55,661 bases of DNA, from NCBI GenBank assembly GCA_016199935.1, contig JACQFS010000169.1, positions 1 through 55,661 of the forward strand, in the 5' to 3' direction. The position numbers and the translations under genes were made by a program. Positions 1 to 55,661 of this stretch are shown piece by piece; the first letter of the stretch is position 1, and every line of letters begins with the position of its first letter. The notes below the pieces were generated by a model. It was not told the origin of the DNA. It saw only the letters and a list, made by a program, of their open reading frames with translations, and searched no databases. Source of the stretch: Verrucomicrobiota bacterium (GTDB lineage Bacteria > Verrucomicrobiota > Verrucomicrobiia > Limisphaerales > JACQFS01).

Positions 1-879
1 CAAGACCTCATCGCCAAAGCCGCGACGCCGCTCGACGCGTTGCCTTACATCCAGCAGTTCAGCCATGCCACGTTCGTGGTGAAATACGGCGGCAGTTTCA
101 TGGACTCGCCCGATCCCGCCGTGCGCAACGGCGTCGCCCGCGACATCGTTTTCCTCGAAGCCGTCGAGATCAACCCGGTCGTCGTCCACGGCGGCGGCAA
201 GGCCATCACGCGCGCGATGGACGCCGCGGGGCTCAAGGCGAACTTCATCCAAGGCATGCGCGTCACAGACGAGGCGGCGGTCGGCGTCGTGGACCGCGTG
301 CTGTCGCGCGAAATCAATCCCGAGATCGTGAGGACCATCGAATCGCTCGGCGGCAAGGCGCGCGGGTTTTCCGGCGCGGACATTTTCAAGTGCCGCAAGC
401 TCTGGCTCGACGACCAGGACCGGCCCGGCGCGAAACTCGACATCGGTTACGTGGGCGAGGTGATCGAGGTGAACACCGACCCGCTCCGCCAGTGCATCCG
501 GCGCGGCGTGACGCCGGTCATCAGCCCCGTGGCACTCGGCGAGGACGGCCTGATTTACAACTGCAACGCCGACGTGGCCGCCGCGCAGGTCGCGCTCGCG
601 CTCAAGGCGAAGCGCCTCGTCTTCCTGAGCGACGTGCCCGGCCTGCTGCGTGACCCGAAGGATCCGGCGACGCTCATCAAGCATTTGCAAACGAGCGAAG
701 TGCCCGGCCTGAAGCAGGCGGGCATCGTGGACAAGGGCATGATTCCCAAAGTGGACAGCGCCGTCGCCGCGATCAAGGCCGGCGTGGAAAAGGTCTCGTT
801 CGTGGACGGCCGCGTGCCGCACTCGGTGTTGATGGAAATTTTCACCGACGAAGGCGTGGGCACGGAAGTCGTGCTGTAG
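1..879 (+). CDS. argB: Acetylglutamate kinase (ArgB), 5' end cut by window
   Basis: Phosphorylates N-acetyl-L-glutamate with ATP, the second step of arginine biosynthesis, in the cytoplasm. The frame is open from base 1 (QDLIAKAATPLDALPYIQQF), so the start codon lies just upstream of the window; the TTG at 40 is not the likely start. Visible amino-acid-kinase motifs are KYGGSFMD (nucleotide loop), VVHGGGKAI (substrate loop), NCNADVAAAQVA and LSDVPGLL, with GMIPKVDSA near the C-terminus. 292 residues are visible, close to full length. The N-terminal helix resembles the one found in arginine-inhibited hexameric ArgB, so feedback inhibition is plausible (inference). It has no visible link to the genes that follow. 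Confidence 0.95.
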   Translation, partial: QDLIAKAATPLDALPYIQQFSHATFVVKYGGSFMDSPDPAVRNGVARDIVFLEAVEINPVVVHGGGKAITRAMDAAGLKANFIQGMRVTDEAAVGVVDRVLSREINPEIVRTIESLGGKARGFSGADIFKCRKLWLDDQDRPGAKLDIGYVGEVIEVNTDPLRQCIRRGVTPVISPVALGEDGLIYNCNADVAAAQVALALKAKRLVFLSDVPGLLRDPKDPATLIKHLQTSEVPGLKQAGIVDKGMIPKVDSAVAAIKAGVEKVSFVDGRVPHSVLMEIFTDEGVGTEVVL

Positions 880-948
880 TCGGTCTCGCCGGTGCGCGCG
901 AATAATTCTTTGCCGCCGCGGGTCTGGTGTTGCATACACAAGACCTCG

Positions 949-3900
949 ATGAACCTCGTCCCGCGAATCTGCGCGTTGCTGATCGGTGCCGTGGCCGCTG
1001 CGTTTGGGGCCGGGGTGGAGGTTTCCCGGCTTCCGTCCCCGGCGTCGCGGTCGGTGGATTTCGCCCGTGACATCCGGCCGATCTTCGCGAAGTCGTGTTA
1101 CTCCTGCCACGGTCCGGACAAGCAGAAGGGCGATCTGCGCCTCGACCGCAAGGCCGACGCGCTCAAGGGCGGGGACTCGCACGCGCCGGACATCGTTCCG
1201 GGCAAGAGCGCGGAGAGTCCGCTGATTCATTTTGTCGCCGGCCTGGTGCCCGACCTGAAAATGCCGGCAAAGGGTGACGCGCTCACGGTGGAGCAGATCG
1301 GCCTGCTGCGTGCGTGGATTGACCAAGGGGCGCAGTGGCCGGAGGCCAGCGTCGCCGCGAACTCCACGAAGAGCCACTGGTCGTTTCGGCCGGTGAGGCG
1401 GACGGTTGTTCCAGCGGCCCCGCGTTCCGCACCGCGCGTCACGCAGCCCATTGATGCCTTCGTTCTCGCAAAACTCTCGGAGAAAAAACTCGCGCTCTCG
1501 CCCGAAGCCGATCGGCGCACGTTGATCCGGCGGGTCTCCTTCGATGTCATCGGTCTGCCGCCGACGCCGGAGGAAGTGGAGGCGTTTGTCGCGGACAAGG
1601 ACCCGAAGGCTTACGAAAAGCTCGTGGATCGGCTGCTCTCGTCGCCGCGCTTCGGCGAGCGGTGGGCGCGGCACTGGCTCGATGTCGTGCGCTTCGCCGA
1701 GAGCGATGGCTTTGAGAAAAACAACATGAGAGCCAACGCCTGGCCCTATCGCGATTACGTCATCCAGTCGTTCAACGAGGACAAGCCCTACGACCAGTTC
1801 ATCCGCGAGCACCTCGCCGGCGACGCGCTCGGAGCCGATGTGGCCACCTCGTTTCTCGTCGCGGGCGCGGTGGACCGTGTGAAGAGCAAGGACCCCGTGC
1901 TCACCGCCAACCAGCGTGCCGACGAGCTGCACGACATGGTCGGCGTGACCGGCGCGACCTTCCTCAGCCTCACCGTCAACTGCGCTCGCTGTCACGATCA
2001 CAAGTTCGATCCCATCTCCGCGAACGACTACTACGCGATGACCGCGATGCTCGCCGGTGTGCAGCACGGTGAACGCGCGATGCGACCCGCCGACGAGACG
2101 GCGCGCGCGAAAAAATCCGAGTCGTTGCGAAAGGAACTCACGCCCATCGAGGCGCAGCTCGCGAAGTTCCAGCCGCGCGCGCAACTCGGCCGCGTGGTCC
2201 TCATTGACGATTCCGCCCCGCAATCCACGGACACGAAACCGGGCGTCACCCAAATCGAGCAGCCGAAGAACGGCCAGCCCATCGCCTATTCGCCGGGCAA
2301 GGAACGCGGGCAGGCCGAAGACGCGGGCGATCTGTCGCGTCTGCCGAATCTCGGCGAGAGCTACCGCTACTGGGCCGCGGAGCCGGGCAAGCGCGAGGAT
2401 TTTTTCACGTGGGATCCGAAACTCGCGGGCCGTTTCCGCATCTGGCTTTCGTGGGGCGCGTGGACCACGCACGCCAAGGACGCGCGCTACGTGCTCGACC
2501 GCGACGGCGACCTCGGCACGACGAACGATCAGACGGAAATCGCGAATGTGAACCAGAGCGTGTTCGCCGATGGCACGCCCGCGATTCCGAATCAGAAACG
2601 CTGGAGCGGCTTCCGCCTCGCGGGCGTGCATGAGTTGAAACCGGAGAGCCGCCTCGTTCTCCAGAGTGGCGAAAAGGGCGGGCCGACGGTGGCCGACGTT
2701 GTCCTCTTTGAGGAAGTCACCGGTGCCGCAAATGCGACGGAGAAACCCGTGGCGCCGAGACTGCGCGCGCCCGTTTCGCATCGCGCCAACGAGGAGACGT
2801 TCGATGCAGTCGAGGCGAAGTTCGTCCGCTTCACGACCACCGCTTCGAGCACCATCGAGCCCTGCATAGATGAATTGGAAGTTTTCTCCACCGGGCCAAA
2901 TTCGCGCAACGTGGCGCTCGCCAAGCTCGGGACGAAGGCAACGGCCTCGGGCACCTACGGCAATGGCAGGGGCACGAAACACAAACTGGAGCACATCAAC
3001 GACGGCCGCTACGGCAACGACTTCAGCTGGATTTCCAACGAGAAGGGCGCGGGCTGGGTGCAACTGGAATTCGCGAAACCCGAGCGCATCAGCCGCATCG
3101 TGTGGAGCCGCGACCGCGGTGATTCGAAGAAGGGTCGCGTGTATGACGACCGCCTCGCCATTGGCTATCGCATCGAAGTTTCGGCGGATGGCAAAGCGTG
3201 GCGCGCGGTCGCCTCGTCGTCCGATCGGCTCGCGGCAGATTACCGGAAGCGCGTGCCCACCATCCCGACCATCGGTGATGTTCCCGCCTCCGAGGCCGCC
3301 GAGGTCGCGCGGCTGACAACCCGGCGGGCGAAATTGCAGAATGAGTTGCAGGAGTTGTCCACGTTCCCGCTCGTCTATGCCGGCAAGTTCGAGCGGCCCG
3401 GCGCGACGCACCGGATGCATCGCGGCGACCCGATGCAGCCGCGCGAGGAAATCGCGCCGGGCGCGCTCGCGCAGTTCGGCGCGAAGCTCACGTTGCCGCC
3501 CGACACGCCCGAGCAGGAGCGCCGGCTTGCGCTCGCGAACTGGATTGCCGATCCGCAGCATCCGCTCACCGCGCGCGTCATCGTGAACCGCCTGTGGCAT
3601 TATCATTTCGGCACCGGCCTCGTGGACACACCGAGCGATTTTGGCATCAACGGCGGCCGGCCCACGCACCCCGAGTTGCTCGACTGGCTCGCGAGCGAAC
3701 TCGTCGCGAACGGCTGGCGGCTCAAGCACATTCACCGGCTCATCCTCACGAGCGCGACGTATCGGCAATCCTCCTCGGTGGCAGCCGACGTGAGGAGGCT
3801 CACTTTGAATTCGGAACGCGGAACACGGAGCGCGGAAAATAGTCAGAGCCTCCTTACGTCGGCTGCTACCGAGGCGATGAAAGTGGACGCCTCCTCCCGC

Positions 3901-4437
3901 CTCCTCTGGCGTTTCCCCCCGCGTCGTCTCGAAGCCGAGGCGTTGCGCGATGCCATGCTCGCCATCAGCGGCAAACTCGATCTCCGCATGGGCGGCGCCG
4001 GCTTCGACCTGTTCGAGCCGAATGACAACTACGTGAAAATCTTCGCCACCAAAGCCGAGTATGGCCCCGCCGAATTCCGCCGCATGGTCTATCAAAGCAA
4101 ACCGCGCACGATGCTCGACGACGTCTTCGGCGCGTTCGATTGCCCCGACGCCGGCCAGAGCGCGCCCAAGCGCACGAGTTCGACCACGCCGCTCCAAGCC
4201 TTGAATCTGTTGAACAGCCCCTTCGCCACACAGCAAGCCGGTTTCTTCGCCGAGCGATTGGAGAGGGAATCCGGCAAGGATCCAAATGCGCAAGTTCGCC
4301 GCGCTTTCCAACTTGTCTTCGGCCGCGCACCCTCCGCCGATGAAGCCGCCGCCGCGACCAAACTCATCGCGGAGCATGGCCTGAAAGTTTTCTGCCGCGC
4401 ACTTTTCAACTCCAATGAATTCATCAATGTCTTTTAA
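949..4437 (+). CDS. PSCyt1-DUF1549-DUF1553 cytochrome protein, set 1
   Basis: Exported protein of about 1162 residues, of the Pirellula/Verrucomicrobium planctomycete-cytochrome family. The start is ATG 949, giving a signal peptide (LICALL-type hydrophobic core); an upstream in-frame GTG at 892 would add an unlikely leader. Order of parts: PSCyt1 heme site CYSCH at residues 50-54; DUF1549 from about 165 (PIDAFVLAKL), with a second CxxCH in CARCHDHKFDP near 345; a middle region with two discoidin-like beta-sandwich stretches at about 620-760; and DUF1553 from about 857 (ANWIADPQHPLTARVIVNRLW). The family is predicted to take part in extracytoplasmic electron transfer or oxidative substrate breakdown, but no reaction is known. 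An in-frame inverted-repeat insert (3774-3873) lies in DUF1553 just after ATYRQSS. The gene overlaps the next gene by 23 bases. Confidence 0.9.
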   Translation: MNLVPRICALLIGAVAAAFGAGVEVSRLPSPASRSVDFARDIRPIFAKSCYSCHGPDKQKGDLRLDRKADALKGGDSHAPDIVPGKSAESPLIHFVAGLVPDLKMPAKGDALTVEQIGLLRAWIDQGAQWPEASVAANSTKSHWSFRPVRRTVVPAAPRSAPRVTQPIDAFVLAKLSEKKLALSPEADRRTLIRRVSFDVIGLPPTPEEVEAFVADKDPKAYEKLVDRLLSSPRFGERWARHWLDVVRFAESDGFEKNNMRANAWPYRDYVIQSFNEDKPYDQFIREHLAGDALGADVATSFLVAGAVDRVKSKDPVLTANQRADELHDMVGVTGATFLSLTVNCARCHDHKFDPISANDYYAMTAMLAGVQHGERAMRPADETARAKKSESLRKELTPIEAQLAKFQPRAQLGRVVLIDDSAPQSTDTKPGVTQIEQPKNGQPIAYSPGKERGQAEDAGDLSRLPNLGESYRYWAAEPGKREDFFTWDPKLAGRFRIWLSWGAWTTHAKDARYVLDRDGDLGTTNDQTEIANVNQSVFADGTPAIPNQKRWSGFRLAGVHELKPESRLVLQSGEKGGPTVADVVLFEEVTGAANATEKPVAPRLRAPVSHRANEETFDAVEAKFVRFTTTASSTIEPCIDELEVFSTGPNSRNVALAKLGTKATASGTYGNGRGTKHKLEHINDGRYGNDFSWISNEKGAGWVQLEFAKPERISRIVWSRDRGDSKKGRVYDDRLAIGYRIEVSADGKAWRAVASSSDRLAADYRKRVPTIPTIGDVPASEAAEVARLTTRRAKLQNELQELSTFPLVYAGKFERPGATHRMHRGDPMQPREEIAPGALAQFGAKLTLPPDTPEQERRLALANWIADPQHPLTARVIVNRLWHYHFGTGLVDTPSDFGINGGRPTHPELLDWLASELVANGWRLKHIHRLILTSATYRQSSSVAADVRRLTLNSERGTRSAENSQSLLTSAATEAMKVDASSRLLWRFPPRRLEAEALRDAMLAISGKLDLRMGGAGFDLFEPNDNYVKIFATKAEYGPAEFRRMVYQSKPRTMLDDVFGAFDCPDAGQSAPKRTSSTTPLQALNLLNSPFATQQAGFFAERLERESGKDPNAQVRRAFQLVFGRAPSADEAAAATKLIAEHGLKVFCRALFNSNEFINVF
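3774..3873. repeat. In-frame inverted-repeat element, family A, copy 1
   Basis: Left arm 3774-3801 and right arm 3846-3873 are reverse complements at 26 of 28 positions, with core GGTGGCAGCCGACGT and AAGGAGGCTC. The spacer is exactly 44 bp. The arms are translated as VAADVRRL and SLLTSAAT inside the DUF1553 domain. The same arms with the same spacer length recur at 18209-18302. Confidence 0.9.
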
Positions 4438-7400
4438 GTCCCGCGCGCTGCTCGTCTTCGTTGCGTTGCTCGCACTGACTGTGGCGAATGTGGAGGCCGC
4501 CGCCGCAAAGCCCATCCGCGCCGGCGCAGTCTCCATTGACATCACGCCGACCAGCTTCCCGGTCATCGTCAACGGCGGCTTTTTGGAAAAGCAGGCGACG
4601 AAGGCGAATGACCAGCTTCACGCCCGCGCGGTCGTGCTGGACGACGGCCAGACGCGCGTTGCGATCTGTGTCGTGGACACGTGCATGATGATGCGCGAAT
4701 TGATTGATGACGCAAAGGCGATGGCGAGCAAGGCCACGGGCATTCCGACGGAGCGCATGCTCGTCTCGGCGACGCACACGCACTCGGCACCGTCGGCGAT
4801 GTCGTGTCTCGGCACGCGGCTCGACACGAACTACGCGGCGTATCTGCCCGGCAAGATTGCCGAAGCCATCGCGGGCGCGGCGAAAAATCTCCAACCCGCG
4901 CGCGTCGGCTGGGCCGTGGTGCCCGCGTGGGAATACACGAACTGCCGTCGCTGGATTCGCCGGCCGGACAAGCTGATCACCGATCCGTTCGGCGTCGTCT
5001 CCGCGCGCGCGAACATGCACCCCGGCAACCTCAACCCCGACGCCATCGGGCCAAGCGGGCCGATTGATCCCGACCTCTCGATCCTCTCCGTGCAGACGCG
5101 CGACGGCCGGCCGCTGGCGTTGCTCGCGAATTTTTCCATGCACTACTTCGGCGCCGGGCCGCTCTCGGCGGATTACTTCGGCGCGTTCGCCAACGGCATC
5201 GGCAAGCTCATCGGCGCGCGCGAGGGCGAGCCGTTCGTCGGCATCATGTCGCAGGGCACCAGCGGCGACTCGCAATGGCGCGATTACGCCGACCGCGTCA
5301 AGACCGTCACGACGGAGCAATACTCCGGCGGCCTGATGCAACTCGCCGCCGCCGCTTACAAGAAGATTGAGCACCACGACTCGGCTCCGATCGCGATGGC
5401 CGAGGCGAAGCTCAAGCTGGGCCGCCGCGTGGCCGACGAGTCGCGCCTCGCGTGGGCGCGCAAGATCGCCGGCCCGATGGGCGACCGCGTGGCGACGAAT
5501 CAGGTCGAGGTCTATGCGCGCGAGCAGTTGTATATTGCGGCCGCGCCGGAGCGGGAATTGAAGCTGCAGGCGCTGCGCATCGGCGAGCTTGGCATCACGG
5601 CGATCCCCAATGAGGTCTATGCGATCACCGGTCTCAAGCTGAAGGCGCAAAGTCCGCTGCGCCCGACGTTCAACATCGAACTCGCCAATGGCAGCGAGGG
5701 CTACATCCCGCCGCCGGAGCAGCACAAGCTCGGCGGCTACACCACGTGGGCCGCGCGCACCGCCGGGCTCGTCCCCGAAGCCGAGCCGCGCATCGTCGAG
5801 ACGGTGCTCGGGCTGTTGGAAAAAGTTTCTGGCGAAAAGCGCCGCAAGGTCGTGGATGAAAACGGTCCTTACGCGCAGGCCGTGCTCGCCGCGAAACCGC
5901 TCGCCTACTGGCGCATGAGCGAGTTCGTGCCACCGACCGCTTACGACGCGAGCGGGAACAAAAACCACGCGACCTACGATTGGGAACACGGCGTCGCGTT
6001 TCACCTGCTCGGCGCTGGCAACGGCATGGGCGCATCGTCGCAGCCCTCGCTCGCGACCACGACGTTCTCCGGACCGAATCAATTGAATCGCTCGCCACAC
6101 TTCGCCGGCGGCTCGATGAAGGCGGAATTGAAGAAGCTCGGCGCGGACTACACGTGCACGTTCTGGCTTTGGAACGGACTCGATCCGAAAGCCCGCGCGA
6201 CGACGGGCATCGCTTTCACGCGCGGCAGCGAGCGACTCGGCATCACGGGAACGTCCAGCCAGCCCGGGCGCCTCTTCTTCGCCGCGAGCACCAACGCCGC
6301 GCCGCTCGTCGGCAAAACCGAACTGCTCTGGAAAGACTGGCACCACATCGCGCTCGTGCGCGAGGGCAGGCGCGTGACCGCCTATCTCGACGGCCAGCCG
6401 GGGTTGTCGGGCGAGGCGGAGGACAAGGCCGGCGGCGTTACTTTGTTCTTCGGTGGCCGGGTCGGAGATGGCTCCACGCTGGAAGGGAAAATTGACGAGG
6501 CCGCCGTCTTCAACCGCGTCCTGACTCCGGTGGACATCGCCGCACAGTATCAGGTCAGCGGGCCACCACCGCGCGCGACGGTCGTGACTCCGCCACCGTC
6601 AGCTCCAAAGACGGCGCATGTGGACATGGCTGCACCGAAGTTTCCGGCGGCCTACGACGCGGTGCTCAAGGATTTGAAACCCGCAGTGCACCAGCCCTTG
6701 CGCACACCTAAGAAAGAGTTCGCGGGCCAGCGCGTGTCCCTGGAGGGCGCGAAGATTTCCGGCGGCACCTACTCGGCGTCGTTCTGCTTTCGGAACAATC
6801 TCGGCAACAGCGAGCGCGCGGTGACGGCGTATCTGTTCTCGCGCGGGCCGGATGGAAACCTGCAGGCGCCCGGCGATCACCTCGGTATCGGCGGCAGCTT
6901 CCGCTCCGGCTACGAGGGGAAACTGCTTTTCTACAATGGCAATGAGAGCCACCAGACGGCGCTCGGTCGCACCGCGATTGCGCCGGGTTCGTGGAACCAC
7001 GTCGTGCTCGTGCGCGATGGCGCGCGCGTCACCGCCTATCTGAACGGCCAGCTCGAAACGTCCGGCGACATTGAGGTGACCGCACCGAGCGCCCGTGAAT
7101 TTTTCCTCGGCGCGCGCAGCGACAACTTCGCGCCGCTGCAAGGCGGCCTCGCGGAGTTCGCAATGTTCGACCGCGCGTTGAAGGCCGAAGAGGTCACGCA
7201 ACTTTTCAAAGCGGTTGAAGTTCCCGTTGCACGACCCGTCGTCACGAGCGCGCCGCCTGCGCCCGCGTCGCCACCGAAGCTCGAGGTTCCACCCACCTCG
7301 CCGCAGGACTCGCTCAAGAAAATCCACGTGCCCGAAGGCTTCACCGTCGAACTTGTCGCCGCCGAGTCGCTCGTGAAGGACCCGGTGGCGATTGATTGGG

Positions 7401-10165
7401 ATGAGCGCGGTCGCCTCTGGGTCGTCGAGATGGCGGACTATCCGCTCGGCATGGACAACAACGGCAAGCCCGGCGGCCGTCTGCGTGTGCTCGAAGACAC
7501 CGACGGCGACGGTCGCTACGACAAGTCCACGCTGGTCGCGGACGGTCTGAGTTTTCCCAACGGCCTGCTCACGTGGCGCGATGGCGTGCTCGTCACCGCC
7601 GCGCCGGACATTTTGTTCGTGAAGGATTCCACCGGCGACGGCATCGCGGACATTCGCGAGCCGCTGTTCCAGGGATTCTTCGAGGGCAACCAGCAGTTGC
7701 GGGTGAACGGCCTGCGCTGGGGCCTCGACAACTGGGTCTATTGCGCGATCGGTGCGCACCACGGCAACTACGGGAAAAATCTGCTGCGCTCGAAACTCAC
7801 CGGCGCGGAGTTCGATCTCGGCGCGCGCGATTTCCGCATCCGGCCCGACACGGGTGCGCTCGAACCGCAGTCCGGCCCGACGCAGTTCGGCCGCAATCGC
7901 GACGCGTGGGGGCACTGGTTCGGCACGCAGAACAGTTGGCCGCTCTGGCACTACGTGCTCGCCGACCAATACCTGCGCCGCAATCCGCACGTCGCCGCGC
8001 CCGACCCGGTGCGGCAGATCGTCACGCCCGCGAACCCGCAGGTTTATCCCGCGAGCCGGCTGGAGAAACGCTTTCACAGCTTCAGCCAGTCGGGCCACTT
8101 CACCTCGGCGTGCGCGGGGATGATTTACAATGACGACCTGCTGTTCGGCGGCGGCAGCGAGGAGCACGCGTTCACGTGCGAGCCGTTCCACAATCTCGTC
8201 CAGCACAATGTCCTCACCGACGACGGCGTGAGCTTCGCATTTCACCGCGCGAAGGGCGAGGAGACGGTGGATTTCTTCGCCAGCGAGGACCGCTGGTGCC
8301 GCCCCGTGATGACGCGCACCGGTCCCGACGGCGCGTTGTGGGTCGTGGACATGTATCGCTACATGATCGAGCACCCGCAGTTCCTGCCGCCGGAGGGGAA
8401 GGCCGAACTGCTCCCGCACTATCGCGCCGGTGACGACCGGGGCCGCATCTACCGCGTGTTTCCGAAAAACCAGCCGCCGCGCAAACCGGTGCGCTTCGAG
8501 AAACTCGGTGCTGCTGAACTCGTCGCCGCACTCAACACGCCGAACGGTTGGCAACGCGACAAAGCCCAGCAGTTGCTCGTGTGGCGTAATGACAAGTCCG
8601 CGTCGCCGCACTTGGAGAAACTCGCTCGCGACGCGAAGGATGCCCGCGTGCGCTTGCAGGCGCTCTGCACGCTCGATGGCCTCGGTGCGCTGAAGCCCGA
8701 ACTCGTCGAGCGCGCGCTTGGGGATACGCATCCTGGCGTGCGCGAGAATGCGCTGCGCCTCGGTGAAACACGCGGCACGCCCGGCGTCATCGCGGCGGCA
8801 GTCAAACTCACCGGCGATTCAAATCTGAAAGTGCGGCTGCAACTCGCCTTCTCGCTCGGCGAATGGAAAGACCCGCGCGCGGGCGAGGCGCTGGGCCGCC
8901 TCGCCGTTGCGAATCACGCCGACCGTTTCATCACCGCCGCCGTGATGAGTTCCGCCGCTCCGCACGCCGAAGCGCTCGTGGGCGCCGTGATGAAGGCCGG
9001 CGGTTCCGCGCGTGACGCGCTCGCGGATTCATTGCTGAGCCTGGCCTTCGGCCTGAACCAGCGCGCGGCCATCGCCCGTCTGTTGGAGCCGACGCTCGCT
9101 TCACGCGACGGACGCTTTAGCGACGAGCAGATGGAGGGCTTCGGCCGTTTTCTCGACTTGCTCGCCCAGCGCAAGATGACGCTCGCCAGCCTGAGCGAGT
9201 CGGGCGGTGGTGACGAACTGGCCAAACGATTGCATGAGGCTGAAGCGATGTTCGCTTTCGCCAGGCAATCTGCCTCCGATGAATCCAAACCCGCCGGCCA
9301 GCGCGCGACCGCCGCCGCCTTGCTCGCCCGCGCCCCGTCGCAGCGCGCTGAGGCGATGAGTCTGCTCACGGGCTGGCTCACGCCGCGCACCGCCGGCGAA
9401 TTGCAGCGCGCCGCCGTGCGCTCGCTCGCCGCGACGGGCGACGACTCCGTGCCCGCGAAGCTGATGAGCGGCTGGGCCTCGCACGCACCCGCGACGCGCA
9501 ACGCCATCCTCGACGCGCTCATGGGCCGCGAGCCGTGGGCGTTTGCGCTGGTGCAGCGGCTGGAGAAGGGCGAATTGACTCCGAGCGATTTCGACCCGAC
9601 GCGGCGTGCGCAGTTGCTTCGTCACGCTTCTGCACGAGTTCGCGGCAAGGCGGGGAAATTTCTCAACGCCGCCGGCACCTCGAACCGTGCGAAGGTCGTC
9701 GAGGAATTCCGTCCCGCGCTTGCACTCAAGGGCAACGGTGTGCATGGCCGCGAGGTTTACCTCAAGCTCTGCGTGAACTGCCACAAGCTCGGCGACACCG
9801 GCAACGAAATCGGCCCCGACCTCCGCTCGGTCGTCGAGCATCCGCCGGAGAAACTGCTGTTCAACATCCTCGACCCGAGCGGCGATGTGCAACCCGGCTT
9901 CAACGCCTACAGTTGCACGCTCGCGAATGGCGAAGAACTCTACGGCCTTATCACTGTCGAGACCGGCAACAGCCTCACCTTCAAGCTCGCCGACGGCACC
10001 GTGCGCAACATCCCGCGCCGCGACGTCGCGTCGTTGCGCGGTTCCAATCTCTCGCTGATGCCCGAGGGATTGGAGAATGGTCTGACCAAACAGGACGTCG
10101 CGGACCTGATTCAGTTCCTCCGCACGCCGCGCGCAGACACGGGCACATCTGGTGGCAAACAATGA
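4415..10165 (+). CDS. Ceramidase-LamG-LamG-dehydrogenase-HEAT-cytochrome c fusion
   Basis: A giant exported protein of 1916 residues. Parts in order: a signal peptide; a neutral/alkaline ceramidase-like domain at about 30-480 (DITPTSFPVIVNGG, ATHTHSAPSAM); two LamG/concanavalin-like lectin domains at about 490-710 and 790-935; a PVC-type membrane-bound dehydrogenase beta-propeller from about 966 (VPEGFTVELVAAESLVKDP); HEAT-like helical repeats from about 1366; and a C-terminal heme domain with CVNCHKLGDTGNEIGPDL, CxxCH at 1786-1790. ATG 4415 overlaps the end of the upstream cytochrome gene by 23 bases; ATG 4427 is an alternative in the same frame. The dehydrogenase plus cytochrome suggests oxidation of a sugar or alcohol with electrons passed to the heme (known for the family). 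The role of the ceramidase-like part in this fusion is unknown. Confidence 0.88.
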   Translation: MNSSMSFKSRALLVFVALLALTVANVEAAAAKPIRAGAVSIDITPTSFPVIVNGGFLEKQATKANDQLHARAVVLDDGQTRVAICVVDTCMMMRELIDDAKAMASKATGIPTERMLVSATHTHSAPSAMSCLGTRLDTNYAAYLPGKIAEAIAGAAKNLQPARVGWAVVPAWEYTNCRRWIRRPDKLITDPFGVVSARANMHPGNLNPDAIGPSGPIDPDLSILSVQTRDGRPLALLANFSMHYFGAGPLSADYFGAFANGIGKLIGAREGEPFVGIMSQGTSGDSQWRDYADRVKTVTTEQYSGGLMQLAAAAYKKIEHHDSAPIAMAEAKLKLGRRVADESRLAWARKIAGPMGDRVATNQVEVYAREQLYIAAAPERELKLQALRIGELGITAIPNEVYAITGLKLKAQSPLRPTFNIELANGSEGYIPPPEQHKLGGYTTWAARTAGLVPEAEPRIVETVLGLLEKVSGEKRRKVVDENGPYAQAVLAAKPLAYWRMSEFVPPTAYDASGNKNHATYDWEHGVAFHLLGAGNGMGASSQPSLATTTFSGPNQLNRSPHFAGGSMKAELKKLGADYTCTFWLWNGLDPKARATTGIAFTRGSERLGITGTSSQPGRLFFAASTNAAPLVGKTELLWKDWHHIALVREGRRVTAYLDGQPGLSGEAEDKAGGVTLFFGGRVGDGSTLEGKIDEAAVFNRVLTPVDIAAQYQVSGPPPRATVVTPPPSAPKTAHVDMAAPKFPAAYDAVLKDLKPAVHQPLRTPKKEFAGQRVSLEGAKISGGTYSASFCFRNNLGNSERAVTAYLFSRGPDGNLQAPGDHLGIGGSFRSGYEGKLLFYNGNESHQTALGRTAIAPGSWNHVVLVRDGARVTAYLNGQLETSGDIEVTAPSAREFFLGARSDNFAPLQGGLAEFAMFDRALKAEEVTQLFKAVEVPVARPVVTSAPPAPASPPKLEVPPTSPQDSLKKIHVPEGFTVELVAAESLVKDPVAIDWDERGRLWVVEMADYPLGMDNNGKPGGRLRVLEDTDGDGRYDKSTLVADGLSFPNGLLTWRDGVLVTAAPDILFVKDSTGDGIADIREPLFQGFFEGNQQLRVNGLRWGLDNWVYCAIGAHHGNYGKNLLRSKLTGAEFDLGARDFRIRPDTGALEPQSGPTQFGRNRDAWGHWFGTQNSWPLWHYVLADQYLRRNPHVAAPDPVRQIVTPANPQVYPASRLEKRFHSFSQSGHFTSACAGMIYNDDLLFGGGSEEHAFTCEPFHNLVQHNVLTDDGVSFAFHRAKGEETVDFFASEDRWCRPVMTRTGPDGALWVVDMYRYMIEHPQFLPPEGKAELLPHYRAGDDRGRIYRVFPKNQPPRKPVRFEKLGAAELVAALNTPNGWQRDKAQQLLVWRNDKSASPHLEKLARDAKDARVRLQALCTLDGLGALKPELVERALGDTHPGVRENALRLGETRGTPGVIAAAVKLTGDSNLKVRLQLAFSLGEWKDPRAGEALGRLAVANHADRFITAAVMSSAAPHAEALVGAVMKAGGSARDALADSLLSLAFGLNQRAAIARLLEPTLASRDGRFSDEQMEGFGRFLDLLAQRKMTLASLSESGGGDELAKRLHEAEAMFAFARQSASDESKPAGQRATAAALLARAPSQRAEAMSLLTGWLTPRTAGELQRAAVRSLAATGDDSVPAKLMSGWASHAPATRNAILDALMGREPWAFALVQRLEKGELTPSDFDPTRRAQLLRHASARVRGKAGKFLNAAGTSNRAKVVEEFRPALALKGNGVHGREVYLKLCVNCHKLGDTGNEIGPDLRSVVEHPPEKLLFNILDPSGDVQPGFNAYSCTLANGEELYGLITVETGNSLTFKLADGTVRNIPRRDVASLRGSNLSLMPEGLENGLTKQDVADLIQFLRTPRADTGTSGGKQ

Positions 10166-11678
10166 TTTCACTTCGCGTATGATCGGCGCATCGCGCAACA
10201 CACACAACGCCCTCTCCCACGCCGGCCGCCGGATGCTTTCGCGTCGGGACTTTCTGCAATGGGGCGGCACCGGCTTGAGCGGCATCGCGCTCGCGGCGCT
10301 GCTGGCCGAACAGAAGTTGCTCGCGGCGGGAAAACCGATCCGGCCGGAGATTGACCCTTCGCATCCCTATGCGGCGCGCGCCGCGCACCTCACGCCGAAG
10401 GCGAAGCGCGTGCTGATGATTTTCTGTTCGGGTGCTCTGAGCCACGTGGACACGTTCGACTACAAGCCCGAGCTGGTGAAGCGCCACGACACGCCGATGC
10501 CGGGCGCGGCGGAAAACTTCATCACGTTCCAGGGCGAGAACGGAAATCTCATCAAGCCTCTGTGGGAGTTCAAGCCGCGCGGGCAATCGGGCAAAATGGC
10601 GAGCGACCTTCTGCCGCACCTCGCCGAGATGGCCGACGAGATGTGCTTCATCCACTCGATGACCGCGAAGTCGAACACGCACGGTCCCGCCGAAAACCAG
10701 ATGAGCACCGGCTTCACGCTCGACGGTTTCCCCGGCGCGGGCGCGTGGGTGACCTACGCGCTCGGGTCGGAGAACCGGGACCTGCCGGCATTTGTCGCGA
10801 TTCCCGATCCGCGCGGCACGCCGCAGATTGGGCCGCGGCATTGGGGCTCGGCGTTTCTGCCATCGGTGTTTCAAGGCACGCCGTTCAATGCCGACAAGGG
10901 CATTCCGAACCTCGCGCGCCCGGCGTCCATCAGCGAGGCCGCGGAACTCGGCACGCGCGACTTTCTGAAAGTGCTGAACGACCGCCACCTCGCGCAGCAT
11001 CCCGGCGACAGCGACCTCGCCGCGCGCATCGCCGCCTACGAACTCGCCGCGAAGATGCAACTCGCCGCGGCCGAGATCAGCGACCTCGCGCGCGAGTCGG
11101 CCGCGACGTGCGAACTCTACGGCGTCAACGACACCAACGCGACGAAGGCCGGCTTCGCGAAGAACTGCCTGCTTGCCCGCCGCCTCATCGAGCGCGGCGT
11201 GCGTTTCGTGCAGCTCTTCAACGGCTCCTACGCCATGGGCGAAGGCGTGGGCAATTGGGACGGCCACAAGAAAATCGCCGACCAGTATCCCGGCCACGCG
11301 CAGGTGCTCGACCAGCCGTGCGCCGCTTTGCTGCGCGACTTGAAGGGCAGGGGATTGCTCGCCGACACGCTCGTCGTGTTCGTCACCGAGTTCGGACGGA
11401 TGCCGACGTTTCAGAAAGGCGCGAACGGCCGCGACCACAATCCCAAGGGCTTCACCGTCTGGCTCGCCGGCGCGGGCGTGAAGCGCGGACTCAGCTACGG
11501 CGCGACCGACGAGTTCGGCTACCAGGCTGTCGAGAACGTCACGAGCATCTATGACCTCCACGCGACGATGCTCCAAATTCTCGGCCTCGACCATGAGCGG
11601 CTGAGTTTTTACAACAATGGCGTCGAGCGCCGCCTGACCGACGTGCACGGGCATGTATTGCAGGACGTGCTGGCGTAA
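10152..11678 (+). CDS. DUF1501 protein with Tat signal, set 1
   Basis: Exported protein of about 508 residues from the DUF1501 family, which is related to the alkaline phosphatase/sulfatase superfamily; no activity has been shown. The N-terminus carries the Tat-like motif LSRRDFLQWGG followed by a hydrophobic stretch. Family hallmarks are VTEFGRMPTF, GRDHNPKGFTVWLAGAGVK and the C-terminal LTDVHGHVLQDVLA. GTG 10152 overlaps the preceding stop by 14 bases; ATG 10179 and ATG 10233 are alternative starts. It is the last gene of the first set and was probably co-transcribed and exported with the two upstream heme proteins. Confidence 0.9.
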   Translation: MANNDFTSRMIGASRNTHNALSHAGRRMLSRRDFLQWGGTGLSGIALAALLAEQKLLAAGKPIRPEIDPSHPYAARAAHLTPKAKRVLMIFCSGALSHVDTFDYKPELVKRHDTPMPGAAENFITFQGENGNLIKPLWEFKPRGQSGKMASDLLPHLAEMADEMCFIHSMTAKSNTHGPAENQMSTGFTLDGFPGAGAWVTYALGSENRDLPAFVAIPDPRGTPQIGPRHWGSAFLPSVFQGTPFNADKGIPNLARPASISEAAELGTRDFLKVLNDRHLAQHPGDSDLAARIAAYELAAKMQLAAAEISDLARESAATCELYGVNDTNATKAGFAKNCLLARRLIERGVRFVQLFNGSYAMGEGVGNWDGHKKIADQYPGHAQVLDQPCAALLRDLKGRGLLADTLVVFVTEFGRMPTFQKGANGRDHNPKGFTVWLAGAGVKRGLSYGATDEFGYQAVENVTSIYDLHATMLQILGLDHERLSFYNNGVERRLTDVHGHVLQDVLA

Positions 11679-11679
11679 A

Positions 11680-11702
11680 GGAGAGGCGACAAGAGAGTTG
11701 CC
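11680..11702. repeat. Possible degenerate half-copy of the 39931-40000 repeat arm
   Basis: GGAGAGGCGAC here matches the first 11 bases of the family arm seen at 39978-40000 (read on the other strand). The remaining bases match only partly, for 17 of 23 overall. It sits directly after the DUF1501 stop codon. A remnant is plausible, but so is chance. Confidence 0.35.
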
Positions 11703-11756
11703 GCAGCGAAACTTCGCCGTGTTCATCCGCTGCGGCCCGTGCCAATCTCTCCGCCC

Positions 11757-14261
11757 ATGAAGCCCGTGGTTTCGGCCGTCGCAGCCGGCTGCCTTGCCGT
11801 CCTCGCCTTCGCGCGCGCGGAGGCGGCGATGAAGGCGGCTTCGCCCGACCTCGCGCGCACCCACTGGTCGTTCCAGTCCATCTCGAATCCCGTCCCGCCC
11901 AAGGTCAGCAAGTCCTCGTGGCCGCGCAATGACCTCGATCGCTTCGTGCTCGCGCGATTGGAGCACGAGGGGTTGAAGCCAAATACGGCGGCGGAACCGG
12001 GCGCGCTCATTCGCCGGGTTTACTTCGATCTCATCGGCCTGCCGCCCTCGTTCGAGGAAATGGAGAAGTTCGCGGCGAAGCCGACGCGGGAGAATTTCGC
12101 GCGCATCGTGGACGACCTGCTCGCGCGTCCCGAATACGGCCAGCGCTGGGCGCGGCACTGGCTCGATGTCGCGCGCTATGCCGACACCATCGAGCAATCC
12201 GTGGACGGCGAGCGGCGCATTCCCTTCGCCCACACGTATCGCGACTACGTCGTGGACGCGTTCAATGCGGACAGGCCGTTCGACCGGTTTGTGCTGGAGC
12301 AGATCGCCGCGGATCGTCTGCCGGATGCCTCGCCGGCGGATTTGCGCGCGCTTGGGCTGTTCGGCGTGGGCCGGAGTTTTTTCGCCAGTGCCGACGGCCC
12401 GGCGCTGCGCGTGGATGATCGCATCGACACGATCTCGCGCGGTTTTCTCGGGCTGACCGTCGCGTGTGCGCGCTGCCACGATCACAAGTTCGATCCCATC
12501 CCCACGGCGGATTACTACTCGCTCTACGGCATCCTCGACAGTTTCGAAGAGCCGATTGACCTGCCCGAAGTGCGGCGCGGCGGCGACGCAAAGGCGCTGG
12601 CCGAATACGAAACGAAACGCGCGAAGGCCATCGCCGATTACGAGGCGCACGTGGATGCGACCTTCGCCTCGTCGAGCAAGCATCTGCGCGATTTCGCCAC
12701 GGAGTATCTCCAATACCTCGTGCGCGCTTCGCCGAACCACCGCACGACCGGCGGCGACATCCCGCTCGACACGCCGCGCGGCTGGCTCGTCTATCACGCA
12801 CCGGATCGTTGGGCGGAGTTGCTGAAGCAATGCAAGGAGCGCGACGAACCGTTCTTCCGTCTGTGGCATCAGCTCATGCCGCTGCCGAAAGAAAACTTTG
12901 CGGACAACGCGAAGGCGATCATCGCGAAGGTGGGGCGAGACTCCGTCGAGCCGAGTTCGGGGCCGGGCGGAAACTCGGCTCGACGGAGTCTCGCCCCACC
13001 ACAGAGCGGTCACCATCCCGCTGTTGTAGCCGCGTTTCAAAAGTCGCCACCGCAGACCATGCTTGAGGCCGCCACGACCTACGGCGCCGTCATCGCGCAG
13101 GCGCTCAAATCGGACACGGACGAGTCGCGGGCGATCGTGGAATTGATTTTCGGCAAAGGCTCACCCGTGCCGCCGGCGAGTCGCGACGAGATTCGCACGG
13201 ACCTGCATCGCTTCCTCAACGAGAAGGAACTCGTCAACCGCAGCGACGGGGAGAAGGCCGGGAAACTTCTGACCGACCTCCACCTGATCGACATCAGCGG
13301 ACCGGTGGATCGGGCGATGATGGTGAAGCCGACCCCGAAGCCGGTTGATCCGCGCGTGTTCATCCGCGGCGACATGAGGCAACCTGGTGCCGCCGTGCCG
13401 CGCAAGTTTCTGACCGTGCTCGGCGGCGTGGACCGCCGCACTTACGCCGATGACGGCCGGCTCCAACTCGCGCAGGCCATCGCCAGCCCGCAGAATCCGC
13501 TCACGGCGCGCGTGATCGTGAATCGCGTGTGGCAGCAGCACTTCGGTTCGGGCCTCGTCGCCACGCCCGACGACTTCGGCACGATGGGCCAGAAGCCGTC
13601 GCATCCCGAACTGCTCGACCATCTGGCGACGTGGTTCATGCAGCACGGCTGGTCGCTCAAGGCCCTGCATCGTTACATCCTCACCTCGGCGACGTGGCAG
13701 CAGAGCAGTGCGGTTCAGTCCCGTGCGCAGACCAAGGACCCGGCGAACCGTCTCCTCTGGCGTGCCGCGCCGCGGCGCCTGGAGTTCGAGCCGCTGCGCG
13801 ATTCGATGTTGCACGTCGCGGGCCGCCTCGACACGAGCCTCGGCGGACGCGGCGCGATGCTCGATGACAAGAACACCCGCCGTGCGCTCTACGGCTACAC
13901 CGACCGCTTCCGCATTCCCGCATTGCTCCGCAATTTCGACGTCGCGAATCCCGACACGTCCATTTCGCGCCGCGCCGAGACGCTCGTGCCGTTGCAGGCA
14001 CTCTACTTGATGAACAGCTCCTTCGTCCGTCAACAGGCCGCCGTGATCCTCCACCGCGCCGAAATTGAAAGGGCGAAGACGGCGCGCGAACGAATCTCGG
14101 CCGCATTCCGAATCGTGCTCTCCCGCCAGCCGTCGAAGGACGAGTTGAAGCTCGCAATGAATTATGTCGGCGACGCGCCGCTCGATGAGCCGGGCGCGCA
14201 GCACTGGGCGAATTTTGTGCAAAGCCTGCTCGTGTCGAACGAGTTTGTTTTTGTGGATTGA
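11757..14261 (+). CDS. DUF1549-DUF1553 protein lacking the N-terminal PSCyt1 domain, set 2
   Basis: Exported protein of 834 residues. ATG 11757 gives a clear signal peptide (AVAAGCLAVLAFARAEA); an in-frame GTG lies at 11739. Unlike the other five homologues it has no PSCyt1 CxxCH segment near the N-terminus. It starts almost directly with DUF1549 (DLDRFVLARLEHEG, about residue 59), which retains CARCHDHKFDPI near 238. DUF1553 begins near 560 (QAIASPQNPLTARVIVNRVW). A perfect 28-bp inverted repeat (12930-12999) is translated in-frame between the two domains. The 840-residue frame continues intact across it. The partner DUF1501 gene starts 10 bases after the stop. Confidence 0.88.
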   Translation: MKPVVSAVAAGCLAVLAFARAEAAMKAASPDLARTHWSFQSISNPVPPKVSKSSWPRNDLDRFVLARLEHEGLKPNTAAEPGALIRRVYFDLIGLPPSFEEMEKFAAKPTRENFARIVDDLLARPEYGQRWARHWLDVARYADTIEQSVDGERRIPFAHTYRDYVVDAFNADRPFDRFVLEQIAADRLPDASPADLRALGLFGVGRSFFASADGPALRVDDRIDTISRGFLGLTVACARCHDHKFDPIPTADYYSLYGILDSFEEPIDLPEVRRGGDAKALAEYETKRAKAIADYEAHVDATFASSSKHLRDFATEYLQYLVRASPNHRTTGGDIPLDTPRGWLVYHAPDRWAELLKQCKERDEPFFRLWHQLMPLPKENFADNAKAIIAKVGRDSVEPSSGPGGNSARRSLAPPQSGHHPAVVAAFQKSPPQTMLEAATTYGAVIAQALKSDTDESRAIVELIFGKGSPVPPASRDEIRTDLHRFLNEKELVNRSDGEKAGKLLTDLHLIDISGPVDRAMMVKPTPKPVDPRVFIRGDMRQPGAAVPRKFLTVLGGVDRRTYADDGRLQLAQAIASPQNPLTARVIVNRVWQQHFGSGLVATPDDFGTMGQKPSHPELLDHLATWFMQHGWSLKALHRYILTSATWQQSSAVQSRAQTKDPANRLLWRAAPRRLEFEPLRDSMLHVAGRLDTSLGGRGAMLDDKNTRRALYGYTDRFRIPALLRNFDVANPDTSISRRAETLVPLQALYLMNSSFVRQQAAVILHRAEIERAKTARERISAAFRIVLSRQPSKDELKLAMNYVGDAPLDEPGAQHWANFVQSLLVSNEFVFVD
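12930..12999. repeat. In-frame perfect 28-bp inverted repeat, family B
   Basis: Arms 12930-12957 and 12972-12999 are exact reverse complements (28 of 28), around a 14-bp GC-rich spacer. The arm begins GTGGGGCGAGACTCC. The element lies in the linker between DUF1549 and DUF1553 and is translated without a stop (VGRDSVEPS...ARRSLAPP). Confidence 0.92.
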
Positions 14262-14271
14262 AGCCGCGCAC

Positions 14272-15702
14272 ATGAATCCGTTTTTGAACCAACCCATGCC
14301 CGTAACCCGTCGCGAGATGCTCTCGCGCTGCGGTGCGGGCTTCGGCTGGCTCGGACTCGCAGCGGTGATGGGCGAGGCGCGGTTGCTGGCCGAGACGCCG
14401 AACGTGGACCCGCTCGCGCCGCGCCCGCCGCATTTTCCCGCGCGGGCGAAGCGCGTCATCCAGTTGCTCGCCAACGGCGGGCCGGGGCAGATGGACACGT
14501 TCGATCCCAAGCCGATGCTCACGAAGTATCACGGCCAGCGGCTGCCGATTCATTTCGCGACCGAACGGCCGACGGGTGCGGCGCTGGGGACGCCGTTCAA
14601 GTTCGCGCGCTACGGGCAGAGCGGGTTGGAAGTTAGCGAACTGTTCGCCCAACTCGCCGCAAAGCACGCGGACGATTTGTGCGTCATCCGCTCGATGCAC
14701 ACCGACACGCCGATCCACGAGAACTCGCTGCGGCTGATGAATTGCGGCGCGGGCACCATGACCCGGCCCAGCATCGGCGCGTGGATCACTTACGGCCTCG
14801 GCACGGAGAACCAAAATCTGCCGGGCTTCGTCGTGCTCGTGCCGAAGGGGATGCCCGTTGCGGGCGCGGACAACTGGCAATCATCATTCCTGCCCGGCGC
14901 GTATCAGGGCACCTACGTCGAGACGGAGGGGAAGAAGCCGGAGGAGTTGATTGAGAACCTGCGCAATCCGTTCCTCAACGCGACCGCGCAGCGCGCACAG
15001 CTTGATTTCATCGAGCAACTCAACCGCCGCCATCTCGCCGCGCGCAAGGAGGCGGCGCTGGAGGCGCGCATCCACACGTTCGAACTCGCCTTCCGCATGC
15101 AGACCGCGGCGACGGACGCCTTCGACATCGGCCGCGAGCCGGAGCACATCCGCAATCTTTACGGCGACACGCCGCAGGCGAAGCAGATGCTCATCGCGCG
15201 GCGGCTCGTCGAACGCGGCGTGCGTTACGTGCAGGTCTGGCACGGCACGCTCCAGCCGTGGGACAGCCACAACAACATCGCCGAGGATCATCGCAACCTC
15301 GCGCGCGCGAGTTGCCAGGGCATCACCGCGTTGCTCACCGATCTGAAATCGCGCGGCTTGCTCGACGACACGCTGGTCATCTGGGGCGGAGAATTCGGCC
15401 GCACGCCGACGGTCGAGTTGACGCAAAACAACGATCTCAAACCCACCGCCGGTCGCGACCACAACAACCACGGCTTCTCGATGTGGCTCGCCGGCGGCGG
15501 TGTGAAAGGCGGGCTCGCCTACGGCGCGACGGACGATTTCGGATTCCACGCGGTGGACCAGCGCGTCCACGTCCACGATCTGCAGGCGACCATCCTGCAT
15601 CTGCTCGGCTTCGATCACGAGCGGCTCATCTACCGCCACTCCGGCCGCGACTTCCGGCTCACGGATGTCCATGGCCGGGTGGTCAAAGATCTTCTCGCAT
15701 GA
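14272..15702 (+). CDS. DUF1501 protein with Tat-like signal, set 2
   Basis: 476-residue DUF1501-family protein, export signal VTRREMLSRCGAGFGW. ATG 14272 is chosen because it follows the upstream stop by 10 bases and places the twin-arginine motif near the N-terminus; the open frame reaches back to 14164 but that part is a shadow of the previous gene. Family marks: WGGEFGRTPT, GRDHNNHGFSMWLAGGGVKGG, LTDVHGRVVKDLLA. Its stop codon overlaps the start of the next cytochrome gene (ATGA at 15699-15702), so sets 2 and 3 are probably translated from one transcript. Its reaction is unknown; the family resembles phosphatases and sulfatases. Confidence 0.9.
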   Translation: MNPFLNQPMPVTRREMLSRCGAGFGWLGLAAVMGEARLLAETPNVDPLAPRPPHFPARAKRVIQLLANGGPGQMDTFDPKPMLTKYHGQRLPIHFATERPTGAALGTPFKFARYGQSGLEVSELFAQLAAKHADDLCVIRSMHTDTPIHENSLRLMNCGAGTMTRPSIGAWITYGLGTENQNLPGFVVLVPKGMPVAGADNWQSSFLPGAYQGTYVETEGKKPEELIENLRNPFLNATAQRAQLDFIEQLNRRHLAARKEAALEARIHTFELAFRMQTAATDAFDIGREPEHIRNLYGDTPQAKQMLIARRLVERGVRYVQVWHGTLQPWDSHNNIAEDHRNLARASCQGITALLTDLKSRGLLDDTLVIWGGEFGRTPTVELTQNNDLKPTAGRDHNNHGFSMWLAGGGVKGGLAYGATDDFGFHAVDQRVHVHDLQATILHLLGFDHERLIYRHSGRDFRLTDVHGRVVKDLLA

Positions 15703-18700
15703 AATCAGCGGCGTTCGGCAGTTTGCTTTTGTCAGCGATGACGGTCGTGGGGGCGGAGGTTTTCCAACTGCCCCCTCCCGCGGTCAAGCCGGTGGATTTC
15801 GTCCGCGACATCCAGCCGCTGCTGAACGCGCACTGCGTTTCGTGCCACGGGCCGGAGAAGACAAAGAACAGTTTCCGCGTGGATGTGCGGGAGATTTTTT
15901 TCAAAGGCGGCGACGTTCACGGCGTCGCGGTGGTGCCGGGCAAAAGTGCGGAGAGCCGGCTGATCCATTTCGTCGCGGGCGCGGACGCGGAAATTGTCAT
16001 GCCCGCCAAAGGCGAGCGGTTGACGGCGACGGAGGTTGGATTGCTGCGCGCGTGGATTGATCAGGGTGCGAAGTGGCCGGACAGCGCGACGGTGAAGTTT
16101 GAGAACAAGGCGGACTGGTGGTCGTTCAAACCGCTCGTGCGGCCGGCGGTGCCGGAAGTTTCGGAGGGACGAGCTCCGCGAGTCCCTGATCAATCTTCCC
16201 TGGCAAAAGTTGGGGACTCGCGTAGCTCGTCCCTCCGAAGTGTGATCCGAAATCCAATTGATGCGTTCATCGCCGCGAAGCTCGCCGAGAAGGGGATGGC
16301 CCAATCGCCCGAGGCCGACGCGCGCACGTTGATCCGCCGGCTTTACTTCGACTTGCTCGGTCTGCCGCCGACACCTGAAGAGGTCGAGGCGTTCGTTGCA
16401 GACAAGGACGCGAAGGCCTACGAGCGGCTCGTGGACCGACTGCTCGCCTCGCCGCGCTACGGCGAGCGCTGGGCGCGGCACTGGCTCGACGTCGTGCATT
16501 ACGGCGACACGCACGGTTACGACAAGGACAAGCCGCGCCCGAACGCGTGGCCTTACCGCAATTACGTCATCCGCGCGTTCAACGAGGACAAACCCTACGC
16601 GCGCTTCGTGCAGGAGCAGCTTGCCGGCGATGTGTTGTTTCCCGGCACACGTGACGGCATCGAGGCGCTCGGCTTCGTCGCGGCGGGGCCGTGGGATTAC
16701 ATCGGCCACGCCGAGGTGCCGGAGACGAAGACCGATGGAAAAATCGCGCGCCACCTCGACCGCGACGACATGGTGCAGAGCACGATGCAGACCTTCAACT
16801 CGCTCACCGTCGGCTGCGCGCAGTGCCACAACCACAAGTTCGATCCGATTTCGCAGGAGGATTACTACTCGTTGCAGGCTGTGTTCGCCGCGCTGGACCG
16901 AACGGACGTGAGCTACTACACCGACGAAGCGGCGATGCGCCGCAGCCGTGAGTTGGAAAAGCAGCGCACGGAAATCACGAACGCCATCACCGCGCTCGAA
17001 GCACCGTTGAAAAAGGCCGCGGGCGAAAAGCTCGCCGCACTCGACCGCCGCATCCGGGGCGCCTCGGAGAAGGCGGCGCAGAAACAGGGCAATACGAGTC
17101 CCGACTTCGGCTACCATAGCGCCGTCTCGCCGACGCCGAACGTAACGAAATGGGTGCAGGTGGACCTCGGTGCGCGCGCGACGATTGACCACGTCGCGCT
17201 GCGCCCGTGCTACGACGACTTCAACGGCATCGGCGCGGGGTTTGGCTTCCCGGTGCGGTTCAAGGTCGAGGCGAGTGATGATCCGGAATTCAAGTCCGGC
17301 GTGACGCTCCTGTGGAAACAGCACGACCAGACGTTCATGAACGACTTCCGCAATCCCGGCCTCAAGCCGTTCACGACCGGCGGCGCGAAGGACGACGGCA
17401 TTCAAGGCCGCTACGTGCGCGTGACTGCCGTGAAGCTCGCGCCCCGCAAGAACGATTTCATTTTCGCCCTCGCCGAACTCGAGGTGTTCGACCAGCGCAC
17501 GAACAACCTCGCCTTGGGCAGGCCTGTGACCGCGCTCGACTCGATCGAGGCGCCGCCGCGCTGGCGTAAAGTGAACCTTACCGACGGCATCGCGCCCGAG
17601 GCGCAGTCGGCGGAGGACCGGCATCAACTCGTCCAGGAACGCGAGGCACTCCTGCTTTCGTTTACGGACGAGACAACCCGCGCGAAGCTGTCGGATTTGA
17701 AACGTCGGTCGCATCAGTTGAAGGCCGAGGCGGCAAAATTGCCCGTGCCCAGCAAGGTGTATGCGGGCGCGGTGCACACGGGCACTGGCTCGTTCCGCGG
17801 CACGGGTGCCGATGGCGGGAAGCCGCGGCCGATTTTTGTTCTCCAACGCGGCAGCGTGCTCAAGCCCGGCAAGGAAGTCGGTCCCGGCGCGCTCGAGGCC
17901 ATCGCCGCGCTGCCAGCGCGCTTCGAACTCAAGCCCGCTCACCCGGAGGGCGAGGGCCGCGCCGCGCTCGCGCACTGGCTCACCAGTCCGCAGCATCCGC
18001 TCACGTGGCGGAGCATGGTGAACCGCGTTTGGTATCACCATTTCGGCAAAGGGTTGGTGGAGACGCTGAACGATTTCGGCCGGAACGGCGCGCGCCCAAC
18101 GCATCCCGAATTGCTCGACTGGCTCGCGAGCGAGTTTCGCGACGGCGGCGGGTCGCTGAAGAAACTGCACAAGCTCATCGTGACGAGCGCGACGTATCGG
18201 CAGACCTCGGTAGCAGCCGACGTAAGGAGGCTCACTTCAAACCCGAAACCCGAAACCCGAAACTCGAAACCAAGCCAGAGCCTCCTCACGTCGGCTGCTA
18301 CCATCGATGGCGACAACCGCCTCCTCTGGCGCATGAACCGCCGCAAGCTCGACGCGGAGGCGATTCGCGACAGCGTGCTCTTTGTCAGCGGCAAGCTGGA
18401 TTTGAAAATGGGCGGGCCGGCGTTTCAGGATTTCGTGGTCACGCACCCCGAGCACTCGCCGCACTACGAGTATCAACTCCACGATCCCGAGGACCCGAAG
18501 TCGCACCGGCGCTCGATCTACCGCTTCATCGTGCGCTCGCAGCTCCAGCCGTTCATGACCACGCTCGACTGCGCGGATCCCTCGATGCTCGTGGACCGCC
18601 GCAACGAAAGCCTCTCGCCGCTCCAGGCGCTCGCGCTGCTCAACAACGGCCTGATGGTCGTGATGCCCAAACATTTCGCCGCGAAGCTCGACGCGCGTGG

Positions 18701-18863
18701 CGGTGAACTCGGGACGAAAGTGGAGCGCGCCTTTTACGAAGCCACCGGGCGCAATCCGGCCGCCGACGAGAAGCAATCACTCACCGCCTACGCGCAACAG
18801 CACGGCCTCGCGAATGCCTGCCGCGTGATTTTGAACCTGAACGAATTTGCCTTCGTGGATTGA
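15699..18863 (+). CDS. PSCyt1-DUF1549-DUF1553 cytochrome protein, set 3
   Basis: Exported protein of about 1054 residues. ATG 15699 overlaps the DUF1501 stop by four bases and gives the signal peptide SAAFGSLLLSAMTVVGA; the frame stays open upstream, but only as a shadow. PSCyt1 site CVSCH is at residues 46-50. DUF1549 starts at NPIDAFIAAKL and contains CAQCHNHKFDPIS. A discoidin-like region (WVQVDLGARATIDHVAL) is followed by DUF1553 ([13 protein letters not shown]). Two unrelated inverted-repeat inserts are translated in-frame: 16160-16239 in the linker before NPIDAF, and 18209-18302 after ATYRQT. The next DUF1501 gene starts three bases after the stop. Confidence 0.9.
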   Translation: MKSAAFGSLLLSAMTVVGAEVFQLPPPAVKPVDFVRDIQPLLNAHCVSCHGPEKTKNSFRVDVREIFFKGGDVHGVAVVPGKSAESRLIHFVAGADAEIVMPAKGERLTATEVGLLRAWIDQGAKWPDSATVKFENKADWWSFKPLVRPAVPEVSEGRAPRVPDQSSLAKVGDSRSSSLRSVIRNPIDAFIAAKLAEKGMAQSPEADARTLIRRLYFDLLGLPPTPEEVEAFVADKDAKAYERLVDRLLASPRYGERWARHWLDVVHYGDTHGYDKDKPRPNAWPYRNYVIRAFNEDKPYARFVQEQLAGDVLFPGTRDGIEALGFVAAGPWDYIGHAEVPETKTDGKIARHLDRDDMVQSTMQTFNSLTVGCAQCHNHKFDPISQEDYYSLQAVFAALDRTDVSYYTDEAAMRRSRELEKQRTEITNAITALEAPLKKAAGEKLAALDRRIRGASEKAAQKQGNTSPDFGYHSAVSPTPNVTKWVQVDLGARATIDHVALRPCYDDFNGIGAGFGFPVRFKVEASDDPEFKSGVTLLWKQHDQTFMNDFRNPGLKPFTTGGAKDDGIQGRYVRVTAVKLAPRKNDFIFALAELEVFDQRTNNLALGRPVTALDSIEAPPRWRKVNLTDGIAPEAQSAEDRHQLVQEREALLLSFTDETTRAKLSDLKRRSHQLKAEAAKLPVPSKVYAGAVHTGTGSFRGTGADGGKPRPIFVLQRGSVLKPGKEVGPGALEAIAALPARFELKPAHPEGEGRAALAHWLTSPQHPLTWRSMVNRVWYHHFGKGLVETLNDFGRNGARPTHPELLDWLASEFRDGGGSLKKLHKLIVTSATYRQTSVAADVRRLTSNPKPETRNSKPSQSLLTSAATIDGDNRLLWRMNRRKLDAEAIRDSVLFVSGKLDLKMGGPAFQDFVVTHPEHSPHYEYQLHDPEDPKSHRRSIYRFIVRSQLQPFMTTLDCADPSMLVDRRNESLSPLQALALLNNGLMVVMPKHFAAKLDARGGELGTKVERAFYEATGRNPAADEKQSLTAYAQQHGLANACRVILNLNEFAFVD
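16160..16239. repeat. In-frame inverted repeat, family C, in the PSCyt1-DUF1549 linker
   Basis: Arms 16160-16186 and 16213-16239 match at 26 of 27 positions as reverse complements, with core GGAGGGACGAGCT. The spacer is 26 bp. The element is translated directly before NPIDAFIAAKL and opens no stop codon. Confidence 0.9.
18209..18302. repeat. In-frame inverted-repeat element, family A, copy 2
   Basis: Arms 18209-18233 and 18278-18302 match at 24 of 25 positions (GGTAGCAGCCGACGTAAGG). The spacer is 44 bp, the same length as in copy 1, but its sequence is a tandem CGAAACC-type repeat. It sits after ATYRQT, the same DUF1553 position as the copy at 3774-3873, and in the same reading frame. Confidence 0.92.
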
Positions 18864-18866
18864 GTC

Positions 18867-20384
18867 ATGAAAAACGATTCGCCCTTTCATCGCCTTTCAA
18901 AGGAGTCGCGCTCGACGACGCGCCGCGAGTTTCTGTGGCAGAGCGGCGGCGGGCTCGGTGGCATTGCGCTCGCGAGTCTGCTGGGGCGGCAGGGTCTGCT
19001 CGCTGCGGAGGCTCCACCGGCTTCCGCGAGGCCGCCGGTGGGGAGCGCGCATTTCCCGCCGAAGGCGAAGCGCGTGGTGCATCTCTTCATGGCTGGCGCC
19101 GCGAGCCACCTCGACCTGTGGGATTTCAAACCCGAGCTCGTGAAGCACGACGGGCAGGCGAGTGATTTCGGCGAGCACGTCGAGGCGTTTCAGAACGGAC
19201 TCGGGCCGTGGAAGAAGCCGGTGTGGGATTTCAAGCCGCACGGGCAGTGCGGGAAAATGATTTCCGAACCCGTCGCGGCGCTCGGCTCGTGCGTGGACGA
19301 CATGGCGTTCATTCACAACGTCGTCGGCAAGACCGGCGTGCACAGCTCGGCGACGCTGCTGCAGGCGACGGGCTTCAACCTGCCCGGCTTTCCCGGCATG
19401 GGCTGTTGGGTCAGCTACGGGCTCGGCAGCGAGAGCGACAACCTGCCGGCGTTCGTGGTGCTGCCCGACCATCGCGGGCTGGCGTCCAACGGCGTGAAGA
19501 ATTGGGACGCCGCGTTCCTGCCCTCGCAGCACAGCGGCACGGTGATCTATCCGGGGCGCGAGAACCCGATCTCGGATTTGTTTCCGCACCGGCAGGGCGA
19601 CTTCATCACGCGCGACAGCGAGTCGGCGGCGCACGAGTTGATGATGCGGCTCAACCAGCAGCACGCCGCGACGCGCGCGGGCGACGCGCGGCTCGACGCG
19701 CGCATTCGCAGCTACGAACTCGCCGCACGGATGCAGCTCGCCGCGCCGGAGGCGCTGGACATTTCGCGCGAGCCGGACTCCATCCTCGCGATGTATGGCG
19801 TGGACCGTGCGACGAAGGAGTGGCCGAAGGAAATCAACCCGCGCGAGGAGGCGGATTATTTCTGGAGGAAATGCCTCGTCGCGCGCCGGTTGCTGGAGCG
19901 CGGCGTGCGCTTCGTGCAAATCTGGAGCGGCAACGACAACGGTTTCCCCCGCCGCAACTGGGACTCGCACGAGGATGTCGAGCGCGACCACGGCCCGTTG
20001 GCGATGGGCATGGCGCGCGGCGCCTCGGCGCTCATCCACGACCTGAAGCAGCGCGGCCTGCTCGACGACACGATCATTTTGTGGACCACCGAGTTTGGCC
20101 GGATGCCCAGCACGCAGGGCGGCAAGGGCCGCGACCACAATCCTTTCGTCTTCACGAACTGGCTCTGCGGTGGTGGCATCAAGGGCGGCCTCACGCACGG
20201 CGAGAGCGACCAGTGGGGCTACAAGCCGCTCGACCGCACGAACCCGACGACGGTTTACGACATTCACGCGACCGTGCTGCACCAACTCGGCCTGGACCAC
20301 ACGCGGCTGACCATCCGGCACAACGGCATTGATCGCCGCCTGACGGATGTCCACGGGCACGTGATCCCGGACCTGCTCGCGTGA
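18867..20384 (+). CDS. DUF1501 protein with Tat-like signal, set 3
   Basis: 505-residue DUF1501-family protein. ATG 18867 lies three bases after the upstream stop. The Tat-like motif TTRREFLWQSGGGLGG is followed by a hydrophobic stretch ending LLAAEA. Conserved segments: LWTTEFGRMPSTQGGKGRDHNPF, split here as TTEFGRMPS and GRDHNPFVFTNWL, then GGGIKGGLTHG and LTDVHGHVIPDLLA. It is the last gene of the 11757-20384 run and converges on the BNR-repeat gene on the other strand. Predicted to be exported folded; substrate unknown. Confidence 0.9.
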   Translation: MKNDSPFHRLSKESRSTTRREFLWQSGGGLGGIALASLLGRQGLLAAEAPPASARPPVGSAHFPPKAKRVVHLFMAGAASHLDLWDFKPELVKHDGQASDFGEHVEAFQNGLGPWKKPVWDFKPHGQCGKMISEPVAALGSCVDDMAFIHNVVGKTGVHSSATLLQATGFNLPGFPGMGCWVSYGLGSESDNLPAFVVLPDHRGLASNGVKNWDAAFLPSQHSGTVIYPGRENPISDLFPHRQGDFITRDSESAAHELMMRLNQQHAATRAGDARLDARIRSYELAARMQLAAPEALDISREPDSILAMYGVDRATKEWPKEINPREEADYFWRKCLVARRLLERGVRFVQIWSGNDNGFPRRNWDSHEDVERDHGPLAMGMARGASALIHDLKQRGLLDDTIILWTTEFGRMPSTQGGKGRDHNPFVFTNWLCGGGIKGGLTHGESDQWGYKPLDRTNPTTVYDIHATVLHQLGLDHTRLTIRHNGIDRRLTDVHGHVIPDLLA

Positions 20385-20467
20385 ATTGAAACCCGGACGT
20401 GCCCACTCGCTCCGATTGTGTCAGTCGCGCGGCGGCGGCGCAGCCGGACCCGCGGCCCTCGCGTTGC

Positions 20468-21637
20468 TCACGGCTCGCGGTGCCGCACCTTGAGGTGAGC
20501 GAGGTAAAGGTTCGCGGGGTTGAAGCCCGCGCCCTTGGCCGTCGGAAATTCGTGCGAGGAGTAATAGCACAGCAGCACCTCGTCGTCCTTCGCGCCGTCG
20601 GCGAAACTTTGATACGCGTTGTCGCCGCCGCTCGGGATGATCCACGGGTTTTCCACGCCGCTCTCCGTGACGGTCCACACTTTGCAGACGGCGGGGTAGC
20701 CATCAGGCCGCGGCTCGCGCACATCGCGTGCGGCCAGGAGGAGGCCGCCCTTCTTCGTCATGTGCAGTGCGGGGCCGCCGAAATTATTCGCGCCGGTGGA
20801 AAAAGATTTCCACGGCCCGTTCGGCGCGGCGCCGAAGACGATCACGCCGGGCGAGGAATTGCGGATCGCCGAGACGAGCGTGCCGTCGGGCGTCCACGCC
20901 ACGTCGGCCTCGTGACCCCAGCCGCTGCCGGGGCCGCCCTTGGCCATCGCGCGCGTCGGGCCTTCGCCGTAGGTGTGCTGCGCCTTGAACTTCACGCCGT
21001 CCTCGGAGCGGTAAAGAATCAGGCCGAAGATGCCGGGCGTCTTGTCCTTCTTGATGCCGCAGCGCGCGAGGCTGTAGAACGCGCCGTCCGGGCCTTTGCG
21101 AATGCGGAAAAGCCAGCGGCGCTGCGAGGTGAACACGAGCCCGCTGTCCGGCTTCGGCTCGACAAACTCCGTCTCCAGCTCGCGCGGCTCGCTCCAGGTC
21201 ACGCCGTCGGCGGATTGCGAAAAGAAATCCTCCTTCGAGTGGAAGACGACCTGCACCTTGCCGTGATTGTCGAACACGAGTGGGTCGCGGCAGTCGTGGT
21301 CGCGCGTCCACTCGGCGACCTTGCCCCACTTTTTCAAATCATCGGCCTTTGCGCGGATGACGACGATCTTCGACGACGGCGCCTGGTGCGAATCCGAGTT
21401 GCGAAACGTGACGTAGTAGTAATCGCCGATGCGCGCGATGCCGGGGAAGCCGTTGTGCCGCCCGTCGGACCAGATGGTCTGCGTGTAGAGGCCGGCGATG
21501 GAGGCGCGCGGGAACGGTTTCACTTCGAGCGAAAGATTCGGCGCACCCGCGGCGCGGGCCGGCAACGCGTGGCTGGCGCCGGCGATGATGGAAGCTTGGA
21601 TGGCGGTTTGGAGGAATTTGCGCCGGGAAGTTTTCAT
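20468..21637 (-). CDS. Exported BNR-repeat (sialidase-fold) protein
   Basis: 389 residues with a Tat-like signal (KTSRRKFLQTAIQAS) from the ATG whose complement is at 21635-21637. The body is a sialidase/BNR-type beta-propeller with Asp-box-like pieces (SADGVTWSEPRE, SEDGVKFKAQH, PDGTLVSAIRN) and an early RIGDYYYVTFRNSDSH segment. Such folds occur in exo-sialidases and other glycoside hydrolases. The catalytic residues are not clear enough here to claim sialidase activity. It is divergent from the beta-helix gene at 21685, with 47 bases between the two starts that must hold both promoters. It may act on glycans exposed by the neighbouring enzymes (inference). Confidence 0.75.
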   Translation of the reverse strand: MKTSRRKFLQTAIQASIIAGASHALPARAAGAPNLSLEVKPFPRASIAGLYTQTIWSDGRHNGFPGIARIGDYYYVTFRNSDSHQAPSSKIVVIRAKADDLKKWGKVAEWTRDHDCRDPLVFDNHGKVQVVFHSKEDFFSQSADGVTWSEPRELETEFVEPKPDSGLVFTSQRRWLFRIRKGPDGAFYSLARCGIKKDKTPGIFGLILYRSEDGVKFKAQHTYGEGPTRAMAKGGPGSGWGHEADVAWTPDGTLVSAIRNSSPGVIVFGAAPNGPWKSFSTGANNFGGPALHMTKKGGLLLAARDVREPRPDGYPAVCKVWTVTESGVENPWIIPSGGDNAYQSFADGAKDDEVLLCYYSSHEFPTAKGAGFNPANLYLAHLKVRHREP

Positions 21638-21684
21638 GGGACGGCGCAAAGATTGGTTTGCCTCGCGCCCCGCGGCAAACAAAA

Positions 21685-22878
21685 ATGTCCGCGACCCGGC
21701 CATCAATGCGAACATCCCCGCTCATTCTCGCCGCGCTGCTCGGCGCGGCCCTCCTCGCGCACGCCGCCGAATTCAACATCGTGAAGTTCGGCGCGATGCC
21801 GGACGACGCCACCGACGACACGCCGGCCATCCGCGCCGCGCTCAAGGCGTGCGCCGACGCGGGCGGCGGCACGGTGCTCGTGCCGGCGGGGACGTTCATC
21901 GTTGCGCGGAAGGGCATCGAGTCGCCGGTGCTGAACCTGCCGTCGAACACCACGCTGCGCGGCGGGGGCGCGGCTTCGATTTTGAAATTCGCCGCCAAGG
22001 TGAACGATTCAAACTTCTGGCGGATGCTCGGCGCGTCGAACGATTGCCACGACATCATCATCCGCGACCTCCACCTCGACGGCGCGAACACGCACACGAA
22101 CTACGTGAAAGGGAAAACGCCGGAGCAGAACCACGGCATTTTCTTTTATCGCAAGGGCGGGCGCATCGAGAACGTCACGGTGCGCGACTGCCTCGTCGAA
22201 AATTTCAGCGGCGATTGCGTGAGCTTCTCGCAGGGCTGCCGCCACTTCACCATCCGCGACGTGACGGTGCGCAACTTCATCCGCCAGGGCATCCAGATGG
22301 GCGGCGGCCCCGGCGACGGCGGGCATCTCGTCACGGGCTGCCGCGACTTGGAGCACACGGTGAAGCCGGGCGGCTCCACGATCCACGTGGAGCACGCCGA
22401 GGGCGCGCGCGATTTTCAAATCATCAGCAATCGTTGCCGCAACAGCCTTCTCGCCGGCGGCGGCGCGACCGACCTGATCGTGCGCGACAACGTCGTGGAC
22501 GGACGCATCGAGGGGAACCGCATCAAGCACGGCGTCTTTGAGAACAACCGCCTCACCGGCGGCGAGGACAAGCGCGCGCTGATGCAGTTCGGCTACGCGA
22601 GCAACCTCGTCATCCGCGGCAACACGATCCTCGCACCGAACTCCGAGGCAAATGGCATCTACGTCTGGGGCGCGTCGCGCTACAACGCCGAACCGTCGAA
22701 GCAGATCGTCATCGAGAACAACACCCTTGAACTCCGCGGCCAGCCCATCGCGCTCAACGGCGTGCGCGGCGCCGTCGTGCGCGGCAACACCGTCAAAGGC
22801 AGCACGGCGAAAACGGTGGTCGATACGAAGCGGAGCGAGGGGGTTGTGATCAGTGACGGCGCGAAGGAGGCGAGGTGA
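21685..22878 (+). CDS. Exported right-handed parallel beta-helix protein
   Basis: About 397 residues. The signal peptide is SPLILAALLGAALLAHA and the start may be ATG 21685 or ATG 21706. The mature part opens with FNIVKFGAMPDDATDDTPAI, a hallmark of pectate-lyase/GH28-like beta-helix proteins (KFGA..DG..DDT-type). It continues as repeating rungs (IIRDLHLDG, VRDCLVENFSGD, IRDVTVRNF, VIENNTLELRG). Likely role: binding or cleaving a polysaccharide outside the cytoplasm. The catalytic type is not decidable by eye. Its TGA stop overlaps the GTG start of the SGNH gene (GTGA), which suggests translational coupling. Confidence 0.8.
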   Translation: MSATRPSMRTSPLILAALLGAALLAHAAEFNIVKFGAMPDDATDDTPAIRAALKACADAGGGTVLVPAGTFIVARKGIESPVLNLPSNTTLRGGGAASILKFAAKVNDSNFWRMLGASNDCHDIIIRDLHLDGANTHTNYVKGKTPEQNHGIFFYRKGGRIENVTVRDCLVENFSGDCVSFSQGCRHFTIRDVTVRNFIRQGIQMGGGPGDGGHLVTGCRDLEHTVKPGGSTIHVEHAEGARDFQIISNRCRNSLLAGGGATDLIVRDNVVDGRIEGNRIKHGVFENNRLTGGEDKRALMQFGYASNLVIRGNTILAPNSEANGIYVWGASRYNAEPSKQIVIENNTLELRGQPIALNGVRGAVVRGNTVKGSTAKTVVDTKRSEGVVISDGAKEAR

Positions 22879-24137
22879 GCAGTTTCATGAAGTGCCGTCG
22901 TGAGTGGATTCACTCCTCTCGTAGCAGTCGAGGTAACGAGACTCCATCTGATCAAACAGGAGAGGATGGCTATCGCAGCTCGATTAGAATGAGTCTCGTT
23001 ACCTCGACTGCTACGGCCCGATGGCGCATCCGCGCTGGCGCGCTGTTGCTCGCGGCCGTCACTCTGCCGCTCCACGCGGCGAACGCTCCGCTACGGCTCA
23101 CGCTTCCACCCACGATCTACGCGGTGCCGGGCGTCGAGATGAGTTTGTATTTCTCCAACGCCGTGCTCGCGGCGGCGACGGACCGGCTTTCTTTCTCCGT
23201 CACCTGTGCCGTTGGGCAAAGTGATTCCGTCCGTTGGAAACTCAACGCGACGGCGAAGCAGGTCGGCGAACATCCGCTGACGATCAAGGTGAGCGACCAG
23301 TCCGGCCGCGCGCTGGGGCAGGCGGCAACCAAAGTCCGAGTGGTGCCCGCGGACGCGGGGCGCGACCAGGACATCGCGTTGCTCATCGTGGGCGACAGTC
23401 TCACGGCAGCGTCGGCTTATCCGACGGAAGTGGCGCGCCTCTTTGCGCTGCCTGACAATCCGAAGCTCCAGATGCTCGGTTCGCAAAAACCGGCGACCAC
23501 CGTGAAGGGCGTCGCGCACGAAGGCTACGGCGGCTGGACGTGGCGAGCGTTCAACTCGCGCTTCGAGCCGACGCGCCCCATGCCGGGCAAGACCAACAGC
23601 AGCCCCTTCGTTTTCGCGACCGGCGAGAAGCAGACGCCCACGCTCGATGTTGCGCGCTTCATCTCGGAGCGCTGCGGTGGGCGCGCGCCGGATTTCGTCG
23701 CCTTCCTGCTCGGCATCAACGACTGCTTCCGTCTCAAGGCCGACAACCCGCCGGCGCTCGATGCCGGCATCACCGACATGTTCAAGGAGGCGGACAAACT
23801 CCTCGCCGAGTTCCGCCGCGCCGCGCCGCGCGCGCAACTCGGCGTCTGCTTCACCACGCCGCCGAACGATCGCGATGTCGCGTTCGTCGCGAACTACCAG
23901 ACCAACTACCCGCGCTGGAACTGGCGTCAGGTCCAGCACCGCCTCGTCGAGCGGCAACTCGAACACTTCGGCGGCCGCGAGCGCGAAAAAATTTTCATCG
24001 TGCCGACGGAACTGAACCTCGACACCTTCGGCGGTTATCCGGACAACAACGCCGTGCATCCGAACGCCGCTGGTTACCAGCAGATCGGCGCGAGCATTCA
24101 TTCGTGGCTCAAGTCGCGTCTGGCGGTCGAAAAGTGA
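22875..24137 (+). CDS. Exported SGNH/GDSL hydrolase with repeat insert in its signal peptide region
   Basis: Up to 420 residues. The SGNH core has LLIVGDSLTAAS (block I Ser), a later LLGINDCF (block III Asn) and NAVHPNAAGYQQIG (block V Asp/His), so it is probably an esterase or lipase-type hydrolase such as a carbohydrate esterase. Start choice is unusual. GTG 22875 has AGGAGG at 22865-22870 and overlaps the upstream stop, but the hydrophobic signal core (AGALLLAAVTLPLHA) lies more than 50 residues later because a 96-bp inverted repeat (22920-23015) is translated in between. ATG 22989, at the edge of the right arm, would give a normal signal peptide (SLVTSTATARWRIRAG...). I annotate the coupled GTG but consider both possible. 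Confidence 0.8.
   Translation: MSSFMKCRREWIHSSRSSRGNETPSDQTGEDGYRSSIRMSLVTSTATARWRIRAGALLLAAVTLPLHAANAPLRLTLPPTIYAVPGVEMSLYFSNAVLAAATDRLSFSVTCAVGQSDSVRWKLNATAKQVGEHPLTIKVSDQSGRALGQAATKVRVVPADAGRDQDIALLIVGDSLTAASAYPTEVARLFALPDNPKLQMLGSQKPATTVKGVAHEGYGGWTWRAFNSRFEPTRPMPGKTNSSPFVFATGEKQTPTLDVARFISERCGGRAPDFVAFLLGINDCFRLKADNPPALDAGITDMFKEADKLLAEFRRAAPRAQLGVCFTTPPNDRDVAFVANYQTNYPRWNWRQVQHRLVERQLEHFGGREREKIFIVPTELNLDTFGGYPDNNAVHPNAAGYQQIGASIHSWLKSRLAVEK
22920..23015. repeat. Inverted repeat, family A-like, in the SGNH N-terminus
   Basis: Arms 22920-22944 and 22991-23015 are perfect reverse complements (25 of 25; core GTAGCAGTCGAGGTAACG). The spacer is 46 bp. The arm differs from the family A arm at about four positions, so this is a sister subfamily. 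A candidate ATG (22989-22991) spans the spacer/right-arm boundary. Confidence 0.92.
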
Positions 24138-24353
24138 AGCCAACGTGAGCACGCCTCGCCTGCTTGCCTTCGCCGTCACGCGCTTGGCGCCCTCCCGGAA
24201 CGCGCGTCCGGAGTTGATGGGTGTCGGCAGTGATCAATCGCTCGTTCATTCGCCCGATGCTGGTGTGAAGAGAGGAAGCCGAGAAACTTACATTACCCGG
24301 GCAACTTTCCTCCATGGCGGGCGCGGCGGTCGGCGTCTATTCTCACGTCGAAC

Positions 24354-27300
24354 ATGAAAGCCCGCGCCGTCCTTGCCGTCCTGCTTGCGTCGCCGTTCGT
24401 CTCCCTTGCGGGGCCGGAACTCGCGGCGAAGATCGAGAACGCGCCCATCCGGGCGAAGATTGATTTCAGCCGCGACATCCTGCCGGTCATCTCCTCAAAG
24501 TGTTTTCATTGCCACGGGCCGGATGAGAAGCATCGCGAGGCGAAACTGCGGCTCGATGTGCGTGAGGAAGCGGTGAAGGACCGCAAGGGCTCCTTCGCCA
24601 TCAAGCCGGGCGATCTGAAGAAGAGCGAGCTGATCACGCGCATCACGACCAAGGACGAGGACGACGTGATGCCACCGGTAAAGGAAAAGAAGCCCCTCAC
24701 GCCGCGCGAGATCGAACTGTTCAAGAAGTGGATCCAACAGGGCGCGCCCTACGCGGAGCACTGGGCGTTCATCAAACCGAAGCTGCCTGTGGTGCCGAAG
24801 GTGAGCGGCGTGCGCGTGACGAACCCGATTGATGGTTTCATCGCGGCGAAGTTGAAGGAGGTGAAGCTCAAGCAATCGCCTGCCGCCGACCGCCACACAC
24901 TCATCCGCCGCGTCTCGCTCGATCTCACTGGCCTCCCACCGACACCCGCGGAAGTGGATGCCTTCGTGAATGACAAATCGGCGAACGCCTTCGAGAAGGT
25001 CGTGGATCGCTTGCTCGCATCGTCCGCATACGGCGAGCGCATGGCGCGCATGTGGCTCGACATTGCGCGCTACGCCGACAGCGCGGGCTACGGCTCCGAT
25101 CCGCTGCGGCTGAACATCTGGCCGTATCGCGACTGGGTCATCAACGCCTTCAATCGCAACCTGCCTTACGACCTGTTCACGCTCGAACAGCTCGCGGGCG
25201 ATCTGCTACCGAACGCGACCGAGGAGCAGCAGGTCGCCACCGCGTTTCATCGCAACACCATGACGAACACCGAGGGCGGCACCGACGACGAGGAGTTCCG
25301 CGTCGCCGCCGTGAAGGACCGCATCGCCGTGACGGTGCAGGCGTGGATGGGTCTCACGATGGGCTGCGCGCAATGCCACACGCATAAGTTCGACCCGATC
25401 TCGAACCAGGAATACTACCAGTTCTTCGCGCTGTTCAACCAGACCGAGGACTCCGACAAGCCGACAGAAGAGCCGACAATGCCGTTGCTGACGAAAGAGC
25501 AGCGGGAGAAACAGGAACAGCTCAAGCAACAAATCTACTCACTCGAAAAGCAGATCAACTCGCCGACCCCCGAACAGCTCACGCGCCTCGCCGCGTGGGA
25601 AAAGGATCAGGGCAAACCGATTTCGTGGACGACCCTGGAGCCGGTCGAACTGCACGGCGGAAAGAATGCGAAGCTCGTGAAGCAGGACGCTCACTCCGTG
25701 CTCGTCACCGGCTCGGTGAAGAGCACGGACCCGCTCGTGGTGAAGGCGAGAACGGATTTGAAAAACATTACGGCGGTGCGGCTGGAAATTTTGCCGGAGG
25801 AAAGAACGGGCAAGCCCGTGGCCGGGTTGACGGTAAACGAATTCAAGGTGCAAACGCTGCCGATGAAAGAAGGCGCGAAGAAGGCGCGGTTCGTGCGCGT
25901 CGAGTTGCCGGGACCGGGGCGGATGCTGTCGCTCGCGGAGGTGCAGGTGTTCAGTGGCGGAGAGAATGTCGCGACCAAGGGCAAGGCGTCGCAATCAAGC
26001 ACTGACTTCGGCGGCGATGCGAAGCTGGCGATTGATGGCAACACCGACGGTGATTACTTCAAGGCCAAATCCACCACGCACACGACGGCTTTCGACGACC
26101 CGTGGTGGGAAGTGGACCTCGGCGGGGAGTTCGCGGTGGACAACGTCGCGATTTGGAATCGCACCGATGGCGGCACCGGCACGCGGCTCGTGCGCTTCAA
26201 GGTGCTCGCGCTCGATGCCGCACGCGCGACCGTCGGCGAGCAGATGGTGAACGACTCTCCCGCGCCGGATGCAACTGTGAGTTTCGGCGGCGGTCGCGCG
26301 GTGAAGCTCGCGAACGCCACCGCCGACGCCGCGCGCGCCGGCAGTGAGGCGGACAAGGCGATTGATGGCGACGCGAAAACCGGCTGGGCCCCCGGCGTGG
26401 ACAAGGCGCACGAGGCTGTGTTCGAGACGACCGGCAAAGTCGGCGAGGACGGCGGCACTTTGCTGACGTTCAACCTTACCCCCGGCGGCGCGGGCAAGGC
26501 GGGCGAAGCGCCGGTCGGCCGTTTCCGCATTTCCGTCACCACGCAGGCGAAGCCCGTGCGGGTGCTGCCGGAAAACATTCGCGCCATCGTCGCCGTCGCG
26601 CCGGAGAAGCGTAGCGAGAAGCAGCGCGCCGAGTTGTTCGCGCACTACCGGCAGTTCGAGCCGTCGCTGACGAAGCCGCTCGCGGAGCTGGCGAAGTTGA
26701 AGAAGGAACTCGCCGATGTGAAGCCGGTGCTCGTGCCGGTGATGAAAGAGTTCGCGAAGGACAAGCAGCGCGAGACGCACATTTTGACAAAGGGCAACTT
26801 CCTCGCGCCGGGCGACAAGGTGGAACCGGGTTTCCTCAAAGCCTTCAACGCGCCGCCGAAAGACGCGCCGCTGAACCGCATCGGCGTGGCGCGTTATCTC
26901 ACGAGCCCCGACAACCCGCTCACGGCGCGCGTGGCGGTGAACCGTTTCTGGGCGCAACTTTTCGGCATCGGCCTCGTCGAGACGGAGGAGGATTTCGGCA
27001 CGCAGGGGCAGGCGCCGTCGCATCCCGAACTGCTCGACTGGCTCGCGGTGACGTTCATGTCGGGAAATGACGAAGCACGAATGACGAATGACGAAAGAAG
27101 CCCGAATGTCCGAAGCACGAAGGATTCACCGTCGGGCGCGGTTCGGAATTCGGGCTTGGACATTCCTTCGTCATTGGACATTCGTCATTCGTCATTTGCG
27201 CCCCGGCGCGCCTGGGACATGAAAGCGCTCGTGAAACTCATCGTGATGAGCGCGACGTATCAGCAGTTGTCGCTCGCGAGTGCGGACGCCGCGGCGCGCG

Positions 27301-27959
27301 ACCCGCGGAACCTGCTGCTCTCGCATTACCCGCGTCGCCGGCTCGACGCCGAGGCCGTGCGCGACCAGGCGCTCGCGCTGAGCGGATTGTTGAGCAAAAA
27401 AATCGGCGGGCCGTCGGTCTATCCGCCGCAGCCGGATGGCTTGTGGCGCGCGGCGTTCAACGGCCAGCGCGCCTACCCGACGAGCACGGGCGAGGACCGC
27501 TATCGACGCGCGCTCTACACGTTCTGGCGCCGGACGATTCCGTATCCGAGCATGGCGACGTTCGACGCGCCGAGCCGCGAGAACTGCACCGTGCGCCGCC
27601 TGCCTACAAACACGCCGCTACAGGCGTTCGTGACGCTCAACGACCCGGCATTCGTCGAGATGGCGCAGTCGCTGGGTCGCCGCGTCGTGCGCGAAGGCGG
27701 CGCGAGCGTGGCCGACCGGGTGCGTTACGGATTGAAACTGGCGCTGTCGCGTCCGCCAACCGACGCGCAGGTGCAGACGCTCGTGTCGCTCTACGAAAAG
27801 GAACTCGCGCACTTCCGCGCCGACGCCGCCGCCGCGAAGAAAATGTCCACCGACCCGCTCGGCCCGCTCCCCGCCGGTCTCGACGCCGCCGAAGCCGCCG
27901 CGTGGACGGTGGTGGGGAATGTGTTGTTGAATCTGGACGGGGTGCTGACGAAAGGGTGA
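24354..27959 (+). CDS. PSCyt1-DUF1549-DUF1553 cytochrome protein, set 4
   Basis: 1201 residues, signal peptide [17 protein letters not shown]. PSCyt1 site CFHCH is at residues 50-54 ([19 protein letters not shown]). DUF1549 starts at [11 protein letters not shown] and carries [13 protein letters not shown]. Two discoidin-like stretches follow ([31 protein letters not shown]), then DUF1553 ([18 protein letters not shown]). An in-frame repeat element (27063-27199) is translated between LAVTFMS and [18 protein letters not shown]. The gene stands alone after a 216-bp spacer. Its expected DUF1501 partner is separated from it by the IS200-like insertion at 27968-28690. Confidence 0.9.
27063..27199. 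repeat. In-frame word-repeat inverted element, family D
   Basis: Built of repeating short words (AATGACGAA, AATGTCC, AAGCCCGAAT). The left part (27063-27119) and right part (about 27144-27199) read as imperfect reverse complements. It is translated as [12 protein letters not shown]...RHSSF inside DUF1553. A lone right-arm-type copy lies at 37807-37866. Confidence 0.8.
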
Positions 27960-27967
27960 AGCGAGCA

Positions 27968-28029
27968 GCGCCGTAGGCGCGACATGTTTATAGAAACAAC
28001 CACCGAAACCACCAAAGCTCCGTAGGAGC
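27968..28029. repeat. REP-type palindromes upstream of the transposase
   Basis: Two short palindromes with GTA loops: 27968-27980 (GCGCC-GTA-GGCGC) and 28017-28029 (GCTCC-GTA-GGAGC). The first is followed by the shared tail GACATGTTTATAG. The second ends 11 bases before the transposase ATG, and its AGGAG could serve as a distant ribosome binding site. Confidence 0.85.
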
Positions 28030-28040
28030 GACACGAAACC

Positions 28041-28502
28041 ATGGCCAACACCTACACCCAGATTTACATCCAAATCGTGTTTGCTGTTGAAGGGCGACAA
28101 AATCTTATCCAGCCCGAGAGGAAGGAAGAACTCCACCGCTACATCACGGGCATCATCACGAAACAGAAGCAGAAGCTCCTTGCCATTCACTGCATGCCGG
28201 ACCACACGCACATCCTCATCGGCATGAAGCCGGATTGCTGCCTTTCTGATTTGGTCGGTGACATCAAGACCGGCTCGACGAACCACATCAACCGGAACCG
28301 TTGGGTGATGGGGCGGTTTTCGTGGCAGGAAGGATTTGGTGCGTTCTCCTACGGGCATTCGCAGTTGGGGACCATCATCCGATACATTCAGAATCAGGAA
28401 AGGCACCACGCGCGGCGGACATTTCGAGAGGAGTATGTGGAGTTCCTCGACAAGTTCGAGGTGCCTCACGATGAGCGTTACATTTTTAAACCGATCGAAT
28501 GA
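28041..28502 (+). CDS. tnpA: IS200/IS605-like (REP-associated) Y1 transposase
   Basis: 153 residues, full length for an HUH single-strand transposase. The HUH motif is His55-Thr-His57 in MPDHTHILIG. The likely nucleophile is Tyr115 in IIRYIQNQERHH, preceded by WQEGFGAFSYGHSQ. These enzymes cut and join single-stranded DNA at hairpins. Short palindromes of the REP kind sit on both sides (27968-28029 and 28525-28690), with no long terminal inverted repeats, as expected for this class. The codon and base composition is less GC-rich than that of the neighbours. It lies between a cytochrome gene and the DUF1501 gene that would normally follow it, so it appears to have inserted into an operon. Confidence 0.92.
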   Translation: MANTYTQIYIQIVFAVEGRQNLIQPERKEELHRYITGIITKQKQKLLAIHCMPDHTHILIGMKPDCCLSDLVGDIKTGSTNHINRNRWVMGRFSWQEGFGAFSYGHSQLGTIIRYIQNQERHHARRTFREEYVEFLDKFEVPHDERYIFKPIE

Positions 28503-28524
28503 ATCCAGCGCTCCCCAACACAAT

Positions 28525-28690
28525 CAGCCCCGTTAGGGGCTGAAATGTTTATAGCGATGACACGAACCGATAACACAAGCTCCGTCAGGAGCGGCATGAA
28601 ATGTGAGCTTGCCGCGATTTTGGTGCCGCTCCTACGGAGCTGTCGATTTGCTGGGTGCGATTTTTATAAACATGACGCCCCTAGCGGGGC
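28525..28690. repeat. REP-type palindrome cluster downstream of the transposase
   Basis: Four palindromes: 28525-28542 (CAGCCCC-GTTA-GGGGCTG, followed by AAATGTTTATAG), 28579-28592 (GCTCC-GTCA-GGAGC), 28628-28640 (GCTCC-TAC-GGAGC) and 28677-28690 (GCCCC-TAGC-GGGGC, preceded by TTTATAAACAT). The last two read in the opposite orientation to the first two, so the cluster is itself roughly inverted. Confidence 0.87.
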
Positions 28691-28756
28691 TCACGCGGGA
28701 CGCGCCGCTGCCGGTGCGCGGCTTGTGTCCATTTTGTCTCCAACTTTTGAATCGCC

Positions 28757-30241
28757 ATGAACAACAACCTCCGACTCTCCCACACCCGCGCCGTGACCCG
28801 CCGCACATTCTTCGGCCATAGCGGCCTTGGCCTCGGCTCCATCGCGCTCGGCTCGTTGCTGGGCCGCGATGGTTTCGCCGCGGATTCCGCACTCCGCACT
28901 CCGCACTCCGCATTGCCCCCGAGCCCGCTCGTGCCCAAGGCGCCGCCGCTGCCCGCGCGCGCGAAGAACGTCATTTACCTCCACATGTCCGGTGCGCCGC
29001 CGTCGCTCGACCTGTTCGATTGGAAGCCCAAGCTCGTCGAGATGAACCTCCAGCCGTGCCCGGAGAGCCTGTTCAAGGGCGAGCGCTTCGCGTTCATCAA
29101 GGGCGTGCCCAAGATGCTCGGCACGCCCCACAAGTTCGCTCGTTACGGCAAAGGCGGCGCGTGGGTCAGTGAACTCCTCCCGCATTTCCAGACCATCGCG
29201 GACGACGCGTGCATCGTGAAGTCCATGAACACCTCCGAGTTCAATCACGCGCCCGCCGAGCTGTTCGTCCACACCGGCAACCGACTCGCCGGCAGCGCGG
29301 CCATCGGGTCGTGGGTCACCTACGGACTCGGCACGGAGAATCAGGACCTGCCCGGCTTCATCGTGCTGCTCTCTGGCGGCACTGATCCGACGGGCGGCAA
29401 GAGCCTGTGGAGTTCGGGATTTTTGCCGAGTGTTTATCAGGGCGTGCAATGCCGCACGTCCGGCGAGCCGATTCTTTTTTCGAACAACCCGCCCGGCATG
29501 GGCCGCGACACACGCCGCCGCAGCCTCGATGCGTTGAACGCGTTGAACCAGCTTGAGGCGAAACAATTCGGCGACCCCGAGACCGTCACGCGCATCGCGC
29601 AATACGAACTCGCCTACCGCATGCAGCTCGCGGTGCCCGAGGCCTTCGACATCGGCAAGGAACCCGCGCACGTGCTCGCCGCCTACGGCGCGAAACCGGG
29701 CGAGGGCAGCTTCGCCAACAACTGCCTGCTCGCGCGCCGGCTCATCGAGAAGGGCGTGCGCTACGTGCAGCTCTACGATTGGGGCTGGGACATGCACGGC
29801 ACCGGCCCCGACAACGACCTCGTCACCGGCCTGCCGAAAAAATGCCGCGACGTGGACCGGGCGAGCACCGCGCTGGTGAAGGACCTCAAGCAACGCGGCC
29901 TGCTCGACGACACGCTGGTGATTTGGGGTGGCGAATTCGGCCGCACGCCGCTCAACGAGGAACGCAACGGCAGCAAGTTCCTCGGTCGCGACCATCACCC
30001 GCACTGCTTCTCGTTGTGGATGGCCGGCGGCGGCATCAAAGGTGGCATCACTTACGGCGAGACGGACGACTTCGGCTATCACGTCGCCGAGAACAAAGTC
30101 ACCGTGCGCGACCTGCAGGCCACGCTGCTCCACCTCCTCGGCCTCGACCCGTATCATTTCAGCTTCCGCACGCAGGGCCTCAACAACCGCCTCATCGGCC
30201 CGACGGATGAGGGGAAGGTGGTGAGGGCGTTGCTGGCGTGA
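28757..30241 (+). CDS. DUF1501 protein with Tat-like signal, set 4
   Basis: 494-residue DUF1501-family protein. The N-terminus has VTRRTFFGHSGLGLGS, a Tat-like signal. The end of the signal region contains a translated tandem repeat (SALRTPHSAL, 28884-28913). Hallmarks are [51 protein letters not shown] and a C-terminal VVRALLA. It belongs to the long DUF1501 subtype shared with 37874 and 42411 ([24 protein letters not shown]). It follows the cytochrome gene at 24354 functionally, but the transposase unit now separates them, so it may need its own promoter. Confidence 0.9.
   Translation: MNNNLRLSHTRAVTRRTFFGHSGLGLGSIALGSLLGRDGFAADSALRTPHSALPPSPLVPKAPPLPARAKNVIYLHMSGAPPSLDLFDWKPKLVEMNLQPCPESLFKGERFAFIKGVPKMLGTPHKFARYGKGGAWVSELLPHFQTIADDACIVKSMNTSEFNHAPAELFVHTGNRLAGSAAIGSWVTYGLGTENQDLPGFIVLLSGGTDPTGGKSLWSSGFLPSVYQGVQCRTSGEPILFSNNPPGMGRDTRRRSLDALNALNQLEAKQFGDPETVTRIAQYELAYRMQLAVPEAFDIGKEPAHVLAAYGAKPGEGSFANNCLLARRLIEKGVRYVQLYDWGWDMHGTGPDNDLVTGLPKKCRDVDRASTALVKDLKQRGLLDDTLVIWGGEFGRTPLNEERNGSKFLGRDHHPHCFSLWMAGGGIKGGITYGETDDFGYHVAENKVTVRDLQATLLHLLGLDPYHFSFRTQGLNNRLIGPTDEGKVVRALLA
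28884..28913. repeat. Translated 7-mer tandem repeat
   Basis: About four units of the 7-mer CCGCACT (TTCCGCACTCCGCACTCCGC...) lie just after the signal peptide of the DUF1501 gene. They read as SALRTPHSAL. Homologous DUF1501 proteins in this window lack it. Confidence 0.75.
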
Positions 30242-30249
30242 GCGTGGAG

Positions 30250-30269
30250 CGCCGGTCTCCGACCCGGCG
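30250..30269. repeat. Imperfect palindrome upstream of the toxin-antitoxin pair
   Basis: CGCCGG-TC-TCC-GACCCGGCG forms an imperfect hairpin 8 bp after the DUF1501 stop and is preceded by GGAGC. It resembles the GGAGCGCGGGCG-type palindromes at 30824-30838 and in valS. It could alternatively act as a terminator for the DUF1501 gene, but no T-run follows. Confidence 0.5.
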
Positions 30270-30331
30270 TGTTCGAGGGCAGGCGCCTGATGGCCGCTTG
30301 CATCCCACTTGCGGCCTGTTACCCTGATTCC

Positions 30332-30526
30332 ATGACAAACGGCACGATCGAAATCCCCGTGGCGGTGCTCTCGTCGGTTGAAACGCTCGACGAGCTTCAG
30401 GACTGGCTCACGGCCCGCAATCCCGGCATCGTGGCCGAACTGCGCGACGCGCGCCGGGAGGATTTGGCCGGCGAGTTCAAGGAGTGGAAGCCGCGCCACG
30501 CGCAATGGCCTACCGGGTCGAAATAG
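30332..30526 (+). CDS. Putative antitoxin of a RelE/ParE-type pair
   Basis: 64 residues from ATG 30332 (TNGTIEIPVAVLSSVETL); the frame is open upstream to 30269 but that stretch is repeat-derived. It is acidic and helical with no recognisable DNA-binding motif. It is called an antitoxin because it is small and overlaps the following RelE-like toxin by 22 bases, the usual antitoxin-toxin order. It would bind and neutralise the toxin and probably repress its own promoter (family knowledge). A domain assignment is not possible by eye. Confidence 0.65.
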   Translation: MTNGTIEIPVAVLSSVETLDELQDWLTARNPGIVAELRDARREDLAGEFKEWKPRHAQWPTGSK

Positions 30527-30780
30527 GCTCCAAGGCCGACGCACAACTCGCGGCGCTCGACTCCGCGATCGGCGCGGGTGTGGAGCGCAAAATCATGTGG
30601 CTCGCGGACAACGCGCCGGTGATGGTGCATCGCCGCTTGGTGGGAATGCCGGAGGATCTGGCCGGATTGTGCAAGCTGCGCATCGGGGACTGGCGCATCC
30701 TCTATTGGGTTCACCATCCGCAGGAGGTCGTCCGCGTCTATCGCATTCAGCATCGCTCCGAAGTCTATCGGGATTTCTGA
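30505..30780 (+). CDS. RelE/ParE-family toxin
   Basis: 91 residues from ATG 30505; this start overlaps the antitoxin end and removes a non-homologous leader. The sequence fits the RelE-like fold: AYRVEIGSKADAQLAALD at the N-terminus, then GLCKLRIGDWRILYWV and VVRVYRIQHRSEVYRDF at the C-terminus, the classic core strands and terminal H-R-x-x-V-Y motif. Members cleave ribosome-bound mRNA (RelE) or poison gyrase (ParE); the HRSEVYR ending favours the RelE type. The pair is bounded by short palindromes at 30250-30269 and 30824-30838, so it may be a mobile cassette. Confidence 0.82.
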   Translation: MAYRVEIGSKADAQLAALDSAIGAGVERKIMWLADNAPVMVHRRLVGMPEDLAGLCKLRIGDWRILYWVHHPQEVVRVYRIQHRSEVYRDF

Positions 30781-30784
30781 GTCA

Positions 30785-30838
30785 CTCAACGCAAAGGCGT
30801 AAAGGCATTGTTGGCGTGAGGAGCGCGGGCGGCCCGCG
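30785..30838. repeat. Repeat half-elements downstream of the toxin
   Basis: Two pieces: a short A-rich word repeat (CAACGCAAAGGCGTAAAGGC, 30787-30806) and a palindrome CGCGGG-CGG-CCCGCG (30824-30838) preceded by GGAG. The second resembles the GGGAGCGCGGGCG palindrome inside valS (46350-46369). Confidence 0.55.
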
Positions 30839-30856
30839 TTGAAGACGAATTCGCGG

Positions 30857-30872
30857 TTGCTCAACTGAGCAA
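30857..30872. promoter_or_regulatory. Short palindrome, possible operator
   Basis: TTGCTCA-AC-TGAGCAA is a perfect 7-bp inverted repeat 65 bp upstream of the winged-helix/TIR-like gene. The product of that gene has a DNA-binding-like N-terminus, so autoregulation is conceivable. No experiment or family rule supports this yet. Confidence 0.35.
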
Positions 30873-30936
30873 GACGGTTAGAGTTCTGACCAACGTCTGA
30901 AAACTCCAATGCGAGTGAATACAGAAATGAGAGGCA

Positions 30937-32067
30937 ATGATGAGCGATCCAGTAATTGAACCGAGACAAACGACTGTGAAAGTCGAGAGCAACGGAGGAG
31001 ATGGCCATCAGAAGAAGAAGAAGCGTCGAAAGGGTGCGTCGAAGCATAAGTTTGCTGGTTCTTCCCAAGCCAACTACCCGCGGCATCCCCTTGAACGCGC
31101 CCTGCGCATTCCCGCAGCAATTCTTGAACAGAATGCAGGGAAAGAGTGCTCTGAAGCCGAGTCAGCGAAGTTTTCGGGTGTTGGATACAACGGACCGTTT
31201 CGTCTGGAAATCAGCTCCAGTCTGAAATTTGGGCTGTTGGAGCGCCCGGCCCCAGGCCGACTACAGATCACCGAACTCGGCCGGAAAATTCTCCGTCCGA
31301 AGCAACCGCAAGACGAACTTGCTGGAAAGCGCGAGTCTGCCATCAAGGCACCCTACATTGGTGAGGTCTACAACCACTATCGGGGCGAGAATCTGCCGGA
31401 CAAACGGTTTTTTGAGAACGCTTTGACCGACAGCTTTCACATACCGCAAGACAAGATTGATGACTTCACCGCCGTTTTTCATTCCACTCTGGAATTTGCA
31501 CAACTCAGTGAGAAAAACGGTGATAAGATTCGGATCTTGGACGTCTCCCATGAACCTGGAGCAGCCGCGTCAGACTCAAATCGCATCGAACGCCTTGGTA
31601 AAGAGGTCGCGGTGTCGGCAACGGATACGTGTTTTGTGATGATGCCGTTTGCAGGACCGCTGGGTTCCTATTACGAAAAAATTTACGACCCAGCGATTCG
31701 GAAGGCTGGACTCACCCCCGTGCGCGCTGACGCCGAAATTTTTGGAACTGGAAAAATCATTGACCAGATTTGGCGAGGCATTACGGCAGCCAAGGTTTTG
31801 GTCACGGAGTTGACGAGCCGAAATCCCAACGTCTTCTACGAACTCGGTTTGGCGCACGCTCTCGGTAAACCCGTGGTGCTAGTTTCTTCAAACGAGTTGG
31901 ACGTGCCGTTTGACCTGAAGCACATCCGGGTCATCTACTACGACGTCAATGATCCATTCTGGGGCAACAAACTCATGGAGAAGGTGGCTGAAAACATTCT
32001 CTCAGCTATCAGGAATCCGGAGGAAACTCTGTTCAGGCGGGTCGTCGAAGGCAACACGAAGGCGTAG
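30937..32067 (+). CDS. Winged-helix-like plus TIR/NDT-like nucleotide-binding protein, possible defence gene
   Basis: 376 residues. ATG 30937 is followed immediately by ATG 30940, with GAGAGGC just upstream. A basic, Lys-rich stretch at 20-37 (HQKKKKRRKGASK) precedes a winged-helix-like region of about 50-170 (RPAPGRLQITELGRKIL). The C-terminal domain (about 230-365) has CFVMMPF at 232-238, GTGKIIDQIWRGITAAKVLVTELT (split by eye into helix and strand) and NPNVFYELGLAHALGK, with Glu302 at the position of the catalytic glutamate in TIR and nucleoside-deoxyribosyltransferase folds. Such domains hydrolyse NAD or nucleotides in several anti-phage systems. Base composition is clearly lower in GC than the flanks, which suggests transfer. 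No other defence gene is adjacent apart from the toxin-antitoxin pair. Exact function unknown. Confidence 0.72.
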   Translation: MMSDPVIEPRQTTVKVESNGGDGHQKKKKRRKGASKHKFAGSSQANYPRHPLERALRIPAAILEQNAGKECSEAESAKFSGVGYNGPFRLEISSSLKFGLLERPAPGRLQITELGRKILRPKQPQDELAGKRESAIKAPYIGEVYNHYRGENLPDKRFFENALTDSFHIPQDKIDDFTAVFHSTLEFAQLSEKNGDKIRILDVSHEPGAAASDSNRIERLGKEVAVSATDTCFVMMPFAGPLGSYYEKIYDPAIRKAGLTPVRADAEIFGTGKIIDQIWRGITAAKVLVTELTSRNPNVFYELGLAHALGKPVVLVSSNELDVPFDLKHIRVIYYDVNDPFWGNKLMEKVAENILSAIRNPEETLFRRVVEGNTKA

Positions 32068-32108
32068 TCGAGGGGGAAGAACGAGGACTCGCGCCGCTAG
32101 TCCTTTCG

Positions 32109-33176
32109 ATGCAGGATGCTCTCGTGAGCGGCATCATCGGCCATTCCATGTATGCCGTGCTCGGCGCGAAGGCCGCCGCGCAACGCAAGCTGCACGTCGC
32201 GCCGATTGCCACGCGCAATTTCGCGAGCTATCTCGCCGGTGCCTACCTCGGCAGCGACATCCAGACGATGCCCGAGGCCATCTGCGTGGACACCGGGCGC
32301 GAAGTCGGCTACGGCACGGTGCCGTTGGAGAAGAGTCCCATCACCGGCGGCGCGGTGCGCCCGTGGAAGCTCAAGCACGACGGCCGCGAATACACGCCGC
32401 GCGAGATTCACGAACTCTTCTACGGCCGCGCGCACCTCGTCTTCGGCTGGAGCAAGGCCGACCGCGAACACACCGTGCCGTGGGATCATCTGCCGGATTA
32501 TTTCGCCGACGTGGTGGAGGACACGTTCGAGTTCTTCGGCCCGAGCGAGCGCACGCTCGCCTACGTCTTCGGCTGGATCGTCCACGTCGTCAGCGACAGC
32601 CTCATCAAATCCGTCCACGAGGGCATTGACCTGCATCTGCTCGACGGCAAATACACCCCGCGCAACCGCCCCCTCCAGGACCTCGTCACCTTCCACGAAA
32701 TCGGCGTGAAGGAACTGCGCCTCGACTGGCCCGCGCTCCTCGCCGATCTTGCCGCGACGCCCGTCGAGCCGGCGCAACTCCACTACATGCGCATCGCCGA
32801 GCCGCGTGGCCGGCTCGCGAAAGAATTTCAAAATGGCTGGGAGCCAGCGAAGCAATCGTTGCTCAACGCCGTGCTCACCGAGAACCGCCGCTGGGTTCGC
32901 TTCCACTCGCAGGACGTGTTGAAAGACATGCAACTCATCCGCACCGCCGACGGCCGACTCGATTGCAACGACTCCATCCTCAAGAACGTCGGCCTGAACT
33001 ACGCCGCCATGCTCGACCTCGCCGAGAAGGCGAACTTCCGCCACGCCCTTTGGCAAATGGGCGAAGCCATTGCACAGATGTTCGAGGCCACGGTTCATCG
33101 CTCGCCTCGCCTCGCGAAACTGCCCGTAGGCGACAGCGCAGGTTGGGATGATTTGACCCGCAGCTGGAAGCGTTGA
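32109..33176 (+). CDS. Possible zinc-dependent phospholipase C-like protein
   Basis: 355 residues, no clear signal peptide. The central region FYGRAHLVFGWSKADREH followed by YVFGWIVHVVSDSLIKSVH has histidines and an aspartate on helices, spaced like those of the zinc-dependent phospholipase C (Zn_dep_PLPC) fold. The rest is mostly helical. The assignment is tentative: no substrate can be inferred and the metal ligands have not been modelled. GC content returns to the genomic norm, so it is not part of the lower-GC segment before it. It stands alone, 41 bases after the TIR-like gene and 96 bases before the next cytochrome gene. Confidence 0.55.
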   Translation: MQDALVSGIIGHSMYAVLGAKAAAQRKLHVAPIATRNFASYLAGAYLGSDIQTMPEAICVDTGREVGYGTVPLEKSPITGGAVRPWKLKHDGREYTPREIHELFYGRAHLVFGWSKADREHTVPWDHLPDYFADVVEDTFEFFGPSERTLAYVFGWIVHVVSDSLIKSVHEGIDLHLLDGKYTPRNRPLQDLVTFHEIGVKELRLDWPALLADLAATPVEPAQLHYMRIAEPRGRLAKEFQNGWEPAKQSLLNAVLTENRRWVRFHSQDVLKDMQLIRTADGRLDCNDSILKNVGLNYAAMLDLAEKANFRHALWQMGEAIAQMFEATVHRSPRLAKLPVGDSAGWDDLTRSWKR

Positions 33177-33272
33177 GCCGGGGCCGGCGGGCTTGCAGTA
33201 TCCTCCATCCGCAGGGCGCGAATCCTTCATGGACGGGCGGCGTCAAATGCCGGACTCTCTGCGGGTCTTCCA

Positions 33273-36200
33273 ATGATGCAGAAACTGCTGAAAATTTCGT
33301 GCGCCACGGTGCTCGCCGTCGTGGCTTCCGGCCCCGTGCGCGCCGCGTCCGTGGACTTTGCCAAGGACGTCTTCCCCATCCTCCAGCGCTCCTGCTTTGA
33401 ATGCCACGATGCAAAGCTTCAGAAGGGCAAGCTTCGCCTTGACACGCGCGAACTCGCGTTCAAAAACCCGGAGGTCGTCGTCAAGGGCGACGCCGCGAAG
33501 AGTGAACTTTACCGCCGAATCATTTTGCCCAAAGGCCACGATGACGTGATGCCCAATCGCGGCGAGCCGCTCTCGAAGGCCGAGGTCGCGCGCATCAAGG
33601 CGTGGATTGACGCGGGCGCAGTGTGGCCCGACGACGTGAAGGCGGGGAAACATTGGGCGTATGTGCAACCGAGCCGGCCAGCGGCACGCCAGGTTCAAGG
33701 CTCAAAGCTCAAATCTCAAAACCCAATTGACGCCTTCATCCTCGCGCGCTTGCAGAAGGAAGGGCTGAAGCCATCGCCCGAAGCCGAACGCGCCACGCTC
33801 ATCCGCCGCGTGTCGCTTGATCTCATCGGACTTCCGCCTTCGCCGTCGGAGACGGACGCGTTTGTGAACGACAAAGACCCGCGCGCTTACGAGAAGCTTG
33901 TGGACCGACTGCTCGCGTCGGACCAGTTCGGTGTCCGCTGGGCGCGGCCGTGGCTCGATTACGCGCGCTACGCCGACTCGCACGGCTTTCAGCGCGACGA
34001 CATCCGCGACCTCTGGCCGTATCGCGACTGGGTGGTGAACGCGCTCAATGCCGACATGCCGTTCACGCAATTCACCATCGAGCAACTTGCGGGCGACCTG
34101 TTGCCGAATGCCACCGAAGCGCAGAAGATTGCCACTGGTTTCAACCGCAGCGCGCCCACGAACGTTGAGGCTGGCACCGACCCGGAGGAGACGCGCGTGA
34201 ATCAAATCCATGACCGCGTGAACACGCTCGGCATGGTGTGGCTCGGCTCCACGCTGGAGTGCTGCCAGTGTCACGACCACAAATACGACCCGTTCTCGCA
34301 GCGCGACTACTACGGAATCTTTGCCTTCTTCAACAACACCGCGCTGGAAGCGGACCGCACCAATCCGAAGACGCCCGGCTCAATCCAGTTCAAAGGCCCG
34401 ACGATGGAACTCGCGGATGCCGCGATTCAAAGCGGGCGTCAGCAAATCCAGTCGCAGCTCGCGGAGGTGAACAAGCAGCTCGCCGCACGGGAGAACGCCG
34501 CGACGGCCGGTCAATCGGACTGGGAGGCGGCGCTCGGAAAGAAAGTCGCCGAGTCGCCGAAGGAGCACGTGCTCGAAATCGCCGACTTCGATTCCACCGG
34601 AGGAGCGACGCACGAAATCCTCCCCGACAAGTCCGTGCTCATCAGCGGCGAGCCTGCGCCAGACAAGGACACCTACGTGTTCGAAGTGCGCACGAAGTTG
34701 ACCGGCATCCGAGCCATCAAGCTCGAAACGCTGGTGGATGATTCGTTGCCGGGCAAAGGCCCCGGCCGCGGCGACGAGAAGCGACCGAACTTTGTGCTGA
34801 ACAATTTCATTGTGACTGCCGCGTCAGCCGGCAAGCCGGAGCAGGCAAAGCTGGTAAAGTTCGCTTCGGCCCGGGCCTCGTTCTCGCAGGGGAATTTCCC
34901 GGTGGCAAATCTGTTGAACACGGATAACACAGCGAAGGGCGGTTGGGCCATCAATCCGAAGTTCCATGAGTCGCATTGGGCCGTGCTGGAGACCACGGAG
35001 CCGTTGGGTTTTGCGGAGGGCACGGTGCTGAAGTTCAAGCTGGAGCAGGACTTTGGCGCGAGTCGCACGATTGGCCGGCTGCGCCTGAGCGCCATCACGG
35101 GCAACGTGAGCGGGCAGGCGCTGCCGGCGGAATTGACCGACGCGCTTGCACGTCCCGACGCCAAGCGCACCGCGAAGCAGAAGAAGACGCTCACGGATTA
35201 CCGGCTCAGGCAAAGCCCCGAGTTCGCAAAACTCGAAAAGGAAAAAACGCGGCTGGAGGCGCAACTGCGGAAGCTGGCCGCGCCCACCACGCTCGTGATG
35301 CAGGAAACCACGCCGCGCATGAGCACGATTTTCCAACGCGGCGAATTCCGCACGCCGGGCGACAAAGTGGGGCCGACGGTGCCGGTGGTGCTGCATTCGT
35401 TGAAGAGCGCTGCGAAGGAAACGCCCACGCGCCTCGACCTCGCGCAGTGGCTCGTGAGCCGAGAGAACCCGCTCGTCGCGCGCGTCGTGGTGAATCGCTG
35501 GTGGGCGGAGTTGTTCGGCCACGGGCTCGTCGCAACGCCGGAGGATTTCGGCATCAAGGGCGAGACGCCCACGCATCCCGAGTTGCTCGACTGGCTCGCG
35601 GTCGAGTTCATGGACAACGGGTGGTCCATGAAGAAGCTGCTCAAGACCATCGTGATGAGCGCGACCTACCGGCAATCGTCGCGCGTCACGCCGGAGTCCT
35701 TCGCGCGCGACGATCAGAATCTCCTTTACGCGCGGGGCCCGCGGCACCGCCTCGACGCCGAGACCATTCGCGACAACGCGCTCGCCATCGCCGGCCTGTT
35801 GAGCCTCAAGCAGGGCGGGGCACCCATCAAACCGTATCAGCCCGATGGCCTGTGGGTGAAAGTAGGCGGGCAGCGTTACGACTACGAGGTCAGCCCCGGC
35901 GAGGAGAAATACCGGCGCGGCATCTACGTCGTGTGGAAACGCGGCGCGCCGTATCCGAGCTTCGTGAACTTCGACGCCAACGCCCGCCTCGCCTGCCGCG
36001 TGAAGCGCCCGCGCTCGAACACCCCGCTCCAGGCGCTCACGCTGATGAACGACCCGGTCTATGTCGAAGCCGCGATGGCCTTCGCCAAGCGCGTGCTGAC
36101 GGAGAAGCCGGCGGCGAACACGGACGAGCGCATCGCCCACGCCTTCCGCCTCGCCACCGGCCGCGCGCCGACCTCGGCTGAAATCGCGACGCTGTCCTAT

Positions 36201-36365
36201 CTGCTCTCCGCCGAGCGCATGGCGCGCACCGCCGATGCGAAAACAGCGAAAGATTTTGTCGGCAAGTTCGCACTGCCACCCGGCGTGACTGCGGAGGAAT
36301 TTGCGGCGTGGTATGCGATTGCGACGGCGTTGCTGAATCTCGACGAAACGATTTCCAAGGGTTGA
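33273..36365 (+). CDS. PSCyt1-DUF1549-DUF1553 cytochrome protein, set 5
   Basis: 1030 residues, signal peptide LKISCATVLAVVASGPVRA. PSCyt1 site CFECH is at residues 41-45. DUF1549 starts at NPIDAFILARL and carries CCQCHDHKYDPFS. The middle region contains a coiled stretch (QQIQSQLAEVNKQLAAREN). DUF1553 runs from NPLVARVVVNRWWAELFG to the C-terminal ATALLNLDETISKG. The linker before NPIDAF holds a short CTCAAA-type tandem repeat (33692-33720), translated as VQGSKLKSQ. It is followed after four bases by the heme/terpene-cyclase-fold gene and then a DUF1501 gene. Confidence 0.9.
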   Translation: MMQKLLKISCATVLAVVASGPVRAASVDFAKDVFPILQRSCFECHDAKLQKGKLRLDTRELAFKNPEVVVKGDAAKSELYRRIILPKGHDDVMPNRGEPLSKAEVARIKAWIDAGAVWPDDVKAGKHWAYVQPSRPAARQVQGSKLKSQNPIDAFILARLQKEGLKPSPEAERATLIRRVSLDLIGLPPSPSETDAFVNDKDPRAYEKLVDRLLASDQFGVRWARPWLDYARYADSHGFQRDDIRDLWPYRDWVVNALNADMPFTQFTIEQLAGDLLPNATEAQKIATGFNRSAPTNVEAGTDPEETRVNQIHDRVNTLGMVWLGSTLECCQCHDHKYDPFSQRDYYGIFAFFNNTALEADRTNPKTPGSIQFKGPTMELADAAIQSGRQQIQSQLAEVNKQLAARENAATAGQSDWEAALGKKVAESPKEHVLEIADFDSTGGATHEILPDKSVLISGEPAPDKDTYVFEVRTKLTGIRAIKLETLVDDSLPGKGPGRGDEKRPNFVLNNFIVTAASAGKPEQAKLVKFASARASFSQGNFPVANLLNTDNTAKGGWAINPKFHESHWAVLETTEPLGFAEGTVLKFKLEQDFGASRTIGRLRLSAITGNVSGQALPAELTDALARPDAKRTAKQKKTLTDYRLRQSPEFAKLEKEKTRLEAQLRKLAAPTTLVMQETTPRMSTIFQRGEFRTPGDKVGPTVPVVLHSLKSAAKETPTRLDLAQWLVSRENPLVARVVVNRWWAELFGHGLVATPEDFGIKGETPTHPELLDWLAVEFMDNGWSMKKLLKTIVMSATYRQSSRVTPESFARDDQNLLYARGPRHRLDAETIRDNALAIAGLLSLKQGGAPIKPYQPDGLWVKVGGQRYDYEVSPGEEKYRRGIYVVWKRGAPYPSFVNFDANARLACRVKRPRSNTPLQALTLMNDPVYVEAAMAFAKRVLTEKPAANTDERIAHAFRLATGRAPTSAEIATLSYLLSAERMARTADAKTAKDFVGKFALPPGVTAEEFAAWYAIATALLNLDETISKG
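33692..33720. repeat. Translated CTCAAA-type tandem repeat in the PSCyt1-DUF1549 linker
   Basis: GGTTCAAGGCTCAAAGCTC followed by AAATCTCAAA gives three to four units of a CTCAAAG-like 7-mer. It lies exactly before NPIDAFILARL, the linker position that carries inverted-repeat inserts in two paralogues (16160-16239 and 39931-40000). Confidence 0.6.
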
Positions 36366-36369
36366 CGCC

Positions 36370-37536
36370 ATGATGACCACCACTCAACGCTGTTTCTTTG
36401 TGATGCTCGTCGGCCTTTCGCTGGCTCTTGCCGCGACCGCGGCGGACAAACCCAAACCCAAGTTCCAATACGAGTCTGGCAACATCCGCGTGAGCCTGCC
36501 CAGTGCCGACGAGCCGCGCGTGAAAATTTTTGGCCCCGCGTCGTTGATGGCGGCGGCGAAATATCTCGATGATGGTGCGGTGTGCTGGGTGCGCGAAAAA
36601 TCGTGCGTCAACTGCCACACGACCGGCCCCTACATGACCGAGCGCACGGCCTGGACGCGCCAGTTCGGCAAGCCGAGCGACGAAGTGCTCGCGGACTTCG
36701 TGAAGTCGGTGCCGGCGGAAATCAAGCCGGTGAAGGAGTCGGATAAGAACGGCCACAAGTTTTACGCCGGCACGTTCAGCAGTGTGTGGCGCGCGCTCGG
36801 CCTGGCCGAGTGGGACCGCCACCTCAACGGCAAGACTTCCGAGCCGACCGAGCGGGCGCTGCACGACATGTTCGCGCGCCAGTCCGCGAACGGGGCGTTT
36901 GTCAGCCACGGCGAGGTGGAAATTCCGCACATCACCACCGACTTCGAACTCACCCTCCAGGCCGCGCGCGCCATCACCGCCGCGCCGGGCTGGCTCGCGG
37001 GGTTGAAGGATGAATCGCTGCTGGCCGGCGTCGCGAAGATGAAGGACTGGCTGCGCACGTCCACGCCGAAGAACGACTTCGACCGCATCCTGAAACTCCA
37101 GCTTGCGCACTATCTTCCCGAACTCGTTTCGCAAAGGGAGCGCGACGCCGTGCTGGCGCTGCTGTCCTCGAAGCAGCACGCCGACGGCGGCTGGTGCATC
37201 CGCGACATGTCCGCGCTCGACGACTGGCATTTTGAAATCAGCGACTTCGTGCGCAACCTCGTCACGAACCTCCCCGACGCCGCCAAGCCCCAGAGCGACG
37301 CCTACATGACTTCGCTCGCCATCGTGCTCCTGCGCCAGAGCAACGTCCCCGTGTCCGACCCGCGCATCCAGCGCGGCCTCGCGTGGCTCAAGGGCGAGCA
37401 GCGCGAGAGCGGCCGTTGGTGGATGCACTCGCTGTATCGCGGCAACTACCACTACATCACCTACATCGCCACCGTGGAGGCGATGAAGGCGCTGGATTTG
37501 TGCGGCGAGTTGGCCGCCGTTTCAGCGGATAAGTGA
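36370..37536 (+). CDS. Heme-site protein with terpene-cyclase-like toroid repeats
   Basis: 388 residues with a signal peptide (VMLVGLSLALAATAA). A single CxxCH site, CVNCH at residues 79-83, sits before an alpha-toroid domain with repeat motifs QSANGAF, QHADGGW and QRESGRWW, of the kind seen in squalene-hopene cyclases and prenyltransferases. The cyclase DxDD motif is not present, so terpene cyclisation is unlikely. A binding or electron-transfer role is more likely (inference). It starts four bases after the cytochrome gene and belongs to the set with the DUF1501 gene at 37874, from which a 337-bp repeat-rich gap separates it. Confidence 0.78.
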   Translation: MMTTTQRCFFVMLVGLSLALAATAADKPKPKFQYESGNIRVSLPSADEPRVKIFGPASLMAAAKYLDDGAVCWVREKSCVNCHTTGPYMTERTAWTRQFGKPSDEVLADFVKSVPAEIKPVKESDKNGHKFYAGTFSSVWRALGLAEWDRHLNGKTSEPTERALHDMFARQSANGAFVSHGEVEIPHITTDFELTLQAARAITAAPGWLAGLKDESLLAGVAKMKDWLRTSTPKNDFDRILKLQLAHYLPELVSQRERDAVLALLSSKQHADGGWCIRDMSALDDWHFEISDFVRNLVTNLPDAAKPQSDAYMTSLAIVLLRQSNVPVSDPRIQRGLAWLKGEQRESGRWWMHSLYRGNYHYITYIATVEAMKALDLCGELAAVSADK

Positions 37537-37556
37537 TTGGATGAGCGATGATGAAA

Positions 37557-37762
37557 GCCCGCCGCACTGAAGGTGCGGGCGAAGGTAGCCACGGGTGAGC
37601 GAAGCGAACCCGTGGAGCGATGCGAGAGAATAGAACCCGCCCCGAAGGGGCGGACGAAACGAAGATGAACGGCATGCGGAACAACAATCGTGCGCCCCTC
37701 CGGGGCGCGGGTGGATTTGGAACGACGAAACCACGGGTTCGCGTTGCTCACCCGTGGCTACC
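37557..37762. repeat. Nested inverted-repeat cluster with REP palindromes
   Basis: An imperfect palindrome at 37557-37580 (CGCAC-TGAAG-GTGCG core). Then a 32-bp inverted-repeat pair, 37584-37615 and 37731-37762, matching at about 30 of 32 positions (GGTAGCCACGGGTGAGCG). Each arm is itself palindromic (CCACGGGT/ACCCGTGG). The 115 bases between hold two perfect palindromes: 37637-37653 (CCGCCCC-GAA-GGGGCGG) and 37692-37708 (GCGCCCC-TCC-GGGGCGC). Confidence 0.88.
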
Positions 37763-37806
37763 ATCGTGCGCCCCGTTGGTGCGCGCTCGCGCCGCGACGT
37801 CTGTGC

Positions 37807-37866
37807 CATTCTTCATTCGGGCTTCGACATTCTTTTCGTCGTTCGTCATTGGTCATTCGACATTCA
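37807..37866. repeat. Half-copy of the family D word-repeat element
   Basis: CATTCGGGCTTCGACATTC followed by TCGTCATT-type words resembles the right arm at 27144-27199. It ends seven bases before the DUF1501 ATG. Confidence 0.75.
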
Positions 37867-37873
37867 CCCCGCC

Positions 37874-39298
37874 ATGAACATCACTCACCTCAACCTCCTC
37901 AAGCGCCGCGAATTCTTCCGCCGCGCCGGCTTCAGCCTCGGCTCGATGGCGCTCGCGTCGTTGTTGCGCGAGCAGACTTTCGCCGCGCCGAAGAATCCGC
38001 TCGCGTCAAAACACCCGATGTTCGCGCCGCGGGCCAAGCGGGTGATTTTCCTGCACATGATTGGCGCGCCGTCGCAGCTCGACCTGTTTGAGAACAAGCC
38101 GGAGCTGAACAAGCTCGACGGTCAAGATTGTCCCGAGTCGCTGCTCAAGGGGCGGCGCTTCGCGTTCATCGGCGGCAAGATGCAGCTCGCGGGGACGAAG
38201 TTTAAGTTCGCGCGGCACGGACGCAGCGGGCAGGAACTTTCGCAGTTGTTGCCGCACCTCAGCACCGTGGCGGACGACATCGCCATTGTGAAGACGTTGC
38301 ACACGGAGGAGATTAACCACGCGCCGGCGCAGATGTTTTTGCACACGGGCTTCGGGCGCGGCGGGCGGCCGAGCTTTGGCTCGTGGGTGACTTACGGGCT
38401 GGGCACGGAGAATCAGGATTTGCCCGCCTACACGGTGCTGCTCTCCGGCCCGCTCGGCGGCGCGGGCACGTCGCTTTGGGCGAACGGTTTTTTGCCCAGC
38501 GTCTATCAGGGCATCCAGTTCCGCTCCAGCGGCGACCCGGTATTGTTTCTCAGCAATCCCAAGGGCCAGTCGCAGGAAGACCGCCGCCGCGTTTTCGACG
38601 CGGTGAAGGATTTGAATGAGCGCCAGCTCGCCGACGTGGGCGACCCCGAAATCGCCACGCGCATCAGCCAATACGAGATGGCGTTCAAGATGCAGACGAG
38701 CGTGCCGGAGTTGATGGACATCGCGCGCGAGCCGAAGTCCGTGCTCGACCTCTACGGCGCGAAGCCCGGCGCGTCGTCGTTCGCGAACAACTGCCTGCTC
38801 GCCCGCCGGCTCATCGAACGCGGCGTGCGTGTGGTGGAGCTTTACGACGCCGATTGGGACCATCACTCGGGGATCGCCACGCGCCTGCCCGCCAAGTGCC
38901 GCGACGTGGATCAGGCGATGGCCGGCCTCATCACCGACCTCAAGACGCGCGGTCTGCTCGACGACACGCTGGTCATCTGGGGCGCGGAGTTCGGGCGCAC
39001 GCCGTTGCGGCAGGGTATTGACGGCGACGGCAAGAGCACGAACCCCGGCCGCGACCATCACAAGGACGCCTACACGATGTGGCTCGCTGGCGGCGGCATC
39101 AAGGGCGGCATCACCTACGGCCGCACCGACGACTTCGGCTTCAGTCCGGTGGAGAATCCCGTCCACGTCCACGACCTCAACGCGACCGTGCTCCACCTTC
39201 TCGGCCTCGACCACGAGCGGCTCACCTTCAAGTATCAGGGCCGCGAGTTCCGCCTGACGGACATTCACGGCAATGTGGTGAAGGGGCTGCTCGCGTAG
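37874..39298 (+). CDS. DUF1501 protein with Tat-like signal, set 5
   Basis: 474 residues from ATG 37874; the frame is open upstream to 37754, but that part translates repeats. Signal region: [16 protein letters not shown], Tat-like. Hallmarks: [67 protein letters not shown]. It is close in sequence to the proteins at 28757 and 42411. Its TAG stop (39296-39298) lies inside the left arm of a degenerate family A repeat (39295-39318), so the repeat may have reshaped the gene end. It is probably expressed with the upstream heme-protein genes or from a promoter in the repeat-rich gap. Confidence 0.9.
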
Positions 39299-39377
39299 GC
39301 GTCGAGGTGACGAGACTCTGACTTCTTCATCCTGTTGCCCCCGGATTTGAAATGAGACTCCTCACGTCGTCTGCTAC
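39295..39377. repeat. Degenerate family A-type inverted repeat containing a stop codon
   Basis: The left arm 39295-39318 (GTAGGCGTCGAGGTGACG...) resembles the arm at 22920-22944 at about 21 of 24 positions. The right arm 39354-39377 (CTCACGTCGTCTGCTAC core) resembles the 18278-18302 arm. The two arms match each other at 18 of 24. The spacer is 35 bp. The DUF1501 stop codon is in the left arm. Confidence 0.75.
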
Positions 39378-39440
39378 GAATGAACGCAACGCCTGCGTGA
39401 AGTTTGTCGCTGGCGAACCGTCTATCAATTCAGTTTCAAA

Positions 39441-42405
39441 ATGATGACTGGCTTTCAGAAAACCATCGCGCTCGTCGCGCTGCTCGCGGCGCCGTCGCTG
39501 CCCGCCGCCGAGACGAAGAAGGCGCTCGATTTCACCAAGCTCCCGCCCGCCGCGAGCGGCGCGGTGGATTTCGCGAAGGACATCCAGCCCATCTTCGCGA
39601 ACAACTGCTTCAAGTGCCACGGGACGGAGAAGCAGAAGGGCGGGTTGCGGCTCGACCTCAAGCAGGGCGCGCTCGAAGGCGGCGACTTGGGTGCGGTCAT
39701 CGTCGCGGGCAAGGCGACGGAGAGCAAACTCCTCCACCTCGTCGCCAAGCTCGATGGCGAGACGCAGATGCCGCCCAGCGGCGAGGGCCGCAAGCCGCTG
39801 ACGCGCGAGCAGATTGCCAAGCTGCGCGCGTGGATTGATGCGGGCGCGAACTGGCCGGACTCGGCCGTCGCGGCGGCGAAGAAGTCGGGCCATTGGGCGT
39901 TCAACGCGCCGAAGCGGCCGGCGATTCCAAGGAGCGGCGACACTCTTGTCGCCGAGCCAAAATCTGGAAGAACGAAAGGCGACAAGAGTGTCGCCTCTCC
40001 GCGCAATCCCATCGACGCCTTCGTTCTCGCGCGTTTGGCGAAGGAGAAAATCAAACCGTCACCCGAGGCAGATCGCTACACGCTCATCCGCCGGCTGAGT
40101 TTCGATCTGCTTGGCCTGCCGCCGAAGCTGGAGGAGGTTCACGAGTTCATCGCCGACAAGTCGCCGGACGCCTACGAGAAGCTGGTGGACCGTCTGCTCA
40201 AGTCGCCGCATTTCGGCGAGCGCTGGGGCCGGCACTGGCTCGACCTCGCGCGTTACGCGGACAGCGATGGCTACGAGAAGGACCGCGCGCGTCCGTTCGC
40301 CTACGTTTATCGCGACTGGGTCATCAAGGCCATCAACGACGACCTGCCCTTCGACCGTTTCAGCATTCTGCAACTCGCCGGCGACCTGCTGCCCGGCGCG
40401 GGTGCGGAGGAAAAGACGGCGACCGGTTTTCATCGCCAGACGCTCACGAACACTGAGGGCGGCACCGACCAGGAGGAATTCCGCTGCAAGGCCACCGTGG
40501 ATCGCGTGAGCACGACTGCCGCGGTGTGGCTCGGCGTGACGATGCAGTGTGCCGAGTGCCACACGCACAAATACGACCCGCTCACGCAGCGTGAGTTCTA
40601 CCAGCTCTTCGCGTTCTTCAACAACGCGTCAGAGAAAAACCTCCCCGCACCGCAACCGGACGAGGAGCGTGCCTACGAAGCGGCGAAGAAAAAGTGGAAC
40701 ACCGAGAACGCGCGGCTCCTGCAACTGCGCGACGCCTACGTCAACGGCGCGGCGGGTGCGAAGTTCGAGCAATGGGCCAACACCGCTTCGGTGACGGCGG
40801 TGGCATGGACGGCGCTGACTCCGGAGAAAGCGTCGGCGAAGTCTGGTTCCACGCTGACTATTGGCAAGGACGCCGCGGTCACCGCCGGCGGCAAATCGCC
40901 GGAGAAGGAAACCTACGTCATCGAAGTGAAGCCGGGCGCGGGGCCAGTCACCGGCTTTCGTCTCGAAGCGTTGGCGGAGGGCGAGGCCAAGAAGGCCGGC
41001 AAAGTGGGCCGCGCGAAGGACGGGAACTTCGTGCTGACAAAGTTTGGCGTGAGGCTGCTGCTGCCCGGTGAGCCGGCGAAGGACATCGAGTTGCTGAATG
41101 CGCAGGCGGATTTCTCCCAGCCGCGCTTCGAGGTAGCGGGCGCGTTGAAGGGACTCGACACGACCGGTTGGGCCGTGGCGAAGCAGACTGACCGCTCGCA
41201 CACCGCTCTGTTCGAGACGAAGGAGCCGTTGGTGCTACCCGCCGGCGCACGCCTCGAAATCACGCTCGACCACCAATACAAGGCGAACTACACGCTCGCC
41301 AAGTTCCGCGTCTCGGCCACGTCCGCCACGCTGCCGTTGCGGCTCGATTCGCTGGCCGACGACGTGGCGCTGGCATTGAGCAAGCCGGCGGAGAAGCGCA
41401 CGGCGGCGGAGACGGAGCGGCTCAAAAAATACCTCCTGACGCAGGTGGACGCGGAGGGGAAGAAACTGCAAGCCGCTGTGGACGAAAACGCGAAGAAGGT
41501 GCCGACCGCGCCGGAGACTTTTGCCGCGACCATCGCCGAGGAGCCGGCCGGGCGCGTCACGAGGGTTCATGTTCGCGGCAACTTCCTCGACCGCGGCGCG
41601 GAGGTGCGGCCTCTGACGCCCGCGGTGTTGCACGCGTTCAAGCCGCGCGGCACGAAGCCCGACCGGCTCGACCTCGCGCAGTGGCTTTTCTCGCCGGAGA
41701 ATCCGCTCACGGCGCGCGTGACGGTGAATCACGTCTGGAAAAATCTTTTCGGTCGCGGCCTCGTGGCGAGCGTGGATGACTTCGGCGTGAAGGGCGAGAA
41801 GCCGTCGCACCCCGAACTGCTCCGCTTATCTCGCGGCGAGCGGGTTGTTGAACGAGAAAATCGGCGGGCCGAGCATCCGTCCGCCGTTGCCCGCGGACAT
41901 CGCGGCGCTCGGCTACGCGAACTCGGTGAAGTGGACGGAAAGCCCCGGCACGGAGCGGAACCGGCGCGGCCTCTACATTTTTTTCCAGCGCACCGTGCCG
42001 TATCCGATGCTGATGACCTTCGACGCGCCGGACTCGAACGCCACCTGCACGCGCCGCGAGCGGAGCAACACACCGCTCCAGGCGCTCACGCTGCTCAACG
42101 ACCCGGTGTTCTTCGAGTGCGCGCAGGCGCTGGGCCGGCGCATGGCGGAGTTGCCCGCGACGAATCCCACGGAGCGCATCCGCCACGGCTTCGAGATGTG
42201 CCTCGCGCGCCCGCCGCGCAACGAGGAGTTGAGCGTGCTGGGCAAAGTCTATGATGCGCAGCTCAAGCTCGCGCAATCGGACGTGGAGAGCGCGGCGAAG
42301 ATTGCCGGCGCAAAGAAGGACGACGCCGGCGCTGCCGAGAAGGCGACGCTCGTCGCGCTGGGCCGGGTGATGTTGAATCTGGATGAGTTTGTGACCCGCG
42401 ATTGA
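39441..42405 (+). pseudogene. Frameshifted PSCyt1-DUF1549-DUF1553 cytochrome gene, set 6
   Basis: The frame from ATG 39441 encodes a signal peptide, PSCyt1 CFKCH at residues 56-60, DUF1549 (NPIDAFVLARL, CAECHTHKYDPLT) and the start of DUF1553 up to KPSHPELL. There, near 41822, about 66 codons that homologues carry (DWLA...ATYRQ...DA) are missing. The reading frame then changes: the true C-terminus continues in another frame as AYLAASGLLNEKIGGPSIRP to LNLDEFVTRD, ending at 42405. The original frame runs on as nonsense to 42254. Either the gene is broken or the assembly collapsed at a hairpin. An in-frame inverted repeat (39931-40000) sits before NPIDAF. The DUF1501 partner follows after five bases. 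Confidence 0.85.
39931..40000. repeat. In-frame inverted repeat, family E, in the PSCyt1-DUF1549 linker
   Basis: Arms 39931-39953 and 39978-40000 match at 22 of 23 positions. Each arm contains the palindrome GGCGACA-CTCT-TGTCGCC (or its reverse). The spacer is 24 bp. Translated as SGDTLVAEP...GDKSVASP directly before NPIDAFVLARL. Confidence 0.9.
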
Positions 42406-42410
42406 AGCCT

Positions 42411-43907
42411 ATGAACACGTGCCCCGAAATGTCCCCGCAGGAAATCGTCAACCTCACTCGCCGCGATTTTCTCGCGAACACGGGCCTCGGCACGCTCGCG
42501 TTCGCGTCGTTGCTCGCGCAGGACGGTTACCTCGCGCAGGGCGCGACGTTGCGCAACGACCCGCTCGCGCCGAAGGCCCCGCATTTCACCCCGAAGGCGA
42601 AGAATTGCATCCTCATCTACTTCGAGGGCGCGCCCAGCCACATTGATTTGTTCGACCCGAAGCCGAAGCTCAACGAGATGGATGGCCAGAAGCTGCCCGA
42701 CTCGATGCTGGAGAAGGTGCGCTTTGCGTTCATCAAGAAGGAGGGCGTGCGGCTCATGGGCAGCCCGCGCACGTTCAAGAAATACGGCCGGGCCGGCATG
42801 GACTTGAGCGACCTGCTGCCGCACATCGGCTCGTGCGCGGACGACATCGCGTTCGTGCGCTCGATGACCACGACGCAGTTCAACCATCATCCCGGCCAGT
42901 TGATGATGAACTGCGGCTCGCCGCTCTTCGGCCGGCCCACGCTCGGCTCGTGGCTGAACTACGGCCTCGGCAACGAGTCGCAAAATCTGCCGGGCTACGT
43001 GGTGTTGCACGCGGGGCGCGGCTCCAGCGCGGGCGCGAGCGCGTGGACGAGCGGATTTTTGCCGAGCACCTACGCGGGGGTGCTGTTTCGCAATCAGGGC
43101 GACCCGGTGCTCAACCTCGGCAACCCGCCCGGCATCACGCCGGAGATGCAGCACCTCGGCCTCGACGCCATCGGCGACCTGAACCGGCTGCGGCACAAAT
43201 ACGTGGCCGACCCGGAAATCGCGTCGCGTATCGGCGCGTATGAACTCGCGGGCCGGATGCAGGCGGCGACGCCGGAGTTGATGGATCTCTCGAGGGAAAG
43301 CAAGGCGACGCGCGAAGCCTACGGCGTGGAGCGCAAGACGCCCACGAACAATGAAAAGGGCCGCGGCGGCGGGCCGGAAACCTACGCGACCTTCGCGCGC
43401 AACTGCCTGCTCGCGCGCCGCATGGTCGAGCGCGGCACGCGCTTCGTGACGGTGCTGCACGCGTCGTGGGACCATCACGCGAATCTCAATGTCGAGTTGC
43501 CCTTCTGCGCCGGCATGGCCGACCAGCCGATTGCCGCGCTGCTGAAAGACCTCAAGCAACGCGGCCTGCTCGATGAGACGATGGTCATCTGGGCCTCTGA
43601 ATTTGGCCGCACGCCGCTCGGAGAAAATCGCGGCGGCTCGACCAACGTCACGGGCCGCGACCATCATCCGTTTGCGTTCACGATGTGGCTCGCGGGCGGC
43701 GGCATCAAAGGCGGGCGGGTGCTGGGCAAGACGGACGAGATCGGCTGGGGCGTGGTGGAGGACGAAGTGCCCGTCCACGATTTGCACGCGACGATTCTGC
43801 GGCAGTTCGGCTTCGACCACGAGCGGCTCACGTATCGTTTTCAGGGCCTCGACTTCAAACTCACCGGCGTCGAGGGCGCGAGTGTGGTGAAGAAGCTCGT
43901 CGCGTGA
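42411..43907 (+). CDS. DUF1501 protein with Tat-like signal, set 6
   Basis: 498 residues from ATG 42411; an in-frame TTG at 42402 overlaps the previous stop. Signal region: LTRRDFLANTGLGTLAFASL. Family marks: [52 protein letters not shown], and a C-terminal VEGASVVKKLVA in place of the usual TDVHG ending. A short insertion (KTPTNNEKGRGGGPETY) before the conserved NCLLARRMVERG distinguishes it from its paralogues. It converges on valS with an 18-bp gap. Whether it is still made depends on translation past the broken upstream gene. Confidence 0.9.
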   Translation: MNTCPEMSPQEIVNLTRRDFLANTGLGTLAFASLLAQDGYLAQGATLRNDPLAPKAPHFTPKAKNCILIYFEGAPSHIDLFDPKPKLNEMDGQKLPDSMLEKVRFAFIKKEGVRLMGSPRTFKKYGRAGMDLSDLLPHIGSCADDIAFVRSMTTTQFNHHPGQLMMNCGSPLFGRPTLGSWLNYGLGNESQNLPGYVVLHAGRGSSAGASAWTSGFLPSTYAGVLFRNQGDPVLNLGNPPGITPEMQHLGLDAIGDLNRLRHKYVADPEIASRIGAYELAGRMQAATPELMDLSRESKATREAYGVERKTPTNNEKGRGGGPETYATFARNCLLARRMVERGTRFVTVLHASWDHHANLNVELPFCAGMADQPIAALLKDLKQRGLLDETMVIWASEFGRTPLGENRGGSTNVTGRDHHPFAFTMWLAGGGIKGGRVLGKTDEIGWGVVEDEVPVHDLHATILRQFGFDHERLTYRFQGLDFKLTGVEGASVVKKLVA

Positions 43908-43925
43908 GGCGGCATCACCCGCTGC

Positions 43926-46900
43926 TCAAACGGGTAAATCGTCGAGCGAGGTCTGTGCCTGCTTCTCCTTCGCCTGCCAGTCGGCGAGACGCTGGCGGTG
44001 TTCTTCGAGCACCTTGGCCGGAACTTTTTCGGTGAATGCGGGATTGGCGAGCTTCTGCTCCACCTTTTCCTTTTCGGCGCGGCACTTCTCCACTTCCTTC
44101 GTGAGGCGGATGCGCTCGGCGGCGAAATCAATCAGGCCGGCGGTGGGGAGGAAAAGTTCGCCCAGCGCATTGCTCGCGCTCGGCGTGCCCTTGTCGGCGA
44201 TCCACGATTTCGCGACGACTTCGACGACCTCGGCGTTGAGGAGCAGCTTGAGCACTTCAATCTCGGCGGCGGGAAGAGTGCCGGCGGGCTTGAGGATGAA
44301 CTTGAGCTTCTTGGCCGGGTCGAGCTTCAGCTCGCGGCGGAGATTGCGGCCGAGTGAGACGAGTTCGTATTTCGCGGCGGCGACTTTGTCCGCGGTGTCA
44401 TCGAGGCCGAAATAGTTTTTCTCTTCGTCGCTCAAAGGCTTGGGCCACGGGGCGACCATGATGGTCTGGCCGCCCTGGTTCTCGGGCAGTTCCTTGCTGA
44501 AACCCATGCCGTGCCAGAGTTCCTCGGTGATGAACGGCAGGAACGGATGGAACAGCCGCAGCGTGTGGCCGAGGACGAAATCCATGACGGCGAGTTTGTT
44601 GTTCCGAAGCTTCAACGCTTCCGGCGAGAAGCGACTCCCGGTGTGTTGTGGATATGCGGACATGTCGGGATGGCGTTCCACTGGCAACGCAGCTTTGGAC
44701 GCTTCGACATACCAGTCGCAATACTCGCTCCAGAAGAACCGGTAGAGTGTCTGCACGGCCGTGCTGAAGTTGTAGCTGGCAAGCGCGTCGCTGACTTCGC
44801 GAATGCCTGTGTCCAGGCGGAGAAGAATCCAATGGTCGTCGCTGGTGAGCAGCGTGGGGTTGATTTCTCCTTCGACTTCCGACTGCGCGGGCGGGGCGCC
44901 CTCGTTCGCAGGCGAGGCGCCTGCGCTACCCTGCATCTGGCGGAAGCGGCAGGCGTTCCAGAGCTTGTTGCAGAAGTTGCGGCCCAGCTCCACGTCCTTC
45001 TCGTCGAAGAGCACGTCCTGACCGAGCGGCGCGCTGCGCATTGTTCCGAAGCGGATGGCGTCGGCGCCGTATTTGGCGATGAGTTCGAGCGGGTCGGGCG
45101 AATTACCGAGGGTCTTCGACATCTTGCGGCCCTGCTTGTCGCGGATGATGCCGGTGAAATAGACGTTGCGGAACGGCATCTCGCCCATGAACTCGTAGCC
45201 CGCCATGATCATGCGCGCGACCCAGAAGAAAATGATGTCCGGCCCGGTGACGAGGTCGGTGGTCGGGTAGAAGGCGCGGAGTGTTGGAGTGTTGGAGTCG
45301 TGGGCCTTGTCGCCGGTCCAGCCCATCGTGGCGAACGGCCAGAGCCAGGAACTGAACCAGGTGTCGAGAACGTCGGGGTCTTGGGTGAAGCCGAGTTTTT
45401 CCCATTCTTTGGATTCAACATCTGAAACCGTTGCGGCTTCAAACAACCATGTTCCGTTCTTAAACCAGTAGCGGAGCGTGGTTTCACATTGGCCGCTCAA
45501 ATTGACAAACTCTGTCGTGTATCCTTCTGTGGCTTTGATTTCAACCAGCTCGTGCAATGTCATTGCGAGCGCAGTTGCCCATTTGCTTGTTCCAAGCTGT
45601 TTCCAATCTCCGTGTTGAATCGATTTACGCCACACCGGAATCCGATGCCCCCACCAAAGCTGGCGGCTGATGCACCAGTCCTGAATGTTCGTCAGCCAGT
45701 GGTCGTAAACCTTCGCCCAGCGGTCGGGATGGAAACGCATCTTGGCGGAGCGCGGAGCTCCAGCTCCGCGTGTTTCTGTTTCACCTTCGCGCAGAGCTGG
45801 AGCTCTGCGCTCCTCCTGCTCCACACACGCCTTCGACACCTCCACGCTCGGATACTTGAGGAACCATTGTTCGCTCAGGCGCGGCTCGATGGGCACGTCC
45901 GCGCGCTGGCTGAAGCCCACGTTGTTCTCGTAGGGGTTCTCCTCCACGAGCGCGCCGATTTCCTTAAGCCGCTCGACCGCCACCTTGCGCGCCTCGAAAC
46001 GGTCCAGCCCCGCGAGTGATTCGCCGGCCAGCTCGTTCATCGTGCCGTTGGGGTTCATGATGTCCACGATGGGCAGCTTGTGGCGCGTGCCGATGTCGAA
46101 GTCCGCCTTGTCGTGCGCGGGCGTCACCTTGAGCACGCCCGTGCCGAACTCAAAGTCCACATGCTCGTCGCCGATGATGGGGATGAGTTTCTGTTCGCGC
46201 GGCAACTGAATGGGCAGCGGTCGCACGATGTGCTTGCCGATGAGATGCGCGTAACGCGGGTCCTTTGGGTTCACGGCCACCGCGGTGTCGCCGGGGATGG
46301 TCTCGGGCCGCGTCGTGGCGATGGTGAGCCAGATTTTGCCGTCGGGTCCGGGGAGCGCGGGCGTCCCGCCTGCTGCATCGGGCGTCGCGCCCGATGCTCG
46401 TTCCTCTGGCTTCAAATGGATGGACGAGGATTCCGGCGCGACGCCGGAATCAGCGACCGGGACGGTCGCGCTCCCCATGGATTCAGCCACCTCGACCTTG
46501 AAGTGATACATGAAACCCTTCTGCGGTTTCATTTCCACTTCCTCGTCGGAGAGCGCGGTCTGCGTGGCGGGGCACCAGTTCACCATGCGTTTGCCGCGAT
46601 AGATGAGGCCTTTCTTGTAGAGGTCCACGAACACGCGCTGCACGTTGCGCACGTAGTCGGGATCCATCGTGAAGCGTTCGCGGGTCCAGTCGCAGGAGCA
46701 GCCGAGTTTCTTGAGCTGCGCGATGATGATGCCGCCGTGCTTTTCCTTCCACGTCCACACGCGCTTGATGAACTCCTCGCGTCCGATGTCCTGCTTGGAT
46801 TTCTTTTCCTCCTTGCGGAGCTGCTTGGCGACCATGCCCTCGGTGGCGATGCCCGCGTGGTCGGTGCCGGGGAGCCAGAGGACTTCCTTGCCGTCCATGC

Positions 46901-47117
46901 GCGCCTTGCGGCTGAGAATGTCCTGGATGGTGTTGTTGAGCACGTGCCCCATGTGGAGCATGCCCGTGACGTTCGGCGGCGGGATGACGATGGAGTAGGC
47001 CGGGCGCTTCTCGGTGACGCGCACGGGGTCGGCGGTGAAGCAGCCCTGCTTCACCCAGAAGTCATACCATTTGTCCTCAACGGACTGCGGCTCGTAGGCT
47101 TTGGGGATTTCGGTCAT
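43926..47117 (-). CDS. valS: Valyl-tRNA synthetase with three repeat-derived insertions
   Basis: 1063 residues, longer than typical bacterial ValS. Charges tRNA-Val in the cytoplasm. The ATP-site signatures are HMGH at residues 55-58 and KMSKT at 665-669. The editing-domain motif TIATTRPETIPGDTAVAVNP and the anticodon-binding and C-terminal coiled-coil regions (IRLTKEVEKCRAEKEKVEQKL, split) are present. Three in-frame insertions derive from palindromic elements: residues about 214-256 (46350-46476), 435-457 (45747-45813) and around 727-743 (44908-44924 region). All lie on apparent surface linkers between intact core motifs. The gene must be functional if single-copy, so the inserts are tolerated. 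It follows the ADP-ribosylglycohydrolase cassette and cimA on the same strand. Confidence 0.96.
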   Translation of the reverse strand: MTEIPKAYEPQSVEDKWYDFWVKQGCFTADPVRVTEKRPAYSIVIPPPNVTGMLHMGHVLNNTIQDILSRKARMDGKEVLWLPGTDHAGIATEGMVAKQLRKEEKKSKQDIGREEFIKRVWTWKEKHGGIIIAQLKKLGCSCDWTRERFTMDPDYVRNVQRVFVDLYKKGLIYRGKRMVNWCPATQTALSDEEVEMKPQKGFMYHFKVEVAESMGSATVPVADSGVAPESSSIHLKPEERASGATPDAAGGTPALPGPDGKIWLTIATTRPETIPGDTAVAVNPKDPRYAHLIGKHIVRPLPIQLPREQKLIPIIGDEHVDFEFGTGVLKVTPAHDKADFDIGTRHKLPIVDIMNPNGTMNELAGESLAGLDRFEARKVAVERLKEIGALVEENPYENNVGFSQRADVPIEPRLSEQWFLKYPSVEVSKACVEQEERRAPALREGETETRGAGAPRSAKMRFHPDRWAKVYDHWLTNIQDWCISRQLWWGHRIPVWRKSIQHGDWKQLGTSKWATALAMTLHELVEIKATEGYTTEFVNLSGQCETTLRYWFKNGTWLFEAATVSDVESKEWEKLGFTQDPDVLDTWFSSWLWPFATMGWTGDKAHDSNTPTLRAFYPTTDLVTGPDIIFFWVARMIMAGYEFMGEMPFRNVYFTGIIRDKQGRKMSKTLGNSPDPLELIAKYGADAIRFGTMRSAPLGQDVLFDEKDVELGRNFCNKLWNACRFRQMQGSAGASPANEGAPPAQSEVEGEINPTLLTSDDHWILLRLDTGIREVSDALASYNFSTAVQTLYRFFWSEYCDWYVEASKAALPVERHPDMSAYPQHTGSRFSPEALKLRNNKLAVMDFVLGHTLRLFHPFLPFITEELWHGMGFSKELPENQGGQTIMVAPWPKPLSDEEKNYFGLDDTADKVAAAKYELVSLGRNLRRELKLDPAKKLKFILKPAGTLPAAEIEVLKLLLNAEVVEVVAKSWIADKGTPSASNALGELFLPTAGLIDFAAERIRLTKEVEKCRAEKEKVEQKLANPAFTEKVPAKVLEEHRQRLADWQAKEKQAQTSLDDLPV
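44908..44924. repeat. Palindrome in valS, translated
   Basis: GCAGGCG-AGG-CGCCTGC, a 7-bp perfect stem. It is part of a GC-rich stretch translated as GSAGASPANEGAPPAQ. No second arm was found, so this is a half-element. Confidence 0.7.
45747..45813. repeat. In-frame inverted repeat, family F, in valS
   Basis: Arms 45747-45770 and 45790-45813 match at 22 of 24 positions, spacer 19 bp. Each arm is itself a hairpin: 45751-45770 (CGCGGAGCT-CC-AGCTCCGCG) and 45789-45810 (GCGCAGAGCT-GG-AGCTCTGCGC). The two mismatches between arms are paired within each hairpin, as compensatory changes would be. The right arm occurs again, identical, at 53197-53220. Confidence 0.92.
46350..46476. repeat. 127-bp multi-palindrome element in valS, family G
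   Basis: Outer ends GGGGAGCGC (46350-46358) and GCGCTCCCC (46468-46476). Inside are 46357-46369 (GCGGG-CGT-CCCGC), 46375-46397 (10-bp stem, TCG loop), 46429-46451 (GATTCCGGCG-CGA-CGCCGGAATC) and 46453-46469 (GCGACC/GGTCGC). Translated in-frame as part of ValS. Confidence 0.9.
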
Positions 47118-47128
47118 CTGAAAAAGAT

Positions 47129-47161
47129 TTTAACCACGGATGGACACGGATGGACACGGAT
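47129..47161. repeat. 33-bp inverted repeat flanking the ADP-ribosylglycohydrolase gene (left copy)
   Basis: TTTAACCACGGATGGACACG and the following GATGGACACGGAT. It matches the reverse complement of 48088-48120 at 32 of 33 positions. It lies 11 bp from the valS start codon. Confidence 0.93.
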
Positions 47162-47166
47162 AATCG

Positions 47167-48099
47167 TCAAGCACCGCGGAGAGCTTCAACTCCGAGTGGC
47201 TCGCGAGAACTTTGCCATTGGTCTGGAACTCCCAGTTGTCCGACGGAGAGCACGACTATGCTTCCGACAATCGCGCAGGTGGTGTCTCGGTCGCCAAAGC
47301 AACCGACGGTGGCCCAAAGAGCCTCCTCATAATCATCAAGGTGCTTGGCCGCAGACCAGACACAAAATGGAACCGTATTCGCTGAAATGATTTTGTGTCC
47401 GTTTCCGAGCATGACGGCCGCAGCGTCCGTTGGCGAAGTGAGCTTGATGTCCAAAGCCTTCTTCAGCCCCTTTCGTGTTTCTCCGTCCGGCGTGTTTTCG
47501 TGAACAAACGAAACCAAATCTTTGGCGTCTATCTTTCGGTTTCCTGCGTGGTTCACTACCCAGGCGGCGGCCATAGCAATGGCGATGGCTCCAGCCTTGC
47601 CGTCGGGATGCCAGTGCGTGATTTCGGCGGAAAGCGAAGCTTCTCGAATTACGGCCTCCACATCATCGGCAAAGTATGCGCCTATTGGCGCCGCGCGCAT
47701 CGCGGCACCGTTGCCCATGGAACCCGCACCATCAAAGACTTCCGCCGTCATCTTTTGCCAAGGCGCACCGAATGAGATAGCGCGCAAGGTGGATGCCGCT
47801 GTGCTTCCGTAGCCTCGGTTTGGCTCACGGGAATACTCCGCAGCGAAATGTGAGGCCAGCAAGTCCTGCTCAATTCTTCCTTGCTCAGCCAACACGCGGA
47901 CAATCGAGCGGGCCATAATGGTGTCGTCGGTGTAGAACCAAGGGGCCGGAGGAGCGTGCCGTCCGGCAATTCTTCCTTCTACAATCGTGCGGTCAGTGAA
48001 GAAGCATTCACCGAACGCATCACCAACGGACAGCCCCTCCAAAGACAGAAGGGCACGTCCGAGTCTTCTTTGGTGGTCGGATGGTAAATCCGTGTTCAT
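47167..48099 (-). CDS. ADP-ribosylglycohydrolase-family protein in an inverted-repeat cassette
   Basis: 310 residues. Members remove ADP-ribose from proteins or small molecules using two magnesium ions. Visible motifs are GLSVGDAFGE (N-terminal metal loop), FYTDDTIMA (TDDT), GSMGNGAAMRAAPIGAYF and GDRDTTCAIVG near the C-terminus (metal-binding DxDT-like, here DRDT). The ATG start (complement of 48097-48099) lies inside the 33-bp flanking repeat, so the first four residues, MNTD, are repeat-encoded. Base composition is lower in GC than that of valS and cimA. The cassette sits between those genes with only 3 bp to the cimA stop and 11 bp to the valS start. Its cellular target is unknown. Confidence 0.88.
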   Translation of the reverse strand: MNTDLPSDHQRRLGRALLSLEGLSVGDAFGECFFTDRTIVEGRIAGRHAPPAPWFYTDDTIMARSIVRVLAEQGRIEQDLLASHFAAEYSREPNRGYGSTAASTLRAISFGAPWQKMTAEVFDGAGSMGNGAAMRAAPIGAYFADDVEAVIREASLSAEITHWHPDGKAGAIAIAMAAAWVVNHAGNRKIDAKDLVSFVHENTPDGETRKGLKKALDIKLTSPTDAAAVMLGNGHKIISANTVPFCVWSAAKHLDDYEEALWATVGCFGDRDTTCAIVGSIVVLSVGQLGVPDQWQSSREPLGVEALRGA

Positions 48100-48120
48100 C
48101 CGTGTCCATCCGTGGTTAAA
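48088..48120. repeat. 33-bp inverted repeat flanking the ADP-ribosylglycohydrolase gene (right copy)
   Basis: ATCCGTGTTCATCCGTGTCC and the following ATCCGTGGTTAAA, reverse complement of 47129-47161 except at one base. It contains the start codon of the enclosed gene and ends three bases before the cimA stop codon. Confidence 0.93.
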
Positions 48121-48123
48121 AAA

Positions 48124-49683
48124 TCATTTCCTCATCAGCGCATACTCCATCGAGTCCACCAGCGCGCGGAGCGAGGCTTCGATGATGTTGTCGTGGACGC
48201 CCACGGTGCCCCATTCGCGGCGGCCGTCGGTGGATTCGATGAGCACGCGGGTCTTGGCGGCGGTGCCGGTGCCGGAATCGAGGATGCGCACCTTGTAATC
48301 GGTGAGCTTTACCTTCCTGAGGCGCGGGAAAAACTTCATCAGCGACGCGCGCAACGCCGAGTCGAGCGCGTTCACCGGACCATCGCCCTCAGCCACGGTC
48401 TGCGAGGCTTTGCCGTTCACGCGCACTTTCACCGTGGCTTCGCAGATGGAATTGTCGCCCACGCGACGCATCGAGACGTGATACGCGTCCACGACGAACG
48501 GAAGTTCGCGATGCGACATGATCTTCTTGATGAGCAACGCGAGCGATCCCTCGGCCGCCTCGAACTCGCAGCCTTCGTGTTCGAGCTCCTTGATGCGCTT
48601 GAGGATGTCCTTCAGCTCGGGCGTGTCGTTGGTGAGCTTGAAGCCCAGTTCCTGCGCCTTCATCACGATGTTGCTGCGCCCGGCGAGGTCACTGATGAGC
48701 ACGTTGCGCGCGTTGCCGACGAGCGTCGGGTCAATGTGCTCGTAGCTCGCGGCGAGTTTCTGCACGGCGTTGACGTGCGTCCCGCCCTTGTGCGCGAACG
48801 CCGCCGAGCCGACCCACGGCAGGCGCGGGTTGTGGCGGATGTTCGCGATCTCGTCCACGAACAGGGAAAGCTCCTTGAGCTTCGCGAGCGACCTCGCGGG
48901 CACGCAGGTCTTCTTCAACTTCAAAGCCACGCAGGCGATGACACTGATGATGTTGCAATTTCCCGTGCGCTCGCCGTAGCCGTTCACCGTGCCTTGCACG
49001 TGGCACGCGCCGACTTCGAGCGCGGCGATTGCGTTGGCCACGCCCATGCCGATGTCGTCGTGCGTGTGGATGCCCACTTTGCAATTCAGTTTCCCCACCG
49101 CCGTGCGCGTGATGTTCGCGACCTCGCCCGGCAGACAGCCGCCGTTGGTATCGCACAGCACCACGAAATCCGCGCCGGCCTTTTCCGCGGCCTGCCAGGT
49201 GGCGAGCGCGTAATCGGCATCGAGCTTGTAGCCGTCGAACGCGTGCTCGGCGTCGTAGATGACGAACTTCCCATGGTCCTTCAGGAAGCGCACGGTGTCG
49301 GCGATCATCGCGAGGTTTTCCTCGGGCGTGCAGCGGAGGACTTCCTTCACGTGCAGCATGGAGGTCTTGCCGTAGATGGTGACCACGGGCGTGCCGGCCT
49401 CGATGAGCAGGCGCACCTGGTCGTCGCTCTCCACGGCCACGCCCTTCTTGCGCGTGGAGCCGAAGGCCGCGAGTCGCGCGTTCTTGAACTTCTTCCGCTT
49501 CGCCTGCTTGAAGAACTCGATGTCCTTCGGATTAGAGCCGGGCCAGCCGCCTTCGATGTAATGAACCCCGAACGCATCAAGCTTCTCGGCGATGCGCAGC
49601 TTGTCTGCGACCGAGAAGTTCACGCCTTCGCCCTGCGAGCCGTCGCGCAGGGTCGTATCGTAGATTTCGACTTGAGGTTTCAT
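48124..49683 (-). CDS. cimA: (R)-citramalate synthase
   Basis: 519 residues from the ATG complementary to 49681-49683. Condenses acetyl-CoA with pyruvate to citramalate, feeding a threonine-independent route to isoleucine. The HMGL-like TIM barrel shows IYDTTLRDGSQGEGVNFS near the N-terminus, GWPGSNPKDIEFF, CDTNGGCLPGEVANI and GIHTHDDIGMGVANAI (metal-binding HTHDD), then VQGTVNGYGERTGNCN. A C-terminal LeuA-type regulatory domain (FVVDAYHVSMRR, VNGKASQTVAEGDGPVNALD) probably binds isoleucine as inhibitor. The full-length cimA subtype (LRDG.QGEGV, EGGWPGSNPKD) separates it from LeuA and homocitrate synthase. The gene ends three bases from the repeat-bounded cassette. Confidence 0.93.
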   Translation of the reverse strand: MKPQVEIYDTTLRDGSQGEGVNFSVADKLRIAEKLDAFGVHYIEGGWPGSNPKDIEFFKQAKRKKFKNARLAAFGSTRKKGVAVESDDQVRLLIEAGTPVVTIYGKTSMLHVKEVLRCTPEENLAMIADTVRFLKDHGKFVIYDAEHAFDGYKLDADYALATWQAAEKAGADFVVLCDTNGGCLPGEVANITRTAVGKLNCKVGIHTHDDIGMGVANAIAALEVGACHVQGTVNGYGERTGNCNIISVIACVALKLKKTCVPARSLAKLKELSLFVDEIANIRHNPRLPWVGSAAFAHKGGTHVNAVQKLAASYEHIDPTLVGNARNVLISDLAGRSNIVMKAQELGFKLTNDTPELKDILKRIKELEHEGCEFEAAEGSLALLIKKIMSHRELPFVVDAYHVSMRRVGDNSICEATVKVRVNGKASQTVAEGDGPVNALDSALRASLMKFFPRLRKVKLTDYKVRILDSGTGTAAKTRVLIESTDGRREWGTVGVHDNIIEASLRALVDSMEYALMRK

Positions 49684-49798
49684 GGAATCCCGCCGATGCG
49701 GGAGCGGGATTACTACGCCACGAAGGGGTGGAAGCAAAGGAGAAATCCGGGCGCGAACCGCGGCGCGGAAGCGCGGACAACGTGGCGGGGATCAACCG

Positions 49799-50428
49799 TT
49801 AGGCGTTCGGCGGATTGAGTTCATTGAGTAGTCGTTCGAGCGCGTCGCCGGGTGCGTCTCGTAAGTCGCAGTGAACCTCGGTGCCGTCGCCGATGAGAAT
49901 GACCTCGTGACAACCGGTGCAGATAAGGGCGTAGAAGACACCGCGAGGAGAGCGCCACTCGAAGCAGTAATCCGGATGGTAACCTCCGCAGAGCTTCGGG
50001 CCGCTATAGGGCTGGTAGAGCGTGCCGGCCTGAAAGGCAGCCGTGAGGCGGGCACGCAACACGTCGGACGCAGGCGCGTGAGTGGTGTAAAAGCGGTAGC
50101 CTCCGATAGAACGATTGCTCGTGGTAAAGAGGTGGCTCCATAGCTCGGCTTTTTCCCACATCTGGTGCGGTAACCCGCGGTAAATGACCGGTGCCGAAGC
50201 GTCTGCGGGTGGAAGAACACGAGCGAGTTGGGAGAAGTCTGTGTGTCGGTGCGGAACGGTGCCGAACGTGGTGATCCAAGCGAAGTAAGCAACACGAACG
50301 CCCGGCCACCACAACGCAGCAATGACGATTGCGAGCATGATCCCAAGCCGCCGCCAGCACCTGCGACGTGGACTGACTTGGGCAGGTGTTTGGGCATCGT
50401 TACTCACGGGATTTTTTGAGAACGCCAA
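49799..50428 (-). CDS. Small membrane-anchored protein of unknown function
   Basis: 209 residues with one hydrophobic segment at about 29-50 (LGIMLAIVIAALWWPGV), probably an N-terminal membrane anchor with the rest outside. I do not recognise the family. Notable pieces: VIYRGLPHQMWEKAELWSHL, CGGYHPDYCFEWRSPRGVFYALICTGCHEVIL and a C-terminal LERLLNELNPPNA. Cysteines and histidines are clustered in the middle. CTGCH matches the heme-site pattern by spacing, but a lone site in a non-cytochrome context is not convincing. GC is lower than in the flanks. It lies between cimA and an SGNH hydrolase gene, with no sign of co-transcription with either. Confidence 0.65.
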   Translation of the reverse strand: MAFSKNPVSNDAQTPAQVSPRRRCWRRLGIMLAIVIAALWWPGVRVAYFAWITTFGTVPHRHTDFSQLARVLPPADASAPVIYRGLPHQMWEKAELWSHLFTTSNRSIGGYRFYTTHAPASDVLRARLTAAFQAGTLYQPYSGPKLCGGYHPDYCFEWRSPRGVFYALICTGCHEVILIGDGTEVHCDLRDAPGDALERLLNELNPPNA

Positions 50429-50591
50429 ACATCTAACTAAGCAGAAGGGGCCAGCCGCCGGTTCTGCCTATTCGGGGTGAGTTCACGGCGCGATGCTCCG
50501 CCTTTCGCCCCGGTTGTCAATCCGCCCAGCGCGCGTCCGGGGCACGGGGACGGGGGCGCGTCGCATTTGATTGCCGGGCTTCCGACCTGCC

Positions 50592-50618
50592 CCGATCAGT
50601 CCCGAAGGGACGAATCGG
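50592..50618. repeat. REP-like palindrome in the 50429-50712 gap
   Basis: Core GTCCC-GAA-GGGAC (50599-50611) with outer pairing CCGAT/ATCGG. The GAA loop matches the palindrome at 37637-37653. The rest of this 284-bp gap shows no gene; a terminator lies at its end. Confidence 0.65.
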
Positions 50619-50654
50619 ATTTCGTCGGGCTCTTTGTGCCGCGTGGGCCAGCCG

Positions 50655-50690
50655 CGAAAACGAAACGGCGGCGGTCTTTCGACCACCGCC
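50655..50690 (-). terminator. Rho-independent terminator after the SGNH hydrolase gene
   Basis: On the minus strand, GGCGGTGGTC-GAAA-GACCGCCGCC forms a 10-bp stem with one G-T pair and a GAAA loop (50667-50690). It is followed by TTTCGTTTTC (50656-50665). It lies 22 bp after the stop of the gene at 50713. Confidence 0.75.
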
Positions 50691-50712
50691 GGTCGCGAGA
50701 AAAACTTTCGGC

Positions 50713-52083
50713 CTACTGGACCTTCACCAGTTCGTATTTACGCGCGGGGGTTTTGTTCGCGGCGTAAATCTTTTCCTCGAACTCCTTCGCCAGCGCGAGC
50801 GACTGCGCGACGCCCGGCTCGAACTGCTCGGTCTTCCATTTCTCAAACGCGGCCTTCGCCTCGTCCTGCTTTTCCGGCGGGGCGGACTTGAGCACGTCGA
50901 GGTTGCGGCGCTGGCCTTTCATTTTGCCCCACCAGTCGCGCAGCGGGTGGATGGCCTTGTCGTTGCGCTCCTTGTTGAGCATGGCGAGGGCGAGGGCCTG
51001 CTGGTATTCGGGCGTCTTGTCGTTGGCCTGCAATTCGACCTTGGAGCCGAGTTGCGTGTGCGGCCATGTGCCCACCGACTGCCCGTCAATTTTCAATTCC
51101 CACTTGCCGGGGCTGAGGCCGCGCGCCGCGAAGACCTCGCCGCTGGTGCGATGGCCGGCAGCGGTGAGCTTGTAGCCCTCGGCGGCGTCGGGCGGCAGCA
51201 CCCACGGGAGCGCGTTGGCTTTGAAGGTGAAGCTGATGTGGTCGCCGTCGGCCCTGAAGTCGGTGACCTTGCCGTTGCCGGCGGTGGCGCCGAGTTTGCC
51301 CTTCAACTCCTGCACCGTGATGCCGGAGACGCTGCTGCGTATGCCGCTGTCGGTGAGAAGCGCGAGGGCCATGACGACCTGGCCGGGGGCGTCGGGATGC
51401 ACGGCGTCCTTGATGAGCGTGAAGTCCGGATTCTTTTTGCGCGCCTCGGTGATGAGGTTGTTGAGCGGCGAATACATGTCCACAAAGCCGAGGCCGCGCA
51501 CGTGCGCCTCCTCGCGGAGCCACGCGCCATAGAGGGCGAGCACGCCGTTGTAGTAGGTGTCGCGCGGCTCCAGCATCTTGCCGCGGAGGCGGGCGGCGCG
51601 CGCGTCGTGCATCGTGGGCGTCATCACGATGGCTTTCGCGCCGATGGCCTCGATGCGTTCGAGCAGCGTGGTCATGTCCTTTTGATAAGTGTCGAAGATG
51701 GCCTTGTCGTAGTCGCGGTAGCTGCCGTCGTTCATGCCGAGCAGGATGGTGACGTATTTGGGTTTGAACTTCGCCACGTCCTCATCGAAGCGCGCAAGGG
51801 CATTGGCCGCGCGGTCGCCGCCGACGCCGGCGTTGTGGAAATGGATGCGCAGGCCCGGATTGCGCGTGTAGAAATAATCCTCCACGTATTGGGTGTAGAG
51901 GCACTGGTGCGTGATGCTGTCGCCGAGGAAGACGACGGTGTCACCGTCCTTCAGATCCATCTTGGCGAGGATGGGTTTGAAATCAGGAATGGGCGCGGGC
52001 GCGGCGGCGGCGGGCTTGTTTGCATCCGCGGCGAGGAGGCTGACGGCGGCGAACAACGGGGCGAGGAACAGGAGTTTTTTCAT
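50713..52083 (-). CDS. Exported SGNH/GDSL hydrolase
   Basis: 456 residues, signal peptide LLFLAPLFAAVSLLAADA. SGNH blocks are clear: VVFLGDSITHQ (Ser), NAGVGGDRAANAL (Gly), VTILLGMNDGSY (Asn) and LIKDAVHPDAPGQVVMALALL (Asp/His). This subtype (GDSIT, GVGGDR, GMNDG) is common in exported esterases of polysaccharide-degrading bacteria. A C-terminal extension of about 200 residues (FTFKANALPWVLPPDAAEG, then a charged helical part) has no assigned role. It is the last of a run of exported hydrolases on the minus strand and ends at a terminator (50655-50690). Confidence 0.88.
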   Translation of the reverse strand: MKKLLFLAPLFAAVSLLAADANKPAAAAPAPIPDFKPILAKMDLKDGDTVVFLGDSITHQCLYTQYVEDYFYTRNPGLRIHFHNAGVGGDRAANALARFDEDVAKFKPKYVTILLGMNDGSYRDYDKAIFDTYQKDMTTLLERIEAIGAKAIVMTPTMHDARAARLRGKMLEPRDTYYNGVLALYGAWLREEAHVRGLGFVDMYSPLNNLITEARKKNPDFTLIKDAVHPDAPGQVVMALALLTDSGIRSSVSGITVQELKGKLGATAGNGKVTDFRADGDHISFTFKANALPWVLPPDAAEGYKLTAAGHRTSGEVFAARGLSPGKWELKIDGQSVGTWPHTQLGSKVELQANDKTPEYQQALALAMLNKERNDKAIHPLRDWWGKMKGQRRNLDVLKSAPPEKQDEAKAAFEKWKTEQFEPGVAQSLALAKEFEEKIYAANKTPARKYELVKVQ

Positions 52084-52159
52084 GCGGGGCTCGGAGGTTT
52101 TGGTTTTGCGTTGCGGAAAATGCGACTGTTACGCGGAAGCGGGTATTCAGGGATATTTA

Positions 52160-52225
52160 ACCACGGAAGACACGGAGCACACAGAATGGAAAACTCATTT
52201 CCGTGTGCTCCGTGTTTTCCGTGGT
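52160..52225. repeat. Inverted repeat, family H, between SGNH and PIG-L genes
   Basis: Arms 52160-52182 and 52203-52225 match at 22 of 23 positions (ACCACGGAAGACACGGAGC), spacer 20 bp. The CCACGGA words resemble the 33-bp repeat at 47129. It lies nine bases after the PIG-L stop on the minus strand, so it could act as that gene's terminator, though no T-run follows. Confidence 0.9.
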
Positions 52226-52234
52226 CGCACGTGC

Positions 52235-53155
52235 TTACTCACCAAAAAAGGGGAACAGCTTCTTCAACTCCTCCTTTGTCGGCTGCCGGCCATACTCGCA
52301 AATCTCGAAGCACTCGGCATGCTTCACCTTGGCCGCCGCGTCGGCCCCGTAGAAGTCGCCAAGCACGCCGCGATATTTGTCGGCCAGTGCAAGGAAGCGC
52401 GCGCGATGGCCGGCGCGCACTTCGGCGGCGCGTTTCGGCCGTTGCTCCGGCGTCTTGGGCAGCAATCCGGCGTGGCCGAGCGCGCCGCCCTCGAAGAACT
52501 GCGACTCCATCACCGCGAGCGCGTCGAGTTTGAGTTCAATGACCGGATCAATGTTGATGGCGATGTCGGGGTGCGACGGCTGCGGTTTCTGAAAACGGTC
52601 GGGGTAATACATGAAGACCGGATTGTTTTTGAGCGGCGGCACCTCGGGCACGAAGAACGGCACGGCCACCATGAACGCCGCGTCCTGCACGAGCACGCCG
52701 GTGTAGCGATGGTCGGGATGGTAGTCGTTCGGGCGTGGCGCGAGCACGAGGTCGGCCTTCCATTCGCGGATGAGGCGGGTGATTTTCTTGCGGTTCTCCA
52801 GCGTGGGTTCGAGTTCGCCGTCGTGGTTGTCGAGCACCTCGACATGCGTGCCGAGCAGTCGCGACGTCTCCTGAACCTCCTTCGTGCGGCGTATCGCGAG
52901 CGGCCCGCCGGCTTCGCGCCAGTGGCCGATGTCGCCGCTCGTTGTCGCGACAAATTTCACGTGATGGCCGCGCGCGGCCCACAGCGCGCCGACGCCGCCG
53001 GCCGGCAGTTCGCAATCATCCGGGTGCGCGCCGAAGCAGATGATGCGCAGCTTGCCGTCATCGGGCGGGACGAAGCGGACGGCGACGGGCTTGGATTCGG
53101 CGGCGCAAAGCAGGTTTGCGGTGAAGGCGAGCAGGAGGAGGACGGGGGTTTTCAT
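52235..53155 (-). CDS. Exported PIG-L family deacetylase
   Basis: 306 residues from the ATG complementary to 53153-53155; signal peptide VLLLLAFTANLLCAAES. The PIG-L/LmbE zinc motif is CFGAHPDDCELPAGG, with a second metal ligand in the DYHPDHRYTG segment. Members remove N-acetyl groups from sugars (for example GlcNAc derivatives), which fits the neighbouring esterases and amidohydrolase. The upstream frame to 53197 is open but includes only non-homologous leader. A family H repeat follows the stop. It is probably expressed with the SGNH gene downstream on the same strand, despite a 151-bp gap. Confidence 0.88.
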   Translation of the reverse strand: MKTPVLLLLAFTANLLCAAESKPVAVRFVPPDDGKLRIICFGAHPDDCELPAGGVGALWAARGHHVKFVATTSGDIGHWREAGGPLAIRRTKEVQETSRLLGTHVEVLDNHDGELEPTLENRKKITRLIREWKADLVLAPRPNDYHPDHRYTGVLVQDAAFMVAVPFFVPEVPPLKNNPVFMYYPDRFQKPQPSHPDIAINIDPVIELKLDALAVMESQFFEGGALGHAGLLPKTPEQRPKRAAEVRAGHRARFLALADKYRGVLGDFYGADAAAKVKHAECFEICEYGRQPTKEELKKLFPFFGE

Positions 53156-53196
53156 GGTGGCGGTGGGTTTGGGGAGTGGGGAGAGATTTTTGGACA

Positions 53197-53220
53197 CGCA
53201 GAGCTGGAGCTCTGCGCTCC
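53197..53220. repeat. Single family F repeat arm
   Basis: CGCAGAGCTGGAGCTCTGCG plus CTCC, identical over 24 bases to the right arm in valS (45790-45813). It is a hairpin by itself. It lies 11 bases after the amidohydrolase stop on the minus strand. Confidence 0.88.
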
Positions 53221-53231
53221 TGTGCGCTCCG

Positions 53232-54215
53232 TCAGAGGTCGAACATCTTGCGCGCGTTCTCGCACAGAATCTTGCGCTCGACGGTTTTGTTGGCGGCGTA
53301 TTTGCGGATGGCGGCGATGGTGCCCCCGCCCTGGCAGCCGGGGCCGCGGCCGATGGTGTCGGCGCAGTCGGAGCCGTAGATGATCTTGTCCTGGTGTTTT
53401 TCGAGGAACCAGCGCGTGTGCTCCTCGTCGCGCAGGAGCGAGTTGAGGCCGGAGCCGGCGCTCATGTCGGCGTAGCAGTTCGGATAATCTTCGAGATACT
53501 TGGTCGTGAGTCCGCCGCGCTTCACCGGGCCGGTGGGGTAGAGGCTTTTCCAGTCGTAGTTGGCGTCAATGTTCGCCCACGTCGTCTGCGCGTGCATGAT
53601 GAAGTTGGTCTTTGGAAATTTCTCGAACATCTTCGGCAGGCGCTTGAAGCCGGAGTTGTAGGTGCCCTCCTGAAAATGGAGCAGCACCGGCACCGCGTAT
53701 TTTGCGGCGAGTTCGTAGAGCACCTGCGATTCCTTCGAGTCGCACTCGACACCGAACTTCTGCTCGCCGATGCCGCGCGCGCCCTTGATGAGAAATGTTT
53801 CGCAATGCTTGCGCGCGAGCTCGTGGTCGGTCACCTCGTTCGCGAAGAAGACGAACTCGTTCGGGTGCGCGTAGGAGAAGTCGGCGCACCACTGGTTGCC
53901 GCCGGTTTTCGCCGCGAGGCCGTTGGACTTGCCCATGTGCGTCGAGGGCGTTTCCACCGCCGAGCCCGCGGGCAGCAGGATGGTCATGGCGACGCCCATC
54001 GCGCGCTGGTGCGCGAGCATCTGGTCGTCGGTGCGGCCGTGGTAGTTGGTGTGCTGGTGAATGTCGATGATCGGCTCGGGGCCGGGCGCAGCCGTGGCGG
54101 AAGGGCGGTGCGCAGAGCGGGAAGCGGAGCAACCCGCGCCGCCGGCGGCCGCGAGCGCGGCGAACGAGGTGGTGGCAAGAAATTCGCGGCGGGAACAGGG
54201 CAGGGGCTTGTGCAT
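53232..54215 (-). CDS. Exported amidohydrolase (TIM-barrel) with Tat/lipoprotein-like signal
   Basis: 327 residues from the ATG complementary to 54213-54215. The signal region CSRREFLATTSFAALAAAGGAGCSAS has a twin-arginine motif and a possible lipobox Cys (GAGC), so a Tat-exported lipoprotein is plausible. The catalytic part is amidohydrolase-2-like: PIIDIHQHTNYH (HxH metal site), LLHFQEGTYNSG (His), FIMHAQTTW (His) and IIYGSDCADTIG (Asp). Members hydrolyse or decarboxylate small carbonyl substrates; the actual substrate is unknown. It follows the beta-strand-repeat gene on the same strand behind a terminator. Confidence 0.86.
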   Translation of the reverse strand: MHKPLPCSRREFLATTSFAALAAAGGAGCSASRSAHRPSATAAPGPEPIIDIHQHTNYHGRTDDQMLAHQRAMGVAMTILLPAGSAVETPSTHMGKSNGLAAKTGGNQWCADFSYAHPNEFVFFANEVTDHELARKHCETFLIKGARGIGEQKFGVECDSKESQVLYELAAKYAVPVLLHFQEGTYNSGFKRLPKMFEKFPKTNFIMHAQTTWANIDANYDWKSLYPTGPVKRGGLTTKYLEDYPNCYADMSAGSGLNSLLRDEEHTRWFLEKHQDKIIYGSDCADTIGRGPGCQGGGTIAAIRKYAANKTVERKILCENARKMFDL

Positions 54216-54275
54216 GAGAGTGCGGGGATACTGAAGTTCCGCCGCGGCCATTTCAAATGCGAAAGTGCGGGTGCC

Positions 54276-54317
54276 AAAAGGCAACCGCCCGGCGCGCCAT
54301 TGCTGGCGGCCGGGCGG
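54276..54317 (-). terminator. Terminator after the beta-strand-repeat gene
   Basis: On the minus strand CCGCCCGGC-CGCCA-GCAA-TGGCG-C-GCCGGGCGG is a near-continuous stem (54285-54317). It is followed by TTGCCTTTT (54276-54284). It separates this gene from the amidohydrolase gene. Confidence 0.7.
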
Positions 54318-54352
54318 GGCTCAAGCCGTTCCGGGAGACGCGCGGATCGCGG

Positions 54353-55661
54353 CTACGGGAAGATGATGATGTAGAAGCGGCGCAGATCGGCCGGCGTCAC
54401 CGGGAAGGTGGTGTCGAAACTGCCGAACGCATCGAAGTTGTTCGTGATGACCGGCACCCAGTTGGTGTAGGGGATGATCATGTTGGTTTCGGACATCACG
54501 CGGTAGAGGGCGTTGGCCGGGCCGCCGGTGCCGACGAGCTGAACGGTGCTGCCGCCGTAAACCACGGTGTAAATCACGGCCGGGGTGGTGACGGGCGGCG
54601 GCGGCGTCACGACGGTGATGGTGCCGTTGACCACCAACTGGCTGGTGTCCCACGTCATGCCGTTGGTCAGCGCGGGCAGGTTCGTTGCGCTGAACGTGCC
54701 GGCGAACGACGCGCCGTCGAACAGGTTGAACGTGTCGCCCGACACCAGATCGGGCCCGAGGTTCGAAACGGTCAGCGTGCCGCCGTAGGTGACCGCACCG
54801 CCGGCGGCCAGCAGGTCGGCGGTCTGGGCGTTGGTGCGGTTGATTTCCATCACGGTGCCGCCGGCGAGGGTGAGGTTGCTGGCGAGCGTGAGCGTGCCGA
54901 TGCTGTTGCCGGGGGCGATGGTGCCCGCCGCGGCCACGGAGACGGAGCCCGCGTAGCTGCCGGTGCCGCCGAGCGTGCCGTTGCTGACGACGGTGGTGCC
55001 GGTGTAGGTGTTGGTGGCGTTGAGCGCGAGCCGGCCGGCGCCTTGTTTCACGAGGCCGCCGCCGGGCGAGCCGGCGTCGGTGAGGAGCGCCTGGTTGATC
55101 GTGATGTCAAACGTGTCGCTGTCCACCGTCGCGCCGCCGGCCTGGACGAGGACTTCGTTGAGCCCCTGGATGAAGTCAGTGCTGAACGCGGTGCTGAGCG
55201 CTTTGAGCGTGCCGCCATTGAAGCGGAAGCTGGCGAAGGCATCGTTCGTCCCGGCCTTGAGCAGGCGCGCGGTGGTGAGCGTGCCGCCGTTGAGCTGGTA
55301 AATGCCGAGCGTGTTCGTGTTGTTCGCAAGCGCGACGCCGTTCGTGTTCGTGGATGCGGAGAAGCCCACCGCGCCGCCGAGCTGCGTGAACGTGCCGGCG
55401 TTGGCGACCGAGCTGCCGATGAAGTAACCGCCGTCGCTGACCGCGATCGAGCCGGAGACGAGCGTGAAGTTGTTCGACAGCGCGGGGGTCGAGAGGTTCG
55501 TGTCCGCGCTGGCACCGACGGTGAAGTTCGCCGTGCCGAGCAGCGCGAGCGTGCCGTTGTTTTGCAGCGTCGCGCTGACGGTGGCGGAGTTCGGGTTCGT
55601 GGAGGCGCGCAGGCGGAAGCCGCTGTTGCTGACCGTGATGGTCGCGCCGTCCACGACCACC
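54353..55661 (-). CDS. Autotransporter-associated beta-strand-repeat protein, 5' part outside window
   Basis: The last 435 residues or more; the frame is open to the window edge, so the start lies beyond 55661 and the GTG at 55660 is not a real start. The sequence is a low-charge beta-solenoid with PATR-type repeats such as GGGLVKQGAGRLALNATNT followed by YTGTTVVSNGTLGG, then APGNSIGTLTLASNLTLAGG and GGTLTVSNLGPDLVSGDTFNLF. The C-terminus (NFDAFGSFDTTFPVTPADLRRFYIIIFP, split) is of the type that ends many large exported Verrucomicrobia proteins. Role: a large secreted or surface adhesin-like or matrix protein (inference). A terminator follows the stop. Confidence 0.87.
   Translation of the reverse strand, partial: VVVDGATITVSNSGFRLRASTNPNSATVSATLQNNGTLALLGTANFTVGASADTNLSTPALSNNFTLVSGSIAVSDGGYFIGSSVANAGTFTQLGGAVGFSASTNTNGVALANNTNTLGIYQLNGGTLTTARLLKAGTNDAFASFRFNGGTLKALSTAFSTDFIQGLNEVLVQAGGATVDSDTFDITINQALLTDAGSPGGGLVKQGAGRLALNATNTYTGTTVVSNGTLGGTGSYAGSVSVAAAGTIAPGNSIGTLTLASNLTLAGGTVMEINRTNAQTADLLAAGGAVTYGGTLTVSNLGPDLVSGDTFNLFDGASFAGTFSATNLPALTNGMTWDTSQLVVNGTITVVTPPPPVTTPAVIYTVVYGGSTVQLVGTGGPANALYRVMSETNMIIPYTNWVPVITNNFDAFGSFDTTFPVTPADLRRFYIIIFP

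Follow-up and report, generated by a model that had tools for sequence, protein, structure and literature searches.

An ADP-ribosylglycohydrolase gene in an inverted-repeat frame between cimA and valS of a verrucomicrobial genome: a possible exchange of content in a GxxExxY-type cassette

The window analysed here is the whole stretch of 55,661 nucleotides of contig JACQFS010000169.1, from the draft genome (260 contigs) of a Verrucomicrobiota bacterium of the order Limisphaerales. Between cimA and valS it holds a single gene, encoding an ADP-ribosylglycohydrolase (ARH), enclosed by two inverted arms. The unit and its neighbours are as follows.

43926..47117, minus strand: valS, the downstream neighbour (ORF and Pfam match), whose start is 10–11 bp from the left arm
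47128..47161, plus strand: left arm, TTTTAACCACGGATGGACACGGATGGACACGGAT, three ~10-bp units with a period of 10
47167..48099, minus strand: ADP-ribosylglycohydrolase (ARH3-like) gene, 310 aa, intact (PF03747 and motifs)
48088..48121, minus strand: right arm, which repeats the left arm in inverted orientation (33/34) and holds the ARH ATG in its last unit
48124..49737, minus strand: cimA/leuA-type synthase gene, the upstream neighbour (ORF and Pfam match; start codon uncertain), whose stop is 2–3 bp from the right arm

The arms (47128–47161 and 48088–48121) form an inverted repeat of 34 nt, complementary at 33/34 positions (97%), with 926 nt between them; the original prediction had described the same feature one base shorter, as 33-bp arms matching at 32 positions. 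The ATG of the ARH gene (48097–48099) is within the right arm and its stop (TGA, 47167–47169) is 5 bp short of the left arm, so that a single ORF abuts both arms. According to the ORFs and the Pfam matches, valS starts at position 47117 and cimA stops at 48124, and the tight fit that had been predicted, 3 bp from the cimA stop and 11 bp from the valS start, agrees with our measurements. Two matches to the arm were found in the window, against zero expected from shuffled sequences. The GC content of the ARH gene is 56.7%, compared to 61–64% in the neighbouring genes, and its GC3 is 57.9%, compared to 81–88%. The unit carries ARH alone; the description of one lower-GC gene whose start codon is in the right arm, with no transposase gene of its own, was correct in every respect. 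No match to Rfam or PADLOC and no tRNA was found. In the minimum-energy RNA structure the arms are paired (z of −6.9 for the whole 1000 nt).

The identification of the gene product as an ADP-ribosylglycohydrolase is confirmed by a match to the full PF03747 domain (E=5.7e-51, 174 bits for a cut-off of 26.2, residues 20–293). The residues T57, D58 and D59 (TDD, 57–59) and D270, D272 and T273 (DxDT) are invariant among homologues; we take them to be the metal ligands of ARH3, and the solved chains closest to the protein are those of ARH3 (E 1e-21). The full-length domain and the conserved metal-ligand motifs are as in the ARH3/DraG family (PF03747), and the product is probably an ordinary ARH3-like hydrolase, which, judging from its sequence, would hydrolyze ADP-ribosyl bonds and remove ADP-ribose. 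In most relatives of the order, on the contrary, a cREC_REC domain is fused ahead of ARH, whereas the protein of the window is standalone and begins in the arm.

None of the approximately 120 ARH homologue loci (in the order, in other phyla and on one viral contig) carries these arms, which excludes ARH as their usual content, and none of 19 ARH relatives is arm-enclosed according to the scoring rule that we applied to GxxExxY genes (see below). The original prediction saw in the unit a minimal mobile cassette moving ARH. The arm-bounded, one-gene unit without transposase is there, but the claim that the arms move ARH is not supported, considering these arm-free homologues, the closest of which (L344) is at another locus. 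The L344 protein is 62% identical to that of the window and standalone, its gene has a frame break, and the two group together (SH-aLRT 94) in a tree that includes all genomes of the order. It begins with MNMENETSVLPPDH where the protein of the window has MNTDLPSDH, which shows that no more than the initial codons of the ARH gene come from the arm. Since this sister is standalone and has a full N-terminus, there is no need to assume that the gene of the window is a cREC–ARH fusion truncated at the arm. Nor do we claim a cross-phylum transfer: a first tree grouped the protein with sequences from Myxococcota and Planctomycetota, but the full set of order genomes moved it beside L344. ARH is detected (E<=1e-50) in 27/320 genomes of the order and as a single copy in the source genome; plasmids and phages give only distant matches. 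Identical ARH sequences connect genomes of the order with records named Limisphaerales, Pedosphaera and Verrucomicrobia subdivision 3, which places the order in Verrucomicrobiota. Because the homologue loci are arm-free, we consider ARH an accessory gene with a patchy distribution in the order, which has come to lie in the frame in this lineage. An ARH gene of a Phycisphaerae (L110, 2752–4219) lies between copies of a ~190-bp repeat (GGCAGGTGCTTGCAACTGCC); these repeats are direct and unrelated to the arms, and we treated the arrangement as a coincidence.

The arms belong to a family built of three ~10-bp units, CACGGATGGA; the units in the window are AACCACGGATGGACACGGATGGACACGGAT. The source genome contains 42 matches to the arm 30-mer with at most 3 mismatches, and 93 matches to the 21-mer, while the reversed controls give none; the arm 20-mer is found in 61/116 genomes of the order (control zero). 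Many dispersed ends are a trait of MITEs and transposons. The sequence AACCAC is constant among the copies while the first flanking base varies, which identifies the outer end. The source genome also contains numerous further arm sequences constructed in the same way, and a short inverted-repeat element of related build, with no gene, occurs in the window at 52159–52226 (AACCACGGAAGACACGGAGCACAC ... GTGTGCTCCGTGTTTTCCGTGGT). Most of the near-copies form convergent pairs without a gene. Our survey of framed genes covered part of the loci of the source genome; in these, 14 convergent arm pairs, 80–338 bp long, contain no gene, and the unit of the window (986 bp) is the only convergent pair that contains an intact gene. 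By eye, no clear target-site duplication is seen at this unit or at the short elements, in a comparison that includes no closely related empty site.

MITEs and the REP elements of REP/RAYT systems are intergenic inverted-repeat elements of 70–300 bp, present in many copies and devoid of their own transposase, the enzyme gene being elsewhere and flanked by the same repeats (PMC3733652). The arms are like them in that their inverted ends are dispersed and come without a transposase. They differ in consisting of tandem 10-bp units, and in that one unit encloses a full gene. It could be that a REP-associated tyrosine transposase (Y1_Tnp) moves the arms, since such enzymes move REPs in other bacteria (PMC3733652) and the genome has four matches to this family, one of which is in the window. 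However, the Y1_Tnp genes are flanked by different repeats, the nearest arm-like sequence within 1.5 kb having 7–8 mismatches out of 20; none of those of the source genome, the only transposase family scanned, shares the arm ends. The arm is not itself palindromic and has no GTAG tag, so the GTAG-tagged palindrome beside a RAYT gene is absent too. We therefore rejected Y1_Tnp as the mobiliser of the arms, an explanation that we consider very improbable. The Y1_Tnp gene of the window (28053–28397) has its own inverted repeats (AGCTCCGTAGGAGCGACACGAAA), and another Y1_Tnp gene (L333) comes with a perfect 32-nt inverted pair, CCTCTCATTAACACCCCGCTTTAGCGGGGTGA.

The original prediction called for a search for the same arms around other single genes. 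Analogous inverted arms do frame other genes. The same scoring rule was applied to GxxExxY genes, four-helix-bundle genes (TIGR02436), ARH genes and random intervals: inverted arms enclose 19/27 GxxExxY loci across the order and 19/29 four-helix-bundle loci, compared to 11 of 800 random intervals of 320–340 bp (~1.4%) and 1 of 400 random intervals of 900 bp. The enclosure rates are approximate, because we surveyed the best-scoring loci of each family rather than a random sample, and because the arm rule was set after the first cases, but they exceed the rates of random intervals by a wide margin. Each of the two families is present in 31/38 genomes of the order, and each is associated with its own type of arm: the period is 8–12 bp (mostly 9–10) around GxxExxY genes and 7–8 bp (mostly 7) around four-helix-bundle genes. 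The period of 10 seen in the window is within the GxxExxY range. GxxExxY proteins belong to the PD-(D/E)XK nuclease superfamily (PF13366); their genes are present in the source genome, and one of them is in related arms (L070). The framed four-helix-bundle genes (19/29, loci L302–L330) are assigned to a non-rRNA context by family match alone. Other long arm pairs in the 20-kb stretches contain no convincing gene, or consist of whole elements on either side of a host gene. Beside ftsY (L282, 1131–2211), CCACGGATG arms surround a broken gene (196 + 87 aa) with no family match, the only other non-GxxExxY gene content that we saw in CCACGGATG arms. Since such arms usually hold GxxExxY or nothing in this order, ARH appears to be an exceptional content of a pre-existing kind of frame.

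The cimA–valS junction could be compared in 53 relatives of the order in which valS follows cimA within ~1.2 kb; the family of the window is represented among the genomes compared by the source genome alone. The ARH-free junction that had been anticipated in relatives is found in 53/53, many of them only 20–140 bp long; the opposite outcome, an ARH gene at this locus without arms in all relatives, is not what we see, since 0/53 have ARH at this place. Of these relatives, 20 have a short or empty junction, 9 a short inverted-repeat element, another 9 a GxxExxY gene (with arms detected in 8 of these 9), 5 a ThuA-like gene, and the remaining 10 other sequences, including toxin–antitoxin-like pairs. 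The presence of ThuA-like genes or toxin–antitoxin-like pairs (L186, L190, L201, L205, L216, L224 and L236) shows that this junction is a frequent place of insertion.

These comparisons bear on an alternative according to which the two arms inserted independently around a resident ARH gene, or are merely terminators or regulatory hairpins. Some arms (L004, L007, L011 and L024) do stand alone, with no partner within 1.5 kb. But only 1 of 400 random intervals of 900 bp is arm-enclosed, both arms of the window are within 5 bp of the ORF, and the gene is missing from the junction of all 53 relatives, so that this explanation is hardly tenable.

At the junction of L198 (genome G072), CCACGGATG arms frame a GxxExxY gene (PF13366, E=2.5e-33). 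Past the cimA stop, L198 and the window share the outer edge (TAATTTTTTTAACCAC and TGATTTTTTAACCAC, respectively). The ATG of the GxxExxY gene is in the arm (ATGGACACGGATTTA, giving MDTDL), like that of the ARH gene (ATGAACACGGATTTA, MNTDL); the stop is 6 bp from the other arm in L198 and 5 bp in the window, and in both cases a single ORF abuts both arms. The junctions of L187 and L237 contain decayed GxxExxY genes in the same or nearly the same arms, and at L202 the same arms form a short element. One place and one frame thus hold different contents in different genomes. Finding CCACGGATG arms at this junction in other families could reflect independent insertions at a favoured site rather than one inherited element.

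More generally, the arm-framed GxxExxY genes of the order (TIGR04256 / PF13366 PDDEXK_3) resemble the unit of the window: one gene, arms of ~30–40 bp made of 9–10-bp units, a start in or next to one arm and a stop just before the other. The unit of the window has about three units at a period within 8–12 bp and a single abutting ORF, but no GxxExxY gene; with ARH where the nuclease-family gene would be, it is a variant rather than a plain member of the class, and differs in the same way from L198, whose arms and junction it shares. We propose that it is an inverted-repeat cassette of the GxxExxY type in which a foreign-looking ARH gene has taken the place of the original one, a reading whose chances we consider about even. 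An arm-framed element would have been present between cimA and valS, or would have arrived there, and recombination or repair at the arms would then have exchanged its content for ARH. The most likely candidate for the cutting enzyme is a GxxExxY nuclease that would act in trans. To our knowledge, GxxExxY has never been demonstrated to move DNA; a full-text literature search that left most subscription journals and preprints outside found no such demonstration, and no published account of the GxxExxY arm arrangement, which neither of the two papers mentioning GxxExxY deals with. Against replacement, we note that ARH with arms occurs only once, that target-site duplications were not seen, that no relative of the same family shows the event, and that the genome is a draft.

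It is also possible, although we are inclined to doubt it, that ARH landed by illegitimate recombination in the loop of a resident short element, or of a dead GxxExxY cassette, so that the arms never captured or moved it. Short elements with the same arms exist at the junction (L202) and genome-wide, and no other ARH carries arms, as this scenario would have it. On the contrary, after a random hit in a loop of 20–80 bp one would normally expect remnants of the loop on at least one side of the gene, whereas here the fit is tight on both, with the ATG in one arm and only 5 bp between the stop and the other, and reproduces the layout of the GxxExxY gene in L198. Alternatively, arm–ARH–arm as a whole may be a non-autonomous mobile element, mobilised in trans, that arrived intact between cimA and valS. 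Its layout is like that of a mobile element, its GC3 is low, the arms are dispersed and ARH is patchy (27/320); yet the ~120 homologue loci have no arms, the gene is in single copy and no target-site duplication was seen, and we consider this improbable. A recurrent repeat frame with exchanged content describes the unit better than a demonstrated mobile ARH cassette.

The arms may also matter at the RNA level. An ORF within an inverted-repeat loop, expected to form an RNA stem, has already been described: the intervening sequence (IVS) of the 23S rRNA of Coxiella has an ORF (S23p/four-helix-bundle) in the loop of a terminal inverted repeat of ~28–34 bp, and is cut by RNase III (PMC4990558). 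The IVS is in 23S rRNA with a four-helix-bundle ORF, whereas the unit of the window is between protein genes and contains ARH. In a cimA–ARH–valS transcript, the arms can pair as a ~33-bp stem that contains the ARH start codon. Since the arms can pair in this way, processing of the message by RNase III, demonstrated for the IVS, is plausible here by analogy.

More tentatively, arms of ~10-bp units together with GxxExxY may define an undescribed class of minimal mobile elements, of which the gene-less pairs would be the non-autonomous copies; the frame would be reloadable, with ARH a caught example, and the four-helix-bundle genes with their arms of 7-bp units would form a parallel class. If the exchange did occur, it would mean that very short, transposase-free frames can swap the genes they hold without leaving their position in an operon, which would give bacteria a small route to take in single genes. 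The reading also ties GxxExxY and four-helix-bundle proteins, which are very common but have no known role, to specific types of repeats, and this makes their function testable, since each would be expected to act on the type of arm that frames its gene. It would further account for some of the intergenic inverted repeats that abound in Verrucomicrobiota genomes.
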